A DNA stretch of 64,000 nucleotides from Bacteroidota bacterium (GCA_021796215.1 JAJYOK010000001.1:310001-374000), one strand, 5' to 3'. Numbered from the stretch's first letter, positions 1 to 64,000 are shown. Program-made: numbers and translations. Notes: generated from the letters alone by a model not told the origin.

Positions 1-2
1 AG

Positions 3-647
3 ATGAACGGCTCTGTGAATTTTCTTGGGCACAACATCATGCGTATTTATCAAAAGAAGGAAGATATTTTTTTTGCCGGCGGAGCATCGCTAATTTACAA
101 AAGAGAAATTCTTGGAATTCCTTTTGACGATGATTATTTTGCCTACGGTGAGGATGTGTATTTAAGCTTGAAAGCCCGATTTGCCGGCTATCGTGTTGTT
201 CATGTGAATGGTTCTGTTGTGCATCATTACGGCTCCGGTACGTCGAAAAATCAGAAATCCTCCGTGAAAACTTTCTATCAGGAGCGCAACCGTTTGTTGA
301 ATACCATGCTTTTCTTTTCCCCAAAAACATTGGTAAAGCTTTTTCCTCTCTTCTTTCTGAATGTGCTTGCGAAAAAAGCCGCCGGTCTTCTTCCGACGAA
401 ATACTCCATTACCGGAATAGTGCAGGCGTATTGGTGGTTGCTATCCCACATTGGCTCAATCCGGAAGAAGCGCCGAGAACTTGCAGAGTTTAAGAAAGTT
501 CCGGAAGAGGAGATCATTTCCCGGATGACGTGCAAAGTGACAAACGGCGAATCAATGCAGGGAAAAATTGCTAACAAGTTTGCGTTCTGGTATTTTAGGA
601 TCGTGAATATTCGAACAATTGAATTCGGAAATCAAAAACTTTCATGA
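3..647 (+). CDS. Family 2 glycosyltransferase, C-terminal part (5' end outside window)
   Basis: The protein is the C-terminal half of a GT2 (GT-A fold) glycosyltransferase that would move a sugar from a nucleotide donor during surface polysaccharide or O-antigen assembly at the inner membrane. What is visible begins after the nucleotide-binding half. The segment FFAGGASLIYKREIL followed by YGEDVYLSLKARFAGYRV has the acidic catalytic-base region of rhamnosyltransferase-like GT2 enzymes, then HVNGSVVHHYGSG. The hydrophobic stretch after residue 95 may lie at the membrane. The reading frame is open to the window edge, so the ATG at 3 is probably internal. It overlaps the next glycosyltransferase by 4 bases (ATGA), so the two are translationally coupled. 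The sugar and acceptor cannot be read from sequence. Confidence 0.8.
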   Translation: MNGSVNFLGHNIMRIYQKKEDIFFAGGASLIYKREILGIPFDDDYFAYGEDVYLSLKARFAGYRVVHVNGSVVHHYGSGTSKNQKSSVKTFYQERNRLLNTMLFFSPKTLVKLFPLFFLNVLAKKAAGLLPTKYSITGIVQAYWWLLSHIGSIRKKRRELAEFKKVPEEEIISRMTCKVTNGESMQGKIANKFAFWYFRIVNIRTIEFGNQKLS

Positions 648-1582
648 TAGATTTGGTCGTTATCATTGTCAATTGGAATTCGAAACGCGTTCTTCAAGAT
701 TGTTTGCGGTCTATTTTTGCGTCCACGCCCAAATGCTTGTATCAAGTGTTTGTTGTTGATAACGGCTCAACCGACGGCAGTGTTGAGATGGTGAGGAAGT
801 TCTTTCCCGATGTACGTGTCGAGCAAAATATAACGAATGTAGGTTTTGCTAAAGCGAACAATCAAATCCTGAAACGCGTCACCAGCACATATGCTCTGCT
901 TTTGAATGCAGATACAATTGTCAATGCAGGCGCTTTCGATATCATGATAAGTTTTTTGAATAGCAAGCCTGAGGCGGGCGCGGTTGGTCCCGCTCTTTTG
1001 AATAAAGATTCAACTCCTCAAAAAACCGGGACCCGGTTTCCAGACAATTGGAATCTTTTTGTTGAAGCGCTATTTCTCGATCGGCTGTTTCCGAAATCGA
1101 AGCTTTTCGGTTCGCACAAAGAATTGTATGCTGATTTCACTGTTCCCCGCGAAGTGGATTACGTTCAAGGTTCATGTTTGATGATGAGAACTTCCGTTGT
1201 ACGCGGCATCGGATATCTGGACGAAAGTTTTTTTATGTACTTTGAGGAGACGGATTTATGTTTTCGGATGAAACAAGCGGGATGGAAAATCTGGTTTCTG
1301 CCGGCGGCATCTGTGGTGCATTTCGGCGGTGATGAGACCGCGCATTACGATGAATGGCGGATCGTTCATTACCATAACAGTCTGTTTCAGTTTTACAGTA
1401 AGCATTATTCATATCAAGCCCGGGTAATGCTGCGATGTATTCTTTTTCTCAGATCAGTGATTCGGATTGTCGTCTGGAGTTCTGTCGCAGCGGTTCGCCC
1501 ATCGCTGAGGAACTCAGCGCTCTCAACAATGAAAGGATATCTGAAGACGCTTCAATTAGTCTATAAAGAAAAAATCGGATGA
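644..1582 (+). CDS. Family 2 glycosyltransferase (rhamnosyltransferase-like)
   Basis: A complete 312-residue GT2 enzyme. The N-terminus VVIIVNWNSKRVLQDCL is the typical GT2 start; DNGSTDGS at about 39-46 binds the nucleotide, LLNADTIV near 87-94 is the DxD-type metal site, and YFEETDLCFRM near 200 holds the acceptor-site acidic pair. This resembles the WbbL/RfbF rhamnosyltransferase branch, but the donor sugar is not proven. There is no signal peptide; basic and hydrophobic residues near the C-terminus suggest peripheral membrane attachment. It overlaps the genes on both sides by 4 bases, so three glycosyltransferases form one transcription unit with nadD. Likely role: successive sugar additions in an envelope polysaccharide. 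Confidence 0.88.
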   Translation: MIDLVVIIVNWNSKRVLQDCLRSIFASTPKCLYQVFVVDNGSTDGSVEMVRKFFPDVRVEQNITNVGFAKANNQILKRVTSTYALLLNADTIVNAGAFDIMISFLNSKPEAGAVGPALLNKDSTPQKTGTRFPDNWNLFVEALFLDRLFPKSKLFGSHKELYADFTVPREVDYVQGSCLMMRTSVVRGIGYLDESFFMYFEETDLCFRMKQAGWKIWFLPAASVVHFGGDETAHYDEWRIVHYHNSLFQFYSKHYSYQARVMLRCILFLRSVIRIVVWSSVAAVRPSLRNSALSTMKGYLKTLQLVYKEKIG

Positions 1583-2583
1583 ACGAGATTTTTTTTTCAA
1601 TTATTATACCGACACACAACCGGCAAGAAACGCTTTCGCAATGTCTTGATGCAATTGCCCGGCAGAAATTTCCGGCGGAACAATTTGAGGTTATTGTCGT
1701 CAACGACGGATCTAACGACGGTACCGCGGACTATTTAAAATCCGCACAGTTTCATTTTCGTTTGCTGCATCGCACTATTGATAACTCGGGGCCGGCGCAT
1801 GCTCGCAATATCGGGGCAGAACTTGCGTCGGGTAAATTTTTGTTTTTTTTTGAAGATGATATTATTCCTCACGACCAGGCGTTGTTCAATGCACACCGTC
1901 ATTTAATGATGTATGATTTCGATGTTTTAGAAGGGAAAACTATTTATCAGGGTTCTAACGATAACGTGCGCCGGTTTGATAAACCGGAATTTCTTTCTTT
2001 TATTCCCTGCAATCTCATTATTCGAAAAGAAACATTTCAATTCATTGGCGGCTACGATACCGCTTTTTATGATACAGCATCAGGATTATATTTTCGCGAG
2101 GATGCCGAACTTGGTTTCAGGCTTCTCGATTTAAAATGCCGGATTCAAAAAGCGAACGACGTGATCGTCGAACATCCACGGCAGTTTCCTTCAATGGCTG
2201 CGTGCTTTCGTCATGCACGCAGATATATGTTCGATCCTCTTTTGTATAAAAAGCATAAGAAAAGGTTTCGGGAACACATTGAAGTGAAAAAAATTTCAGT
2301 CTTTATAATCTCTCGCCCGCAGCACTATGCGGCATTGTGTGCTTTTTTCGCTTTTGTGACTTTTGGAATAGGAGCTGTCGGCAATTCGCGGCTCAGTGTC
2401 GTTGTTTCTTCAATAGTGCTTTTACTGATTGGTGCATTGTATAAGTATAAATATCAGGGTCGAAATGGTTTTACTGTGCGCGCTTTAGGAGATGGTGTTG
2501 GATTTGTTTTCCTCCCATTTGTGTATTTATATTCATTGGTCGTTGGTTGCTTTCGTTACAAATCATTCGGAGTGCTCTGGTAA
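1579..2583 (+). CDS. Family 2 glycosyltransferase with C-terminal membrane segments
   Basis: A 334-residue GT2 protein. FSIIIPTHNRQETLSQCLDAI at the N-terminus, VVNDGSNDGT near 40 and FFEDDIIP near 95 (the DxD-type site, here Glu-Asp-Asp) are clear GT2 landmarks. After about residue 235 come two or three hydrophobic segments (the FAFVTFGIGAVG, VVVSSIVLLLIGALY and FVFLPFVYLYSLVVG regions), so the catalytic domain is tethered to the cytoplasmic face of the inner membrane. The start overlaps the preceding gene by 4 bases and nadD begins immediately after the stop codon. It is probably the last sugar-adding enzyme of this polysaccharide set; its specificity is unknown. Confidence 0.87.
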   Translation: MNEIFFSIIIPTHNRQETLSQCLDAIARQKFPAEQFEVIVVNDGSNDGTADYLKSAQFHFRLLHRTIDNSGPAHARNIGAELASGKFLFFFEDDIIPHDQALFNAHRHLMMYDFDVLEGKTIYQGSNDNVRRFDKPEFLSFIPCNLIIRKETFQFIGGYDTAFYDTASGLYFREDAELGFRLLDLKCRIQKANDVIVEHPRQFPSMAACFRHARRYMFDPLLYKKHKKRFREHIEVKKISVFIISRPQHYAALCAFFAFVTFGIGAVGNSRLSVVVSSIVLLLIGALYKYKYQGRNGFTVRALGDGVGFVFLPFVYLYSLVVGCFRYKSFGVLW

Positions 2584-3165
2584 ATGAATATCGGAATTTT
2601 CGGCGGCACATTTAATCCCCCGCATCTCGGACATTTGATTGTTGCCGAGCATGTTCGTGAAACTGCCGGCTTGGACAAAGTTATTTTTATTCCGTCGTAC
2701 ATTTCACCGCATAAACAAGCAAGTGAAGAAAAAAATGCCGGCTCCCGATTGGAAATGGTGAAGCTGGCAATCGAAGGGAACTCATATTTTACAGTTTCCG
2801 ATATTGAATTGCGGCGAAAAGGGACATCCTATACTTTTGAAACCGTTGAAGCGCTGCATCGCGAGCATCCGAAAGATGCATTATTTTTTTTAATTGGGAT
2901 GGATAATTTTATTGAGTTTCAAACGTGGAAATACCCGGAACGCATTATTCAGCATGCGAAGCTTGTAGTTATGAACCGCCCGTTATATCAGCAGGCATCA
3001 GAGCCGCTTCGGTTTTCTGAATCTGCAATTTTTGTTGACGTCCCGAATATTGAGATTTCATCTTCAAAGATTCGCGCCTCTGTGAAAATGCATCGGTCAA
3101 TTCATTTTCTCGTTCCGCCAGAAGTGGAAGGATATATTATGCAGCACGGACTGTATCAAAATTGA
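2584..3165 (+). CDS. nadD: Nicotinate-nucleotide adenylyltransferase
   Basis: Transfers AMP from ATP to nicotinate mononucleotide, giving deamido-NAD in NAD biosynthesis (cytoplasm). At 193 residues it has the usual NadD length. The nucleotidyltransferase signature GGTFNPPHLGH spans residues 7-17 and the second signature ISSSKIRA is near the C-terminus (canonical ISSTxIR). The ATG follows the TAA of the glycosyltransferase with no gap, so it is expressed from the same unit. A promoter at 3180 begins a new unit just downstream, so nadD is probably the last gene of the glycosyltransferase operon. Function is confident from the signature motifs. Confidence 0.95.
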   Translation: MNIGIFGGTFNPPHLGHLIVAEHVRETAGLDKVIFIPSYISPHKQASEEKNAGSRLEMVKLAIEGNSYFTVSDIELRRKGTSYTFETVEALHREHPKDALFFLIGMDNFIEFQTWKYPERIIQHAKLVVMNRPLYQQASEPLRFSESAIFVDVPNIEISSSKIRASVKMHRSIHFLVPPEVEGYIMQHGLYQN

Positions 3166-3179
3166 TTGTCGGCGTTGTA

Positions 3180-3208
3180 TTGACAATCGGAACAATATCT
3201 TGTATATT
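3180..3208 (+). promoter_or_regulatory. Sigma-70-type promoter for the 3262 envelope operon
   Basis: TTGACA at 3180-3185 and TATATT at 3203-3208 are separated by exactly 17 bases. It sits in the only gap between nadD and the following secreted-protein gene, leaving a leader of roughly 45-50 bases. The match is one of the best in the window. Confidence 0.7.
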
Positions 3209-3261
3209 CACAGCGGTTAGTTGGACATTCTAATAACCTTTAGATACTACATGCAGTCTAC

Positions 3262-4998
3262 ATGAGAAAAATACGCTTTCTCTTCTTTGTAACCTCGGTA
3301 ATTTTTCCTCTTAGTTTATACTCGCAGTTACCTGAAGTCGCAAGTTCCTCTGACTCTCTCGTTTATTCGATAACGGATTTTTCGGATTCTACCAAGCGGG
3401 ATATTCAGCAAACAACGGATGTTGACTTAGATACTGCGCCGTCAAGTATTGTACTTGCAAGCGGCGACACGAAAGATTTGGCGCTCGGCGCTCTTTTTTC
3501 AATGCGTTACACCGGCGCTTTCCCGCAAACAACAACCCATACCCTTGACACTGCAAAAATGAATCCCAATAAACTGGGAGACGACAACCTTTTTACAATT
3601 GTTTCGCTGCCGCCGGGCAATGTCGGTTCAACTATTACAATTGACCTTCAGGCATTTCGCCGCATCAACCGGATTCAGGTAGCAGTGCTAGGCGGGTTCG
3701 GCACGTCATTGAATCAGAGGCCGCGTGCTTTTTCTTATTATGCAGGTGTAGATTCAAACAGTCTCGGAAAAATTTATCAGGAACTTGACAATCAGGATTC
3801 TATTCACACTGCATATCTTTCTCAGCCTGTTATTGCACGTTACGTGATGTTTCAATTAGATAAACAAACAACGACTGACTTTACCGTTATTTCAGAAATT
3901 AGAATTTACGGCGAAGGTTATGTATCGGAGGGAACATTCACTTCAGCGGTTGATACTTCATTCGGCGGAAAGGTGAATTTTGGACCGGTGTATGTTGATG
4001 CAGATTTTGACAATGCAACGTCGGTTTCCATCGAAATGCGCAGCGGGAATACGCCGATTATCGACAGCACATGGTCTTCGTGGTCGCCGCCGGTTGAATT
4101 CTTTTCAGCGGAAGCAGCGGAAGAGGGAACGTTGCTTGAAGTAAAAGAGCCGAGAAGAAATTTTCAGTACCGTCTTAGACTTTTTACGTCGGACGTAGGC
4201 ACACCAAAGGTGAAGGGCGTAAAATTCGTCTACCAGAAAAATCTTGTTGCTGATTCTACCGATGCATTTATTACTCCGTCGGATGTTCCTGTTTTGAGTC
4301 CGGCGACACTCAAGTATTCTATTGTGGCGTCTTTTTCGCAAAGCTCGCTTGGTGTGGATACAGTAAAAATCAGAAGCCCGGGTCCCGCAGTGGTTCGCTC
4401 CGTCGCCTCAAATGGAGTTGCAATTCCTTATACATTTCTCCCAGCTCCCGATCAGATGACGATTATATTTCCTCAAGCAATCGTCACTTCATCAACACTA
4501 GACATTACGTTTACTACCAAACTGATCCAGCCGGCTTCATTTCCTGCAGAAATTATCAGCAAGAATGCTTCGTGGAATCCGCAATATGTTGATCCCCGAA
4601 AAACATCGTCCGGCGATGCATGGTTGGTAACGACAAGCGGAGTGCCCGCCAATATTTTAGTCGGTGTTCAAATTTCCCCCAATCCGTTCACTCCCAACGG
4701 TGATGGGAAAAATGATGCGGCAGTCATTGATTTTTCCATTGCTAATATTGAAACGCCAAAAACGCTTTCAATTTTTATTTTCGATTTGACCGGCAAGAAA
4801 ATCAGAACAATTGTTTCGATGCCGACTGGAGCGAATCCGTTTTTTGGCGATCCACGAAGCGGCGGGAAGGGGTTTTTATGGGATGGAAAAGATGATAACG
4901 GCAAATTTGTTTTACCGGGCGTATATATCGTGCAACTCGCGGTGAATGTTGATAACGGCGGACAGTTCGCAACTAAAACAGTTGTTGTAGCATATTAA
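3262..4998 (+). CDS. Secreted protein with discoidin-like and FlgD-like C-terminal domains
   Basis: A 578-residue exported protein. The signal peptide is residues 1-22 (RFLFFVTSVIFPLSLYSQ). Residues about 100-220 resemble an F5/8 type C (discoidin) beta sandwich: STITIDLQAFRRINRIQVAVLGG, later ARYVMFQLDKQ and ISEIRIYGEG. The C-terminal 110 residues begin SPNPFTPNGDGKND and continue SIFIFDLTGKKIRTI, FLWDGKDDNGKFVLPGVYIVQL, a FlgD-Ig-like fold of the kind used as a T9SS sorting tail (close to the type B motif). It is first in a run with a PorV/PorQ-like gene 13 bases downstream, which fits export by T9SS and a place on the outer surface. The ligand is unknown. Confidence 0.7.
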   Translation: MRKIRFLFFVTSVIFPLSLYSQLPEVASSSDSLVYSITDFSDSTKRDIQQTTDVDLDTAPSSIVLASGDTKDLALGALFSMRYTGAFPQTTTHTLDTAKMNPNKLGDDNLFTIVSLPPGNVGSTITIDLQAFRRINRIQVAVLGGFGTSLNQRPRAFSYYAGVDSNSLGKIYQELDNQDSIHTAYLSQPVIARYVMFQLDKQTTTDFTVISEIRIYGEGYVSEGTFTSAVDTSFGGKVNFGPVYVDADFDNATSVSIEMRSGNTPIIDSTWSSWSPPVEFFSAEAAEEGTLLEVKEPRRNFQYRLRLFTSDVGTPKVKGVKFVYQKNLVADSTDAFITPSDVPVLSPATLKYSIVASFSQSSLGVDTVKIRSPGPAVVRSVASNGVAIPYTFLPAPDQMTIIFPQAIVTSSTLDITFTTKLIQPASFPAEIISKNASWNPQYVDPRKTSSGDAWLVTTSGVPANILVGVQISPNPFTPNGDGKNDAAVIDFSIANIETPKTLSIFIFDLTGKKIRTIVSMPTGANPFFGDPRSGGKGFLWDGKDDNGKFVLPGVYIVQLAVNVDNGGQFATKTVVVAY

Positions 4999-5011
4999 AG
5001 AAAGCGTAGAT

Positions 5012-5962
5012 GTGAAAACTTTGCTACTAAAGATTTTTCTTACCATTTCATTATTGATAATCGTGAAGACAAACGCAGTGCAAGGGCAGGCGTTTGTGGA
5101 CAAAGGGTATAGCGCAAAGATCACATCGCTTGGGCGCGCCGCCGTTTCACTTTCCGACGATCCTTCTCTCGTTTTTTACAATCCGGCAGGAATTGGTTTC
5201 AGCCATTCGTTGAAGCTCTTCACTTCATACACAAACTTATATCCGAACGTTACGGATGCGAATCTCAACTTCTTTTCACTTGCAGGCGAATATCCTTTGA
5301 GCAATCTCGGCGTCATCGGCATCGGTGTAACACAGTTTGCCCCGACAGGCTGGTCGGAAAATATGGCAGTGGGTACGTTTGCGCGTCAATTTTTTGACGA
5401 ACGTCTTTCATTTGGCGGCAGCGTGAAGGTGCTTCGATGGAGTAGCGCCGCGCCGCAAGGTGAATATGCTGTGCCGGAGAATGGGCTTTCATATCTCGGC
5501 TTTTCATTCGACGTTGGCGTTTTGTACTCATTCAGGGATGTGTTCAAAGACAATGATATTCAGATTGGCGCATCGGTTTTGAATTTTACTCAACCTTCAG
5601 TTGCCTCAAACGGATCGCCCGATGCAAAGCTTCCGGCGGAAATGAACTTCGGAGCGTCTTACGTTTCCCGCGTGTATGATTATTCTGTCACGACGGGCAT
5701 TACAGTTAAAGGAAACGATGTCCGCGTTTGCGGCGGCGCAGAATTTGTCGGCTTGAGGACAACAGTGCTCGGATCGAATGCCGAATTTCTGGTGCGTGCC
5801 GGAGGAGGAAGGCTGACAGCGGCGGATTCTCAAGGTGAATACGATGCCGGCTTTGGTCTCATTATTGGCAACGTCGCTATTGACTATTCATTTTCATATC
5901 AGGCAATGGTCGGCAATGTCGGCGGCATCAGTTCTCTTTCATTAGGCTATGCGTTCAATTGA
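5012..5962 (+). CDS. PorV/PorQ-family outer membrane beta-barrel protein
   Basis: A 316-residue predicted outer membrane barrel. The signal peptide is about residues 1-26 (LLLKIFLTISLLIIVKTNA...QGQ). The mature start, AKITSLGRAAVSLSDDPSLVFYNPAGIG, is the hallmark of the PorV/PorQ (UPF0164/FadL-like) family, in which an early loop contains NPAG. Amphipathic strands ending in aromatic residues follow through to LSLGYAFN. PorV is the T9SS shuttle protein that brings folded cargo to the PorU sortase; PorQ is a relative. Which role this copy has cannot be decided, but it lies among genes for secreted and surface proteins. The start is GTG at 5012. Confidence 0.75.
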   Translation: MKTLLLKIFLTISLLIIVKTNAVQGQAFVDKGYSAKITSLGRAAVSLSDDPSLVFYNPAGIGFSHSLKLFTSYTNLYPNVTDANLNFFSLAGEYPLSNLGVIGIGVTQFAPTGWSENMAVGTFARQFFDERLSFGGSVKVLRWSSAAPQGEYAVPENGLSYLGFSFDVGVLYSFRDVFKDNDIQIGASVLNFTQPSVASNGSPDAKLPAEMNFGASYVSRVYDYSVTTGITVKGNDVRVCGGAEFVGLRTTVLGSNAEFLVRAGGGRLTAADSQGEYDAGFGLIIGNVAIDYSFSYQAMVGNVGGISSLSLGYAFN

Positions 5963-5976
5963 TTAGGGAGTGCGGA

Positions 5977-8900
5977 GTGAATCGTAAGTTACTGTTTGTG
6001 CTGGTACTGCTTGTTAGCTGCTCTAATGTTTTTTATGCGCAATTTATCAATCGCGATGAGATCAAGGGCGACGAAGGGTATACGAATTATTCAGGACGCA
6101 ATTACGAAAACTATAGTATTCAATTTAATAAGAGAAAAATTTACGACAACTTCGGAAATTTTCTTGTTGACGGTTTATCAATTTATGAATTGAATGAATC
6201 ACAAAGCGAATTCATCAACCCCGTGTTAGGCGGGAGCGATGTGCAAAAATCGAAGTATTACAATTTATGGTTCAATAATTTGGTAATTGGAAACGATACG
6301 TACGGCGGCTTTAACTCGCGCATCATGTTAGGCGAAGCGATTCGCACGAAGTTTACTTCGCTCACATTTGATAAGGCGCGATTCAATGGAATGCGATGGG
6401 ATGGTGCAACCGACAAGTATCGCGGTTCCATTATTGCTTCCCGCGAATCCGATCCGGTTCGCATTCGTTTTGATGCGTCGAGTCTTCCGAATTCCATTGC
6501 GAGGCCGCGTGATTGGTCAACCTATTTATTTGGGGGACATTTTGAAACAGACCTTGGCGATATACTCACCGTCGGTGCAACGTATGTAAATCAAGACCAG
6601 CGGCATTCAAGCGTTGACAGCAAGAATGCTTCATTGAAGGGCGTTGTGGCGAGTGCAATTCCTCGTGTGATTTTTATCCGCGTCCGCGATGATTCTCCTC
6701 TTGATAATTCCGGTCCCATCGTCTATGCCCGGCCGAAAATAATTGTGAACGGCTCTGAGCGCCCGATTGTAAATATCAATGGCGGAATACCAAGTCAGGT
6801 GAACACAAACTTGAACAATCCTATTCAATATTGGGTGTTCAGAGATTTCAGTATCAACTCACAACTTTATGTTCCGGGAAAAGGTGTGAATACAGGCGTT
6901 GTGGATGCTGTTACAGGGAATATCATTTATAAAAATTATACCCACTACACGGATTATCGTTCGCAATTCACAATGAATCAGGGAGCGGTTATTCCGCCGC
7001 CGCAATATCCTGTTGAATTGCAGGGGGCATCCAGTCTTACTTATGCTTTCATTATGCCGTACGGCACACAATCGGTGAAAGTCTCACTCTTGCTCGCGAA
7101 TGACTATGCCATGGATGCGGCACATGATTGGGTGCTGGCAGCAGATAAGTATCCGGATTCTCCCGACGATCCCCGATATCCGAATCATTGGGATACAACA
7201 CAAGCCGGCACGCCGACTCCGTTCTTTACTGTCGAGCGTGCAATGGGGAACGTGCAGGATGCTTCGAACAAAAAGTGGGTTACGTACACTTACGGCTTGA
7301 CGAGTGGTATGGCAGTGTATGGAATGAATTTTAAATTCGACTGGAACGGATTTAAAATTGATGGAGAAGTTGATCAAAGCGCAACGTACAGCAAGTATCC
7401 ACTCTTATCGACGCCGTTTCAGCAGAAAGACGGTACCGCATTCTATTTTCGGGGAACAAAAAAAATCGGACGGCTAACTTTGGGCGGAGAACGGTACCGA
7501 ATCGAGCCATGGTACAGCACATCGCTGAATCTTTACACATTGGAAAACAGTTATTACAGCAGTTTTGATAATACCGGGGCGATTGTATATAATCCGCCGG
7601 ATGCCATTGGCTATACTTCGGACGATGCTTCAAAAGTAACAACAGATAATTTGCTTGCCGGCGGTGCGTACTATGATCTTGTTGATGACAATGATGACAA
7701 TGATCGATGGGAAGATGGTTTTAATTTTTACAATGCGACGGCAAACACGTTATTCCCACGCAATACCGATGTGCTGAATAAAAAACCGGATCCGTTCGCG
7801 CTTGGGTATCGTCAGAACATCAATGAACTTACCGGTTTGAATGATATTATTCGGAAACCAGACGCCGGGATTTTCCCCGGAAAAGATAAGGACCATGACG
7901 GCATTCCGGATGATGACCGCAACTCAAATGGTTTGCCGGATTATACCGAAGATTTTTTAACCTACTACAGTGATCCGCCCGCGTTCGAAGCCGGAGACGA
8001 TTGGAACAATAACAGCGTGATTGACGATCAGGAAAACGACATTTATCCTGATTACCCTTACAATCCCGATACCGACGGATGGCATGGATTTCTTATGCTT
8101 GAAGCATTGCGCAATATGCAGTTCACCGTCGGTCTTATTCGTGAAACGGCATTAGCGCGCGGAGGGGAAAGTGATGTGAATTATTTTAAGACGACATACA
8201 ACGCTTCAACTCCAAGATTCGGAAGCGTTGATGTCTATTACACGCTCAAGCGCGTACATGATAACGTTCGGAACGATGGATATCAATTCAGCGGAGTTAT
8301 CTCGAACGATCCGACTCCGCAATATGTGATTGATCCGCTCTTGTATCGCAACAGTCTTTCTCACACGCTCTACGTTGGAACGCGGTACACACAAATTCCA
8401 AACTTGAATATTGAAAACAATGTCCGGTACGAATCGAACAAGCGTTATATCGTCGGTTCACCGACATTAGCAAAACTGCAATATGGCCCGCTGGTTGATG
8501 AACAGTTCCCCGGCGAAATCAGCTCGCTCGGCCTTGTCAACAAAATTGATTATACTTATTCGATGCTTGAGAACCGCCTGCTCTTTCGCCCGCAATTCAA
8601 AATTCGGACCCTGAAAGTTGTTTCCACAAATATTTATGATGACAACTCGACTTCAACGGTGATCATGACGCATACACAATCGCTGATTCCGATTCTCCGT
8701 GTTGATTATCGTTTAACAAATAATACCGAACTTCATTTCGGAGTTCAGGGAACAGCTCTGTTCGGGCTTACCGATGCGTTTCTTGTGAAGAATCGTTTTT
8801 TGCGCGACGGTGTCGGCGATGTGAATGCTTCCACAACGGCAATTTCAATGACGAACAAAGCTCAATACAGCGGTTACAATATCGTGATTGATTTCGGCTA

Positions 8901-8994
8901 CAAGATTACAAACTACGACTATCAGCGTCCCATCGAAAAAATAAATAACACACAGTTTTCGCTGATTTACTTTACAATTTTTGCGGGATATTGA
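5977..8994 (+). CDS. Large predicted outer membrane beta-barrel protein with calcium-type loops
   Basis: A protein of about 1005 residues that I cannot assign to a named family. The chosen start is GTG 5977, preceded by AGGGAG at 5965-5970; the frame also opens with TTG at 5959, inside the previous stop codon, which is less likely. A signal peptide (LLFVLVLLVSCSNVFYAQ) is followed by many alternating, aromatic-rich beta strands to the C-terminus (VIDFGYKITNYDYQ...FTIFAGY), as in outer membrane barrels. Around residues 620-690 lie Asp-rich loops of thrombospondin type 3 form: DKDHDGIPDDDRNSNGLPD and DDWNNNSVIDDQEND, likely calcium binding. It sits between the PorV/PorQ-like gene and the DUF4159 lipoprotein, so an envelope or T9SS-linked role is inferred. 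Confidence 0.6.
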   Translation: MNRKLLFVLVLLVSCSNVFYAQFINRDEIKGDEGYTNYSGRNYENYSIQFNKRKIYDNFGNFLVDGLSIYELNESQSEFINPVLGGSDVQKSKYYNLWFNNLVIGNDTYGGFNSRIMLGEAIRTKFTSLTFDKARFNGMRWDGATDKYRGSIIASRESDPVRIRFDASSLPNSIARPRDWSTYLFGGHFETDLGDILTVGATYVNQDQRHSSVDSKNASLKGVVASAIPRVIFIRVRDDSPLDNSGPIVYARPKIIVNGSERPIVNINGGIPSQVNTNLNNPIQYWVFRDFSINSQLYVPGKGVNTGVVDAVTGNIIYKNYTHYTDYRSQFTMNQGAVIPPPQYPVELQGASSLTYAFIMPYGTQSVKVSLLLANDYAMDAAHDWVLAADKYPDSPDDPRYPNHWDTTQAGTPTPFFTVERAMGNVQDASNKKWVTYTYGLTSGMAVYGMNFKFDWNGFKIDGEVDQSATYSKYPLLSTPFQQKDGTAFYFRGTKKIGRLTLGGERYRIEPWYSTSLNLYTLENSYYSSFDNTGAIVYNPPDAIGYTSDDASKVTTDNLLAGGAYYDLVDDNDDNDRWEDGFNFYNATANTLFPRNTDVLNKKPDPFALGYRQNINELTGLNDIIRKPDAGIFPGKDKDHDGIPDDDRNSNGLPDYTEDFLTYYSDPPAFEAGDDWNNNSVIDDQENDIYPDYPYNPDTDGWHGFLMLEALRNMQFTVGLIRETALARGGESDVNYFKTTYNASTPRFGSVDVYYTLKRVHDNVRNDGYQFSGVISNDPTPQYVIDPLLYRNSLSHTLYVGTRYTQIPNLNIENNVRYESNKRYIVGSPTLAKLQYGPLVDEQFPGEISSLGLVNKIDYTYSMLENRLLFRPQFKIRTLKVVSTNIYDDNSTSTVIMTHTQSLIPILRVDYRLTNNTELHFGVQGTALFGLTDAFLVKNRFLRDGVGDVNASTTAISMTNKAQYSGYNIVIDFGYKITNYDYQRPIEKINNTQFSLIYFTIFAGY

Positions 8995-8996
8995 GA

Positions 8997-10490
8997 GTGT
9001 ATCGTAAGTATTTCATAGCGTTTGTTCTTGCTCTTATTCTCAGCGGATGCGATCCTGTTTATCATTATGTTGTCTTTCCGCCGCAGCGGGTTGAGTACGC
9101 CTTAACTCCTAATGAAGAATTTATGACTGCGATGAATGATTCTTCGTACACTCTCAGCTCCGATAAACTGACGGCGATTTATGATCGAAAAGATTTTAAA
9201 GTCGAAGTAAAGTACATGACCGACTATCAATTGAATAATGTCGAGTTCCCGCGGGAATCGCAAGCCGGCGAATATTCTACGAATCCGTTCACCTATGGAA
9301 ATTGGGTTGACCCGGTTCTCGGGTACACGCCAAATAGATTTACTGTTTTTAAAGTGACCATTTACAATTATGCCGGTTCGAAGATCAACCTTGATCCCGA
9401 AAGTTGTTTTCTCACGAGCGACAGGGGCGATTTTCTTTATAGCTACGGACGAGAAGAAAAAAACAGCCGCTACCACAGTCTTGAAAATTATTTCAAAAAA
9501 GTGAAGGGAACCTCCGGTGTTGATGACGATGTCTTTGAAAGCCGGATGGGAATTATCCGGCGTACGGTACACTATTTAGGAAAGCCGGTGTTCCGCGGCG
9601 ATGTCCGCGACGGATTGATTGTGTTTGATCCGCTCACCGATGGAGTGGAACAGGTGAAACTCGATCTGAAAAATTTCATTGTCGGCTATGATGAAAATAA
9701 TCAGCCGTCGGAATTTGTAAACCTGACATTTTATTTTAAACGGATTCCGTTTACGCCGCCAAGTTCGCAGCAAGGATATGTTGCCGGAAGGACGGACAGC
9801 GTTGGAGGTAAGGACGGAGCGATTGTTCGGCTTGACCCGAATTCCCGCCCTACCGGTGAAATCAAACTTGCTGTTCGCACGACGAATGTTCTTTCCGCAG
9901 ACCAGTTGATGAAACCGCTGGAAGACTATTTGGCGGATGCGACGAATTTCAAGCTTTCGTTCATGAAAACAAACCTGCTGCCCGCGGAGCTTAAAGCCTC
10001 GAATGTCTTGATGATTCTTGCCGATGAAGGTCAAATAAAATTTTCAGAGGAACAAGAAAAGAACGCAGCGGATTTTATTCGTAACGGCGGCATAATTATT
10101 GCCGACGAACGTTCGACAACGACGCAAAGTGAGAATTGGCAGGCGATCAATAATTTTTTAACGAATGTCGGCGCATTGCTCGGCAGCAACGTTTCAATGG
10201 GAAGAATTCCCAGCACTCATCCCATCTATTCAATATGGAAACAGTTCGATGCGCTGCCGCCGGTCGATCCCGATTTGCAAAATGTTCATGGAAGAGTGGT
10301 CTATGATTTCCTTTCAGGAATGTTTTATGAAAATCGCCTTGTTGCCGTTATCTCGAACCGCGGTTATTCTATAGCGTGGGGCGCGTTTAACACACCCGAA
10401 ATCCGTGCGGGAAAAGATTTTACGCGCCAACGGGAATTACTTTCAAACATTTTTCTCTATGCACTTGAATCGAAAAAAACTAAAAATTGA
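8997..10490 (+). CDS. DUF4159 lipoprotein
   Basis: A lipoprotein of about 497 residues. The signal ends in the lipobox LSGC (FIAFVLALILSGCDP), so the mature protein is lipid-anchored. The last 200 residues form a DUF4159 domain, a Rossmann-like glutaminase/ThuA-like fold: VLMILADEGQIKFSEEQ, ADFIRNGGIIIADE, IPSTHPIYSIW, LVAVISNRGYSIAWG. The middle part, with VTIYNYAGSKINLDPESC, looks like a beta domain. GTG 8997 follows the previous stop at 8992-8994; TTG 8991, overlapping that stop, is the other possible start. A second DUF4159 protein with the same C-terminal motifs lies at 17729. The biochemical role of DUF4159 is unknown. Confidence 0.65.
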   Translation: MYRKYFIAFVLALILSGCDPVYHYVVFPPQRVEYALTPNEEFMTAMNDSSYTLSSDKLTAIYDRKDFKVEVKYMTDYQLNNVEFPRESQAGEYSTNPFTYGNWVDPVLGYTPNRFTVFKVTIYNYAGSKINLDPESCFLTSDRGDFLYSYGREEKNSRYHSLENYFKKVKGTSGVDDDVFESRMGIIRRTVHYLGKPVFRGDVRDGLIVFDPLTDGVEQVKLDLKNFIVGYDENNQPSEFVNLTFYFKRIPFTPPSSQQGYVAGRTDSVGGKDGAIVRLDPNSRPTGEIKLAVRTTNVLSADQLMKPLEDYLADATNFKLSFMKTNLLPAELKASNVLMILADEGQIKFSEEQEKNAADFIRNGGIIIADERSTTTQSENWQAINNFLTNVGALLGSNVSMGRIPSTHPIYSIWKQFDALPPVDPDLQNVHGRVVYDFLSGMFYENRLVAVISNRGYSIAWGAFNTPEIRAGKDFTRQRELLSNIFLYALESKKTKN

Positions 10491-11178
10491 ATACCGGCAT
10501 GCGGCACTTGTCATTTTCTTGCTGACAGGGTTTGCTGTGCAGTCTGCTTTTTCTTTATCTGAATCGGAAAAGAAAAGCGCCGCCGAAGCGGCTGAGCCTT
10601 CGCCGCGAATTGTCACACCGTTGCAATTTGCTTTTGCTGAAATAAAAGATTCTACTATCTCCATCTCTACTTCAGCAGCGAGGGCATCTGATGAGAGTTC
10701 ATCCCGCAAAACGACAGCAATTATTTACTCCTGCTTTATTCCCGGTGCCGGGCAAACTTTGCTCGGCGATCCGTACAAAGGTGCAGGATTTACGTTGGTT
10801 GCATTTGGTTCGGCAATTACGGCCTTGATCTCGCACAACAATTATGTCGCACGAAACGAACGGCTGGACGCACTGGAATACCAATATAAAGTCTCGACGA
10901 ATTGGACAAGTTCGGATTACATTTATCAGTCAATGCTTGATGCTCACCATCTGCTTGTTTCTGACCGCAACCGCAGGAATATTTTTCTTGCCGTTTCAGC
11001 TGTTATTTGGGTGGTGAATGTTGCCGATGTGATTTGGAATACGGAAGATCACGGTCAGCGGATGTTTTCTCAGAGCGCTGACCCGCTTCCTTCAATTGTT
11101 GGACAGACAAGCGTACGCGGGACGATGTATCAGGTTCATCAGCCGCTGATTTCGTTCTCAATTCCGTTGGGAAATTAA
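10459..11178 (+). CDS. DUF5683-type membrane protein
   Basis: About 239 residues. An N-terminal hydrophobic segment (ALVIFLLTGFAVQSAFS) acts as signal or anchor. The conserved part begins IIYSCFIPGAGQTLLGDPYKGAGFTLVAFG, the motif (PGAGQ..G...KG) of the DUF5683 family, and has a second hydrophobic segment, IFLAVSAVIWVVNVADVIW, near residue 190. The ATG at 10459 overlaps the DUF4159 lipoprotein by 32 bases; the frame is open further upstream to 10405, but that would give a longer overlap and a poorer signal. It is cotranscribed with the two lipoprotein genes beside it. The function of DUF5683 proteins is not known. Confidence 0.65.
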   Translation: MHLNRKKLKIEYRHAALVIFLLTGFAVQSAFSLSESEKKSAAEAAEPSPRIVTPLQFAFAEIKDSTISISTSAARASDESSSRKTTAIIYSCFIPGAGQTLLGDPYKGAGFTLVAFGSAITALISHNNYVARNERLDALEYQYKVSTNWTSSDYIYQSMLDAHHLLVSDRNRRNIFLAVSAVIWVVNVADVIWNTEDHGQRMFSQSADPLPSIVGQTSVRGTMYQVHQPLISFSIPLGN

Positions 11179-11219
11179 TATAACGATTACTGAATTAATC
11201 TAGGGAAATATAATCTAAT

Positions 11220-11666
11220 ATGAAATTTTGGCAGGTCTATTTTTTTGTAGCGCTTTTGTGGAGCGTGACAGGTTGCGGCCCTGAGCGAGGATTGATCCCG
11301 AATACACACGACGGCCGAGTTCCCGATGTCATTAATTTCTCAGCAATGCTGGATAGTACGCAATCGCATAAAAAACTTATCACCTTAACGTGGGCGTACG
11401 ACTCGGTACGGTACGGCACAAATCGTGAAGCGGCGAATCTTCGGGACTGGGAAGTGTTTCGAAGTTTTAATGATACATCATTCTTTCAGTCCCGGGGAAG
11501 AACGTTTTTCCCAACCTTTAGCGACTCGTCGAACGAAATACAGCCCGGTGCCCGCGACAGCGTCGTGGTGCTTTATAAAGTGTATCCTGCGGGGTACTTG
11601 CGCGACAATATTCAGTTTACCGGTAAGCCGTCTGATATTGTGACGGTAATAGTGAAAAACAATTAA
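11220..11666 (+). CDS. Small lipoprotein of unknown function
   Basis: 148 residues with a lipoprotein signal, FFVALLWSVTGCGPERG, in which VTGC is the lipobox and Cys-19 would be lipidated. The mature part, KKLITLTWAYDSVRYGTN and DSVVVLYKVYPAGYLRDN, looks like a single fibronectin type III-like beta sandwich, a guess from strand pattern only. I do not recognise a named family. It follows the DUF5683 gene by 41 bases and closes this group of envelope genes; the next gene has its own strong ribosome-binding site. Confidence 0.6.
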   Translation: MKFWQVYFFVALLWSVTGCGPERGLIPNTHDGRVPDVINFSAMLDSTQSHKKLITLTWAYDSVRYGTNREAANLRDWEVFRSFNDTSFFQSRGRTFFPTFSDSSNEIQPGARDSVVVLYKVYPAGYLRDNIQFTGKPSDIVTVIVKNN

Positions 11667-11761
11667 CTACGTTTATTATGGCTGCCCGCACACAAGGTTG
11701 CATCGCTCGCGGACATATTGAGGAAAATTTTTCATCACTAACTTATAAAAGGAGAAATGTT

Positions 11762-14479
11762 ATGAAGCATTTCTACAGTTTCTTTGTATTGCTGTCGGCG
11801 TTTGTTATAGTGCTGTTTGCAGTAACGCCTTCACAAGCGCAGCAAGCGCTCGATCCGGCAAATTACTTTACTGTTGACAACGCTCCAAATCTTGTCAACG
11901 GTGATTCTGCAAGCACAGCGACCTATACAGAAATCGGTCCATGGTGGAGTGGTACCTCGACGAGTGGATGGAATGGGAACTTCCGACAGACATCTCAACT
12001 TGGCGGCGAAACTATTGCCGGAAGAAGTGCAACATGGATAACAAACATTCCCGATACGATGTCCGGCAATTATGTGCTGTACACGTACGTTTTACAAGCG
12101 GCAAACAACGCTTCGAATGTCTTTTACACCGTTCAGCGTGAATATGAGACGACAATGCTCGATTCAGTGCGGCATGATCAGCGCCGCTCCACATTGAACT
12201 ACAATACTACTGTGGGAGTTGGTGCATGGGTTCCATTGACGATCGTTCCTTTGCTGCCGGGAAATACTTTTGTTACAGTTGGCGCCGATACATTTTCCGG
12301 TACCGCCATTATGCGAGCGGATGCCATTCGCTGGCTTCGCAGTAAAGCAACAGGACCCGATTTGGAATTTGGACGTAGAGGCATGTCCACTTTTAATACA
12401 ACTCGTGTTGGCGAACAATGGTTAGATTCCCCATTAGGCACAACAACGTATATGGAAGTTCCTTTATTTAATCTTGGCGCACAAGATTTAATTGTTACTG
12501 ATGTACACGCAATGCTGAAAACATCGCGCTGGAGCATCGTTCCGCGTAACGGCAGTTTCCCGATGATCATTCATCCGGGACAAAAAGGAATTGTCGCAGT
12601 CGGCTTTCATCCTTTTGAAGAAGAGACTGTGAGCGATACGCTTGTTGTGGAAAGCAATGACCCTGCAGAGCCGCAGGCATCAATTCCTATCAGCGGGAAT
12701 GGAGTAAATTACAATTTCATACTGAATGCAAGCATGAGCAACGAGACGCATTACAATGCACCGTTTGACAAGCTTGGCGATTCACGCCGGCCAACAATTA
12801 CTTTTTTTGGAACATGGGCTGAAAGCGGCACCGGTTTATCTACATTCCCATATCCTATTCCAAGCGGCAATATGCATGGAACATATTCTTTTGATACGGC
12901 ACCGGCAACCGGCGTTGAATATAAATTTCAATTGCCTGACAGTTTGAATGGGAGACAAGGCTCATCGGGTTATTATTTTATTGAATGGGGATGGATTGCC
13001 TTTACCTCAAATTCTGAATCGAATACACAGGTATCAATTCTTCCCGCATTCACAACAGACACCGTTAAAGCATCGTTCAATCAAAATGATACACAGACTG
13101 GTACGCCGAAATTTTTTGTGCCATTGGTAAACCAGCCTATATTTCTAACGCAGGGAGACTTTACCACGGTTGATTTTAACAGGCCAGCGACACCAAGCGG
13201 AGGAGCAGTTATCCGTGCGGACCTTCTTCGCATTCGAAAGATTCCGACGGGACCGGCAATTGTAGCTTCATTAAATGTTAATTTCCAAAATGTCTCGGCA
13301 TATGCGTTCCAGAGACAAGCTGATGATAATTACCGATTGAATTTTATAGTGAACAGCGGCGGTGAGTCGAAGCTTGTAATCGACAGTGTAAAATTTCTCA
13401 CAGGAAAATATTACTCGTTGGCAAATTCGCCGGCGTTTCCGCTGGAACTTGCGGCAGTAAATGGCTCGCAATTGTTCACAATCATGTTCACGCCGGATAC
13501 AATCGCGAACGGACTCACCGATCAATTGCGGATTTATTCGAACGACACAGCGAACAGTCCAACAATCGTTCAATTAAGCGGCAACGGAATAGGAACGAAT
13601 CTTACTGTTGAAGAAGACGATCCGCAAGGCGCATATGCGTATCCGGAAAACCCTGTTATTTATCCCGATCTTGCAAATATGAACAAATGGCAAACCATCA
13701 GCGATGCGGCTGCAAGCGCCGGAAGCAGAATGATCGGATATGTTTATTTCCTCGACGCTGATCCGGCGACACACACATCGTATGTAGAATATTACCCGCA
13801 GCTTCCCGTCCCAGCAGGTTCGTCGCCGTATCCTGAAAATTTTGATGTTTACGTTCGAGTGCCGGTAGGTTCCACAAATTCCTCGCCTGCAGTACGCTAC
13901 ACAATTTTCCCAACGGGCGGCGGAACTCCGATTGATACAGTTATTAATTTGAATAACCAAGCATCAAGCCGGGTGCGTCTTGGCCGTGCAAGTTTTCTTC
14001 GTGCCGATGCCCGCGACTCGCACAATGGCGGCGCAATTTACGGGTACGTCCGCGTTGAGAACGATACGGCGCTGGTGAGCGCAGTGTATCACGACACTAT
14101 TAATGTAGCGCAGCGCGACAGTTTTGTCATTCGTGCTGATGCAATTTTCCTTGTTGAGCCGTTCACCGGTGTTGAATATCAGGTCAATCCGACGCTGCCG
14201 GAAAAATATGACCTCTTGCAGAATTTTCCAAACCCGTTCAACCCGACGACACAGATTCATTTCGCTCTGCCAAGTTCAGGATTTGTTACGCTGCAAGTGT
14301 TCGACGTTCTCGGACGCCTTGTGCGGACATTGGTTTCAGCAAATTATCGTGCGGGCAACTTCAGCGTTTCGTGGGATGGAAAAAACAGCGATGGACACAA
14401 TGTTACCACCGGTGTGTACCTGTACCGCGTCACTGTAAACAATTTTGTTTCAACAAAGAAAATGATTTTGTTGAAATGA
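11762..14479 (+). CDS. T9SS cargo with golvesin-like and choice-of-anchor domains
   Basis: About 905 residues. The start is ATG 11762, with AAAGGAG 7 bases upstream and a clean signal peptide (FFVLLSAFVIVLFAVTPSQAQ); the frame is open to 11678. Residues 28-190 match the golvesin/xanthan lyase C-terminal-like domain (VDNAPNLVNGDSAS, then AIMRADAIRWLRS), a fold that recurs later (AVIRADLLRIRK and SFLRADARD). Around 270-320, MIIHPGQKGIVAVGFHPFEEETVSDTLVVESNDP is an ASPM/choice-of-anchor D immunoglobulin-like module, with another near 580-620. The tail from [19 protein letters not shown] to KKMILLK is a T9SS type A sorting domain. It is probably a surface or released adhesive or carbohydrate-binding protein; no catalytic motif was seen. 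Confidence 0.75.
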   Translation: MKHFYSFFVLLSAFVIVLFAVTPSQAQQALDPANYFTVDNAPNLVNGDSASTATYTEIGPWWSGTSTSGWNGNFRQTSQLGGETIAGRSATWITNIPDTMSGNYVLYTYVLQAANNASNVFYTVQREYETTMLDSVRHDQRRSTLNYNTTVGVGAWVPLTIVPLLPGNTFVTVGADTFSGTAIMRADAIRWLRSKATGPDLEFGRRGMSTFNTTRVGEQWLDSPLGTTTYMEVPLFNLGAQDLIVTDVHAMLKTSRWSIVPRNGSFPMIIHPGQKGIVAVGFHPFEEETVSDTLVVESNDPAEPQASIPISGNGVNYNFILNASMSNETHYNAPFDKLGDSRRPTITFFGTWAESGTGLSTFPYPIPSGNMHGTYSFDTAPATGVEYKFQLPDSLNGRQGSSGYYFIEWGWIAFTSNSESNTQVSILPAFTTDTVKASFNQNDTQTGTPKFFVPLVNQPIFLTQGDFTTVDFNRPATPSGGAVIRADLLRIRKIPTGPAIVASLNVNFQNVSAYAFQRQADDNYRLNFIVNSGGESKLVIDSVKFLTGKYYSLANSPAFPLELAAVNGSQLFTIMFTPDTIANGLTDQLRIYSNDTANSPTIVQLSGNGIGTNLTVEEDDPQGAYAYPENPVIYPDLANMNKWQTISDAAASAGSRMIGYVYFLDADPATHTSYVEYYPQLPVPAGSSPYPENFDVYVRVPVGSTNSSPAVRYTIFPTGGGTPIDTVINLNNQASSRVRLGRASFLRADARDSHNGGAIYGYVRVENDTALVSAVYHDTINVAQRDSFVIRADAIFLVEPFTGVEYQVNPTLPEKYDLLQNFPNPFNPTTQIHFALPSSGFVTLQVFDVLGRLVRTLVSANYRAGNFSVSWDGKNSDGHNVTTGVYLYRVTVNNFVSTKKMILLK

Positions 14480-14514
14480 TGAAAGGCGAGACTGTCAGAT
14501 AACACATTGGCACG

Positions 14515-14548
14515 AATAGTCCCGTTCGCACACACGAGCGGGACTATT
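14515..14548 (+). terminator. Hairpin terminator after the golvesin-like gene
   Basis: AATAGTCCCG (14515-14524) pairs with CGGGACTATT (14539-14548), and the stem extends inward through TTCG/CGAG to a 6-base CACACA loop. The downstream tail is only modestly T-rich. It separates the T9SS cargo gene from the TPR gene and makes the TTG at 14547 an unlikely start codon. Confidence 0.65.
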
Positions 14549-14585
14549 GTCGTTTGGCAGAAGTTTCTTAAGGCGTGAATTTCTA

Positions 14586-17500
14586 ATGTCATTACAGGTC
14601 ATCATTTTTATTCTTCTTTCAGTCGGTGGTGCAAGCTATTTTGTGCCGACTCCTCAAGAGCTTCGGAATCAATTCGTAGCCGGACAAAATTATTTTGCGG
14701 CAAAAAACTTCACGAAAGCAGTTGAAGAGTATGACAAAGTGTTGTCAACAAAAAGCGATTTCCTCAAAGAAGATAGTGTCCGTGTCACACTGCTTGACGG
14801 GGATTTGAATGTCGGGGTTCGCACCGCTTCGATGTATCAAAAAGCGAATGCGTTCCGCAATATGGGGATGAATGATTCCGCCATTGCCATGTTTCGTTTG
14901 GTGCAAACCCGCGATGACGCGCCAAAGCTGCTTGCGCTTTCACAATTTCAGGTGTACGATATTTTCTACGGCGAGAAGCAGTACGACAGCGTTGTCACAG
15001 AAGCGCGCCTGTTGATTTCTCGTTATCCTTTTGATGAGAAAGTTGAACAGGCATATTATGACATCGGCTGGGCATTCCGGCTGAAGGGAGAATACGACAG
15101 CTCTTCTCAGACGTTTCATTTCCTGGCAGATAATTTCAAAAAAAGTTTGCTGCGCGTGCGGACACTGTACCAGATTGGCCAAAATGCCATGGATACGAAA
15201 CGGTGGCAGGTAGCGCTGGCAGAGTTTAAAGCATTACTTGCTGAATACAAACCGGAATCGTTCAGCAAGGCGGATTTTCAAAACATGGAACTTCTCGCCA
15301 ACCGCGAGCGGCAGATTTTTGAAGCAGCATCAAACCGTGAAACCGATAATACCAATCTTGAGCTCGCTTCAAAATCCGAATTTAAAATTGCCGAAGCGTT
15401 TGAGCACTTGAATCAATACGATTCTGCAATGACGCGCTACCGCTATATTATCCGCACGTACACGCTGCTTCCCTCGCTGATCGAAATTTCGTATATCAAG
15501 ATGGCGGAGTTGACGCTGCGTGTGAAAGGATTGGAAGATGCCGTTGCAATTTACCGAAAAGCGATTGATGATAATTTCCAGAACAAAGTTTTTCAGGCGC
15601 GTATGCAATACAAAATTGCGCGCACATATCAGGATAACAATGCATATGACAAGTCGGCGGCGGAATATCAATTTTACGTGAAAGCATACGGCGAGTTTGC
15701 CGATGCTGCGGATTTTTCTGTTGAGAACGGAAGATTCTTTGCTGTGCTGAACTATTACGCGGCGAAAAATTATCCCAGTGTCGTCGCTTCAACCGATTCT
15801 TTCCTGACATATCATCCTGGGAGTGAGTTTACAGCAAAAGCATTGGTTATGCGGGGAACTGCGTTTCAGAATCTCAAAAAATTTACCGAAGCGCGTCAGT
15901 GTTATCATGATGTTTCTTCTCATTACCCGGCTTCTGAAGAAGCTGTGCAGGCGCGATTACAGCTTGCAAAATCGTTTTATGATGAAAAGAGCTACGACCA
16001 AGCCATCATTGCATATCAGGAACTGCTCACGTCCCGTCCCGCGAAAGTTGATACAAACGAGGCTCATTATTATTTGGGGATGTCTTTCTTCTTTGCAACA
16101 AAACTTGATAGCGCACTGCATTCTCTTGCGTCAGTAAGTGCTGCGTCGGAGTATTATCCTTTCGCGTTCGCTCGTTCCGTAAAGATTTATATCGCTCAGC
16201 GAAAATATGAAGAAGGGGAAAAATACATCACAGGAATTATCTCCTCGAAGCTAACTGATTCACTGGGACATGCCGCGTATGCACATCTTGCGTACGGCGA
16301 TTTGCTGGCGATGTGGGGAAAAAGCGACAGTGCACTTTCAGAGATGTCGTTGGTGCTGCGGGATTCGTCCATCAACGAAAATGCCCGGCTTCAGGCGATG
16401 TATGGACGCGGCATTTTATATCAACAGGCAAAACAAAACAAGGAAGCGATTGCAGATTTAGAATTTTGTTTGAAGCAAGAAGCCTTTCTGAAAAATTTTG
16501 CTTCCGTTGTTCCGGCCGCGAATGAAAAACTAGCGCTTGCCTATCTCGGTGCCGGCAGGAAGAAGGACGCGGTTGATAAAATTAACCGCCTTCTCGTTTC
16601 CGCATCTTCAAAAAGCGAAAAAGCTCGTTATCTCTCCGCGCTCACAGAAATTTATGTTCAACTGAATGATTTCCCTCACACTATTGAAAATGCTGCAAAA
16701 GTAATCCGTGCTGACAGCGCCGATGACAATTCCCGCGCGAAAGCCTATGTTGCGCTTGCCAATGCCTATGGCAATCAAAATGAGCTCGACAAAGTCGTTG
16801 CGATATTGAACGAAGCCGCAGATGCGCTGCCAACACATCCGTATATCTCTGACATTGTATATCAAATGGCAGGAATGTTTTATGATGCCCAGGCGTACGA
16901 CGGTGCACAAAAACTTTTCGGAAAATTTCTTGAAAAATATCCGGCGAACGAAAAAGCGGAAGACGCTTTTTATTTTCGTGCAATGAGTTTGGTGCAGTCT
17001 GGAAAATCTGACGAGGGCGTTGCGTTGCTGAGGAGTTACATCAAAAAATATTCTTCTAGTTCCCGGGCAGCGGAAGCGCAGTATCAAATTGCGGAAGCCT
17101 ATTACAATTCGAATCGTTTTGACCGCGCCATACCGGAATATGAGCGTACGGCAAAAGATTTTCCGCAGTCAGAGTTTGCCGTTTCTGCTCTCTATAACAA
17201 GGGCTGGTGTTACTATCGCTCCGGCGATACGCTCCAAATGGTTGAAACGTTCGATCGTTTTGTTGCGGCGTACCCGAAAAGTACGCAAGCGCCCGATGCG
17301 CAGTTCAGCGTCGGCGATTATTATTACAATACGCAGCAGTATGAAAAAGCAAAAGACGCCTATCAGGTAATTGTGGATCACTATCCGGATTATTCGCGGT
17401 ACGAAGAGGCGAAAGGATTGGTGCATGAACTTGCGCAGATCAATTCCTATAAGGCGTATGAGCGGGCAATGCAAACATTCGATGCGAAAGATTACCGCAA

Positions 17501-17729
17501 GGCAATACAAGAACTTGAAGCTGTTTTGAAAAAATATCCTGATGCGGATGTACACTTCGCGTGTGAAGCAAACATTGCATCGGCGTATTCACAATTGGGA
17601 GATAAAGTAAAGGCGCTTGCGCTGTTCAATGGGATTATTACGAAATATGCAGATACACAAGCGGCACAGGAAGTTATTTTTTTTGCAGAACTCCATAAAC
17701 AATGGATTGAAAGCGGAAAGCCAGAGTAA
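14586..17729 (+). CDS. Large exported tetratricopeptide repeat protein
   Basis: About 1047 residues. ATG 14586 gives a signal or anchor sequence (LQVIIFILLSVGGASYF); an alternative TTG start lies inside the terminator hairpin and is rejected. Almost all the rest is TPR repeats of about 34-38 residues, with the usual G/A-Y-A pattern: NYFAAKNFTKAVEEYDKVL, AEAYYNSNRFDRAIPEYERTA, GDYYYNTQQYEKAKDAYQVIV. I estimate 20 or more repeats of the YbgF/BamD-like type. Such proteins act as periplasmic or outer-membrane scaffolds. Its TAA shares one base with the next ATG (17729), so it is tightly coupled to the TonB-like DUF4159 protein and the two probably work together. Confidence 0.75.
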   Translation: MSLQVIIFILLSVGGASYFVPTPQELRNQFVAGQNYFAAKNFTKAVEEYDKVLSTKSDFLKEDSVRVTLLDGDLNVGVRTASMYQKANAFRNMGMNDSAIAMFRLVQTRDDAPKLLALSQFQVYDIFYGEKQYDSVVTEARLLISRYPFDEKVEQAYYDIGWAFRLKGEYDSSSQTFHFLADNFKKSLLRVRTLYQIGQNAMDTKRWQVALAEFKALLAEYKPESFSKADFQNMELLANRERQIFEAASNRETDNTNLELASKSEFKIAEAFEHLNQYDSAMTRYRYIIRTYTLLPSLIEISYIKMAELTLRVKGLEDAVAIYRKAIDDNFQNKVFQARMQYKIARTYQDNNAYDKSAAEYQFYVKAYGEFADAADFSVENGRFFAVLNYYAAKNYPSVVASTDSFLTYHPGSEFTAKALVMRGTAFQNLKKFTEARQCYHDVSSHYPASEEAVQARLQLAKSFYDEKSYDQAIIAYQELLTSRPAKVDTNEAHYYLGMSFFFATKLDSALHSLASVSAASEYYPFAFARSVKIYIAQRKYEEGEKYITGIISSKLTDSLGHAAYAHLAYGDLLAMWGKSDSALSEMSLVLRDSSINENARLQAMYGRGILYQQAKQNKEAIADLEFCLKQEAFLKNFASVVPAANEKLALAYLGAGRKKDAVDKINRLLVSASSKSEKARYLSALTEIYVQLNDFPHTIENAAKVIRADSADDNSRAKAYVALANAYGNQNELDKVVAILNEAADALPTHPYISDIVYQMAGMFYDAQAYDGAQKLFGKFLEKYPANEKAEDAFYFRAMSLVQSGKSDEGVALLRSYIKKYSSSSRAAEAQYQIAEAYYNSNRFDRAIPEYERTAKDFPQSEFAVSALYNKGWCYYRSGDTLQMVETFDRFVAAYPKSTQAPDAQFSVGDYYYNTQQYEKAKDAYQVIVDHYPDYSRYEEAKGLVHELAQINSYKAYERAMQTFDAKDYRKAIQELEAVLKKYPDADVHFACEANIASAYSQLGDKVKALALFNGIITKYADTQAAQEVIFFAELHKQWIESGKPE

Positions 17730-19123
17730 TGCTGCAATCGTGGAGAAACAATTATCAACGTGCTTTAGGCTATGCATTTCTCGCATCGTTCTTGCTCCAT
17801 TTGGTGGTTGGAGTTGTCTCCTATTTTTTGTCGCATAAAGAAAGTAACGTAAGGAATGTAACGGTAGAACTTCCCACATACAATGTTGTGAAGCCGCCGG
17901 TCAAGTTTGAAGCACAGCCGCCGCGGTTTGTTAAGTCGTTCGATCTCGCAAAAAAGGTCGCCTATACTCCTGCTGCTGCTGTGCGGCAAATTCAATTCAC
18001 TCATTCAGAGGTTGCTCAATCTTCAGCGCCATCGCAAAGCGGCCGAAGTTCACCATCTGCTGCCCGTCCGACTGAAGGAAGTGTTTTCTTCGGTGCATTG
18101 GCATCAGCAAGCGGCGCGAGTGAACTTGGCTGGGGAATTCCGGCGGGCGGCACAAGTTATGGACGAAGTTTTGGAATTGGCGGAAGCGGAGGCTACGGCG
18201 CGGGGGGCGATGCAAAAGATTGGGGCCCGCAGTTTGCAAGCGATGTTGAGAACACACGCGGAGGCGGCAGCGGCGGGCTTTCTACAATGAGAGAAAACTT
18301 GCTGGCGTCAGAGAATTTTTCGGACCGCTTTGACGGTTTCATTGAAGTGAACCCGAAGAATAAAAAAGACATTCGCGGGTTTCTTAACATCTATCAGCTT
18401 GAATATAACTCGGCGCGGCTTGAAAAATCTCCGGCAACAGGATGGGAAGTTGTAGATAATCAGCCATCGTGGAACTGTGTGCCGCAAGCGCTGCCGAGCA
18501 TTGCGCGTTATGCGAATGACAGTACGAAACTACGCGTGGAAATCAAAGGCACGGTGCGTCTCGATTCAAAAGAGTTGAATACAATTCCATTCTTGTTCAT
18601 GATGGGTTTTCAGGCAGGAGTGAAATACACGAAAGAAGAGGCGCACAATCTTGCACGCTATCTTAAGAATGGGGGCTTTCTTTTCGTTGACGACGGCAAC
18701 GCGTACCAATCAGGTGCGTTCAATCAAACAGTGCGGCAAATGCTGAAAGACGGGTTGGGCTACGAAGCGATGTTTGAAAAAGTGCCGAACACGCACCCGA
18801 TTTTCACTGCATGGGAAAATTTTTCAGGACCGCCTGCCGGCGATGATATGGTGCGCTACGACCGCCGAGTGCGAGAGGTGAAAGAAATTTATCCGTATGT
18901 TGAGGCAATTTTTCTCAACGGGAGAATGGCTGTGTTGATTTCGAATCGCGGTTACTGTTTTGCTTGGGGATATTGGAAATATCTTCCGTCGAGCGCCGGC
19001 GGACCATACGACAACACCCGTCAGATCCAATTTGGGTTGAACGTTATTGTGTACGCCCTAACTCAACGGGGCGGCATTGTCGATCAAAACAGAATAAAGG
19101 TTGCTTCTGAAGAGAAACGTTGA
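17729..19123 (+). CDS. DUF4159 protein with TonB-like N-terminal membrane anchor
   Basis: 464 residues in three parts. Residues 12-36 form one membrane helix (ALGYAFLASFLLHLVVGVVSYFL), followed by a basic, proline-rich stretch (VELPTYNVVKPPVKF, AQPPRF), reminiscent of the N-terminus of TonB-family energy transducers. Residues about 110-200 are Gly/Ser-rich linker (GGTSYGRSFGIGGSGGYGAGG region). The C-terminal 250 residues are DUF4159: ARYLKNGGFLFVDDGNAY, VPNTHPIFTAWENF, GRMAVLISNRGYCFAWGYW. There is no TonB C-terminal domain, so it is not a TonB itself. The last motifs are nearly the same as in the DUF4159 lipoprotein at 8997. Coupling to the TPR gene suggests a trans-envelope assembly. Confidence 0.65.
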   Translation: MLQSWRNNYQRALGYAFLASFLLHLVVGVVSYFLSHKESNVRNVTVELPTYNVVKPPVKFEAQPPRFVKSFDLAKKVAYTPAAAVRQIQFTHSEVAQSSAPSQSGRSSPSAARPTEGSVFFGALASASGASELGWGIPAGGTSYGRSFGIGGSGGYGAGGDAKDWGPQFASDVENTRGGGSGGLSTMRENLLASENFSDRFDGFIEVNPKNKKDIRGFLNIYQLEYNSARLEKSPATGWEVVDNQPSWNCVPQALPSIARYANDSTKLRVEIKGTVRLDSKELNTIPFLFMMGFQAGVKYTKEEAHNLARYLKNGGFLFVDDGNAYQSGAFNQTVRQMLKDGLGYEAMFEKVPNTHPIFTAWENFSGPPAGDDMVRYDRRVREVKEIYPYVEAIFLNGRMAVLISNRGYCFAWGYWKYLPSSAGGPYDNTRQIQFGLNVIVYALTQRGGIVDQNRIKVASEEKR

Positions 19124-19250
19124 TATTTTATCCGAAGCACGTAAAGACATTGTAATGTTTCACCCTTGTTGCGAGCGGGCATAACAAGGTTTACTGCTGT
19201 GGGAATTTCAATTTTTTTAAAAATGAAGATATAATGAAGGAAAAAATTTC

Positions 19251-21953
19251 ATGAGAAGTATTCTTCTGCTGTTAATTGTGCTTTCCTTACTATTCACAAA
19301 CGTTTCCGCCCAGGAAGATCGTTCGAATTATAACCATTATTTTGAACAAGCGGCTGCGGAGTTTCATGTTCCTGCAGATGTTTTGCGCGGCATTGCATTT
19401 GCTGAAACGCGCTGGTCGCAGTTGAAGTGGGCACCCGGCGATACGGCTTCGTGTATGGGTATGCCGCATCCGTACGGAATTATGTCGCTGTGGGACAACG
19501 ATTTCTTCGGGCACAGTTTGCGCGAAGCCGCGGCGCTGATCGGCAAAGACCCGCAAGTTCTGAAAGATGATCCGTATCAAAATATCCGCGGAGCCGCAGC
19601 GCTGCTAAGAAAATTGTATGACGAAAATCCGTTGCCCGATAGTACAACAGTCAATGATATTGAAAGCTGGCGAAATGCTATCGCCGCATATTCTCATTTG
19701 CCTCTGCGTGATTACGCCCAGCATCACGCGCTTGATATTTATTCTGAAATGTCGCAGGGCTATCACAAGTACGGGATTGAATGGAACGCGCGGCCGGTAA
19801 AGCTTGAACCAATCCGCGAAGCTGTTGGAAAAATTGAACAGGAAGAAGAAGCAAAGCGTGCGGCGAAGCTTCAGAAAACAGGAGAAGTGCAAGCTCAACC
19901 GGATTATCCGGGAGCGAAATGGGCTCAGGCATATCCTGGACACTGGTACACTACTGGTTACCCGAAAGATTTTGTCGTCATTCACGATATGGAAGGATAT
20001 TATCTCTCGACGATTACGTATTTCCAGCAATCAGGTACGCAGGCAAGCATTTTTTATTGTGTTAACGGATTGCAAAATGGCAGCGACTCTCATGGTCATT
20101 ACGAAAATAATCCCGGCGATGCGCCTGCCGGGGAAATTACACAAATGGTTGAAGAAAAATACTGGGCATGGCATGTTCTCTGCTGGAACAAGTATATGTT
20201 CGGAATTGAGCATGAAGGATTTGTTAATGATCCGGCGTGGTACAGCGACGCGATGTACAAAGCGTCTGCGAAGCTGACTTCGTATTTGTGCGACAAGTAC
20301 GGAATTCCAAAAGATCGAGATCATATTATCGGACATGATGAGCATCTGAATGCTGACTGGGTAAATTGGATTAACAACACATACGATCCACAGCTTCAGG
20401 CAAAAGGAATTCCGCCGATTGATCCGACATGCAGCGGTTCTCAAACTCACACTGATCCCGGTCAGTATTGGAATTGGACGTACTATATGAGTTTAGTGAC
20501 TGGAGAAGATTCCATTCCGCCGAAAATTGTTTCGACTTTTCCGGTACTGAATCAAACGGCGGTGCCGGCATACAAAGATATTGTTGTTCAGTTTGATTAT
20601 CCGATGGACCATGGTTCGACCGACAGCGCATTTTCCATTACACCGAGCGTCGCCGGAACATTTGCTTGGAGTTCCGATTCGAAAACTCTGACGTTCCACC
20701 CGGCAAACTTTTTCTCCTTCAGCACGACGTACGCAGTGAAGATAGATTCAACGGCGGCGAACAGTGTGAAAAAAGAAAGGATTGACGGCAACGGAGACGG
20801 TATCGGAGGCGATGCGTATCAGTTTTCGTTCACTACTGTTCCGGCAGACATAACACCGCCTTCAGTTTTGAGAACATATCCCCAACAAAACGAAAGCGAT
20901 GTTTCATCGTTTGCAGATATTTCGATCACAATGGATGAGCCGCTGCAATATTCAACTCTGAGCGGACATGTTCTGCTGAAAGATACTGCCGGCAATTCTA
21001 TTTCTGTTCTCAATGCGAAACTCGACTCCGTGAATGACCGCGGCATTATTTCATTTACTCCCGGGTCACTCAGTCCGGATCAGCCTTATATCCTGACACT
21101 TGTTCCGGGAATCAAGGATTTGTACGGAAACGCGACGAGTTCCGATTATACCGTGCATTTTACAACTTCGCCGGAAACAGTAACGCCGGGAATTTTGTAT
21201 GAAACTTTTGAATCCAACACGCGCAGCTGGCAGCAGCCGGCTTTTACTGCCGGTACGGTCGGCGTTGATTCAAGTGTCACCGCATTTACGCTGACATCGG
21301 CAAAAAAGAAAGACGGTTCTTACTCCGGTGAAGTGACATATCGTTTTACAGGAAGTTCGGGCGGCGTTGTTGATGAATATGCCGCAGCGGGACCGACGAT
21401 TGATTCATATGTTTCACTTGGCGTGTGGGTGTACGGCGATCTCAGCGGCAATGAACTTGATGCTGTGTTTCAACCCTCGAATCAAACTGTCGTTCTCGAT
21501 ACACTCAACTGGTTCGGCTGGAAATTTTGCTCCCTTCAGTTAAGTGCAATTACCGGCCCGTCAAAAAAGTTCAGCGGTTTTTTGATTAAACAAGTGTCTT
21601 CAGCTTCCACTACCGAGTCAGTATATTTTGATGATGTTGAGATCAATAGTACGGTCAATAATGCAGCCGAAAGTTCAGTGCACAATCCGAATGACTATTC
21701 GCTTGAGCAGAATTATCCGAACCCGTTCAATCCGACAACACATTTACGATATACGATAGCCGATTTCGGATTTGTGTCATTGAAAGTGTTCGACGTCCTC
21801 GGGCGTGAAGTTGCAACGCTGGTGAATGAACGACAATCTCCCGGAACGTACGAAGTACCGTTCGACGGCAGCAAACTAGGGAGCGGCATTTACTTCTACA
21901 CATTGCGCAGCGGAAATTTTTCTGCCACGCAAAAAATGATTGTCCTTAAATAA
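19251..21953 (+). CDS. Secreted two-domain peptidoglycan hydrolase (transglycosylase-like plus amidase_2), T9SS cargo
   Basis: 900 residues. A signal peptide ([17 protein letters not shown]) is followed at about 25-175 by a lysozyme-like SLT domain: [16 protein letters not shown] with the candidate catalytic Glu, [31 protein letters not shown]. Residues about 225-375 are an amidase_2/PGRP-type zinc amidase: [33 protein letters not shown] supply the likely His and Asp ligands. Two SbsA/Big_5-like Ig domains follow ([27 protein letters not shown]), then a jelly-roll-like region and a T9SS type A tail ([14 protein letters not shown] ... TQKMIVLK). It would cut both the glycan and the amide bond of peptidoglycan outside the cell. 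The start has GAAGG upstream. Confidence 0.8.
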
Positions 21954-22069
21954 ATCAGTAACAATATGGTTGTGCTATGAGGAAGCATGCCCAGGGAAAG
22001 CACAACCGTTCTGAGAAGGCAGAATACCAGCTCAAGTATTTTTTTGTACAGGAAAGGAGTTATGAGGCG

Positions 22070-24550
22070 ATGAAGAACAAAGTTTTTGTGGTTGCGATTT
22101 TTTTCTTGGCGTTTCAAGGAGCAGCTATAGCTCAAATTACCTACGATACGCTTTATAGTGCGCCCGTTGGCCCTGGTGCGATTTACACTCGCCTGTACGC
22201 TCCATCTGTTCCGTACAATGTTTCTGTACTTGAGGTTGATTTAAAAAATCCGCACATAAAGATTGAAACTGTAAAAGGACAGGATCTTTTGACCGGATTT
22301 GAGACGGTAAGTTCTATGTCTCAAAGGAACAGCTACGACAGTCATGTTGTGGTCGGCGCTGTGAACGGTGATCTTTACGGCTCGACGCCGACAAACGTGC
22401 AAGTGGAGAAAGGTGAAGTCCTCCTGCGGACAACCGGAAAAACAAGAATTGGTTTTGACTCCACGAATCAATTTTCAATGAGCATAGTTTCGTATTCAGG
22501 AAAACTTCTGGCCAGTGATTCATCCTACGCAATTGGCGGGATCAATGAATCCCGCGGTACGAACGCACTCATTCTCTACAACAGCTATAAAGGAGGTTCA
22601 ACGGGTACTAATCAGTATGGGACTGAAGCTGCCGTTCATCCGATTAATGGCTGGTTCGTCAATGATTCAGTCGCATGTATCGTTGATAGTGTTGTTCAAA
22701 GTGTGGGGAATATGATGATTACGAGAGGTGATGCTGTCCTTTCGGGCAATGGTAATGCGAGCACTTTTCTTGTTAACAATGTTCATGCTGGAGACACCAT
22801 TAAAGTTGCTTTGAGTTTAACGCCGAGCTTAAAAGATTTAACTGAAATGATAGGAGGGTTTCCGAGGATTGTGTACAACGGGACAAACTATGTTTCAACA
22901 GGCGTGGCTCAAGAAGGTGGTCCCGATCCATATAATCCAAATCCGCGGACAGGTGTTGGTTTCTCAGCCGACAGTTCGAAACTCTATCTGGTAATTCTTG
23001 ACGGAAGACAGGCACCTTTAACCGGCGGCATGACCTTGGACCAATTTGCCGATCTTATGATTCAGCTTGGAGTGTACAATGGAATGAATTTTGACGGCGG
23101 TGGATCGTCTACAATGGTTGTACAGAATTCACTTGTCAATTATATACCCGGCGAACGTCAAGTATCAAATGGACTTCTTGTCGTTTCAACGGCTCAGAGC
23201 GATAGTGTGGTACGGTTTATCCACCTTCTTCCGCCAAATCTATCGCAGGCATTCAAACCTTACAAGATGGTAAGAATTTTCGAAGGCGATAGTATAACAT
23301 TACAGGTGTCCGGCTATGATAAATTTTATATGCCGCTGCCCATTGATCAGCAAAAGCTGCAAATGAGCGCAGATGCTAACTTGGGGAAGTTTAATGCTGA
23401 TGGTTACTTCGTTGCCGGCACACAGCACGACAGCGGTTACGTCTATGCAACGTATGCTGATTCGATTGTAGATTCCGAATTCGTTGTTGTAAAGACTCTT
23501 ACAAAAATTTCTGTATCGCCTGCTAACGTTGTCACGGATACTGTCCGACCGGTTACGTTCAGCGCAGTTGGATATGATACAGATGCCATGCAACAGTCCC
23601 TTCATCAGCAGCTTTTGAATTGGATGGTTACCGATTCAACGGTTGGAGTTATTGATGCAAATGGAATTTTTAGAGGAAAACATGTTGGAGCAGTATATGT
23701 CATCGCTTCATACGAAGGTTTGAAAGATTCTGTCATGGTCACGGTGGATGTCGGTAACGGATTTACCGAAATTGATTCGCTTCAGTCATTAAACGGGTGG
23801 AATGTCAGCTTGTCGAATGTGGACACAACGAACACCCGGGTCTCAATCTCTGACAGTCTCTCGTCAATTGGTACACACTCGTTAAGAATAGATTACAAAT
23901 TCACATTCAATGGAAGTCCGAGCTTTGTGTATTTGAACAGAGATATTCCTCTGAGCGGCGTTCCCGATTCGCTGTGGATTGATCTCAAAGCTGATTCACT
24001 TGCTCATGTGATGATTTACACCATTACAGATGCAACCGGCAAACAGTACACATTGACAAGCAGCATAGCAAAGGATTCAGCGCAATTCACTTCACTGCCG
24101 GCGCGCGTGTCATCGTTTTCTTCCTCAATGGTTTTTCCCGTAACGCTAAATCAGGCAGGTGTGCTTTTGGGTGGCGGCACACGAAGAACTAACGGCGTAA
24201 CTTACACAGGCACAATCTATGTGGACAATCTCCGGGTCAGCTATCCTGCACGAGTGACAGGCGTTCAGGAAATAAACCGCCGGCCGAGCAGTTATTTGTT
24301 ATATCAGAATTATCCCAACCCGTTCAATCCTTCAACGAGAATTCAATATTCCGTATCCGGTAGTCAGATAGTGTTGCTGAAGGTGTATGATGTTTTAGGA
24401 AGGGAAGTTGCAACGCTGGTGAATGAACGACAATCTCCCGGAATGTACGAAGTACAATTCGATGGCAGTAAACTTCCAAGCGGAATTTATTTTTATCGCT
24501 TGCAGGCAGGAAGTTTTGTGGAGACGAAAAAACTTGTACTTCTGAAGTAA
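22070..24550 (+). CDS. Secreted phosphodiester glycosidase (NAGPA domain), T9SS cargo
   Basis: About 826 residues. ATG 22070 has AGGAAAGGAG 10 bases upstream and gives the signal peptide VVAIFFLAFQGAAIAQ; the frame is open to 21977. Residues about 35-370 are the NAGPA/phosphodiester glycosidase domain (PF09992): VVGAVNGDLYG, GFPRIVYNG, NPRTGVGFS, and the hallmark NFDGGGSSTMVVQN. This family removes sugars linked through a phosphodiester, as in N-acetylglucosamine-1-phosphodiester alpha-N-acetylglucosaminidase. Two Big_2-like domains follow, then a T9SS type A tail ([19 protein letters not shown] ... TKKLVLLK). It sits between two wall amidases, so a polysaccharide or wall-polymer substrate is likely but not shown. 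Confidence 0.78.
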   Translation: MKNKVFVVAIFFLAFQGAAIAQITYDTLYSAPVGPGAIYTRLYAPSVPYNVSVLEVDLKNPHIKIETVKGQDLLTGFETVSSMSQRNSYDSHVVVGAVNGDLYGSTPTNVQVEKGEVLLRTTGKTRIGFDSTNQFSMSIVSYSGKLLASDSSYAIGGINESRGTNALILYNSYKGGSTGTNQYGTEAAVHPINGWFVNDSVACIVDSVVQSVGNMMITRGDAVLSGNGNASTFLVNNVHAGDTIKVALSLTPSLKDLTEMIGGFPRIVYNGTNYVSTGVAQEGGPDPYNPNPRTGVGFSADSSKLYLVILDGRQAPLTGGMTLDQFADLMIQLGVYNGMNFDGGGSSTMVVQNSLVNYIPGERQVSNGLLVVSTAQSDSVVRFIHLLPPNLSQAFKPYKMVRIFEGDSITLQVSGYDKFYMPLPIDQQKLQMSADANLGKFNADGYFVAGTQHDSGYVYATYADSIVDSEFVVVKTLTKISVSPANVVTDTVRPVTFSAVGYDTDAMQQSLHQQLLNWMVTDSTVGVIDANGIFRGKHVGAVYVIASYEGLKDSVMVTVDVGNGFTEIDSLQSLNGWNVSLSNVDTTNTRVSISDSLSSIGTHSLRIDYKFTFNGSPSFVYLNRDIPLSGVPDSLWIDLKADSLAHVMIYTITDATGKQYTLTSSIAKDSAQFTSLPARVSSFSSSMVFPVTLNQAGVLLGGGTRRTNGVTYTGTIYVDNLRVSYPARVTGVQEINRRPSSYLLYQNYPNPFNPSTRIQYSVSGSQIVLLKVYDVLGREVATLVNERQSPGMYEVQFDGSKLPSGIYFYRLQAGSFVETKKLVLLK

Positions 24551-24670
24551 GGGAAAGTTAAAGATGGGAAAGAAAAAGTTAAAATTGATCTTCAGTGGAT
24601 AAAATAAAACAGATTCACTAACTTTCACGCTACGTTACATCACTCTTAATTCACTTCACACTTATCCGTG

Positions 24671-24686
24671 CCTGCCGTCAGGCAGG
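24671..24686. repeat. Short palindrome, CCTGCC-GTCA-GGCAGG
   Basis: A 6-base stem with 4-base loop lies just upstream of the propeller gene. Related palindromes are at 31321-31336 (CCTGTC/GACAGG) and 52558-52576 (GACAGGCA/TGCCTGTC), which suggests a dispersed short palindromic family. The copies are too short for more. Confidence 0.4.
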
Positions 24687-24708
24687 TTCACTAACGCAGG
24701 ATACTTCT

Positions 24709-25707
24709 ATGAAAACATTCCTCCCTGTCGCCACTGGCGTCATTTTCAATTTGTTCTGCGGCTTCATTCTTTTTGCAACCCTCTTTGGGGCTGTTCCACT
24801 TTTTGCACAGATACATGCCGTCTCTGTCGAAAAGCTGCCGCTCGGCACTGAACAGCAATGGAGCCAGCCGGTATTTTCTCCCGACGGTGCACGCATTTAT
24901 TTCACATCTGCCGGCTTTAACGGCATTTGGGAATACACGCAGTCAACGAAATCTGTTCGGCAAATAACCGATGCGCCGCGATCGGGTTTTGGCTTTGCGC
25001 TTTCGAACGACGGGAAAACAATTTCCTATCGCCGCACGTTTGACGAAGCCTCGCGGTCCCGTACGCAGGAACTGGTAACGCAAAACCTTTCTTCCGGAAC
25101 GGTGAACGTTCTTGAAAAAGGAGAAAGCGTTTCGCTTCCGAAGTTTTCTACTGCCTCGCCGTCAGGCGGGCAATCAGTGATTTATCTGAAAGAAGGGAAG
25201 GTCGTCAGTGCCGCTTCTTCCAAAGCGAAGGATTCTCACGTTGAATCGGCAGGCGCTGCCGTTGTGCTTGGCATTGAAGACACGAAGATTGCGCTTCTTA
25301 AAAACGGCTCGAAAGTTTCGTTCGATCCGCTCGGCAACGGAAGCTACATCTGGCCGTCGCTTTCGCCCGACGGAACAAAGCTTCTCGCATACGAAATGGA
25401 CCGCGGTGTGTTCATTTCTGATTTGGAAGGAAATGTTCTGAAGATGCTCGGCAGAAAAGACAATCCGATTTGGACGCGCGATGGTAAATGGATCGTGTAT
25501 ATGGACGATAAAGACGACGGGCACAATATTCTCGGCTCAGATATTTATGGCGTTTCCGCCGACGGAGCAGCCACTGTCCGCCTGACGAACACCAGCGGCG
25601 TGATCGAGCTTTATCCGTCCTGCTCGCCGGTAGAAAATAAAATCGTATGCAGTTCGCTGAGCGGCGACGTCTATGTTATTACATATTCAGAGGAGGGCGC
25701 GCGATGA
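24709..25707 (+). CDS. Exported TolB-like (PD40/WD40-type) beta-propeller protein
   Basis: 332 residues. The N-terminal hydrophobic segment FNLFCGFILFATLFGAVPLFAQ is a signal peptide or anchor. PD40-type propeller blades follow: WSQPVFSPDGARIYFTS, GFALSNDGKTISYRR, WPSLSPDGTKLLAYE, NPIWTRDGKWIVYMDD, YPSCSPVENKIVC. This is the pattern of TolB and DPP-IV-like propellers, used for protein or glycan binding. No enzymatic domain and no T9SS tail are present. Its stop overlaps the ATG of the amidase gene by 4 bases, so it is coupled to an exported wall hydrolase. The ligand is unknown. Confidence 0.75.
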   Translation: MKTFLPVATGVIFNLFCGFILFATLFGAVPLFAQIHAVSVEKLPLGTEQQWSQPVFSPDGARIYFTSAGFNGIWEYTQSTKSVRQITDAPRSGFGFALSNDGKTISYRRTFDEASRSRTQELVTQNLSSGTVNVLEKGESVSLPKFSTASPSGGQSVIYLKEGKVVSAASSKAKDSHVESAGAAVVLGIEDTKIALLKNGSKVSFDPLGNGSYIWPSLSPDGTKLLAYEMDRGVFISDLEGNVLKMLGRKDNPIWTRDGKWIVYMDDKDDGHNILGSDIYGVSADGAATVRLTNTSGVIELYPSCSPVENKIVCSSLSGDVYVITYSEEGAR

Positions 25708-27695
25708 AAACGACTCTACTGTTCCAGAGGCACAGCAGCCTTCGGCTGAGACATTCAATGATAATGATGCTCGCATGTGCGTCGCTTTCGCTTTTTTCAC
25801 CGCGCACGATTTTTGCCCAACGCACCGATTTATCAGGATTGAAATTCTGCATAGACCAGGGACACGGCGGATATAACTCCAACGATCGTCATGTTATCCC
25901 TGATGCGGGAACTGATTTTTGGGAATCCGAAAGCAACTATTACAAAGGAGTTTGGCTTAAACAGCTTCTTGAAGCACAAGGCGCGACGGTTATTTTGACG
26001 CGGCCAAACAAGGACAGCATCTACAATAACTCCAGTGATTCTGATGAGCCTACTCTCACGGCACGGTGGCAGCTTGCAAACTCCAACAATGTGAACTGGT
26101 TCCATTCCATTCACAGTAATGCGTTTGACGGAAAAACAAATTATACGATGGTGCTGCTGAAAGAAAACATCAGCACGCGGCAGGCGGCATTTCCGGCAGC
26201 GATTGATATGTCAGCAGACATCTACAATAATATTCGGGCAAGAGATAGAACAAGTTCGTCGGGTGGGAACATAAAAACCGGAGTCTATCTCGATTATACA
26301 TTTTACGGCGGACCGAACGGCGGCTACAACCTTGGTGTGCTCAGCGGATTGGCAATGCCGGGAGAATTGTCTGAAGGTTCGTTCCATGATTATTTCCCTG
26401 AAACACGCCGGCTGATGAACAACGATTACAGAAAGAATGAAGCGTACGGAATTTTAAACGGAATCCTTCAGTACTTTGGTGTTCCTTTCGATACGCTCGG
26501 TGTAATTTGCGGAACGCAGGTTGACAAATCTTTGTCCAATAAGCCGATCAATAATGTCGTCGTGCATCTTCTTTCCCAAGGGGGTTTTCTATCTGTGGAT
26601 AAAATCTACCACGGCGATAATTTTAATAACGGTTATTTCTTCTTTGATTCTCTGTCATCGGGAAATTATTCTGTGGTATTTGAAACACCGGGTTTTCCGA
26701 ATGACACGGTGCATGTTACAATTGCAAGCTCAAGAAATCCGGTGACAAGCACAGAACCTTCCGCAAGTGCAATACAGATCAGCCGCTCGAAAGTTCTTTC
26801 GCTGACTTTTGGATCGCCGATGGACACAGCTAAAATACGAACAGCGTTTTCCATCACGCCATCCGTTGACGGTGTTATTGCATGGTCGAACAATAACACG
26901 GTGATGACGTTTACACCAAGCCAATTGCTTGACTATAAGAAGAGTTACACTGTCAGTCTTGCGGGAATGGGCAACTCTCCTGCGCCGCTTGTGTTCGTTG
27001 ACAATACCAGCATCACTTCCAATGTCGGCGCGACTGCATTCACGTTTGCGTTCACGACTGTTGCGCTTCCGCCGTATGTGAGCACATCACAGCCGGCGAT
27101 GAACGATACCGCTGCCAGAGTAACTTTGCCGATTGGAATTCGTTTTTCTGAAACGATGGACACCGCATCGGTGCGGGCGGCGTTTTCTATCGCACCCGCT
27201 GTGAGCGGCAGAATAGCATGGTCAAATGCAAACACGACTTTTTTATTTTATCCTGATTCCTCATTTCCGTACGGTACAGACTTTACTGTCACCATTGGCA
27301 CGGCGGCGAAATCTACATACGGTGATTATGTTGACGGAAACAAGGATAGCGTTGGCGGAGACGCGTATGTTCTGACATTCCGGACAGTGCAGATAACGGC
27401 AGGAGTTGCGCAAAATCCGAATGACGTTCCGACGAAATTCGGGCTTGAGCAGAATTATCCAAACCCGTTCAATCCCTCAACGCAAATACGGTTTGGAATT
27501 CCTGTTTCGGGATTTGTGTCTCTGAGGATTTTTGATGTACTCGGACGCGAAGTTTCAACGCTTGTAAATGAACGAAAATCGCCCGGAACGTACGAAGTGC
27601 AATTTGACGGAAGCAATCTTCCGAGCGGCGTGTATTTCTATCGTCTGCAAGCAGGAAGTTCTGTGGAGACGAAAAAGCTGACGCTGTTGAGGTAA
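25704..27695 (+). CDS. Secreted N-acetylmuramoyl-L-alanine amidase (amidase_3), T9SS cargo
   Basis: About 663 residues. ATG 25704 overlaps the preceding stop (ATGA) and has GAGGAGGG upstream; the frame also opens at 25647. The signal region is MIMMLACASLSLFSPRTIFAQ. Residues about 45-275 are a zinc amidase_3 domain: FCIDQGHGGYN and FWESESNYYKG (His and Glu ligands), FHSIHSNAFDG (His ligand), and LSEGSFHDYF with the catalytic Glu. A carboxypeptidase-regulatory-like module (NVVVHLLSQGGFLS ... GNYSVVFETPGF), two SbsA/Big_5-like domains and a T9SS type A tail ([14 protein letters not shown] ... TKKLTLLR) follow. It cleaves the MurNAc-L-Ala bond in extracellular peptidoglycan. A strong terminator ends the unit. 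Confidence 0.85.
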   Translation: MKTTLLFQRHSSLRLRHSMIMMLACASLSLFSPRTIFAQRTDLSGLKFCIDQGHGGYNSNDRHVIPDAGTDFWESESNYYKGVWLKQLLEAQGATVILTRPNKDSIYNNSSDSDEPTLTARWQLANSNNVNWFHSIHSNAFDGKTNYTMVLLKENISTRQAAFPAAIDMSADIYNNIRARDRTSSSGGNIKTGVYLDYTFYGGPNGGYNLGVLSGLAMPGELSEGSFHDYFPETRRLMNNDYRKNEAYGILNGILQYFGVPFDTLGVICGTQVDKSLSNKPINNVVVHLLSQGGFLSVDKIYHGDNFNNGYFFFDSLSSGNYSVVFETPGFPNDTVHVTIASSRNPVTSTEPSASAIQISRSKVLSLTFGSPMDTAKIRTAFSITPSVDGVIAWSNNNTVMTFTPSQLLDYKKSYTVSLAGMGNSPAPLVFVDNTSITSNVGATAFTFAFTTVALPPYVSTSQPAMNDTAARVTLPIGIRFSETMDTASVRAAFSIAPAVSGRIAWSNANTTFLFYPDSSFPYGTDFTVTIGTAAKSTYGDYVDGNKDSVGGDAYVLTFRTVQITAGVAQNPNDVPTKFGLEQNYPNPFNPSTQIRFGIPVSGFVSLRIFDVLGREVSTLVNERKSPGTYEVQFDGSNLPSGVYFYRLQAGSSVETKKLTLLR

Positions 27696-27711
27696 GTTAA
27701 GAATAAAAAGT

Positions 27712-27746
27712 AAAACGTCAGGCACCGAAAAAGTGCCTGACGTTTT
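27712..27746 (+). terminator. Strong intrinsic terminator
   Basis: A perfect 14-base stem, AAAACGTCAGGCAC at 27712-27725 with GTGCCTGACGTTTT at 27733-27746, and a 7-base loop CGAAAAA. It ends the unit containing the amidase_3 gene; the next ATG is only 6 bases beyond, so any promoter for that gene must lie inside or before it. Confidence 0.8.
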
Positions 27747-27752
27747 CAGACA

Positions 27753-28424
27753 ATGAAAAAATATTCGAAAGTCATATTTTTAATAGTCTTCCTGTTTTCA
27801 ATTGCAGACAGTCAACCGATAAGGCAGTACGGTATCAAAGCCGGGTTTAGTCTTGCAACAATGAAATGGGTAACTGCCGGAATAACAGACAATCAAATTC
27901 GTAACAGACTTGGTTTCGATGTTGGTGGATTTATTGAATGGTTTGAAGATCCCTTGTTTAGCTTTATTTCGGAGTTGGACTATGTTCAGAAGGGGATGAG
28001 AGAGGACATTCCGGTAACGACAGAACAATACCCCGACGGAACGGGCGAGTTCTTCAAATATGATTGCAGAATTGACCTTCTTTCTTTTTCTCTTCTGCCT
28101 AAAGCACGGATTGAAATGGGCGGCGTCGAGTTGTACGCCATTGCAGGAGTGAGATTGGATTACTCTCTTTCTAATTCTGTAAGTGTAGAGGGGGAAGAGC
28201 CTTTTAGTAAGTACACAGAACAAGCATTTCAGTCATTTTTTGATCACTTTAAGCGCACGCAATTCGGAGGAACATTCGGTGCAGGTGTTCAACTTAAGTC
28301 AATTCTGCCATTTCCGGCCGGTATTGAAATTCGGTACAGTCCAAATTGGCAGAACACTTATTCAGATAGGTACTGGAATATTAGGAGTAGATCATTCGAA
28401 TTTTTACTGACTGTGTACGAATGA
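27753..28424 (+). CDS. PorT-like outer membrane beta-barrel protein
   Basis: 223 residues. A signal peptide (VIFLIVFLFSIADSQ) is followed by GIKAGFSLATMKW, then alternating strands (VGGFIEWFEDPLFSFISELDYVQKGMRE, LLSFSLLPKARIEMGGVELYAIAGVRLDY, GGTFGAGVQLKSILPFPAGIEIRYSP) to the aromatic end FEFLLTVYE. The pattern (GIKxGxN/S start, SELxYVQKG, PLLxK-like strand) is the PorT/OMP_b-brl_2 family of 8-stranded barrels in this phylum. PorT itself is a T9SS component, but the family is large, so a specific role is not assigned. The gene stands alone after a terminator. Confidence 0.7.
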   Translation: MKKYSKVIFLIVFLFSIADSQPIRQYGIKAGFSLATMKWVTAGITDNQIRNRLGFDVGGFIEWFEDPLFSFISELDYVQKGMREDIPVTTEQYPDGTGEFFKYDCRIDLLSFSLLPKARIEMGGVELYAIAGVRLDYSLSNSVSVEGEEPFSKYTEQAFQSFFDHFKRTQFGGTFGAGVQLKSILPFPAGIEIRYSPNWQNTYSDRYWNIRSRSFEFLLTVYE

Positions 28425-28747
28425 TGCCCCTTCGTTCGCACGGGTTGATAGGCGACCTATAGAATAATGGCGGACATTGCGATAAAATGGAAGTAAAGGC
28501 AGATGGTAAGAAAAAAGACTTACTATTTTGAACCAGCAAAGTATTTCTTGGATACAAAAAACTTGGACTTGAATAGGATGACAAGAAAAACGTGCAATAA
28601 CAGCAGCTACCCGCAAGCAAAGATACATTTCTTATAAGCGTTTTGCGGCATTGTTAATCAAACCGTTTACGGCTTTATACGAAACCATATAAACAATAGT
28701 TAGTCCCTGACCGAATCTATTTGACACCCGAAAGGAAATTTCCCACA
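28425..28747. other. Gap without a recognisable gene
   Basis: 323 bases between the PorT-like gene and the G+C-rich methyltransferase. I found no convincing reading frame, hairpin terminator or consensus promoter. It marks the left edge of a patch whose base composition changes abruptly at the next gene. Confidence 0.5.
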
Positions 28748-29494
28748 ATGGACATTCCACGGATTTTCAACATCACCGAAAGTGCTCACCGCATCCATAA
28801 CCCGTTCACACTTGAAAAGCTCGCCACTCTTGGCGCGGCGCTGCGTCTGGAATCGGGGGACCGGGTGCTTGACCTCGGCAGCGGTTCGGGGGAGATGCTG
28901 TGCACCTGGGCACGCGATTACGGAGTCATCGGCACCGGCATCGACATGAGCCAGTTGTTCACCGAGCAAGCGAAACTCCGTGCTGAAGAGCTCGGAGTTG
29001 CCGATCGAGTCGAATTCATCCATGGCGATGCTGCCGGCTACGTCTCTGACGAGAAGGCCGGTGTGGCAGCCTGTCTCGGTGCCACGTGGATCGGCGGGGG
29101 AGTCGTCGGCACGATCAAGCTTCTGGCGCAGAGCCTCCGCCCCGGAGGGATCATCCTCATTGGCGAACCCTACTGGCGGCAGTTACCGCCGACGGAAAAT
29201 ATCGCCAAGGAGTGTCTTGCCGACTCAATCTCCGAATTTCTCATGCTTCCAGAACTTCTCGCGTCTTTCAGCCAGCTTGGCTACGACGTCGTGGAAATGG
29301 TTTTGGCAGACCAAGATGGTTGGGACAGATACGAGGCGGCCAAGTGGCTCACCATGCGCCGATGGCTTGAAGCCAATCCCGGCGACGAGCTCGCGAAAGA
29401 TGTTCGAGCCAAATTGACCTCGGAACCCGAGCGCCACGCCACTTACACGCGTGAATATCTGGGATGGGGTGTGTTCGCGCTGATGCCGCGGTAA
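28748..29494 (+). CDS. Class I SAM-dependent methyltransferase
   Basis: 248 residues; cytoplasmic. VLDLGSGSGEMLCTWA at about 38-53 is motif I (the glycine-rich SAM loop), GIDMSQLFTEQA is motif II with the acidic residue that binds ribose, and LLAQSLRPGGIILIGEPYW is motif IV and following. The acceptor is not evident; it resembles widely transferred small-molecule methyltransferases. ATG 28748 has AAAGGA about 11 bases upstream; the frame opens at TTG 28721. The gene is visibly richer in G+C than its neighbours (runs such as GGCGGCAGTTACCGCCGACG), which suggests recent transfer. It stands alone, with 84 bases to the next gene. Confidence 0.82.
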   Translation: MDIPRIFNITESAHRIHNPFTLEKLATLGAALRLESGDRVLDLGSGSGEMLCTWARDYGVIGTGIDMSQLFTEQAKLRAEELGVADRVEFIHGDAAGYVSDEKAGVAACLGATWIGGGVVGTIKLLAQSLRPGGIILIGEPYWRQLPPTENIAKECLADSISEFLMLPELLASFSQLGYDVVEMVLADQDGWDRYEAAKWLTMRRWLEANPGDELAKDVRAKLTSEPERHATYTREYLGWGVFALMPR

Positions 29495-29578
29495 TAAGCT
29501 GGGGCATTCGGCGGATTGTAACGACTGTGCCGCAAACGTTATACGCAAGCCAGCAACAAATAGAAAGGGATTGACCCA

Positions 29579-30499
29579 ATGACGTTTCAGGAACTCGCAA
29601 TCAAAGTCATCAAAGAAGCAAAAGTTCCCCTCGCTCCTGAAGAGATATGGGAACTGGCGAAACAGAAAGGCTATGACAGAGAAGTCGGGTCTCAAGGAAA
29701 GACCCCGTGGTCTTCAATCGGTGCCCAACTCTATGTGAGCGTCCGTGACAGGAAGGATAGCCCTTTTGCGAAGACAGAAACCAAACCACGCCGTTTTTAC
29801 TTGCGTTCGTTTCTCAAAGAAATCAAGGACTTTGACAAGCTAATCGAGGCTCAAGCCGAAAAGGAACCAGCACCTTCTGGATTTACTTTCCTTGAACGAC
29901 AGCTACATCCTTTCCTTGCCTATTTTTCATTTTACTATTTGAAATCCTACACCAAGACTATTGAGCATACGAAGTCAGATAAAAAGGAATATGGAGAATG
30001 GGTTCATCCAGATATGGTCGGTTGCTATTTCCCAATCGGTGATTGGAAACCTGAAGTAATCGAGTTCAGTTCTTCGATAGGGAATGTTCCAACACGGATT
30101 TCCTCGTTTGAAATAAAACGCGAACTGAGCTTCTCAAACCTCAGAGAATCCTTCTTCCAGACCATTTCAAACTCTTCTTGGGCAAATGAGAGCTATCTCG
30201 TGGCAGCTCATATTTCTATTGATGAAGACTTTCAAGAAGAGCTTAGACGACTTTCTTCTTCGTTCGGTATCGGAGTGATTCGACTCGACATTGAAGATCC
30301 AGACTCATCAGAAGTTATTCTTCCACCGAAGTTCAAAGACACGCTGGACTGGGAAAGTGTTAACAAGCTCTCAATGAACCCTGACTTCAGGGAGTTCCTG
30401 AAACGTGTTAAGACAGACCTCTCAAGCAAGGAAATTAGGCAAGAGAAGTATGACAAGGTAATTGAGAAGGACTCTCTCATCAAATCGATTAGGAATTAA
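29579..30499 (+). CDS. HARE-HTH domain protein with possible PD-(D/E)xK nuclease core (HrgA/COG2958-like)
   Basis: 306 residues. Residues 1-80 form a HARE-HTH winged helix (ELAIKVIKEAKVPLAPEEIWELA, TPWSSIGAQLYVSVRDR), a module tied to DNA modification, restriction and chromatin-like contexts. Next comes FLERQLHPFLAYF, the conserved lead-in of the HrgA-type family. Then His143-Pro-Asp145 (HPDMVGCYFP) and Glu178-Ile-Lys180 in SSFEIKREL have the spacing and context of a PD-(D/E)xK nuclease, which I infer from motif reading only. The family includes HrgA, found at a restriction-modification locus in Helicobacter pylori. No DNA methylase is adjacent. A role in DNA defence is inferred. Confidence 0.65.
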   Translation: MTFQELAIKVIKEAKVPLAPEEIWELAKQKGYDREVGSQGKTPWSSIGAQLYVSVRDRKDSPFAKTETKPRRFYLRSFLKEIKDFDKLIEAQAEKEPAPSGFTFLERQLHPFLAYFSFYYLKSYTKTIEHTKSDKKEYGEWVHPDMVGCYFPIGDWKPEVIEFSSSIGNVPTRISSFEIKRELSFSNLRESFFQTISNSSWANESYLVAAHISIDEDFQEELRRLSSSFGIGVIRLDIEDPDSSEVILPPKFKDTLDWESVNKLSMNPDFREFLKRVKTDLSSKEIRQEKYDKVIEKDSLIKSIRN

Positions 30500-30641
30500 T
30501 GTGGTGCAGGCCACGCATAACAAGTAAAAAAAGGGCGCTCCGCATTTGCATATATCGTGTCGCTTTATTGCTTTCGCCCGCGATGGAGTGAATTATTTAT
30601 ACTTTTACGTGTTGTAGTAAACAAATAATTATTCTAAAAAA

Positions 30642-31079
30642 ATGAGCAAACGGGTTTTGATAAAAGAGATTGAGCCGGGGGCATACAAAGCAATGATGGC
30701 TTTGGAAGATTATACAAAAACCACTCAGGTAAACCCGAAGCTTAAGGAACTGATAAAAATAAGAGCATCGCAAATAAACGGATGTGCTTATTGTATTGAC
30801 ATGCACACAGAAGATGCGCTTAAATTGGGCGAAAGCGAAAGAAGAATATTTGCATTATCTGCGTGGAAAGAATCTCATCTTTTTTCTGAGGAAGAAAGGG
30901 CTGTTTTACAACTGACCGAAGAAATGACTTCGATCTCTGTCCATGGCGTAACGGATGATACATATGACCGTGTCGTAAGCTGTTATGGCGAGAAGATCAC
31001 GGCTCAAATAATGATGCAAATAGTTCTAATCAATTCATGGAACAGAATTGCAATATCAACTAAAATGATTTATAAATAG
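30642..31079 (+). CDS. AhpD-like carboxymuconolactone decarboxylase family protein
   Basis: 145 residues, all-helical. KLKELIKIRASQINGCAYCIDMHTEDALKLGES is the AhpD/CMD signature: the CxxC pair (Cys-Ala-Tyr-Cys) plus the His three residues later form the active site that reduces peroxides or accepts electrons in AhpD-type peroxidases. The rest (ERRIFALSAWKESHLFSEEERAVLQLTEEMT) matches single-domain members of the family. The substrate cannot be told. It closes the accessory patch begun by the methyltransferase; no oxidoreductase partner is next to it. Confidence 0.85.
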   Translation: MSKRVLIKEIEPGAYKAMMALEDYTKTTQVNPKLKELIKIRASQINGCAYCIDMHTEDALKLGESERRIFALSAWKESHLFSEEERAVLQLTEEMTSISVHGVTDDTYDRVVSCYGEKITAQIMMQIVLINSWNRIAISTKMIYK

Positions 31080-31287
31080 AAAGTAAACAGGAACGTGTAA
31101 TGCCGCATTTCACAAGCAAAGCCATAGTGAGAAAGTCCTCAGGGACGCGTCGAACTATTCCGCCTAAAGTGGATCAGCCTCTTTCTGAGAACCTTTCGAC
31201 TCTCCGCCTTCGGCGGATCACTCAGGGCAGCTGTTTCTTTTGGTGAGGAAGAAATCAAATTGTAACGCTACCCGATAACCGGTGCGC

Positions 31288-31316
31288 TTGACTATTCCTT
31301 CACTCATTCATATATT
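31288..31316 (+). promoter_or_regulatory. Sigma-70-type promoter of a short unit
   Basis: TTGACT at 31288-31293 and TATATT at 31311-31316 with a 17-base spacer. A transcript would begin near 31323 and meet a strong terminator at about 31408, before the next gene at 31434. Confidence 0.6.
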
Positions 31317-31320
31317 CTAC

Positions 31321-31336
31321 CCTGTCTGCCGACAGG
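31321..31336. repeat. Short palindrome at the 5' end of the putative short transcript
   Basis: CCTGTC-TGCC-GACAGG, a 6-base stem with 4-base loop, immediately after the -10 box. It is related to the palindromes at 24671 and 52558. Confidence 0.4.
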
Positions 31337-31378
31337 CAGGCATGAATTATGGAGGTTACAGCAGATAAACCGATAATC

Positions 31379-31413
31379 AAAACCCCGAAATTTCAAATGC
31401 GGGGTTTTTCTTT
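31379..31413 (+). terminator. Intrinsic terminator or attenuator before the 31434 gene
   Basis: AAAACCCCG (31379-31387) pairs with CGGGGTTTT (31400-31408), loop of 12, followed by a T-rich tail to about 31415. It lies between a good promoter and the next gene, so it would either end a small RNA of about 90 bases or act as an attenuator. Confidence 0.75.
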
Positions 31414-31433
31414 TTGAACGTATACAAAAATTC

Positions 31434-31910
31434 ATGAGCGCATCGAAATTTAGTTTTTCACAAAAGGATATTAAAAAGCTGAGCAAAGTGCTCGGCGTCG
31501 AAGGGAAATCGAAAGGGAACAACATTCGTTTTGAAATAGAGAATGCGGCGTCGAAGAGAAAACTCGCGCTTGAAATTTATCCGGATATTCCCATCGGCAC
31601 GCGGCGCGGAAATTTGGTGACGGTCTATACGCACGAATCGCATCTTCAGCTTCATTTTTGTTCAGGATATGTGGTCAGTGAATTGTTGGGGGAAGTGACG
31701 TTCATCGGCGAACAGGATGGTAAGGTTTCCGGATTAATTATTGAAAAGGAAGGGGGCTGTTCGTTGTATGCCAATGTGGACCGCGGGCTTCTTTCGGGTG
31801 ACTTTACACAGCTTGGTCCCGAAGTAATGCTTTCGGGCATTGCGCTTTCACTCACGGAAACTTCACTGCGGGAAACACCCCGCACGAAACGCAGAACGAA
31901 GAAACAATGA
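31434..31910 (+). CDS. Conserved-looking protein of unknown function
   Basis: 158 residues; no signal peptide or membrane segment. I do not recognise a family. An N-terminal basic helix (FSQKDIKKLSKVLGVEGKSKGN) is followed by a beta-rich middle (IRFEIENAASKRKLALEIYPDI, NLVTVYTHESHLQLHFCSGYVVSELLGEVTFIGEQDGKVSGLIIEKEGGCSLYANV segments) and a very basic tail (TPRTKRRTKKQ) that could touch nucleic acid. It overlaps ybeY by 4 bases, so it is expressed with a ribosome-maturation gene; a role near rRNA processing is only a suggestion from position. Confidence 0.6.
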   Translation: MSASKFSFSQKDIKKLSKVLGVEGKSKGNNIRFEIENAASKRKLALEIYPDIPIGTRRGNLVTVYTHESHLQLHFCSGYVVSELLGEVTFIGEQDGKVSGLIIEKEGGCSLYANVDRGLLSGDFTQLGPEVMLSGIALSLTETSLRETPRTKRRTKKQ

Positions 31911-32368
31911 TTGCTGTCCGCGAAAAGGTGACGCGCGGCGGATTTTTAATTGTTGTGGCAAATGTATCGGAAGAAAAGGGAATTCTTTCAGTGCATACAG
32001 CAAAGCAGAGCGTTTCAGCGGTGATGAAGGGAGAAGGCGTCCGCTCGGCAATAATTTCTGTCGTGCTGGTCAATGATGCACGCATGAAGAGGATCAATTC
32101 ACAGTTTCTTCATCACCATGGTGTTACCGACGTTATTTCGTTTCCTCTTGAAACGGAGCCGAACCTTGAAGCGGAAATCTATGTTAATGTTCAGCAAGCG
32201 AAACGGCAGGCGAAGAATTTCGGCGTGAGCGTTCGCAGCGAAGTTGTCCGATTGATTGTACACGGCGCGCTCCATACAGTAGGATACGATGACCGTAGAA
32301 CAAAACAACGAAAGATAATGTTTGAGAAGCAAGAACAGTATGTTGCCGAAATACTCTCGGTTGGCTGA
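31907..32368 (+). CDS. ybeY: Endoribonuclease YbeY (16S rRNA maturation)
   Basis: 153 residues, the family's usual length. YbeY is a zinc endoribonuclease for 16S rRNA 3' end processing and late 30S quality control. The diagnostic segment is LIVHGALHTVGYDDRRTK: two zinc His residues are present, while the third ligand position reads Asp (GYDD) instead of His (GYDH). The preceding VTDVISFPLE is also typical of the family (TDVLSFP). Asp at the third position is, as I recall, seen in Bacteroidota homologues, so the enzyme is probably active. It overlaps the preceding gene by 4 bases. Confidence 0.9.
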   Translation: MIAVREKVTRGGFLIVVANVSEEKGILSVHTAKQSVSAVMKGEGVRSAIISVVLVNDARMKRINSQFLHHHGVTDVISFPLETEPNLEAEIYVNVQQAKRQAKNFGVSVRSEVVRLIVHGALHTVGYDDRRTKQRKIMFEKQEQYVAEILSVG

Positions 32369-32373
32369 AACAC

Positions 32374-32401
32374 TTGACAATCGAAGTTCTTTTCTTACAT
32401 T
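32374..32401 (+). promoter_or_regulatory. Sigma-70-type promoter for smg-topA
   Basis: TTGACA at 32374-32379, a 16-base spacer, then TACATT at 32396-32401. It lies directly after ybeY and about 35 bases before the smg start. Confidence 0.55.
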
Positions 32402-32436
32402 TCCTTTGAGAAAGGAATGTTGAAAAAGAAAGAAAT

Positions 32437-32901
32437 ATGGATATGAGAGAACGCATAGTAGAAATTATTGTCTATCTCATGGGTGAACTGCAAAACAATA
32501 CGCCCATCGGAGAAATAGATCTCAGCGTGCTGACGAGCAACGGTTACACGCCGGCAGAGATCAGCACGGCGTTTAGCTGGTTGTACGATCGCATCAATCT
32601 GGGTGAGAATCTTGTCACGGAAGTTGCAAAGGGTTCTGTGCATTCACACCGCGTGCTGCATGAAGCGGAGCGGATGGTTTTTTCACCGGAAGCGTACGGA
32701 TATCTTATTCAGCTTCGTGAGATCGGTTTGATTACTGAATCGGATATTGAATCTGTGATTGACCGCGTGATGATGGCAGGCTATGCATCGGCAGGCGTTG
32801 AGGAAGTGAAATCTATTATTGCATCGTTGCTGCTCGAAGCGGACGATTATTTTTCTGTCGGCAGCAGAGTGATGCTGAACAGCAAGGATACAATTAACTA
32901 A
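32437..32901 (+). CDS. smg: Smg/DUF494 family protein
   Basis: 154 residues, soluble, mostly helical. The sequence MRERIVEIIVYLMGELQNNT, LTSNGYTPAEISTAFSWLYDRI and RVLHEAERMVFSPEAYGYLIQLREIGLIT is the DUF494/Smg family. Its molecular role is unknown. It is 22 bases before topA, the same smg-topA neighbourhood known in Escherichia coli, so the link to DNA topology or processing is old. ATG 32437 is followed by a second possible start two codons later. Confidence 0.87.
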   Translation: MDMRERIVEIIVYLMGELQNNTPIGEIDLSVLTSNGYTPAEISTAFSWLYDRINLGENLVTEVAKGSVHSHRVLHEAERMVFSPEAYGYLIQLREIGLITESDIESVIDRVMMAGYASAGVEEVKSIIASLLLEADDYFSVGSRVMLNSKDTIN

Positions 32902-32923
32902 AGTTGAATATGCAGGTATGTGA

Positions 32924-35176
32924 ATGAGTAAATCGTTGATCATTGTAGAATCTCCGTCGAAAGCAAAAACCATCAATAAATATTTGGGAAAGGAATATCA
33001 CGTTGAAGCGTCGGTCGGTCACATTAAAAATCTTCCGAAGAGCAAGCTTGGCGTAGATGTGGAAAACCAGTACGCAACGACGTACGAAACAATTAAGGGG
33101 AAAGAAGATGTGGTTGAGAAATTAACGAAACTTGCGGAAGAATCGGACAAAGTGTTCATCGCAACTGACCCTGACCGCGAAGGAGAAGCAATTGCTTCGG
33201 ATATTGCTCAGGAAATTGACAGCAAGAACTCGAAAATTTTCCGCGTTTTGTTTCATGAAATCACACCGAATGGCATTGCTGAAGGGATGGCATCGCCGAA
33301 AAAAATCGATAAGAATCTTGTTGAATCGCAGCGCGCGCGCCGGGCGATGGATAGAATTGTCGGCTATAAGATCACGCCGTTCATTTGGAAGACGGTGTAT
33401 TACGGATTGTCGGCGGGACGTGTACAGTCTGTTGCGCTCCGTTTGATTTGCGAACGGGAAAGCGAAATTAAAGCATTTGTTCCGGAAGAATATTGGTCAA
33501 TCATCGGAGAGTTTCAGGCGGAACGGTCGGAATCATTTTTTGCCAAGCTGATAAAGATTGCCGGCAGTGAACCGAAAGTTTCCGACAGTGTTACAGCAGA
33601 AGGCTACGTCAACGACATTCGAAAGCAGGAATTTTCGATTGCCGATATTCAGAAAAAAACAGTCAAGCGCAATCCCGCGCCGCCGTTTATTACAAGCACG
33701 CTGCAGCAGGAAGCGGCAAACCGGCTTCGGTTTTCCGCAAAGCGGACAATGATGCTTGCGCAGAAATTGTATGAAGGCATTGATCTTGGCGAAGAAGGCA
33801 TTGTCGGACTCATTACCTATATGCGTACGGATTCGACGCGGCTGAGCGACGATGCCATTGCAGCAGTGCGCGAATATATTTATGATTCGTACGGTGCGGA
33901 GTATTTGCCAAAAGAACCGCGTGTCTTCAAAAAAGGAAAAGCATCGCAGGATGCCCACGAAGCAATTCGCCCGACTTCCATCAAGTTCACGCCGAAGCAT
34001 GTCAAAAAACATCTCGACAAAGATTTGTATGCGCTGTATGAATTGATCTGGAACCGTTTTGTCGCGTGCCAGATGAACGTGGCGACGTTTGAACAGATTA
34101 CTGTTGATATTGCCGGAGGCGACTATATATTCCGTGCGAGCGGATCAATTCCGATGTTCCGCGGCTTCCTGCAAGTCTATGACGATGTGATGGAGGAAAA
34201 GGGACTGGCTGATGACGATGATCCGACATCGAAGATTCCGGCAGATTTGAAAACAGGCCAGCGAGCATCGGTGCAGAATATTATTCCAAAGCAGCATTTT
34301 ACAAACCCCCCGGCGCGATATACCGAAAGCAGCCTTGTGAAAGACTTGGAAGCGCTCGGCATCGGACGGCCGAGCACGTACGCACAAATTGTCAGCACAA
34401 TTCTTAACCGAAAATATGTAGAGCAGCAGGATCGCAAGCTGTTTGCTACAGAATTGGGAATGGTCGTTGCGAAAATTCTTGTACAGAACTTCCCGAATGT
34501 TCTGAACGTGAAATTCACAGCGCTGATGGAAGAAGAACTTGAAACGGTTGCCTCGGGGAAAAATAACTACGTTCAGGTGATGGATGATTTTTATCATCCT
34601 TTTATCAAGTCGCTGGAGAAAGTGGACAAGGAAGCGGGCAAGATCAAAAAATCGCTGCAGGAAGAAACAAACGAATTGTGTGAAGTGTGCGGCAAGCCGA
34701 TGATCATTAAATGGGGAAGGAACGGACGGTTTATGGCATGTTCCGGATATCCTTCCTGCAAAACTACGAAACCGCTCGCCGAAGATTTGGAAAAACACCA
34801 GCACGTTGTCGGTATCAAATGCAAGGTATGCGGCGGCGACATGATTGTGAAAGGCGGACGGTTCGGCACATTTCTCGGCTGCTCGAACTATCCGAAATGT
34901 ACAAACACGCAGCCGATCTCGATGGGCATCAAATGTCCGAAGTGCAAAGACGGCGATGTGATCGAGCGGAAAACAAAACGGAAACGGACGTTTTACGGCT
35001 GTTCCAATTATCCGAATTGCGATTTCGTTTCATGGGACAAACCGGTGTTACAGGAATGCGAGAACTGTAAGAATCCGTATTTGGTACAAAAAACATCAAA
35101 GAAAAAAGGCGATTACCTTCTCTGCCCGGAATGTAAAGAAGAATACGTGCAGGAAGCAACAGCAATTGCAGTGTAG
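32924..35176 (+). CDS. topA: DNA topoisomerase I (type IA)
   Basis: 750 residues. It relaxes negative supercoils by transient single-strand cleavage. LIIVESPSKAKTINKYLG opens the TOPRIM domain, and FIATDPDREGEAIA supplies the metal-binding acidic triad. The catalytic tyrosine is Tyr299 in GLITYMRTDSTRLS. The C-terminus has three CxxC...C zinc ribbons of the zf-C4_Topoisom type (CEVCGKPMII ... CSGYPSC, CKVCGGDMIV ... CSNYPKC, CPKCKDG ... CSNYPNC) and a fourth Cys4 element (CENCKNPYL ... CPEC). It lies between smg and a Xer recombinase gene. Confidence 0.97.
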   Translation: MSKSLIIVESPSKAKTINKYLGKEYHVEASVGHIKNLPKSKLGVDVENQYATTYETIKGKEDVVEKLTKLAEESDKVFIATDPDREGEAIASDIAQEIDSKNSKIFRVLFHEITPNGIAEGMASPKKIDKNLVESQRARRAMDRIVGYKITPFIWKTVYYGLSAGRVQSVALRLICERESEIKAFVPEEYWSIIGEFQAERSESFFAKLIKIAGSEPKVSDSVTAEGYVNDIRKQEFSIADIQKKTVKRNPAPPFITSTLQQEAANRLRFSAKRTMMLAQKLYEGIDLGEEGIVGLITYMRTDSTRLSDDAIAAVREYIYDSYGAEYLPKEPRVFKKGKASQDAHEAIRPTSIKFTPKHVKKHLDKDLYALYELIWNRFVACQMNVATFEQITVDIAGGDYIFRASGSIPMFRGFLQVYDDVMEEKGLADDDDPTSKIPADLKTGQRASVQNIIPKQHFTNPPARYTESSLVKDLEALGIGRPSTYAQIVSTILNRKYVEQQDRKLFATELGMVVAKILVQNFPNVLNVKFTALMEEELETVASGKNNYVQVMDDFYHPFIKSLEKVDKEAGKIKKSLQEETNELCEVCGKPMIIKWGRNGRFMACSGYPSCKTTKPLAEDLEKHQHVVGIKCKVCGGDMIVKGGRFGTFLGCSNYPKCTNTQPISMGIKCPKCKDGDVIERKTKRKRTFYGCSNYPNCDFVSWDKPVLQECENCKNPYLVQKTSKKKGDYLLCPECKEEYVQEATAIAV

Positions 35177-35205
35177 TCCCGAAGGGATTTCCAACAAAAG
35201 ATTCT

Positions 35206-36105
35206 ATGCTGCGCCGGCTGATTAAAGAATACCTCGACGCTCTGCGAAATGAGCGAAATTATTCCGCGTACACGATCGTTTCATACGAGAACGATCTCAT
35301 GCAATTTGACGTTTTTCTCCAGAATAAATTTCCCGAGGCTGCTGCCACGCCCGCATTCATTGATAAAGAAATAGTCCGTTCATTTCTCGGCGTCCAGTTT
35401 GAAGGCGGGATGTCGAAGAAAAGCATTCTCAGAAAGATTTCTTCATTGAGATCGTTCTTCAAATATTTGGTGCGCCGTCATTACCTTGTCCATAATCCGG
35501 CGGCAAATATTGTCGCGCCCAAAGTGGAAAAGAAGCTTCCGCAATTTCTTAAGGAAACCACTATTACGGAAATTTTGTCACAGCCGTCGTCCGCTGATTG
35601 GGTAGGAACACGCGATGCCGCAATGCTTGAATTGCTTTATAGCAGCGGTATCCGCCGCGGAGAATTAGTGGGATTGAAAAACGGCGACATTGATTTTTAT
35701 CAGCAAGTGCTGAAAGTAACCGGCAAAGGAAACAAACAACGCATCGTTCCTTTTGGCAGCAAGGCGAAAGATGCGCTGAAACGTTATCAACAAATGAGAG
35801 AGAAGATTTTTCCGGGCGGGAAAGATTCTCCTGCTTTTTTAACCATTAAAGGGAAAAAGCTGTATCCGAATGCTGTCAATGAAATAATAAAAAAATATCT
35901 TCGCGGGGTTTCAGAGGTTCAACAAAAAAGCCCGCATGTGCTGCGGCATTCATTTGCCACACACATGCTGGATCATGGTGCTGATATTAGCACAGTAAAG
36001 GAGCTGCTTGGACACGAAAGCCTATCAACAACACAAGTGTACACCCATGTTACTTCAGAACGATTGAAAAAGGTGTATCGCCAGGCTCACCCGAAAGCTG
36101 AATAG
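35206..36105 (+). CDS. Tyrosine site-specific recombinase, XerC/XerD type
   Basis: 299 residues, the typical Xer length. The N-terminal SAM-like core-binding domain (EYLDALRNERNYSAYTIVSYENDL) precedes the catalytic domain: SSGIRRGELVGL holds the first Arg, GKGNKQRIVPF the Lys, SPHVLRHSFATHMLDHGADISTVKELLGH the His-x-x-Arg and second His, and TTQVYTHV the nucleophilic Tyr. It resolves chromosome dimers at dif with a partner. Position next to topA among housekeeping genes, and no phage genes nearby, argue for a cellular XerC/D, not a mobile integrase. I cannot decide between XerC and XerD. Confidence 0.9.
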   Translation: MLRRLIKEYLDALRNERNYSAYTIVSYENDLMQFDVFLQNKFPEAAATPAFIDKEIVRSFLGVQFEGGMSKKSILRKISSLRSFFKYLVRRHYLVHNPAANIVAPKVEKKLPQFLKETTITEILSQPSSADWVGTRDAAMLELLYSSGIRRGELVGLKNGDIDFYQQVLKVTGKGNKQRIVPFGSKAKDALKRYQQMREKIFPGGKDSPAFLTIKGKKLYPNAVNEIIKKYLRGVSEVQQKSPHVLRHSFATHMLDHGADISTVKELLGHESLSTTQVYTHVTSERLKKVYRQAHPKAE

Positions 36106-36161
36106 CAACGGCCGGATTCGGGCAGCCTTCTAATTTTAGCCATTCCATTTATGGAGGAGTT

Positions 36162-36497
36162 ATGGAAATCCACATTACGGCGCGCCACTTTAAGGCACAC
36201 GAAACATTGCGGGAATATGCAACAAATGCAGTCGAGAGGCTCGAGCGATATTACGACGGAATTATTCGTGCAGAAATCATTTTCAGTTACGAACGTTCTC
36301 ACAATAGTCTCAAGGATGTAGAAGTTCTTCTTACCGTGTATGGTGCAGTGCTCAAGGCGTACGATCAAGCAGATGATTATATCAAGGCACTCGATAATAC
36401 TATGGAAAAGGTTGAGCGGCAATTGAAACGTTATAAAAGTAAACTTCATCGGAAAGAAAAAGTAGAGGTGCGGCGCGTGCAAGAGAAGGTTGTCTAA
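36162..36497 (+). CDS. hpf: Ribosome hibernation promoting factor (short form)
   Basis: 111 residues. It binds the 30S decoding region and stabilises inactive ribosomes. The sequence MEIHITARHFKAHETLREYATNAVERLERYYDGI, then AEIIFSYERS, VEVLLTVYG and AYDQADDYIKALDNTMEKVERQLKRYK, is the S30AE domain alone, so this is the short HPF form, without the dimerising C-terminal domain of long HPF. The basic tail (KLHRKEKVEVRR) fits ribosome binding. A strong GGAGGAG site precedes the ATG, and hprK follows. Confidence 0.93.
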   Translation: MEIHITARHFKAHETLREYATNAVERLERYYDGIIRAEIIFSYERSHNSLKDVEVLLTVYGAVLKAYDQADDYIKALDNTMEKVERQLKRYKSKLHRKEKVEVRRVQEKVV

Positions 36498-36508
36498 CTA
36501 ACGATCAA

Positions 36509-36559
36509 TTGGTCTCCACTTCCGAGAGGATTCCTTCGGAGCTTGAAGGTGGAGACCAA
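36509..36559. repeat. Long hairpin between hpf and hprK
   Basis: TTGGTCTCCAC (36509-36519) and GTGGAGACCAA (36549-36559) form a perfect 11-base stem around a 29-base loop that itself contains TCCGA/TCGGA. There is no T tail, so it is more like a structured leader or dispersed repeat than a terminator. TCTCCAC/GTGGAG also forms the hairpin after the pilin gene (53235). Confidence 0.6.
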
Positions 36560-36580
36560 CTATTAACAAATATTCTGCCT

Positions 36581-37591
36581 ATGAAACTCGAGTCCATTAA
36601 GGAAGTACGCAAGCATAATATTTCAGTCGGCTTTTTGTTTGAAGCACTGAAAACCAGAATCAAGCTTGAAGCGCTGACGAACGTCGGCTTCGAAAATCTG
36701 ATCCGCGACAAAAACATTCACCGTCCGGGACTCGCGCTTGCCGGCTACGTTGCGTTGTTCACCTACGACCGGCTTCAGGTGTGCGGCAACACGGAAATGC
36801 GGTACCTGAAGAGCATGCCGCTCGAGGAACGCATCCGCGCATTCAGCACATTGTTCAAGTTTAACATTCCGTGCATTATCGTCACTAACGATAACACGGT
36901 TGATCCGGAGCTCGTGCAAATTGCCGCAGACCATAATGTGCCGATGATGAGAACGCCGTTTGAAACAACGAAAGCAGTCTACTTCCTCAGCGACTTTCTT
37001 GATGATCAATTTTCGCCGCAAGTTTCCATTCACGGCTCTTTTGTTGATGTCTACGGCATCGGTGTTTTGTTTGTCGGCCGTTCTGGAATCGGTAAAAGTG
37101 AGATCACATTGGATTTGATAGAACGGGGTCATCGGCTTGTTGCCGATGATGTTGTTACAATTACACGGAAGGGCGAAGGAATTCTTATCGGTGCCGGAAC
37201 AGATTTAGTAAAGCATTTTATGGAAATTCGCGGCTTAGGTATCATTGATGTTCCAAGCATCTTTGGTGTACGCGCGATCCGTTTTCAAAAGCGCGTGGAA
37301 GTTGTTGTTGAACTGATGGAATGGGACTCGAAAGAAGGATTCACCCGAACTGGGCTTGACCGGCAAACGCTGAAGATATTGGATGTTGAAATTCCTCACA
37401 TTAAGCTTCCTATTTTCCCCGGCAAGAATATCACTGTAATTGCTGAGGTTATTGCGCTTGATTACCTTTTAAAGCACTATGGCTACGATTCCGCTAAGGA
37501 ATTCTCGCAAAAGCTGGAAAATGTCATTGCTCAGAAAAGCAAAAAGAATGCAAAACGTGCAATTGATTACTTTGAGCACGATTTTGAGTAA
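36581..37591 (+). CDS. hprK: HPr kinase/phosphorylase
   Basis: 336 residues. It phosphorylates or dephosphorylates a serine of HPr. The N-terminal MurF-like domain (EALTNVGFENLIRDKNIHRPGLALAGY) leads to the P-loop GRSGIGKS (residues 166-173), then the HprK signature LVADDVVTI and EIRGLGIIDVPSIFGVRAI. ATG 36581 is preferred because the longer frame opens with a TTG inside the hairpin at 36509. The hpf-hprK order is common in this phylum, where HprK often occurs without a full sugar phosphotransferase system; no HPr gene is in this window. Confidence 0.93.
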   Translation: MKLESIKEVRKHNISVGFLFEALKTRIKLEALTNVGFENLIRDKNIHRPGLALAGYVALFTYDRLQVCGNTEMRYLKSMPLEERIRAFSTLFKFNIPCIIVTNDNTVDPELVQIAADHNVPMMRTPFETTKAVYFLSDFLDDQFSPQVSIHGSFVDVYGIGVLFVGRSGIGKSEITLDLIERGHRLVADDVVTITRKGEGILIGAGTDLVKHFMEIRGLGIIDVPSIFGVRAIRFQKRVEVVVELMEWDSKEGFTRTGLDRQTLKILDVEIPHIKLPIFPGKNITVIAEVIALDYLLKHYGYDSAKEFSQKLENVIAQKSKKNAKRAIDYFEHDFE

Positions 37592-37641
37592 ATGACGAAA
37601 AAACATTCTTTTTGAAATTCGCTGTTTTGTGAGAAATATTC

Positions 37642-37670
37642 TTGACAAAACATGATAATTTCTTTATTTT
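37642..37670 (+). promoter_or_regulatory. Sigma-70-type promoter for the M23 peptidase gene
   Basis: TTGACA at 37642-37647, a 17-base spacer, and TATTTT at 37665-37670. The predicted leader to the ATG at 37760 is about 80 bases. Confidence 0.65.
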
Positions 37671-37759
37671 CACACAACGAACTTGAAGAGCACAAAAATT
37701 TGTGCGTGGGAAAAGAGGCGTATAATTTGTGAGACAATCTTAAATAACCTGAATAACGA

Positions 37760-38719
37760 ATGAAGAAACGGTACAAGCTGTTCTACTATTCGGAAGAAAC
37801 AGTTTCCTACGTTGAGGCGAAAGGCTTCAAGCTCAAATTTGCCGGGCTTGTGTTCGTCTGGGTCGCGGCAGGACTCACGGTTCTCTTTGTGGCGAATCAT
37901 TTTCTCGGCGATGTGTTGGGCATTGATGTTCAGCGCATCACGTTTCTTTCAACAGAGAATAGAATGTTGAAGTACCAACTCTCCGAGACGAATGGACGGC
38001 TTCAAGATTTGTCGGCGATGATGGATAAACTTGTTGAACGTGACAATGAGCTGCGTCTCGCAGTAAATTTACCCAAGGTAGATGATGATACGCGGGCATT
38101 AGGAACCGGCGGTACAGCGGCACCTCTTGACGTTGGTACGATTTCGCGGAACGCAAGTATGTTGATCAACACATCGAAGTCGTTAGTGGAAAAGATGGAA
38201 CGTGAAGTAGATTTTCAAAAAGCGAGTTACGAAGAAGTATATAATCAGTCGCGGGAAAACAAGATTCTTTTTTCACATATCCCTGCCATCATTCCGATGG
38301 AAGGCTTTTTCTCCTATCATAGTTTCGGAATGAGAATGCATCCGATTTTGGGAAGGATCATAATGCATGAAGGTGTGGATATTGCTAATGATGTTGGAAC
38401 GCCGGTTCATGCAACGGGCGATGGAGTTGTTGAGTTTGCCGGTAAGACCGGCGGAAATTATGGAACAGCAGTAGAAATAAATCACGGGTTTGGTTATCGA
38501 AGCTGGTATGCACACTTGTCACGTCCGGTCGTTCATCCGGGACAGAAAGTAAAGCGCGGCGACGTGATCGCTTATTCCGGAAACACCGGCTTATCCACAG
38601 GGCCGCATTTGCATTATGAGGTTCGTGTAGATGGGAAACAGGTGAATCCAGTAACCTATTTCCTTAATGATGATCATTATAATCAGGTCCGTGAGCAGTT
38701 GGTGTTGAGCACGAAATAG
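37760..38719 (+). CDS. M23 family metallopeptidase (LytM/MepM-like)
   Basis: 319 residues. One membrane helix at about 25-47 (AGLVFVWVAAGLTVLFVANHF) leaves the C-terminus in the periplasm. Residues 60-95 are a coiled coil (NRMLKYQLSETNGRLQDLSAMMDKLVERDNELR). The M23/LytM domain covers about 190-300: FGMRMHPILG, MHEGVDIAN (zinc His and Asp) and GPHLHYEVRV (the HxH zinc ligand pair). It would cut peptide cross-links in peptidoglycan during growth or division. All zinc ligands are present, so it is predicted to be active rather than a regulator such as EnvC. Confidence 0.9.
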   Translation: MKKRYKLFYYSEETVSYVEAKGFKLKFAGLVFVWVAAGLTVLFVANHFLGDVLGIDVQRITFLSTENRMLKYQLSETNGRLQDLSAMMDKLVERDNELRLAVNLPKVDDDTRALGTGGTAAPLDVGTISRNASMLINTSKSLVEKMEREVDFQKASYEEVYNQSRENKILFSHIPAIIPMEGFFSYHSFGMRMHPILGRIIMHEGVDIANDVGTPVHATGDGVVEFAGKTGGNYGTAVEINHGFGYRSWYAHLSRPVVHPGQKVKRGDVIAYSGNTGLSTGPHLHYEVRVDGKQVNPVTYFLNDDHYNQVREQLVLSTK

Positions 38720-38775
38720 AACTTTTAATGGAAGAGCGCTGTTTGTCAATGAAAAACAACGGGAGTATGGGTATT

Positions 38776-39000
38776 ATGATTTGGACAATGGAACTTGCAT
38801 CATACCTGGAAGATGCACCTTGGCCTGCAACAAAAGAAGAACTTATAGATTACGCGATGCGGACAGGAGCCCCGGTGGAAGTGACTGAAAACCTTCAGGA
38901 GCTGGAAGATAATGATGAGCCGTATGAAAGCATCGAGGAAATCTGGCCCGATTATCCGACGGGAGAAGATTTTTTCTATGAAGATGAAGGTGAATATTAA
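38776..39000 (+). CDS. Small acidic DUF2795-type protein
   Basis: About 74 residues from ATG 38776, which has GGGAG 10 bases upstream; in-frame ATGs at 38728, 38749 and 38767 could lengthen it by up to 16 residues. ELASYLEDAPWPATKEELIDYAMRTGAPVEVTENLQELED matches the DUF2795 fold, a short helical domain of unknown role (the PATKEEL motif is typical). The C-terminus is strongly acidic (DYPTGEDFFYEDEGEY). It lies between the M23 gene and a terminator, so it may be coexpressed with the peptidase. Function unknown. Confidence 0.72.
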   Translation: MIWTMELASYLEDAPWPATKEELIDYAMRTGAPVEVTENLQELEDNDEPYESIEEIWPDYPTGEDFFYEDEGEY

Positions 39001-39097
39001 AGACCACTGATGCTTTTGGACTGTGAACAATGTATTGTCTTTGGTTTTCGTGAATGAACGCGTAGTCTCTACGAAATTGAAATCTCAAGTGTAGGAG

Positions 39098-39130
39098 AAA
39101 ACCCAGCCGTGCGTTGCTGGGTTTTTTTTT
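39098..39130 (+). terminator. Intrinsic terminator
   Basis: AAAACCCAGC (39098-39107) pairs with GCTGGGTTTT (39116-39125), 8-base loop, and the T run continues to 39130. It ends the M23-DUF2795 unit and excludes a start codon for the following barrel gene upstream of about 39130. Confidence 0.85.
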
Positions 39131-39149
39131 GATACCTCAAATCTTCCAC

Positions 39150-41246
39150 GTGACAAGAACCCATCATCAGAATATTGCTTGGTACACACTGCGGCTTATT
39201 ACATATGTCGCTGTGGTGTGCTTGTGCTTTAGCAGAACGGGAATCGCTGCGCCCACACTGCCGGTTCCGCCTGCAGTGCTTTATGAAGTCCAGAAGATTA
39301 CCTTCCATGTTGATGGGGATATTGGCGAAGATGTATTTCGCAATTTGCTGCAAACACAGGAATCGCCAGCACATTTTTGGACTTACATGTATGAACATGT
39401 GTATCAAAAGTTTGGAGCAAAGCCGGAATATTTTGATCCTATAATATTTGACGGCGACATTAGCCGCATCGAAATGTACCTGAATGAGCACGGCTACTTT
39501 CATGCCGTTATTGACACGGCGCTGCATTTTTCTTTGTCCTCGCAAAGTGTTTCAATTGATATCGCCATCAAGGAAAACCGCCGGTCGCTCGTTGATACTG
39601 TCCGCATCATGGGGCTCGATAGTCTGCCGGAAGATGTACTTCAAAAAATTTATACTGACAGAGTAGTGAAAGAGCATACGCCTTTTGTACAAGATGATGT
39701 AGAAAAAGAACGTGCGCGCATTTACCGCATCCTTGTGAATAATGGTTACACTGCTGCAACTGTAGACAGCGCTTCGATTCTTCGCTACCTTTCCACAGAC
39801 GATATAACGGTGATCTTCGGATTCCATCTCGGTAAACGATATGTGTTTGGACCGATTGAGATCCACTCTGACAAAGGTGAAGTGCAGCGTGATATTGTGC
39901 TTCGCCAGCTTGATTTTCAACCAGGAGAGATCTATAACGAGGACAAAAAAACCGGCAGCGAGCAAAACCTTAATGGTCTCGGGCTTTTCGAGTCTGCAAA
40001 AATCGAAGCTCGTACGCCAATTGATACGACAAATCCGCCTGAGATACCGATGCGGATTGTTTTACGTTCACGGGATCTTCAAGAGATTTCACCGGAATTA
40101 TTAGTAGATAATGAAAACGAAGCGTTCAATACCGGTGTTGGTATCGGCTACAGCAATCGGAATTTTTACGGTGATGCAAGAAATTTTTCGACGCGGCTGC
40201 AGTTTCGTCTCCAGTCAATTCAAGATTTGAATTGGTCGGGCGCGGTTCACAATGGTTTTAATGAACCGTCACTTCTTGCCCGTGCCAGCTTACAAATGCA
40301 AATGATTCAGCCGTATTTTTTCAGCAACAAATTGAACGCCAACTGGACGGTCTCCGGCGAATACGAAAAGCAGAAGTATTATCTTTTAAATACGATCCGC
40401 AACCGAATTGGATTGACGAACCGGTTTGCAACGTATACGCTCGGGTTTCTAGATTGGAATCTTGAGCGTGTCGCCGTTGATATTAAGGATACGACTCAAG
40501 TTAGCCCGGCATTGTTTACAGGTACGAGGCAGAAGCAGTTCAATTCGATTTTGACATTTACCCTGCAGCGCGACAAAACAAATGATGTCTTCTCTCCGAC
40601 GGAAGGTTTTTTTCACACAGGTTCGATTGAAGAAGCGGGTGTAATACCGTCGCTTCTCGGGAGTTTGGGGGGCGGCTTACCGTATGCTCAATATTACAAA
40701 CTTTCGTTTCTCGCGCGGCATTATTTTCCTGCAAATAAACAGCACACGTTTATTTGGGCACTCAAGCTTCGCGGCGGTTTTGCTAAGTTATATGATCGCA
40801 GTAATCAAACTCCGGTACCGCCGACACGAAAATTTTATGCCGGTGGCAGCGGCAGTGTGCGCGGGTGGAAATCCCGCGGACTTTCCGCAAACGGTAGCCC
40901 TGATGAAGGAGGCAACGCATTGATTGAGGGAAATATCGAAACACGGATCAATTTATTTCCGAACGGGGGCAGCTTCCTCAAAATGAATTTGCAAAGTTTT
41001 TGGGGCGTGTTGTTCATTGATTATGGGAATATTTGGAGCGATGCTTCGCTTATTCGTCCGCGCGATATTGCCATTGCTGCGGGAGCCGGCTTGCGGTATG
41101 AAACGTTTGTTGGTCCGCTTCGCTTTGATGTCGGACTCCGCATGTACGATCCTAACGAAGTTGCCGGACGGCAATGGATTTTCGAGAGAAAGTTTTTCTA
41201 CGACACATTTAGCTTGATTAATTTCGGCATTGGACAGGCATTCTAA
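39150..41246 (+). CDS. Omp85-family outer membrane protein with POTRA domains (BamA/TamA-like)
   Basis: About 698 residues. The frame opens at TTG 39114, but that lies inside the terminator stem, so GTG 39150 is the more likely start. The signal segment is LITYVAVVCLCFSRTGIAA. POTRA-type repeats occupy about 50-300 (ISRIEMYLNEHGYFHAVIDTALHF, VEKERARIYRILVNNGYTAATVDSA, VLRQLDFQPGEIYNEDK). The barrel contains the Omp85 landmarks QRDKTNDVFSPTEGFF and FYAGGSGSVRGW (VRGF/Y-type motif in loop 6), ending FSLINFGIGQAF. It inserts proteins into, or moves them across, the outer membrane. It is more like a TamA/BamA paralogue than the essential BamA; which cannot be settled here. Confidence 0.85.
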   Translation: MTRTHHQNIAWYTLRLITYVAVVCLCFSRTGIAAPTLPVPPAVLYEVQKITFHVDGDIGEDVFRNLLQTQESPAHFWTYMYEHVYQKFGAKPEYFDPIIFDGDISRIEMYLNEHGYFHAVIDTALHFSLSSQSVSIDIAIKENRRSLVDTVRIMGLDSLPEDVLQKIYTDRVVKEHTPFVQDDVEKERARIYRILVNNGYTAATVDSASILRYLSTDDITVIFGFHLGKRYVFGPIEIHSDKGEVQRDIVLRQLDFQPGEIYNEDKKTGSEQNLNGLGLFESAKIEARTPIDTTNPPEIPMRIVLRSRDLQEISPELLVDNENEAFNTGVGIGYSNRNFYGDARNFSTRLQFRLQSIQDLNWSGAVHNGFNEPSLLARASLQMQMIQPYFFSNKLNANWTVSGEYEKQKYYLLNTIRNRIGLTNRFATYTLGFLDWNLERVAVDIKDTTQVSPALFTGTRQKQFNSILTFTLQRDKTNDVFSPTEGFFHTGSIEEAGVIPSLLGSLGGGLPYAQYYKLSFLARHYFPANKQHTFIWALKLRGGFAKLYDRSNQTPVPPTRKFYAGGSGSVRGWKSRGLSANGSPDEGGNALIEGNIETRINLFPNGGSFLKMNLQSFWGVLFIDYGNIWSDASLIRPRDIAIAAGAGLRYETFVGPLRFDVGLRMYDPNEVAGRQWIFERKFFYDTFSLINFGIGQAF

Positions 41247-41249
41247 AGT

Positions 41250-42368
41250 ATGAGTTGGAATGACATTATCGGGCAGTCGCGCGCGAAAAAATATTTGCAG
41301 CGTGCAGTGTCGGAGCAGAGAATTGCTCACGCGTATTTGCTATGGGGACCGCATGGCGTTGGGAAAGATGCGCTTGCTATCGAATTTGCCCGCACGTTGC
41401 TGTGTCAGACTCATAACGCTGAATCGTGCGGCGTGTGCCCTGAATGCAGAAAAGCCACCATGCTGCAGCACCCAAACTTGAAAATTATTTTCGCACTTCC
41501 TGCCGGAGAAAAAGACACCAGCGGCGGAGAAGAGAAAATGAAAACGGATGTACAATCGGAAGTACGTGAACAGATGGAAAGAAAAGCATTAAACAATTAT
41601 TTCCATTTTTCTATTCCCCGGGCAAGCGTTATTAATATTGGCAGTGTTCGTGAGATCCGCCGTGAATCTTCAATGACAGCATTCGATGCGGGGAAAAAGA
41701 TTTTTATCATTTCCGATGCCGAGTTAATGAATGAGGCTTCACAGAATGCTCTTCTCAAGATTTTGGAGGAGCCGCCTGCCGACACTATTTTTTTTCTTAC
41801 AACATCACGAAAAGAACTGCTTCGCCCTACGATCCTTTCCCGGTGCCAAAGCATTCGCTGCGACGCTTTGTTGGACGATGAGATTGAAACCGGATTGAAA
41901 GAACGTGAGCATATTGAGTCCAAACAGGCGCGGTTGATTGCACAATTGGCAAATGGCGATTACTCGCGTGCGCTGGATTTGCTTGGCGAGGATCTTATAC
42001 ATTTGCGAGAGTCTGCAGTGAACTTTTTGAGAGCAGTCGCCGTTGGGAAACCGGTACAGATATTTGAAGAAATCGACTTTTTTCTCGACAGCGACCGGAA
42101 AGTAAGCGAGCAATTTTTGCAAATTATGCTTCTGTGGCTGCGAGATGCAATGTTGATGCAGGAAGGAAAGGAACGCGTTATCAATGTGGATCAATCGGAA
42201 TCGCTTGTTAAATTTGTTGAACGATACAAAGGAGCAGAGCTCTCGGCAACACTCGCTGTCGTTGAGCATGCTCTCGACCTTCTGCGCAAAAATGTGTATC
42301 TTCAATTAATATTTGTTTCGTTGGCGATCCAGTTGCAAAGAATTTTACTTCATGAAAAAAACTCCTAA
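41250..42368 (+). CDS. holB: DNA polymerase III delta' subunit
   Basis: 372 residues. It is a clamp-loader AAA+ subunit. WNDIIGQSRAKKYLQRAVSEQRIAHAYLLWGPHGVGKDALA is the family start; the P-loop reads GPHGVGKD, ending in Asp instead of Ser/Thr, in keeping with delta' subunits that do not hydrolyse ATP. Four Cys in CQ...CGVCPECRKATMLQHPN form the zinc site. ASQNALLKILEEPPADTIFFLTTS and LRPTILSRCQSIRC are the sensor and SRC motifs. It overlaps metG by 17 bases and begins 3 bases after the Omp85 gene, so the three are one unit. Confidence 0.93.
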   Translation: MSWNDIIGQSRAKKYLQRAVSEQRIAHAYLLWGPHGVGKDALAIEFARTLLCQTHNAESCGVCPECRKATMLQHPNLKIIFALPAGEKDTSGGEEKMKTDVQSEVREQMERKALNNYFHFSIPRASVINIGSVREIRRESSMTAFDAGKKIFIISDAELMNEASQNALLKILEEPPADTIFFLTTSRKELLRPTILSRCQSIRCDALLDDEIETGLKEREHIESKQARLIAQLANGDYSRALDLLGEDLIHLRESAVNFLRAVAVGKPVQIFEEIDFFLDSDRKVSEQFLQIMLLWLRDAMLMQEGKERVINVDQSESLVKFVERYKGAELSATLAVVEHALDLLRKNVYLQLIFVSLAIQLQRILLHEKNS

Positions 42369-44421
42369 ACGCATTTTAGTCACTGCAGCTCTTCCGTATG
42401 CAAACGGACCGATTCATCTCGGTCACCTTGCAGGTGCTTATCTTCCTGCCGACATCTATGTCCGGTATCAGCGTTTACAGCACCGCGATGTTCTTTTCAT
42501 TTGTGGTTCCGACGAGCACGGCGTCGCCATTACTATTGCTGCGGAAAAACAAGGCGTGACTCCGCAGTCTATTGTTGATAAATTTCACGCGATGAATGCG
42601 GAAACATTTGCTGCGTTCGGAGTGGCGTTCGATAATTATTCGCGCACATCGCTTCCCATTCATCATGAAACTTCGAAAGAATTTTTCCTTGACCTCTATG
42701 AGAAAAAAATCCTAAAGGAGAAGGAAGAACAGCAGTTATACTGCGAAGTGAACAGGATGTTTCTTGCAGACCGTTACGTTGAAGGAACATGTCCTGTTTG
42801 CAAATACGAATCCGCTCGAGGCGACCAGTGTGAAAACTGCGGAACATGGCTCAACGCAACGGAATTGATCAATCCAAAATGTAAGCTGTGCGGCACAACG
42901 CCCGTTGTTCGCACGACAAAACATTTTTATTTGCCTCTTGGAGATTTTCAAAAGCAGCTGGAAAAATATGTTCATTCACACGTGGAATGGAAAGACAATG
43001 TTCTGAAATACTGTGAAGGCTGGTTCAAAGAAGGCTTGCAAGACCGGGCAGTGACGCGCGATTTGAGCTGGGGGGTCCCGGTGCCGCTTAAAGAATTTTC
43101 CGACAAAGTGATTTATGTGTGGTTCGACGCCGTGCTCGGTTATATCTCCTCGACAAAAGAATGGGCGCAGCGCATCGGCTCCCCGGACAAATGGAAAGAA
43201 TATTGGCAGGATGAGTCAACGCGTTATATCGCATTCATAGGGAAAGATAATGTTGTATTTCATTGCATTGTTTTTCCTGCTATGTTGATTGCAAAAGGCG
43301 GCTATATTGTGCCGGATAATGTCCCGGCGAACGAGTTTTTGAATCTTGAGGGAGGAAAATTTTCAAAGAGCCGCAACAATGCGATTTATGTGAAAGACGT
43401 ACTGAAAACATTCGAGCCTGATTTCCTTCGCTATACGCTTGCAATGAATTTGCCTGAAACACACGACACGGATTTTTATTGGAAAGATTTTCAGGCAAAA
43501 GTAAACGGCGAACTGGCGGACATTTTCGGAAATTTTGTGAATCGCACGCTTGCATTTGCCGTAAAGAATTTCGGAGGCAAAGTCCCTGTACGGGGTGCAT
43601 TGACTCCCCGCGATGAAGAGATTCTTGCATTGATGGGAAAAACGCCGGAAGTTGTCGGTAATCTTTACGAGAAATTCAAATTCCGCGACGGCACATTTGA
43701 AGTGATGAGCCTTGCGCGTGCCGCCAACAAATACTTTAATGACAGCGAACCGTGGAAAACACTGAAGTCCAATCCGGAGCAGTGTGCCACAACACTTCAT
43801 ATTTGTGTACAGATTGTCAGAACGCTTGCCATCTTGTTTGCGCCGGTTCTGCCGTTCTCCACGGAGCGCATTTGGAAGATGCTGCGTATCGGAACGCCGC
43901 TGTCTGAGGAACATTGGAACGACGCCGGTGCTGCAAAGTTAGCCGCAGGCCATCAATTTGGTGCGGCAGAAATTCTTTTCAAAAAAATAGAGGACACCGC
44001 AATCGAAACTGAACTTGGAAAGTTAGGAGAACCGTCAGAAACGGCAGCAGGCAATACCGCAGAATCTGCAAAAGAAAAATTGCCGCCGATTAAGCCGACA
44101 ATTTCATTTGATGAATTTCAAAAGATTGACCTTCGTATCGGAAAAATTATTGCGTGCGAGCCGGTGCCCAAATCGAAGAAGCTTTTGAAATTGCAGGTGG
44201 AACTTGGTGCCGAACGCCGGCAAATCGTTGCCGGTATTGCTGAACATCGTTCGCCGGAAGAATTGATCGGCAAGTCAATTGTTGTTGTCGCCAATCTTGC
44301 AACGGCAAAGCTTATGGGAATTGAATCTCAGGGAATGCTTCTTGCCGCCAACGGCGGCGGAGATTCGTTCGCTTTACTGACGGTGAGCAATGATATTGAG
44401 CCGGGAAGCTGGGTGAAATAA
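42352..44421 (+). CDS. metG: Methionyl-tRNA synthetase
   Basis: About 689 residues. It charges tRNA-Met. ATG 42352 is the start (the frame opens earlier inside holB). The class I HIGH motif is HLGH in ALPYANGPIHLGHLAG; the KMSKS loop reads KFSKS in LEGGKFSKSRNNAI. A zinc-knuckle insert with two CxxC pairs (CPVCKYES, CENCGTW, CKLCGTT) marks the MetG1-type zinc domain. The C-terminal 110 residues (FDEFQKIDLRIGKIIACEPV ... KLMGIESQGMLLAA) form the EMAPII-like tRNA-binding domain that dimerises the enzyme. Complete and intact. Confidence 0.97.
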   Translation: MKKTPKRILVTAALPYANGPIHLGHLAGAYLPADIYVRYQRLQHRDVLFICGSDEHGVAITIAAEKQGVTPQSIVDKFHAMNAETFAAFGVAFDNYSRTSLPIHHETSKEFFLDLYEKKILKEKEEQQLYCEVNRMFLADRYVEGTCPVCKYESARGDQCENCGTWLNATELINPKCKLCGTTPVVRTTKHFYLPLGDFQKQLEKYVHSHVEWKDNVLKYCEGWFKEGLQDRAVTRDLSWGVPVPLKEFSDKVIYVWFDAVLGYISSTKEWAQRIGSPDKWKEYWQDESTRYIAFIGKDNVVFHCIVFPAMLIAKGGYIVPDNVPANEFLNLEGGKFSKSRNNAIYVKDVLKTFEPDFLRYTLAMNLPETHDTDFYWKDFQAKVNGELADIFGNFVNRTLAFAVKNFGGKVPVRGALTPRDEEILALMGKTPEVVGNLYEKFKFRDGTFEVMSLARAANKYFNDSEPWKTLKSNPEQCATTLHICVQIVRTLAILFAPVLPFSTERIWKMLRIGTPLSEEHWNDAGAAKLAAGHQFGAAEILFKKIEDTAIETELGKLGEPSETAAGNTAESAKEKLPPIKPTISFDEFQKIDLRIGKIIACEPVPKSKKLLKLQVELGAERRQIVAGIAEHRSPEELIGKSIVVVANLATAKLMGIESQGMLLAANGGGDSFALLTVSNDIEPGSWVK

Positions 44422-44473
44422 GTAAAGAAAATTACAGGCAGTTTTTTTCTTTGACACAGAAAGGAAAACATTG

Positions 44474-45865
44474 ATGGAAAAAGTGCTTTCATATATTGAA
44501 TCGAACAAAGAACAATATCTCAGTGAACTGACTGAGCTGCTTTCCATTCCAAGCGTCAGCTCGCTGAAAGAGCATCAAGGAGACATGCAGCGATGTGCAC
44601 AATGGATCGCCGACCACATGGAGCATATCGGCATGCACAATGTAAAAATCTTTCCTACTGAAGGCCACCCGGTTGTTTATAGCGAATGGCTTGAAGCACC
44701 GGGAAAACCGACGGTCTTGCTGTACGGGCATTATGATGTTCAACCGGTTGATCCTTTAAACCTCTGGACATCACCGCCGTTTCAAGCAACAGTGCGTGGA
44801 GAAAATCTTTACGCACGCGGCGCTTCGGATGATAAGGGGCAGGTGTTTATTCACCTCAAATCTGTCGAAGCGATGATGAAAAACGAAGGCGCCCTTCCTG
44901 TAAATTTGAAAATGATCATCGAAGGCGAAGAAGAAATCGGCAGCGATCATCTTGATGCGTTTGTTGAAGAGCACAAAGAGCTATTGAAAGCCGACCTCGT
45001 TCTCATTTCCGATTCTTCGATGTACGAAAAAGACGTTCCGTCAATTTGCTACGGCTTGCGCGGCTTGGCATACATGGAAATTGAGCTTACGGGTCCTAAC
45101 CGTGATTTGCATTCCGGTTCGTTCGGCGGTTCCATTCATAATCCTGTTCAGGCTCTTGCGGAAATGATTGCCTCGCTTCATGATAAAAACGGGCGCGTCA
45201 CCATTCCCGGCTTTTACAAGGATGTACGCACGCTGACAAAAAAGGAGCGTGCGGCATACAAAAAACTTCCGTTCAGCGATAAGAAATATGCGAAGGACCT
45301 CGGCGTTCGGGAATTGTATGGTGAAAAAGGATTCACGACGCTTGAACGTTTGTGGGCGCGCCCAACATTGGAATGCAACGGAATTTGGGGCGGCTACATT
45401 GGTGAAGGAGCGAAAACGGTACTGCCGGCAAAAGCGTACGCAAAAATTTCGATGAGACTTGTTCCTGATCAACAATCAGCGAAGATTGCGAAGTTGTTTG
45501 AAAAACACATCAAAAAAATTGCACCGAAAACTGTCACTATAAACGTGCGCACGCTTCATGGCGGCGAACCGGCGATAACGCCGATTGACAGTCCCGGTGT
45601 TGAAGCTGCAGTTTCGGCGCTGGAAAAAGGATTCGGCAAGAAGCCATTGTATCAGCGGGAAGGCGGTTCGATTCCGATTGTTGTTCAGTTCAAGAAAATT
45701 CTCGGCATTGATACAGTTTTGCTCGGCTTCGGTTTGCCGGATGAGAATGCGCATTCACCCGATGAGTTTTTGAATCTTAATAATTTTTACGGCGGCATTC
45801 GTACATCGGCGCACTTTTTTAATGAGCTGCCGAAGTTTTGGAAGCGTCCTTCGAAGAAACGATAA
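44474..45865 (+). CDS. M20 family dipeptidase
   Basis: 463 residues; cytoplasmic zinc dipeptidase of the M20/M25/M40 group. ATG 44474 follows a GAAAGGAAAA site. LYGHYDVQPVDPLNLWTSPPF holds the first zinc His and Asp, ARGASDDKGQ the bridging Asp, MIIEGEEEIGS the catalytic Glu and zinc Glu, and FGLPDENAHSPDEF the last His near the C-terminus. The lid domain lies in between (LHSGSFGGSIHNPVQALAEMI). The peptide specificity is broad or unknown. A strong terminator follows. Confidence 0.92.
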   Translation: MEKVLSYIESNKEQYLSELTELLSIPSVSSLKEHQGDMQRCAQWIADHMEHIGMHNVKIFPTEGHPVVYSEWLEAPGKPTVLLYGHYDVQPVDPLNLWTSPPFQATVRGENLYARGASDDKGQVFIHLKSVEAMMKNEGALPVNLKMIIEGEEEIGSDHLDAFVEEHKELLKADLVLISDSSMYEKDVPSICYGLRGLAYMEIELTGPNRDLHSGSFGGSIHNPVQALAEMIASLHDKNGRVTIPGFYKDVRTLTKKERAAYKKLPFSDKKYAKDLGVRELYGEKGFTTLERLWARPTLECNGIWGGYIGEGAKTVLPAKAYAKISMRLVPDQQSAKIAKLFEKHIKKIAPKTVTINVRTLHGGEPAITPIDSPGVEAAVSALEKGFGKKPLYQREGGSIPIVVQFKKILGIDTVLLGFGLPDENAHSPDEFLNLNNFYGGIRTSAHFFNELPKFWKRPSKKR

Positions 45866-45882
45866 TTTATTTTTCGCACTCG

Positions 45883-45916
45883 ATCAGCGATGAGCATTCC
45901 TCATCGCTGATTTTTT
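45883..45916 (+). terminator. Intrinsic terminator
   Basis: A perfect 12-base stem, ATCAGCGATGAG (45883-45894) and CTCATCGCTGAT (45900-45911), loop CATTC, followed by TTTTT. It ends the unit that includes the dipeptidase gene. Confidence 0.9.
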
Positions 45917-45929
45917 ATGTGAGATCTGC

Positions 45930-46496
45930 ATGAAAATTTATACAAAGATGGGCGACAAAGGCGAGACAGGACTTTTCGGCGGGAAACGAATCTCAAAAGA
46001 TGCGGACCGTATTGAGGCATATGGCACAGTAGACGAATTAAATGCAATGATCGGCGTGATGCGCTCGTTTCGTTTGCCGAAAGCCGTCGAAGGAATTTTG
46101 GCAGAGATTCAACGCAATCTTTTTGTTGTCGGTGCTGAACTTGCATCGCCGGGCGAAAAGGCCTTGCAAGCAGAAAAAATTTCTGCTGAACACATTTCTT
46201 CGCTGGAACAAAGTATTGATAAATTTGAAGCAACACTTCCAAAACTTTCTTCATTCATTCTACCTGAAGGAACAAGCGCCGCCGCCCATTTTCATTTTGC
46301 AAGAACGGTGTGTCGGAGAGCAGAGAGAAGAGTTATACATCTTTCAAAATCTGAAAATGTCGGAGAGCAAATCATTATCTATTTTAATCGTCTTTCAGAC
46401 CTTCTTTTTGTCCTTGCACGATATGTAAATTATTTTTCGAAACATAGAGAAGAGACGTGGCACGGAATCGCACGAAAGAAAACCAAAAAGTTATAA
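45930..46496 (+). CDS. PduO-type cob(I)alamin adenosyltransferase
   Basis: 188 residues. It transfers adenosyl from ATP to cob(I)alamin, giving coenzyme B12. The N-terminal signature KIYTKMGDKGETGLFGGKRISKDADRIEAYGTVDELNAMIG is almost canonical (TKTGDxGxTxLxxGxRxxKD, then AYGxxDELN), and FILPEGTSAAAHFHFARTVCRRAERR is the second ATP-site motif. Length and motifs are those of a complete EutT/PduO-family single-domain enzyme. It starts 13 bases after a terminator, so its own promoter must overlap that region. It implies use of B12-dependent enzymes elsewhere in the genome. Confidence 0.93.
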   Translation: MKIYTKMGDKGETGLFGGKRISKDADRIEAYGTVDELNAMIGVMRSFRLPKAVEGILAEIQRNLFVVGAELASPGEKALQAEKISAEHISSLEQSIDKFEATLPKLSSFILPEGTSAAAHFHFARTVCRRAERRVIHLSKSENVGEQIIIYFNRLSDLLFVLARYVNYFSKHREETWHGIARKKTKKL

Positions 46497-46525
46497 TTCT
46501 ATCAAGCTTTGCAGCGTAGATTTCA

Positions 46526-46554
46526 TTGCTCTTCTCTCATTTTCTGGCTATATT
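46526..46554 (+). promoter_or_regulatory. Possible sigma-70-type promoter for secA
   Basis: TTGCTC at 46526-46531 and TATATT at 46549-46554, spacer 17. The -35 is weak and the -10 good. The distance to the secA ATG at 46595 is suitable. Confidence 0.42.
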
Positions 46555-46594
46555 AACGCTAGTACGAGTGGTCTAGTTTTTTTTAAGGAAAATA

Positions 46595-49500
46595 ATGTTA
46601 GGAATAGTTAAAAAAATATTCGGCAGCAAACACGAGAAAGATGTTCAGGAAATTCTCCCGATCGTCGAAGAAATCAATGCGCATGTTGAATCGTATATGT
46701 CGCTGAGCGATGACGAGCTTCGCGCGAAAACTGCGGAGTTCAAGGCACGTATTGCCGAAGCCTCGAAAGAACTCTCTGAAAAAATTGCGCAGTTACAGGG
46801 ACAGTTGACTGCAGATATTCCGTTTGAGGATCGGGAGAAAATCTTCGATGAAATTGAAGAGGCCGAAAAAGATCTTCGCGATACTGTTAATGAAACACTC
46901 GACGAAATTCTCGCCGAAGCGTTTGCCGTGGTGAAAGAAACATGCCGGCGTTTGGTTGGTCAATCGTGGGAGGTTGCCGGCAATAAAATTGTGTGGGACA
47001 TGGTACCGTTCGATGTGCAGTTGCTCGGCGGTGTCGTGCTGCATCAGGGAAAAATTGCTGAGATGGCGACTGGCGAGGGGAAAACGCTTGTTGCAACACT
47101 TCCGATGTATCTCAATGCGCTTGCGGGACGCGGCGTTCATCTTGTTACTGTCAACGACTATCTTGCCTTACGCGACAGTCAGTGGATGGGAAAGATTTTT
47201 GAATTTCTCGGTTTAAGCGTCGGCTGCATTTTGTCGAACATGGAGCCGCATCAACGGCGTGTGCAGTATGCGGCTGACATTACCTACGGCACCAATAATG
47301 AATTCGGCTTCGATTATTTGCGTGATAATATGGTGGTCACTTCGGAGGATATGGTTCAGCGGGGACACTATTACGCTATTGTTGATGAAGTCGATTCTGT
47401 ATTGATTGATGAGGCGAGAACGCCGTTGATCATCAGCGGACCGGTTGAGGTGGACGATCAGAAATTCGGAGATATGAAACCACGTGTCGAACGGCTGGTC
47501 AATGCGCAGAAAACGTTCGTAGCGAAGATTGTTGCAGATGCGGAACAGCTTCTTCAAGAGGGGAAAAAGAATGAAGCAGGCATCCTTTTGCTGCGCGCTC
47601 AGCGTGGTGCACCGAAAAATAAACGATTGCTCAAACTCTTTGCCGATGGCGCAAACAAAAAACTGATGCAGGAGACCGAATTGGAGTACCTCCGGGATCA
47701 GGAAAAGCGCATGCACGAGATTGACGATGAGTTGTATTTTGCTGTTGACGAAAAAAACCATTCTGTTGATCTCACCGAAAAAGGACGCGAACTGCTTGCC
47801 GGTGCTGCAGAAAAAGAATTTTTCGTTTTGCCTGATGTCGGAACGGAAGTCGCTGCCATTGAAAACGACGGCACGCTGTCGGCTGAAGAAAAGCAATTGC
47901 GTAAGGATGAAGTGAATAAATTGTATGCTGAGCGCAGCGACAGAATTCACACGGTGCTGCAATTGCTGAAGGCTTACTCGCTGTACGAAAAGGATGAGGA
48001 GTATGTCGTTACGGAGGACGGTAAAGTAATGATCGTGGATGAATTCACGGGACGTTTACTGCACGGCCGCCGGTATTCCGATGGACTTCATCAAGCGATT
48101 GAAGCGAAGGAAGGTGTAAAGGTTGAGCGCGACACTCAAACGCTTGCAACGGTTACGTTGCAAAATTATTTCCGTCTATACAAAAAATTAGCCGGCATGA
48201 CCGGCACTGCAGAAACGGAAGCGGGAGAATTCTTCGATATTTACAAGCTCGATGTCGTCGTCATTCCAACGAACAAACCGATGATCCGTGCGGACGAAAA
48301 CGATGTTGTCTATAAGACAAAGCGTGAAAAATATAATGCGGTGATGACAGAAATTGAAGCGATGCGTGAAAAGCGCCGCCCCGTGCTCGTCGGAACGACA
48401 AGCGTTGATGTGTCGGAAACCATCAGCCGCATGTTGAAGAGGAAGGCAGTACCGCATAACGTGCTGAATGCGAAACATCACCAGCGTGAAGCGGAAATTG
48501 TCGCGAATGCCGGATTACCGGGAGCAGTCACTATTGCAACGAACATGGCGGGACGCGGAACGGACATTAAGCTTGGGCCCGGTGTCCGTGATGCAGGCGG
48601 GCTTCATATTATCGGCACAGAGCGGCATGAGTCACGACGTATTGACCGCCAATTACGCGGGCGCTCAGGGCGTCAAGGCGATCCGGGCTCGTCACAATTT
48701 TTCTTATCGCTCGAAGATGATCTGCTGCGGCTGTTCGGCAGCGATCGTATTGCAGGTATTATGAGCCGTTTGGGATTACAGGAGGGCGAAGTAATCCAGC
48801 ACAGTATGATCACAAAATCCATCGAGCGTGCGCAGAAAAAAGTTGAAGAAAACAATTTCGCGATTCGGAAGCGGCTGCTTGAATACGACGATGTGATGAA
48901 TCAACAGCGGGAGGTAATCTATGCTAAACGCCGCCATGCATTGCTTGGCGAGCATTTGGTAGACGATGTCTTCACTATGTTGAACGATTTCATTGTTGAA
49001 CTCGTAGAAAAATATTACGAGGCAGGCGATCTTGAGACGCTGAAAGACGAGCTGCGTGTTAATCTTCTCATTGATTTGCAAATGACTCCTGCGGAGTTTC
49101 AGGAACTTGGCGTGGATGGCGTAGAAACTGCGGTGCTGAATGCTGCAACGGAATTCTACAAACGCAAGCAGGAAAAAATCGGAGCGGAAGTAACGGCGAC
49201 GATTGAGCGGATGGCACTGTTGCAGGTAATTGATGTTCGGTGGAAAGAACATCTGCGCGAGATGGATGATTTGAAAGAAGGAATTCACCTTCGTGCATAC
49301 GGTCAAAAGGATCCGATTATTGAATATAAAGGGGAGGCGTTTCGCATGTTCATGGAAATGATCAGCATGATGAACCGCGAAGCATTGAACCTTGTTTTTA
49401 AATTATTCCCGGAAACACGTGAGCAAGTACCAATGCCGCGCATGCGGCGGCCGTTGCGGAGAGAGCAATTAACAATGACGCATGATGCATCGGCTGGCAT

Positions 49501-49669
49501 GGGGTTTCAAGCAAACAAAGAACCGGTAGAAGGAGCACACGGAGGGAGCCAGCAGCAACAGGCGGCGCCAAAGGTCAAGCAAATTCATGTTGAACAAAAA
49601 GTTGGAAGGAATGAACCGTGTCCGTGCGGCAGCGGCAAAAAATATAAAAACTGCCATGGCCGTGAATGA
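46595..49669 (+). CDS. secA: Preprotein translocase ATPase SecA
   Basis: 1024 residues. It drives Sec-dependent export through SecYEG. Walker A is near 157-164 (MATGEGKT), Walker B and the DEAD-like VDEVDSVLIDEART near 265, and the helicase-like motifs ATNMAGRGTDIKLGPGV and RQLRGRSGRQGDPGSSQFFLSLEDDLLRLFG in NBD2. The helical scaffold and two-helix finger follow. The C-terminal SEC-C zinc motif is NEPCPCGSGKKYKNCHGRE. A charged insert near 290-380 (NAQKTFVAKIVADAEQLLQEGKKNEAG) lengthens the protein, as in Bacteroidota SecA. It supplies all the exported proteins in this window. Confidence 0.97.
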   Translation: MLGIVKKIFGSKHEKDVQEILPIVEEINAHVESYMSLSDDELRAKTAEFKARIAEASKELSEKIAQLQGQLTADIPFEDREKIFDEIEEAEKDLRDTVNETLDEILAEAFAVVKETCRRLVGQSWEVAGNKIVWDMVPFDVQLLGGVVLHQGKIAEMATGEGKTLVATLPMYLNALAGRGVHLVTVNDYLALRDSQWMGKIFEFLGLSVGCILSNMEPHQRRVQYAADITYGTNNEFGFDYLRDNMVVTSEDMVQRGHYYAIVDEVDSVLIDEARTPLIISGPVEVDDQKFGDMKPRVERLVNAQKTFVAKIVADAEQLLQEGKKNEAGILLLRAQRGAPKNKRLLKLFADGANKKLMQETELEYLRDQEKRMHEIDDELYFAVDEKNHSVDLTEKGRELLAGAAEKEFFVLPDVGTEVAAIENDGTLSAEEKQLRKDEVNKLYAERSDRIHTVLQLLKAYSLYEKDEEYVVTEDGKVMIVDEFTGRLLHGRRYSDGLHQAIEAKEGVKVERDTQTLATVTLQNYFRLYKKLAGMTGTAETEAGEFFDIYKLDVVVIPTNKPMIRADENDVVYKTKREKYNAVMTEIEAMREKRRPVLVGTTSVDVSETISRMLKRKAVPHNVLNAKHHQREAEIVANAGLPGAVTIATNMAGRGTDIKLGPGVRDAGGLHIIGTERHESRRIDRQLRGRSGRQGDPGSSQFFLSLEDDLLRLFGSDRIAGIMSRLGLQEGEVIQHSMITKSIERAQKKVEENNFAIRKRLLEYDDVMNQQREVIYAKRRHALLGEHLVDDVFTMLNDFIVELVEKYYEAGDLETLKDELRVNLLIDLQMTPAEFQELGVDGVETAVLNAATEFYKRKQEKIGAEVTATIERMALLQVIDVRWKEHLREMDDLKEGIHLRAYGQKDPIIEYKGEAFRMFMEMISMMNREALNLVFKLFPETREQVPMPRMRRPLRREQLTMTHDASAGMGFQANKEPVEGAHGGSQQQQAAPKVKQIHVEQKVGRNEPCPCGSGKKYKNCHGRE

Positions 49670-49735
49670 AAAATAATTACCAATCACTGCTGAACATCTG
49701 TCAATTAAGCTAAAAGCTAACGGCTGACAGCCTAA

Positions 49736-50110
<375 letters not shown>

Positions 50111-50166
50111 CGCTTTCAGCATCTCCAATTTTTTTTCACCATCAATATATCGGCGGGGAAATTCCT

Positions 50167-52467
50167 GTGGCATATTTCAGAATATCGTGGAAGAAAAATA
50201 GTGCGGCGATAGTGCTGGCAGTTTTGCTCGCTGCTGACATTGCGTACACGCAGCAGCAATTTCTTTCCGTGGTAAAAGATCGCTCCACGCAGCCACCTTA
50301 TCCGATTCCCGGATCGCTTCTTCTTCAGCAAAAAGAAAAAAGAGTTGCAAAATTTCTACTTCAACATCCCCATGTTCTTGCAGAAGCAAAACTGCTCAAG
50401 ACTCAAGCGTGGAATTTCACCGTAGGCTCAAAAAAATCGTGGTATGCTGATGATCTCAGCAAAAGCAGTGCCGATCCGAATAGCGACCGCTACCTTGTGC
50501 CTTCAACATGCCGCGCAGTCGGAGCGAACTGCTATGTTTTTGTCGAAGATACGAGTTGGAATTCCGGACGCGTAACTCAAACTGCAGTTGATTCCGTTGA
50601 GAATGCGTTTGACAACAGAACTCCCGCTTCAGCGGCGCAAGGAATTTATGAAGAAGATGTCAGCGCTTTCGGTTCTCCGCCCGATGTGGATAACGATCCG
50701 CGGATTAGCATTTTGATTCTCGATATCAAGGACGGCTTCACGGGAACCGGAGGATATGTTCAGGGATATTTTTATTCGTTCAACGAAATTCCCAGCAATC
50801 AACCGGGATATAGTACAAGCAATGATGCTGAAATTTATTTTTTAGATTGCAATCCGGCAAGTCTCGGTTCTGCAAACGGCCTTCGTGATGCGATGAGCAC
50901 AACGGCACATGAATTTCAACATATGATTCATTGGAATTATGATCCAAGTGAAATCCCTTTTGTCAACGAAGGATGCTCTCTCGTTGCGGAAGTGAATTGC
51001 GGCTATCCGATTTATGATCAAACCGGATTTGTAAACGAGACAAACCACTATCTGCTCGACTGGCGCGGTGGTAACTTAACTGAAGTGGCAAACGATTATT
51101 CCCGTGCCGCACGTTTTATGACCTACATTCGTGATCAAATTGGAATGGGAGTCTTTCATTTCATCGTTGCCAGTACGCAGCATGGCATTACCGGATTAAA
51201 TGCAGGCTTTCAGTCATTCGGAACATCCCGGCGTTTCTCCGATATTTTTCAGTCGTGGACCATTGCCAATATTTTAGATGATACCACAGTTTCTTCTTTG
51301 TACGGATACCGCTATCCCAATTTACCAAAGGCTGCCGGCAGAACATATTATAATCCAAATGTTGGAACAACTGTGGATACGGTTCAGGCATTAGCGGCGC
51401 GTTACCTTGCGTTCAAAGCGGGTGCCGGATTAAAAGGGACTTTTTCGACAAATAGTTTAACGCTTCTTATCAAAGCGGTAGAAATTGGCACCTCAGCGAA
51501 AAGGGTTCTTGATGTTACTCCGAATGTGCAATTTTCCGAGCCTGATTTTGGTTCCACGTACAGCGAGATTGATTTTGTCGTCATGAACACGGATCAAAAT
51601 TTGCCTGCACAGTATTCGTATCACATGGAAGGGACTGGTGAAACTGCAATGGAGTTGAAGTGGGATCAAACTGAGCCGACAGGATATTATCAATTGCCCG
51701 CCGGTGATACCGTTTGTGTAACGTTTGACGGAGTTGAAGGAGCGACGTTAGATTCCATTCGTGTAGCTCTTCGTCGTGCAGGAACGATGACCGGCGGCGT
51801 GTGGGCATACAGCGGTACAGTTCGTCCATCTCCGTTGGGAGCGCCGTTAGCCGTTCCGATTTCGGCAAGTATTTCAACAACAACGCCGGTTCCGTACCCG
51901 GTTCCGTTTCAAAATTGGACGACAATAGATTTGCGCTCGGATTCGATTGATGCAAGTCAGCCATTTGTTGTTGGGTTTGTATGTGCCGGCGATCCAAACA
52001 TTCAGCCGCGGGTAATGATTACGGATTATGTTTCGTCATCTCCATATCACAGCTTTACATATTTGGGTGAAGACTCGCCGCCGGATTGGTACTATTTGAC
52101 TTCTGATACGGCAGGCGACACTGTTTCACTTTATCTTATCAGAGCGTATGTGAGCTTCGGCTCTCCGGATACCGGTGGTGGAACAGAAATTGTTCCTTCC
52201 GCATTTACGCTGAGTCAGAATTATCCGAACCCGTTCAATCCTTCAACAAGAATTGATTATACCGTTCCGAAAGGTTTTGTCGGAAATGTTCGCGTTCAGA
52301 TTTATGACGCATTGGGAAGACTCGTGCAAACAATTTTTAATGGCGAACAAAGTGGGGGAGAATATCCGATTGTTTGGACGCCCCATGGTGTTGCCAGTGG
52401 AGCATACTATTGCGTGCTTCGATGGGGGAAAGAAGCCATTGTACGAAAGATGATGTACATTCATTAA
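50167..52467 (+). CDS. Secreted zinc metalloprotease, T9SS cargo
   Basis: 766 residues from GTG 50167. A signal segment (AAIVLAVLLAADIAYTQQ) is followed by a propeptide-like region to about 110. The catalytic domain contains the gluzincin-type motif His248-Glu-Phe-Gln-His252 in TTAHEFQHMIHW and, 14 residues on, Asn267-Glu-Gly269 (PFVNEGCSL), the NEG arrangement of hyicolysin/M30-like peptidases, in which Glu268 is the third zinc ligand. Beta-rich domains cover about 400-670. The tail, [21 protein letters not shown] ... GKEAIVRKMMYIH, is a T9SS type A sorting domain. It is predicted to degrade proteins outside the cell. It stands alone before a gap with a repeat element. Confidence 0.8.
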   Translation: MAYFRISWKKNSAAIVLAVLLAADIAYTQQQFLSVVKDRSTQPPYPIPGSLLLQQKEKRVAKFLLQHPHVLAEAKLLKTQAWNFTVGSKKSWYADDLSKSSADPNSDRYLVPSTCRAVGANCYVFVEDTSWNSGRVTQTAVDSVENAFDNRTPASAAQGIYEEDVSAFGSPPDVDNDPRISILILDIKDGFTGTGGYVQGYFYSFNEIPSNQPGYSTSNDAEIYFLDCNPASLGSANGLRDAMSTTAHEFQHMIHWNYDPSEIPFVNEGCSLVAEVNCGYPIYDQTGFVNETNHYLLDWRGGNLTEVANDYSRAARFMTYIRDQIGMGVFHFIVASTQHGITGLNAGFQSFGTSRRFSDIFQSWTIANILDDTTVSSLYGYRYPNLPKAAGRTYYNPNVGTTVDTVQALAARYLAFKAGAGLKGTFSTNSLTLLIKAVEIGTSAKRVLDVTPNVQFSEPDFGSTYSEIDFVVMNTDQNLPAQYSYHMEGTGETAMELKWDQTEPTGYYQLPAGDTVCVTFDGVEGATLDSIRVALRRAGTMTGGVWAYSGTVRPSPLGAPLAVPISASISTTTPVPYPVPFQNWTTIDLRSDSIDASQPFVVGFVCAGDPNIQPRVMITDYVSSSPYHSFTYLGEDSPPDWYYLTSDTAGDTVSLYLIRAYVSFGSPDTGGGTEIVPSAFTLSQNYPNPFNPSTRIDYTVPKGFVGNVRVQIYDALGRLVQTIFNGEQSGGEYPIVWTPHGVASGAYYCVLRWGKEAIVRKMMYIH

Positions 52468-52477
52468 CGATTAGAGA

Positions 52478-52594
52478 CATCTGAAAAACTCAAATGTTTG
52501 GTGGGACAGTCCGGACTTGCTGGGGGCTGTCGTTGTTGATCTAAATTTAATATTCTTGACAGGCAGAATGCCTGTCCTACCAATTTTTCAGATG
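52478..52594. repeat. 117-base nested inverted-repeat (MITE- or REP-like) element
   Basis: Outer arms CATCTGAAAAA (52478-52488) and TTTTTCAGATG (52584-52594) are perfect complements. Inside them TTGGTGGGACAG (52498-52509) pairs with CTGTCCTACCAA (52572-52583) at 11 of 12 positions, and the right side also has its own hairpin GACAGGCA/TGCCTGTC (52558-52576). No transposase frame is inside. This is the architecture of a small non-autonomous element or large REP. Confidence 0.6.
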
Positions 52595-52813
52595 CCTTGA
52601 TTACTAAAAGCCAATACCTAATACCTACGACTTGTTGTGGGGTACTGACAAAAAGGAGCGGTAAAAAGTTCTTGAGAGAGGAAAAAAATACCGCCGCTGT
52701 ATTCCATATTGTTAAATATGTTCTGTTTTTCAGCTGTTTGCTCTTGGCATAATTTATGACACATCGTAAGTCAATTCGCGCTTCAACACTCACTAATCTT
52801 TTTCACTTAACAT

Positions 52814-52820
52814 AGGAGGT
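52814..52820 (+). promoter_or_regulatory. Perfect Shine-Dalgarno site of the major pilin-like gene
   Basis: AGGAGGT lies 4 bases (AGGAGG, 5 bases) before ATG 52825. Most genes in the window have weaker sites, so high translation is likely. The in-frame TAG at 52813-52815 fixes this ATG as the start. Confidence 0.85.
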
Positions 52821-52824
52821 TATT

Positions 52825-53211
52825 ATGGGTCAACAGCAGCTTCTTCTCATCATCTTGGGCGTTATCATTGTTGGTATCGCCATTGCCGTTGGTTTGAGCA
52901 TGTTCAGCGCTCAAAGCGTGCAGGCAAACAAGGATGCCCTTATTGCCGACTTGAATAATATTGCGGCAAATGCGTACCAATACAGAATTCGTCCCGCCTC
53001 TTTGGGTGGCGGCGATCAGGCTTATACCGGATATACCATTCCGAGCAAGTTAGCATCGAACGAGAATGGGACTTATACAACTACTGCAGTAGCTGCTCAG
53101 AGTGTAAACATCACGGCAACAGCTGCTTCCAACTCTGCCAATACAGTAACCGCTGTTATTGATAGCACCGGCAGGCTTACAACTTTGGCTTACACCGGCG
53201 AGTTCAAATAA
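52825..53211 (+). CDS. Probable major pilin-like protein without a leader peptide
   Basis: 128 residues. The protein begins MGQQQLLLIILGVIIVGIAI, so the hydrophobic N-terminal helix of a type IV pilin starts at residue 5 with no charged leader. An in-frame stop (TAG 52813-52815) three codons upstream of the ATG excludes a longer start. If a prepilin peptidase cut after Gly2, the mature protein would start Gln-Gln-Gln and lack Glu5. After the helix come AQSVQANKDALIADLNNIAANAYQYR, the usual pilin alpha-1 continuation, then a Gly/Thr/Ser-rich globular part. A perfect ribosome-binding site and tandem terminators suggest abundant expression. Pilin identity rests on fold pattern and pilC/pilB neighbours. 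Confidence 0.7.
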   Translation: MGQQQLLLIILGVIIVGIAIAVGLSMFSAQSVQANKDALIADLNNIAANAYQYRIRPASLGGGDQAYTGYTIPSKLASNENGTYTTTAVAAQSVNITATAASNSANTVTAVIDSTGRLTTLAYTGEFK

Positions 53212-53234
53212 AATTTTTTGTTGAAGAAGACAGT

Positions 53235-53267
53235 CTCCACGTCCAAAGTGGAGGCCATTTTGTTTTT
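53235..53267 (+). terminator. First terminator after the pilin-like gene
   Basis: CTCCAC (53235-53240) pairs with GTGGAG (53248-53253), 7-base loop, followed by ATTTTGTTTTT. The stem sequence recurs in the hairpin at 36509. Confidence 0.65.
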
Positions 53268-53270
53268 CGC

Positions 53271-53304
53271 TCGGTCCCGTAAACAACGGGATCGGGCTTT
53301 TTTA
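53271..53304 (+). terminator. Second, tandem terminator after the pilin-like gene
   Basis: TCCCGT (from 53275) pairs with ACGGGA just downstream, with further G/C pairing, and ends in CTTTTTT at about 53298-53304. Together with the first it would insulate pilC from pilin transcription. Confidence 0.6.
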
Positions 53305-53507
53305 TGACCCCTTCTTTATCTCCCCCTACAGGGGGAGAATTAAAATTCCCTCCATGGTGAAGAGATGGTTCCGCCTCAAAGTTCCAAAGGAATCCTTTTG
53401 GGAGCGGAAAGCACCTTATGAATTTGTTGACGTGGATTATTGCTTTTGGTTGTAGGCAATTGTATCTTCACGGTAACGATTAACAGTTGATTAAAGGGTT
53501 AAGAGTT

Positions 53508-54896
53508 ATGCCTGAATTTCGAATCGAAGGCGTGTCCTTGAGCGGCAAAGCTGTTCAGGGGGTTATCAGCGCTGATACGATGAAAGCAGCGAAGGAACGT
53601 GCCCAGCAAATGGCACGCGACCGGAAATTTAAGCTTTCGGCTGTCCGGGCGCGCTCTGGCTTTCTCTACCGTGTAAAAAAAGAAGGGGAAAAGAAACCGA
53701 TTGACGGCGAGCAAAAAGCATTTTCTAAAGAGGAGGTTGTTGATGCTCTCTCGAAAATGGGGTACAACGTTATTTACGTGCGGAAAAAATTATTTGAATC
53801 AGTCGGCAAAGTGCCGCAGACTGAAGTCGTTTCGTATGTACGTGTAAGCGCAGATTTGATCAAGCAGAAGCTTCCTTTCAATGAAATGATGTCGCTCCTT
53901 ATCAATGATATTGAAAATAAAACCCTGCGTGAATGCCTTCGCGATATCAATCAAGAATTGAAGCAGGGTAAAGACAGCGAAAAAACGTTCATCAAACATG
54001 AAAAGGAACTGGGAAAATTTGCGGCGCACATGCTCGGGCTTGCCTCGAAAAGCGGAAACATGGCAGACATTTACGAGAGCACGGCGAAATTCCTTGAACG
54101 GACTGCTGAGTTCAAAAAGAATTTGAAAAGTGCGCTTATTATGCCGGTTGTTACGTTGTTCATTCTTTTCATCGCAGTGGGATATTATGTTGCGTACATT
54201 TTCCCTACAACGGCAAAGCTGTTTGCGAAATTCAAAATTGAATTGCCGCCAATGACGAAGGCAACGCTGAAACTTTCCGATTTTATCACGAGCAACATTC
54301 TGTGGCTGACGCTGGCAATGGTGATTCCGATCGTGGTGTTTCTTCGGTTTATCACAACGGAGAAGGGGCGCTATCTGTTTGATAAAAACATTTGGAAGCT
54401 TCCCGTGATGGGTAATTTATTGCACAAAACAAGTATCGAGATTTTCTGCCGGGTTTTTTATTCATTGTATTCCGGTTCGGGAGAAAATATTGAAGTTATC
54501 CGTTTGGCAGCGGAAGCGTGCGGTAATAAATACATGGAAAGCCAGATCAAAAATGTTGCGCTTCCATTGATGGTGGAAAAAGGAATGGGCATCACGGAAG
54601 CGTTCGAAGCGTGCGGCGTGTTCACGAAGACTGCGATCTCCCGCTTCCATTCCGGCGCAGAGACCGGCACCGTGAAGAATACCGCTCTTCAGCTTGCAGA
54701 CTACTATGAGAAGGAAACAGGTTACCGCATGAAGAACGCGATAGATATGATTCAGCTTGCTATTTCAATGATCATTATGGTGGTGCTTACCGCTTTAACA
54801 CTTGTATCATCTGAAACTGCGACGCTTAAACCGAAACCTCCGAGTAGCGGCTGGCTGATACCGTACGCACATTCGCTTATGCGTTTGTTATTCTAA
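53508..54896 (+). CDS. pilC: Type IV pilus inner membrane platform protein PilC (GspF family)
   Basis: About 462 residues. ATG 53508 is preferred (MPEFRIEGVSLSGKAVQGVISADT is the standard GspF/PilC start); the frame opens at 53487. Two GspF domains are separated by the membrane helices ALIMPVVTLFILFIAVGYYVAYIFP and ILWLTLAMVIPIVVFLRFI, with a last helix (MIQLAISMIIMVVLTALTLV) near the end. Conserved pieces: FIKHEKELGKFAAHMLGLASKSGNM and GVFTKTAISRFHSGAETGTVKNTALQLADYYEKE. The N-terminal extension seems to contain the small lead-in motif twice. It anchors the ATPases PilB and PilT. pilB starts 15 bases later. Confidence 0.9.
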   Translation: MPEFRIEGVSLSGKAVQGVISADTMKAAKERAQQMARDRKFKLSAVRARSGFLYRVKKEGEKKPIDGEQKAFSKEEVVDALSKMGYNVIYVRKKLFESVGKVPQTEVVSYVRVSADLIKQKLPFNEMMSLLINDIENKTLRECLRDINQELKQGKDSEKTFIKHEKELGKFAAHMLGLASKSGNMADIYESTAKFLERTAEFKKNLKSALIMPVVTLFILFIAVGYYVAYIFPTTAKLFAKFKIELPPMTKATLKLSDFITSNILWLTLAMVIPIVVFLRFITTEKGRYLFDKNIWKLPVMGNLLHKTSIEIFCRVFYSLYSGSGENIEVIRLAAEACGNKYMESQIKNVALPLMVEKGMGITEAFEACGVFTKTAISRFHSGAETGTVKNTALQLADYYEKETGYRMKNAIDMIQLAISMIIMVVLTALTLVSSETATLKPKPPSSGWLIPYAHSLMRLLF

Positions 54897-54911
54897 AAGG
54901 AGTTATGACGT

Positions 54912-56699
54912 ATGCCTGATGTAGATATTACTGATAAAATCGGTTATACACTTTTGAAGAAGGGGATTATTGATTACGAGACGCTTGAAAAATCTCTGAG
55001 CGTTAAAGAATCGGAAGCGAACAAAAAAGAGCGGCGTAATCTCGGACAAATTTTGGTTTCAGAATTCAATGCGGACCACGATGCGGTTTTTCGTGAAGTT
55101 GCCAACCTCTATGCATTCCGGGAAATTTATCTCACCGATGAAAATATTGATGCAGCGAGAATAGAGTTCATCCGCAAAATGGTGGATACGCTGCAGAACG
55201 GAACGCGCGATATGCTCATCCAGACAAAAATGCTTCCGCTGAAGTTTGACGAGAAGCAGCCCGATAAGCTGATTGTTGTTGCGGCTGACCCCACCGACCG
55301 CGCGATTCCGAACGTTGTGCGTAATTTCAACGTGAAAAAATATGAAGTGACCTATGTGCGGCTAAAGGATTTGCAAGGGCTTCTCGAACAAGTCATTCCC
55401 CCACAAAATGAATTTCTTAAGCTTCTTGAAGATACACAGATCAGTGTTGAATCTGAAGGTGATGATGCAGGGCTTGATGAAGAAGCACTCGAAGCGGAAA
55501 TCAACAAAAGCGCTCTGGCGAATCTTATTGAGGGTGCCATTGTTGAAGCCGTGCGGCGTGACGCGAGCGATATTCATATTGTTCCCGCCGAAGGTAACAA
55601 GACAAATTTTTTGTTTCGCATTGACGGAGATTTGCAACTCTGGCATTGTCAGGAAAATACGATGCCGGAAGCGGTGCTTGCCGTTGTTAAAGACCGGACG
55701 AAAGGCGTTGATAGATTCGAGCGCGAAATGTCGCAAGACGGTTTTATCCAGCGCGTGATTGACGGACATCAACTTCGTTTTCGTGTTTCAATTATGCCGA
55801 TCGTGACGACAGAGTTCAAGCATAAATTTGAAAGCGTCGTGATCCGTGTTTTGGATGATCGAAAAGTAATTACCGATCTTAATAAGTTGGGGTTACAAGG
55901 TCCTGCAAGAGGATCGTTTTATAAAGCCATCGAAAAACCTCAGGGCATCATTATTCTTACAGGACCGACAGGCTCCGGAAAATCTACAACGCTTATCGCC
56001 GCGTTATATCAAGTTATTAATCCGACCGTGAACGTGCTGACCATTGAAGAGCCGGTGGAATATATTATCAGGGGTGCAAGACAATTGAAAATCGGCACAA
56101 AGATGTCCTTCGAACAATCCATCCGCGGCATTCTTCGTCACGATCCTGATATCGTGCTGGTTGGAGAAATGCGTGATAAAGTTACTGCCGAAACCGCCAT
56201 CAAATTGGCGAACACCGGTCACTTGGTTTTTTCCACGTTACACACTAATGATGCGCCAAGCGCCGTTGCACGTTTGTATAAAATGGGAATTGAACCGTTC
56301 CTTATTGCATATGCCATTAACATTATTGTTGCTCAACGTTTGATACGAACATTGTGCAAGACGTGTAAGCAGCCTATTGATGATGATGAGAAAAATGACT
56401 TGATCAAATTCGGGTTCACGGAAGAAGACCTTGCCCAACACACGTTCTACAAAGCTGTCGGTTGCGATAAGTGCAGCGGCGGATACAAAGGGCGGGCGGC
56501 TATTCATGAAGCGCTTTATTTTACGAAGGCAATCAAGAATATTGTTCTTAACGCCGGCGAAAAGGTTGATGAGAATGCAATCCGTGATCAGGCAATGAAA
56601 GATGGCATGTGGACGCTGCGCCGCTCCGGCATGGAGCGGATGAAAGAAGGAACAACGACACTTGAAGAAGTCATCGCCAATACCGTTGAGGACGATTAG
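54912..56699 (+). CDS. pilB: Type IV pilus extension ATPase PilB (GspE family)
   Basis: 595 residues. The N-terminal MshEN/T2SSE_N region (DKIGYTLLKKGIIDYETLEKSLS, NLYAFREIYL) is followed by the hexameric ATPase core. Walker A is GPTGSGKST at 351-359, the Asp box LTIEEPVEY, Walker B DIVLVGEMRD, and the His box NTGHLVFSTLHTNDAPSAVARL. Two CxxC pairs (CKTCKQ and CDKCSGGYKGR) form the zinc site that separates PilB/GspE from PilT. It powers pilus polymerisation at the inner membrane. A ribosome-binding site AAAAGGAG precedes the start. Confidence 0.95.
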   Translation: MPDVDITDKIGYTLLKKGIIDYETLEKSLSVKESEANKKERRNLGQILVSEFNADHDAVFREVANLYAFREIYLTDENIDAARIEFIRKMVDTLQNGTRDMLIQTKMLPLKFDEKQPDKLIVVAADPTDRAIPNVVRNFNVKKYEVTYVRLKDLQGLLEQVIPPQNEFLKLLEDTQISVESEGDDAGLDEEALEAEINKSALANLIEGAIVEAVRRDASDIHIVPAEGNKTNFLFRIDGDLQLWHCQENTMPEAVLAVVKDRTKGVDRFEREMSQDGFIQRVIDGHQLRFRVSIMPIVTTEFKHKFESVVIRVLDDRKVITDLNKLGLQGPARGSFYKAIEKPQGIIILTGPTGSGKSTTLIAALYQVINPTVNVLTIEEPVEYIIRGARQLKIGTKMSFEQSIRGILRHDPDIVLVGEMRDKVTAETAIKLANTGHLVFSTLHTNDAPSAVARLYKMGIEPFLIAYAINIIVAQRLIRTLCKTCKQPIDDDEKNDLIKFGFTEEDLAQHTFYKAVGCDKCSGGYKGRAAIHEALYFTKAIKNIVLNAGEKVDENAIRDQAMKDGMWTLRRSGMERMKEGTTTLEEVIANTVEDD

Positions 56700-57003
56700 C
56701 TTCAAGCGCATGATGTGAGATGCGGCACAGCGTGGGAAACAGCACTTTTCCATTTTGAATCATCCCAAAGCAAAGAATTGTTAGAAAAGGCACGTCTTTT
56801 TTTGTGTGATGAGTGCTGATAAAGTCCAGACATAAACCGAGTCAAAATTTCCTGTTTGACAACTCCACCCGGGGAATTTTGAAGATTCTACAGTCTTGTT
56901 GAAGGAAGAAGTGGTCTAGCGAGCCGCAAGAGGTGTGTTTATTCCGGCACATTCCTTGCACTGAGTGGTGCCAAAGTCTACAATAGTTTAATTAGAAACG
57001 CGT
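56700..57003. other. Gap between pilB and the minor pilin genes
   Basis: 304 bases without a gene. It holds the sigma-54-type promoter listed next. A TTGACA at 56856 has no matching -10. GGCAC (56946) and GTGCC (56968) could pair in the same area. Confidence 0.5.
56945..56960 (+). promoter_or_regulatory. Sigma-54-type (-24/-12) promoter of the minor pilin operon
   Basis: CGGCACATTCCTTGCA matches the -24/-12 consensus TGGCACG-N4-TTGCA closely: GG at 56946-56947 and GC at 56958-56959 are separated by exactly 10 bases. The transcript would begin near 56971, about 33 bases before the ATG at 57004. An overlapping TTGCAC-N17-TACAAT (56956-56984) is a weaker sigma-70 alternative. Confidence 0.6.
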
Positions 57004-57495
57004 ATGGGTCAGACACTTTTAGTGTTAGGAGCATTGGTCCTTCTAGGGATTGCAGTGTTGGCTGCAAATAAATTAATGCTGGAAAAGCTTACTGGCTCAT
57101 ACGATACACAAGCAACGGTTGCCGCGATTTCGCTGGCACAAGCAGAAATAGATGAAATCCAGCGCAAAGAATTTGATGAGAATTCGATTGCGAAGCGAAT
57201 ATACTACGCAACAGATATGACGCCCGTCAGTTCGTTGGGACCCGATGTCGGAGAAACATCACGCAGTTTGTACGACGATGTGGATGACTACAACAATGAT
57301 ACAACAATGACTTCCACACCGACGTTAGACGATTTTACTGAATCATGCAAAGTGGAATATGTTAACGAATCCGATCCTGACGAGGTTTCATCAACCCAAA
57401 CATTTTACAAACGTATTACTGTTACTGTTACGCATCCAAATATGACATATCCCGTGGTTATGAAGGCGCTAGTAGTTTACCGACGCTTTTTCTAA
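57004..57495 (+). CDS. Minor pilin-like protein, leaderless
   Basis: 163 residues, starting MGQTLLVLGALVLLGIAVLA, so the hydrophobic helix begins at residue 4 with the same Met-Gly-Gln start as the major pilin-like protein. An in-frame TAA at 56989-56991 excludes a longer N-terminus. The remainder (LAQAEIDEIQRKEFDENSIAKRIYY, then acidic and beta-rich parts ending FYKRITVTVTHPN...VVMKALVVYRRFF) is like a pseudopilin in length and layout, but I do not recognise a named family. It is the first of three short genes, 12 bases before the next. Probably a tip or priming component. Confidence 0.6.
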   Translation: MGQTLLVLGALVLLGIAVLAANKLMLEKLTGSYDTQATVAAISLAQAEIDEIQRKEFDENSIAKRIYYATDMTPVSSLGPDVGETSRSLYDDVDDYNNDTTMTSTPTLDDFTESCKVEYVNESDPDEVSSTQTFYKRITVTVTHPNMTYPVVMKALVVYRRFF

Positions 57496-57507
57496 GAGAT
57501 GTAAAGC

Positions 57508-58077
57508 ATGACGGCAATACTTGATATTATCCTGTCATATATTATCGGAGGCATACTGCTTCTGATGATTCTTACTGTGAACGCAAATCTCACCAATGTC
57601 GCTTTCCAAAGCTCATTGGATTATCAGGCAGAGACGAATGCTATGAGCGTCGGGCAAATCTTCGAATATGATTTCTACAAAACCGGCTATCATGCCACAA
57701 GCCCGAAGATTACATATGCCGACACTGCAGCAATTACCTTCAAAGCCGATCTTCAGAATGTTGGTACGGTGAATACCGTGGCGTATTTTATTGGCACTAC
57801 CGCTGATGCAGCTGCTACTCCGAATCCTAATGACTTCCCACTTTACCGGCAAGTGGATGGTGCATCTGCAGCAAAAAGCTATTATGGCCTCACATGGCTG
57901 AAGTTCACATACTATGATTCGTCAGGAACAGAACTGAGCACGCCGATGACGCTCACATCGGACCTTGAGAAAATAAAATCAATACGCGTGCAAGCGACAG
58001 TTCAATCTACCTTTCCCGTAGACTCTACATATTCTTCTACATACTGGGAGCGGACTTTTTTCCCAATGAACTTGTGA
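57508..58077 (+). CDS. Minor pilin-like protein (PilW-like layout), leaderless
   Basis: 189 residues. It begins MTAILDIILSYIIGGILLLMIL, a hydrophobic helix starting at once; TAA at 57502-57504, two codons upstream, excludes a leader. The region after the helix (TNVAFQSSLDYQAETNAMSVGQIFEYDFYKTGY) and the later beta-rich part (ITFKADLQNVGTVNTVAYFIG, LEKIKSIRVQATVQST) resemble PilW/GspJ-type minor pilins in order of elements, an inference from pattern only. It lies between two other pilin-like genes, with 12- and 13-base gaps. Confidence 0.6.
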   Translation: MTAILDIILSYIIGGILLLMILTVNANLTNVAFQSSLDYQAETNAMSVGQIFEYDFYKTGYHATSPKITYADTAAITFKADLQNVGTVNTVAYFIGTTADAAATPNPNDFPLYRQVDGASAAKSYYGLTWLKFTYYDSSGTELSTPMTLTSDLEKIKSIRVQATVQSTFPVDSTYSSTYWERTFFPMNL

Positions 58078-58090
58078 AAGGATTATCACG

Positions 58091-59077
58091 ATGGGCAGAA
58101 CGGCAGTATTAATGGTAATCGGTTTGAGCGTTATCATCGGATTTTTTACACTCAAGTTGAACAGCACAAGTTCGAATGCGGTTAAAGCCTCGGTGCAACA
58201 ATATAATTTTTCAATGGCGCGCAATATTGCTCATAGCGCTGTCAGTATTGTTTTACATAAAATACAAACGGATAGATACACAACCTCTTTTTCCGGAACG
58301 TTTGATAACGGCTCTTATTCCGTTTCGAAATCACAGGTTGGTGATACTATTTGGTTAAGCGTTACTTCTACTTATGAGGATACGGCGCTCAGCATGGACT
58401 TGAAATTGCTGCAGTATCCGAAACCGTTTCCGAAAACGAATGCAGCGGTTGGCTTTGCTTCGGACAGTATCAATTTTTCAATGAGCGGAAGCCCGCAAAT
58501 AAGCGGCCAAGATAGGAACACCGACGGTTCTTCAGGCCCGAGTCCGACATTACCGGCAGTAACAGTTCCGACAGCCTATGATTCTTCGAATGTTGCACCG
58601 TACAGCAGCTACCTCACCGGCAGCCCGAAAGTTGCGGTTTCCGATTCCATTCCACAACCTCAAGATTACATTGACGAATATTTCGCTGACGCAACGGTTA
58701 CTTTCCCATCCAGTGTAAGCGGGGGCGATACGTACGGTACCGCGACAGAACCTGCCATTGCAGTTCGCGATGGAGATTTGAGTCTGAGCGGAGGTACGAC
58801 GATCTATGGTATCTTAGTGGTAAAAGGAAACCTCACAATTTCCGGCTCGGTGAGAATTTATGGCATTGTAATTAATTATGGAAGTAACGTGACTGTGAAT
58901 ATAACTACAACCACAGGGACACCAAAGATTTATGGTGGTTTTTTAATGGCGGGTCCGCCGCATGCCTCTTTTACAATGAAAGGAAATGGATATTATACTT
59001 ACAGCTCCCAGGCGTTAGACAATGTTAAAAATGGTTCCACTTTGCTTGCTTACCACGTCTTTGAATGGTGGGAATAA
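58091..59077 (+). CDS. Minor pilin-like protein (PilX-like layout), leaderless
   Basis: 328 residues starting MGRTAVLMVIGLSVIIGFFTL, a Met-Gly plus hydrophobic helix with no leader; an in-frame TGA seven codons upstream, with no ATG, GTG or TTG between, fixes the start. Near residues 45-60, ARNIAHSAVSIVLHKIQTDR is the kind of helix seen in PilX/GspK proteins. The C-terminal part is a run of short turns (AIAVRDGDLSLSGGTTIYGILVVKGNLTISGSVRIYGIVINYG), a parallel beta-helix-like or PilX-type domain. It closes the minor pilin operon. Confidence 0.62.
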   Translation: MGRTAVLMVIGLSVIIGFFTLKLNSTSSNAVKASVQQYNFSMARNIAHSAVSIVLHKIQTDRYTTSFSGTFDNGSYSVSKSQVGDTIWLSVTSTYEDTALSMDLKLLQYPKPFPKTNAAVGFASDSINFSMSGSPQISGQDRNTDGSSGPSPTLPAVTVPTAYDSSNVAPYSSYLTGSPKVAVSDSIPQPQDYIDEYFADATVTFPSSVSGGDTYGTATEPAIAVRDGDLSLSGGTTIYGILVVKGNLTISGSVRIYGIVINYGSNVTVNITTTTGTPKIYGGFLMAGPPHASFTMKGNGYYTYSSQALDNVKNGSTLLAYHVFEWWE

Positions 59078-59094
59078 ACCGCTGATGTTAACAT

Positions 59095-59123
59095 TTGACA
59101 TTCACTACCTCATTCAATATATT
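59095..59123 (+). promoter_or_regulatory. Sigma-70-type promoter for the pilT-pilQ operon
   Basis: TTGACA at 59095-59100 and TATATT at 59118-59123 with a 17-base spacer, almost the same boxes as at 3180. It starts a separate unit for pilT and the alignment and secretin genes. Confidence 0.68.
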
Positions 59124-59184
59124 TCTCGTGCTGTTTTAATGTAACACTTTAGATTCGTTTCTCTTTCCCCTAATAACTAAAGGA

Positions 59185-60495
59185 ATGCAACTGCCAAGCA
59201 TTGCTAACGATAATGAGAAATTAATGGAGACCACTGCCACACAGCCTATTACGGCTTCAGGTAACAGCATGAATACGCGGGCGCAGGAATTATTGCATGG
59301 TTTGCTGGCGCAAATTCCAGAAAGTACGTTTGGACTTGAACGGTTGATGTTTGCAGGTGACCTCGTAGAAAAACTTCCCATCGAAGACAAAGCAGTCCTT
59401 CGTGCGCAAATGAATGTTTTCTTGTCGCGCATGTTCGGTATTAATGCCTCAGATATTGATATGGGGGGATACGGATCCAAAAGTCAAGTCTGGTACAGAA
59501 TTTTCGGATCGAAAAAACCCGATGCCTCAATTCAGAAAATTTCTCCCGATGAAACGAATATCTTGATTTTTTCTCTTCTCATGCCGCGTCAGAAACAATT
59601 TCTGTATGAAAACAAGAATCTTGATTTTTCTTACACCATTCAGGAAAGCGACGGAATGCGCCGCTTCCGTGCAGATGTGTATCTTGATCTTGACCAGATC
59701 GCGCTGAATATGCGCGCAATTAATACCTCCATTCGTCCGTACAAACTGCTTGAGCTTCATCCCAACATTACAAAAACGATCAGTCTTGCTCACACTAAAG
59801 AAGGGTTGACGCTCGTTACCGGTATTACCGGCTCAGGAAAAAGCAGCACGCTCGATTCAATGATTGATTTGAATAATCATACCGTTGACGGGCATATTGT
59901 CATTATTGCTTCGCCGATCGAGTACGTGCATGAATCGGATCGCTGCATTGTTCGTCATCGCGAAGTTGGGCGCGATGTGCTTTCATTCAAGGAAGGAACA
60001 ATTCAGGCACTGCGGCAGGACCCGGATATTATCGTCATCGGCGAAATGCGCGACCCGGAGACAATTATGACGGCGTTGGAAGTGACCGACAGCGGTCATA
60101 AAGTCTTTTCAACATTGCACACCGCTTCGGCAGTCGAAAGCATTGACAGGATTATCGGTGAAATTCCGCCGATTGAGCAGGAGCGTGTGCGCAATCGCCT
60201 TGCCGACGCGTGCCGCTGCGTCATTTCTCAAAAACTTATTCCGAGCCTCGATGGAAAACGGGTGCTCGCACGTGAGGTTATGCTTATGACGCCGTCGGTT
60301 CGTTCGGCAATCAAAAATAATAATACCGGAGAAATTTATCAGATGATTCAGGAATCCGGTGAGATGGGAATGACAACGATGGAGCAGGATTTGCGGCGCC
60401 TTTTCCTCCAGAAGAAAATTTCACTTGAAACGGCGATGAACTTTGCCAACAACAAAAAGCGAATGCAGCAGCTTCTTGCTTCTAATATTTCGTGA
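59185..60495 (+). CDS. pilT: PilT-like retraction ATPase
   Basis: 436 residues, longer than usual PilT (about 345) because of an N-terminal extension of some 80 residues (TATQPITASGNSMNTRAQELLHGLLAQIP). Walker A is GITGSGKS at 213-220; Walker B DIIVIGEMRD; His box DSGHKVFSTLHTASAVESIDRIIGEIPP; then CRCVISQKLIPSL and VRSAIKNNNTGEIYQMIQESGEMGMTTMEQDLRRLF (the AIRNLI-type region). The Asp box reads Ala242-Ser-Pro-Ile-Glu246 where PilT normally has Glu-Asp-Pro-Ile-Glu. It lacks the zinc Cys of PilB. It would retract pili; the altered box may lower activity. ATG 59240 is an alternative start region. Confidence 0.85.
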   Translation: MQLPSIANDNEKLMETTATQPITASGNSMNTRAQELLHGLLAQIPESTFGLERLMFAGDLVEKLPIEDKAVLRAQMNVFLSRMFGINASDIDMGGYGSKSQVWYRIFGSKKPDASIQKISPDETNILIFSLLMPRQKQFLYENKNLDFSYTIQESDGMRRFRADVYLDLDQIALNMRAINTSIRPYKLLELHPNITKTISLAHTKEGLTLVTGITGSGKSSTLDSMIDLNNHTVDGHIVIIASPIEYVHESDRCIVRHREVGRDVLSFKEGTIQALRQDPDIIVIGEMRDPETIMTALEVTDSGHKVFSTLHTASAVESIDRIIGEIPPIEQERVRNRLADACRCVISQKLIPSLDGKRVLAREVMLMTPSVRSAIKNNNTGEIYQMIQESGEMGMTTMEQDLRRLFLQKKISLETAMNFANNKKRMQQLLASNIS

Positions 60496-60564
60496 CGTCG
60501 AATTTCCTTTAAAAATACTAAACAGAATAAAGAATGAGTTTATTGTTATAGACGCAGGCTAAGG

Positions 60565-62136
60565 ATGCCATATTCAAAATCAGAAGGGAAAATTGCAGTA
60601 GGCATTTTTGTTGACGGTCTTGACGTCAAGTTTGCACATGTTTCGTTTAAAAACAAACAGTTCAAGCTTGAAGAAGTAAGAACTGTCAATCTTGCCAAGA
60701 AATTGGAGGAGATTCACGCTGTTGAATCCTCGGCGCCTGAACTCGAAGGCATTGATGTGGTGGACACAGAGCCCGAGACGACTGACATGATGGAAGCAGT
60801 GCCGGAGGAAGAAGGGGGCGACAAAGAAAACAACCGCAGCATCTTGTATAGTTTGCTTTCTGATTTTCCCGCCTCTGCATACCAACTTGTTTATTCGATT
60901 TCTGAACCCTCAGTGTACTACCAAACATTTGAAGATTCGTTCGGTATGTCAGGTGCGAAACTGAAACGGAAGCTTGTTGAACAGCTTGCACAGGTTCGTA
61001 CAACAAAGCCGGATTTAGACGCAGTAGGGTACATTCCTGCGGCTGACGGACAAGTCTTAGCGATCATCCGGGAAGACGGGCTGAGCCTTCTTACACTTCT
61101 TGAGGACATCAAAGAATTTATCGGGCGTGTGCCGAAGATTCCTTTTCTTGAAACATCTGATGTTTCATTGATGAATCTTGTCCGCACCAATTACGAGTTG
61201 GGTGAAGAAGAAATTTCCGTGATTGTGTTCATTGGCAATGAGTTTAGCAGGTTGATATTCATGAAGGGGCCGTATTTTTTCCACTTCGCACCGGTCATCA
61301 GCGAAGGAAGGGCAACTCCAAACATTGAAAACACACTCTATTCCAGGATTTTGCTTGAACAGGACAGCGCCGGTATTATGCACATTGACCGGATCTTTCT
61401 TGCCGGCGAAGCTCATAAAGTGCAGTTGAAACAGTTCCTGTCCCCGCAATTCCCTGAATCGCCGATCGAATATCTTATTCCAGTTGCTCTCGATACAAAT
61501 GTAATTCCTGATAGTGTTGTCGAAATTACATCTGAGTATGCAGTGCCAATTTCCGCTGCGATGCGGGTTCTTGAGCCGAAGAATCCGTTCTACTATGCCG
61601 TTGATCTTCTTCCGCTTGCTTTCCATGAAGGACAAAAAGCCTTCAAGCTTGCATGGCATGGTTATTTGTTGATGCTGTTGATTTTTGCATCCACATTATA
61701 TTTCACAACACATATTGTCGGTACGAACCATAACATACAACTTGCGCGCACGGAGTTGCAGCAGAAAGAGCTTCAGCTATCGGAAAATCAGCGGCTTCAA
61801 ACAATTTTGGATAACCTTCAAGCTGAAAACCGAGGCTATGTCGGCGCCCTTGCGGTGTATGATTCGCTCGTTCCAAACTACAATCAGTGGAGCAAATTCT
61901 TTTATCATCTGACAAATGATCTTGATTTGGTGAAATCGGTATGGATAACAGACTTTGCCACGCACCCCGGAAAAGGTGTTGAGATGACTGGATATACCAC
62001 TGACCGCTCGAAAATTCCGGTGATAGCAAGCATGTTTCAAAAAACAGAATTGAAATCAGTTGAGCTGAAAGAAATCCGCGGTAAGATGGTGTATAAATTC
62101 GTTATGACAGTTGCACAAATAGATTCTGATCATTAA
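60565..62136 (+). CDS. PilM-PilN-like fusion protein (GspL-like layout)
   Basis: 523 residues. The N-terminal 345 residues are actin-like (IAVGIFVDGLDVKFAHVSFK, RSILYSLLSDFPASAYQLVYSISEPSVYYQTFED, SVIVFIGNEFSRLIFMKGPYFFHFAPVISEG), as in PilM. Then a membrane helix at about 360-382 (GYLLMLLIFASTLYFTTHIVG), a coiled coil (ARTELQQKELQLSENQRLQTIL) and a small periplasmic domain (YNQWSKFFYHLTNDLDLVKSVWITDF, MTGYTTDRSKIPVIASMFQ) matching PilN/fimbrial assembly. In most type IV pilus systems these are two genes; the single chain resembles GspL of type II secretion. It links the cytoplasmic ATPases to the periplasmic ring. Confidence 0.75.
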   Translation: MPYSKSEGKIAVGIFVDGLDVKFAHVSFKNKQFKLEEVRTVNLAKKLEEIHAVESSAPELEGIDVVDTEPETTDMMEAVPEEEGGDKENNRSILYSLLSDFPASAYQLVYSISEPSVYYQTFEDSFGMSGAKLKRKLVEQLAQVRTTKPDLDAVGYIPAADGQVLAIIREDGLSLLTLLEDIKEFIGRVPKIPFLETSDVSLMNLVRTNYELGEEEISVIVFIGNEFSRLIFMKGPYFFHFAPVISEGRATPNIENTLYSRILLEQDSAGIMHIDRIFLAGEAHKVQLKQFLSPQFPESPIEYLIPVALDTNVIPDSVVEITSEYAVPISAAMRVLEPKNPFYYAVDLLPLAFHEGQKAFKLAWHGYLLMLLIFASTLYFTTHIVGTNHNIQLARTELQQKELQLSENQRLQTILDNLQAENRGYVGALAVYDSLVPNYNQWSKFFYHLTNDLDLVKSVWITDFATHPGKGVEMTGYTTDRSKIPVIASMFQKTELKSVELKEIRGKMVYKFVMTVAQIDSDH

Positions 62137-62143
62137 GGTCGTT

Positions 62144-63040
62144 GTGTCGTACAAAATTCGAAATAGCATTGCATTAGGCGTTTTGCTTTTTCTCGTTTTT
62201 GTGGTTGGCGGATATGTCTCTTTTATCTCTCAGCCGGGAAAACTTAAGGGCATCGCCAAAGAATCGAAGCATGTTGAGAGTCAACTGCAGGATAAGGTAG
62301 TGCAGGAGAGAGCGATCAGCGACATGCAGAATACGCTGCGGGAAACTATTCACCGGTGGAATAACCGTTTGAAAGAAATTCCCCAGTTTGATATTTCCTC
62401 GCAAACGTACGGCTACTTGAGCAGAATTATTGACGAGAGCGGTTTCATGAAATTGAATATGTCGTTCAACGGAACGAAGTCACTCTCCAAATATGGATAT
62501 AATACATATCACATCATCGGCTCTGCGGAGTTCCCTAATATTTTCCGCTTCATGTGGTTATTGGAAAATGGCAGACGTTTGTACAAAATAACCACGATTG
62601 CGATGAAGAGTGAAGAGAAATTAGATACGGCAGGAAACCTTCCGACCATTCAGCTTAATTATGAAATGGATATTCAATCGTATTTTACATCAGAAAAATC
62701 CTTAAATACTCCGGTGATGAACCCCGATTCTACACCTGAGCCGATTACATCGAATCCGTTCGAACCATTTATTTTTGGAGAAGTGCCGAAGAACACAAGG
62801 AATCTCGTTGATGTTAGCAATCTTTCTGTGAAAGCTGTGGCTGATAGCAAAGCGCTCGTTATGGACGGCAGCGGCAGACTTATTACTCTGAAATTAGGAG
62901 ACCCTGTTTATCTTGGCAAAGTGGAAACCATCAATCCGGAAGACGGCTCGATCGTGTTCAGAATGAATCGCGGCGGCATTATAGACACCGTGAGGAAACA
63001 AATTATTTTTGACAAAATGCAGCGAGGCATGATGCAATGA
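62144..63040 (+). CDS. PilO-like protein fused to a PilP/GspC-like domain
   Basis: 298 residues from GTG 62144. A membrane helix (ALGVLLFLVFVVGGYVSFI) and coiled coil (VESQLQDKVVQERAISDMQNTLRETIHRW) lead to a ferredoxin-like PilO domain (YGYLSRIIDESGFMKLNMSFN, AEFPNIFRFMWLLENGRRLYKITTIAM). After a proline-rich linker near 195-210, the C-terminus (LSVKAVADSKALVMDGSGRLITLKLGDPVYLGKVETINPEDGSIVF) has the layout of the PilP/GspC homology domain that contacts the secretin. PilP is normally a separate lipoprotein. The stop overlaps the secretin ATG by 4 bases, which fits this interaction. Confidence 0.68.
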   Translation: MSYKIRNSIALGVLLFLVFVVGGYVSFISQPGKLKGIAKESKHVESQLQDKVVQERAISDMQNTLRETIHRWNNRLKEIPQFDISSQTYGYLSRIIDESGFMKLNMSFNGTKSLSKYGYNTYHIIGSAEFPNIFRFMWLLENGRRLYKITTIAMKSEEKLDTAGNLPTIQLNYEMDIQSYFTSEKSLNTPVMNPDSTPEPITSNPFEPFIFGEVPKNTRNLVDVSNLSVKAVADSKALVMDGSGRLITLKLGDPVYLGKVETINPEDGSIVFRMNRGGIIDTVRKQIIFDKMQRGMMQ

Positions 63041-64000
63041 AAACTTACCATTTACTCATTGTCTGTGCGGTACTGTTCGTTCTCCCGGCAGTGCAGGCAC
63101 AAACGCTCGGAGAGCGACATCTGCTGCTCAATCAATATATTTCGCCGGAAGAACTTGTTTCAATGTCGAAAACTCTTCCGTTTGATAAGGCAATTTCTAT
63201 CTTCAGTGATTTTAGTCAAAAATACATGAACAAGATTATTGTGGATCCGAAAGAGCGTAAGAATGAGATCGGCATTGACATTCAAAACATGTATTGGATT
63301 CAGGCGTTTGAAACAGTTCTGCGCGAAAACAACTTGTGGTATGTCGAGCGCGAAGAATATTTCCAAATCTATAATCCGGCAGATTCTTCTCAACAAACCA
63401 CCAAGCAACAGGCGCTTAGTGATACGGCAGGTATAAAATTGTTGAATTCGCGTGATGTAAAAATCTCGTCTGTTTTCTTTTCTGTTGATGTGGTGAAGTC
63501 GCTTAATGCCGGCATTAACTGGGATGTAATGTTCTCCCGCGATTCTTCGCAGCTGGGTCAACAATCGACCATTGTGAGTGGTAATTTAAATTCAGGAGTC
63601 ACAGATTTTACCAAGCAAAACCAGACAATTTCAGCAACAAACAATCAGCCGAATTTTGCAGTGAAGGTTGTTCCTTCGATCAATTTCACAAATCTTTCTG
63701 CGCTTATTTCATTTTTTCAGGACAATCAGCTCGGCGATGTTATTTCAAGTCCGCAGGTAACTGTAACATCGGGAAAAAAAGGCTCGATTCAGGTCGGGCA
63801 GATTTTTTACATCACGACAAAGGATTTTGCCGGTAATACCATCCAACAGCCGCAAAATACCGGTATCATTGTAGATGTGACTCCAACGGTGTATGAGATG
63901 AAGGGAATAAAGTTCATCAATCTTGACATTCATGCAGAACGCAGTTCTTTTAGCCCAGGTCCGATCATCAACACATCGACAGTGAATACAAGCACCGTGC
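63037..64000 (+). CDS. pilQ: Type IV pilus secretin PilQ (3' end outside window)
   Basis: The first 321 residues are present. The signal peptide is LLIVCAVLFVLPAVQAQ. Residues about 40-115 (FDKAISIFSDFSQKYMNKIIVDPKE, WIQAFETVLRENNLWYVEREEYFQIYNP) form one N-domain of the STN/N1 type. The secretin domain then starts directly: VKISSVFFSVDVVKSLNAGINW, LISFFQDNQLGDVISSPQVTVTSGKKGSIQVGQIF, TGIIVDVTPTVYE. These are the hallmark secretin beta-barrel and lip-region sequences. Only one N-domain is seen, fewer than in most PilQ/GspD proteins. The frame is open at the window edge. It forms the outer membrane channel for the pilus. Confidence 0.88.
   Translation, partial: MKTYHLLIVCAVLFVLPAVQAQTLGERHLLLNQYISPEELVSMSKTLPFDKAISIFSDFSQKYMNKIIVDPKERKNEIGIDIQNMYWIQAFETVLRENNLWYVEREEYFQIYNPADSSQQTTKQQALSDTAGIKLLNSRDVKISSVFFSVDVVKSLNAGINWDVMFSRDSSQLGQQSTIVSGNLNSGVTDFTKQNQTISATNNQPNFAVKVVPSINFTNLSALISFFQDNQLGDVISSPQVTVTSGKKGSIQVGQIFYITTKDFAGNTIQQPQNTGIIVDVTPTVYEMKGIKFINLDIHAERSSFSPGPIINTSTVNTSTV

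Follow-up and report, generated by a model that had tools for sequence, protein, structure and literature searches.

Type IV pilins have been described as invariably displaying a class III signal peptide, and prepilin peptidase has been counted as one of five ancestral components (Pelicic 2023, PMC10191384). MSH (MSHA) pilus loci carry no peptidase gene of their own, and they always coexist with another, peptidase-bearing system in the same genome (Denise et al. 2019, PMC6668835). The same survey described a peculiar T2SS-like system of Bacteroidetes, related to type IVa pili (T4aP), and its representative in Cytophaga hutchinsonii has a Peptidase_A24 gene, CHU_3197 (PMC5553014). In the open-licence literature we found no description of leaderless pilins, of PilD-independent pilins or of an MGQQQLLL motif, and no account of a pilus system whose host genome lacks a prepilin peptidase.

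The locus analyzed here lies in a stretch of 64,000 nucleotides from a Bacteroidota bacterium, hereafter the window. With the type IVa pilus it shares PilB, PilC, PilT, a PilQ-like secretin, a probable PilM/N/O/P-like frame, a GspI/J/K-like trio of minor pilins and the pilin fold; it differs in that its pilins lack a class III signal peptide and display Gln rather than Glu near position +5, and in that the locus, like most of the genomes carrying it, has no prepilin peptidase. The missing peptidase gene is a feature shared with the MSH locus; however, most carriers, unlike MSH genomes, contain no second peptidase-bearing system. The features are as follows.

52814–52819, + strand: Shine-Dalgarno sequence AGGAGG of the major pilin gene, overlapping an in-frame TAG at 52813–52815
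52825–53211, + strand: leaderless major pilin, 128 amino acids, MGQQQLLLIILGVIIVG...
53511–54896, + strand: platform protein PilC/GspF, with the T2SSF domain twice (Pfam PF00482, E 4.8e-29; best NCBIfam match PilC/GspF)
54912–56699, + strand: extension ATPase PilB, with MshEN and T2SSE domains (PF00437, E 8.8e-98; TIGR02538 PilB)
57004–57495, + strand: leaderless minor pilin A, GspI/PilV-like by position and a weak profile match (alignment A6)
57508–58077, + strand: leaderless minor pilin B, GspJ-like in its predicted model, with an invariant Asp6 at the Glu5 position
58091–59077, + strand: leaderless minor pilin C, probably GspK/PilX-like, as judged by position, an N-terminal helix and a large C-terminal domain
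59185–60495, + strand: retraction ATPase PilT (TIGR01420, 331.8 bits, cut-off 319.1; PDB PilT 2ewv, E 1.9e-71)
60565–62136, + strand: probable PilM-PilN fusion, by position and layout
62144–63040, + strand: probable PilO/PilP-like protein, by position
63037–64000, + strand: PilQ/GspD-like secretin (PF00263; TIGR02515 PilQ, E 2.3e-26), running 296 bases beyond the window (L038:13037–14296)

Among the 80 loci that we fetched, the conserved arrangement was pilin-PilC-PilB-[minor A,B,C]-PilT-PilM/N-PilO/P-secretin. The products of 60565 and 62144 had no Pfam, family or PDB sequence match, and their positions were kept in 28 and 27 of the 80 loci, respectively. PilQ was the best NCBIfam match of the secretin, although its score fell under the cut-off. 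The start codon of the PilC/GspF gene is unsettled between 53511 and 53487, the latter giving the longest reading frame. Overall, the gene content is that of a T4aP-like pilus, of which the PilM/N and PilO/P members are probable components. No match to PilD was found in any of the 80 loci, and none of the genes in the window's locus matched a prepilin peptidase. The clearest recurring extra genes in these loci encode a sensor kinase and a response regulator.

The original prediction held that four pilin-like reading frames begin almost directly with the hydrophobic helix, and that upstream stops leave no place for a leader. The four frames lie where it placed them, and all four stops were verified. 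The N-termini are MGQQQLLL (52825), MGQTLLVL (57004), MTAILDII (57508) and MGRTAVLM (58091), and the helix begins immediately in each. The nearest 5' in-frame stops, at 52813, 56989, 57502 and 58067, leave 3, 4, 1 and 7 codons before the respective starts, none of which is ATG, GTG or TTG. Read from the DNA, there is thus no space for a leader in any of the four pilins, which are encoded almost in their final form; in particular, the major pilin has no class III signal peptide, that is, no hydrophilic leader ending in Gly or Ala.

The same arrangement was seen across the family of the major pilin. An in-frame stop lay within 10 codons 5' of the start in 111 of the 120 unique closed homologues, and only one of the 120 had an upstream ATG; so short a distance, over the homologues compared, is not due to chance. 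The AGGAGG of the 52825 gene is spaced 5 nt from its ATG, and a Shine-Dalgarno motif preceded the start in 77 of 98 homologues, compared with approximately 10% of random positions. A hidden leader reached from an alternative start was ruled out for this family by the upstream stops and the placement of the Shine-Dalgarno sequence. In the first 23 codons, the entropy was 1.6 bits at third positions versus 0.16 at second positions. Because variation is concentrated at third codon positions and nearly lacking at second ones, the conserved entity is the protein.

We searched a sample of 247 genomes of the phylum, some of them drafts, with the 52825 product and found matches in 87, nearly always beginning at residue 1. 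In a second phylum, to which a record titled Calditrichaeota had led, 11 of 40 genomes were carriers, and the 10 of these that were read displayed the same leaderless start; none of these counts is corrected for phylogeny. The same start also occurred in 12 further taxonomic families across the first phylum. Among the 99 homologues from fetched loci that were aligned (A1), M1 and Q5 never varied, and G2, Q3 and Q4 hardly ever did. In a PilC tree, the proteins of leaderless loci formed one clade (support 100/100), and those of canonical systems fell outside it even when they came from the same genomes, as did those of genomes with a Cytophaga-like divergent A24 peptidase; several long branches were flagged in this tree, and its depth is uncertain.

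The minor pilins were examined for their relation to the GspI-GspJ-GspK set. An AlphaFold2 model of the 57508 product, computed from 17 sequences of its family (A5), had a pLDDT of 93.1. When it was compared with known structures by VIA-align, the ten best rows were GspJ-type minor pseudopilins and Thermus TTHA1219 (Z 10.5–13.4), and the next row scored 3.8; in its predicted model, therefore, 57508 has the GspJ fold. The 57004 product matched the PilV profile TIGR02523 under the cut-off (E 0.057). In many loci the three minor genes form a unit, which in some cases lies apart from the other genes on the opposite strand, and this cohesion resembles that of the GspI-GspJ-GspK or PilV-PilW-PilX sets, from which we infer the roles of 57004 and 58091.

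Glu5 is common, not universal, in the major pilins of type IVa pili. The claim that the whole set lacks it stands literally, since none of the four proteins has Glu at +5, but it conceals an acid in one member. Asp6 of the 57508 family was invariant (17/17 homologues), and in a profile match to the canonical pilin TTHA1219 (E 0.012) it stood ungapped opposite the Glu of the LLELLL motif, a residue of the Glu5 type. The structural comparison with 9a1f, a pseudopilus model, paired residue 2 of 57508 with residue 1. The 52825 family has Gln at positions 3–5, and no acid is found among the common residues at positions 2–7 of its 99 homologues. In common with the T2SS trio, the locus has a member of predicted GspJ fold that carries an acid at +5; it differs in having no leader, in the PilT alongside and in the restriction of the acid to the GspJ-like member.

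These likenesses raise the question of whether the locus encodes a short, T2SS-like secretion pseudopilus and no extracellular pilus. The GspJ match of minor pilin B agrees with that reading, as does the Bacteroidetes system, which clusters with T4aP and functions in secretion (PMC6668835, PMC5553014). However, T2SSs lack PilT, having lost it (PMC10191384), and the locus contains a PilT that scores above the curated cut-off and whose best PDB matches are PilT crystal structures. In addition, the PilB score of the extension ATPase (415 bits) exceeds that for GspE (375 bits), and T4aP likewise possess GspI/J/K-like minor pilins. We consider a pseudopilus rather unlikely, and favor a retractable pilus.

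We further analyzed whether the carriers encode an enzyme that could process the pilins. An A24 peptidase above the cut-off was detected in 10 of 79 carriers in one set and 1 of 8 in another, leaving 76 of 87 with no detectable A24 prepilin peptidase. Because the A24 of Cytophaga-like genomes is short and divergent, and PF01478 barely picks it up, we built a second model (A3) for such enzymes; it recovered all five control genomes missed by PF01478, and in 75 carriers it yielded nothing convincing, the hits being chance-like fragments, most of them with internal stops. That a PilD had been overlooked as divergent was accordingly rejected for A24-type enzymes, the only type that these profile searches cover. 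Stygiobacter electus, a carrier that is a named strain (G247) and so open to direct tests, had no A24 match in its genome. In contrast, 33 of 36 PilC-positive genomes with no leaderless-pilin match contained an A24 peptidase, weak and divergent matches counted (Fisher P ≈ 4e-17, relatedness ignored). Of the 11 carriers in the second phylum, 6 had an A24 peptidase, a point against independence from PilD.

Where an A24 peptidase did occur in carriers of the first phylum, it probably belonged to another system. A second pair of T2SSF domains, that is, a second PilC, was present in all 11 A24-positive carriers, including the source genome, and PilD lay within approximately 1.5 kb of an N_methyl prepilin in all 10 that were tested. 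In the source genome, the one A24 peptidase and the one prepilin that exceeds the N_methyl cut-off are both encoded on contig C18. Their locus includes PilM-, ATPase- and secretin-type genes of its own, with a PilC nearby, and is separate from the leaderless one, which has no A24 peptidase of its own. Canonical N_methyl prepilins were found in 12 of 80 genomes tested, two of which (G046 and G078) have no A24; those prepilins that were followed sat apart from the leaderless locus, with a PilC and a PilD belonging to their own locus. Leader-bearing, Glu5-containing pilins using the same PilB and PilC, the case named as speaking against the original prediction, were sought and not found. Of the interpretation put forward there, the part on a distinct pilin class is supported, on the scale of the phylum and with processing of the PilD type absent.

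Since the absence concerns A24-type enzymes, a peptidase or modifying enzyme of another kind might mature the pilins. We regard this as improbable: there is almost nothing to cut, the search of neighboring genes in leaderless loci found no alternative peptidase, and no conserved peptidase-like gene recurs there, the kinase and the regulator being the clearest extras.

The original prediction also entertained a two-residue Met-Gly leader cleaved after Gly; in the source genome such a cut would fall to the PilD on contig C18. Residue 2 of the major pilin is indeed Gly in 98 of 99 homologues, much like Gly(–1) of prepilins, and the source genome encodes one A24 peptidase. That enzyme, however, is encoded on a different contig, beside a prepilin of its own and genes of secretion type, and most carriers have none. 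Moreover, the residue preceding the conserved Gln in the 57004 family is often neither Gly nor Ala (MSTYQ, MSSNQ, MNGIQ, MSGTQ), and residue 2 of the 57508 family varies among T, S, A, N, Q and V. On this sequence evidence a cleaved Met-Gly leader is unlikely, this part of the prediction did not hold up, and processing by PilD after Gly2 is to be given very little credence. The simplest reading is that no dedicated processing takes place. Gly at residue 2 makes a protein a good substrate for methionine aminopeptidase, and a Met-Asn start is not trimmed by that enzyme. Several 57004 homologues start with Met-Asn, and trimming of Met would therefore not be uniform.

The identity of the major pilin was assessed from an AlphaFold2 model based on the 99-member alignment. 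The model (mean pLDDT 91.6) consists of a single helix from residue 2 to 55 and a four-stranded sheet, so that the predicted structure has the long N-terminal helix and C-terminal antiparallel sheet of the type IV pilin fold. By VIA-align, run on the Foldseek candidates, the sixteen top rows were all type IV pilins, with a best Z of 10.7 for meningococcal PilV; full-length PAK pilin and Thermus PilA4 scored 8.1 and 8.2, respectively. Foldseek alone gave a weak result (best E 0.16), the match being a pilin. None of the four pilin-like proteins was convincingly recognized by any Pfam family, and when the minor pilins and members of the alignments were scanned with Pfam, the matches were weak or at chance level only. 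The identification of 52825 draws on the VIA-align result together with its locus and the trio of minor pilins. That the four are unrelated membrane proteins lying by chance beside pilus genes, as the missing Pfam matches and weak Foldseek E-values might suggest, is barely credible given sixteen rows made up exclusively of pilins, ten GspJ-type matches far over noise for 57508, and the retention of trio and pilin in the locus across families. The products of 52825, 57004, 57508 and 58091 are very probably true pilins.

The alignment of the 52825 family with canonical prepilins by hhalign was weak (E 0.015, probability 3%), placing residue 7 at +6 and requiring a 2-residue gap; a match to Geobacter PilA (E 0.086) required the same gap, and in the structural comparison with full-length PAK, residue 4 of the model was paired with PAK residue 1. 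On these grounds the register of 52825 relative to mature +1 is settled to approximately 1–3 residues, and we claim no exact equivalence. The N-tail of the major pilin is free of charged side chains and residues 25–45 have an average net charge of –0.8, which weakly suggests an N-in topology.

We propose that the product of this locus is a retractable pilus of type IVa-like design, for which both the major pilin and the minor ones would be translated essentially in mature form. The major pilin would insert into the inner membrane with its short, uncharged N-tail inside and its globular domain outside, no prepilin peptidase acting on it; because residue 2 is so constantly Gly, methionine aminopeptidase would remove Met1 at most. 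The filament may be primed by the GspI/J/K-like trio, extended by PilB and PilC and retracted by PilT, and the PilM/N/O/P-like frame would guide it to the PilQ-like secretin. The place of Glu5 is likely taken by the conserved Gln3–5 in the major pilin and by Asp6 in the GspJ-like one. The proposal builds on what the genomes display directly, namely the missing leader, its conservation, the make-up of the locus and the lack of a detectable A24 peptidase in most carriers, and on pilin folds that predicted models support. We consider it likely that the locus represents a genuine variant of the type IVa pilus, conserved and not dependent on PilD, whose filaments, N-termini and function are predictions.

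It is also likely that prepilin processing has been given up in a lineage of type IV pili that is widespread among Ignavibacteria/Bacteroidota-related bacteria and extends to at least one more phylum, so that mature-form pilins, unprocessed or trimmed only of Met, enter the membrane and polymerize. If this is the case, neither the class III leader nor prepilin peptidase would be universal to type IV filaments, and the recognition of such filaments would change, because searches requiring an N_methyl/SPIII motif or PilD would miss these systems. It would also open the question of what purpose the leader, its cleavage, N-methylation and Glu5 serve.

Besides the leaderless pilin, the source genome encodes a second system, canonical and leader-bearing, together with PilD (contig G000:C18; L037:1-8600), and the prepilin gene of this system adjoins a gene for a T9SS-type repeat protein. 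Two carriers of the leaderless pilin, G046 and G078, harbor N_methyl-type prepilins, and an A24 peptidase was detected in neither genome. Divergent A24 peptidases, which are short (157-165 aa) and matched PF01478 weakly or not at all, were observed in Cytophaga-like genomes.

G046:C50:3444-3847, N_methyl-type prepilin
G078:C6:31832-31903, N_methyl-type prepilin
L123:1155-1649, divergent short A24 peptidase
L124:679-1149, divergent short A24 peptidase
L125:969-1460, divergent short A24 peptidase

Leaderless pilin genes are frequently arranged in tandem, with 2 to 4 copies per locus (L061, L065, L073, L082, L084 and others; G120:C8:139372-141462), and up to 7 matches were found per genome.

The products of 60565-62136 and 62144-63040 in the window, which had no Pfam match, are probably PilM-PilN and PilO-PilP fusions, respectively. 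Directly 3΄ of the secretin gene, just beyond the window end, L038:14293-16995 encodes a protein of 900 aa that begins with a lipobox-like sequence and contains repeated Ig-like domains; relatives occur in two fetched loci, and it is possibly a surface protein.

Two further genes recur alongside the pilus genes (L060, L073, L084, L087, L090, L093, L098, L099, L100, L106, L110, L111 and others): one, present in 16 loci, encodes a response regulator, and the other, present in 13 loci, encodes a sensor-kinase-like membrane protein. These proteins may be PilR/PilS-like.
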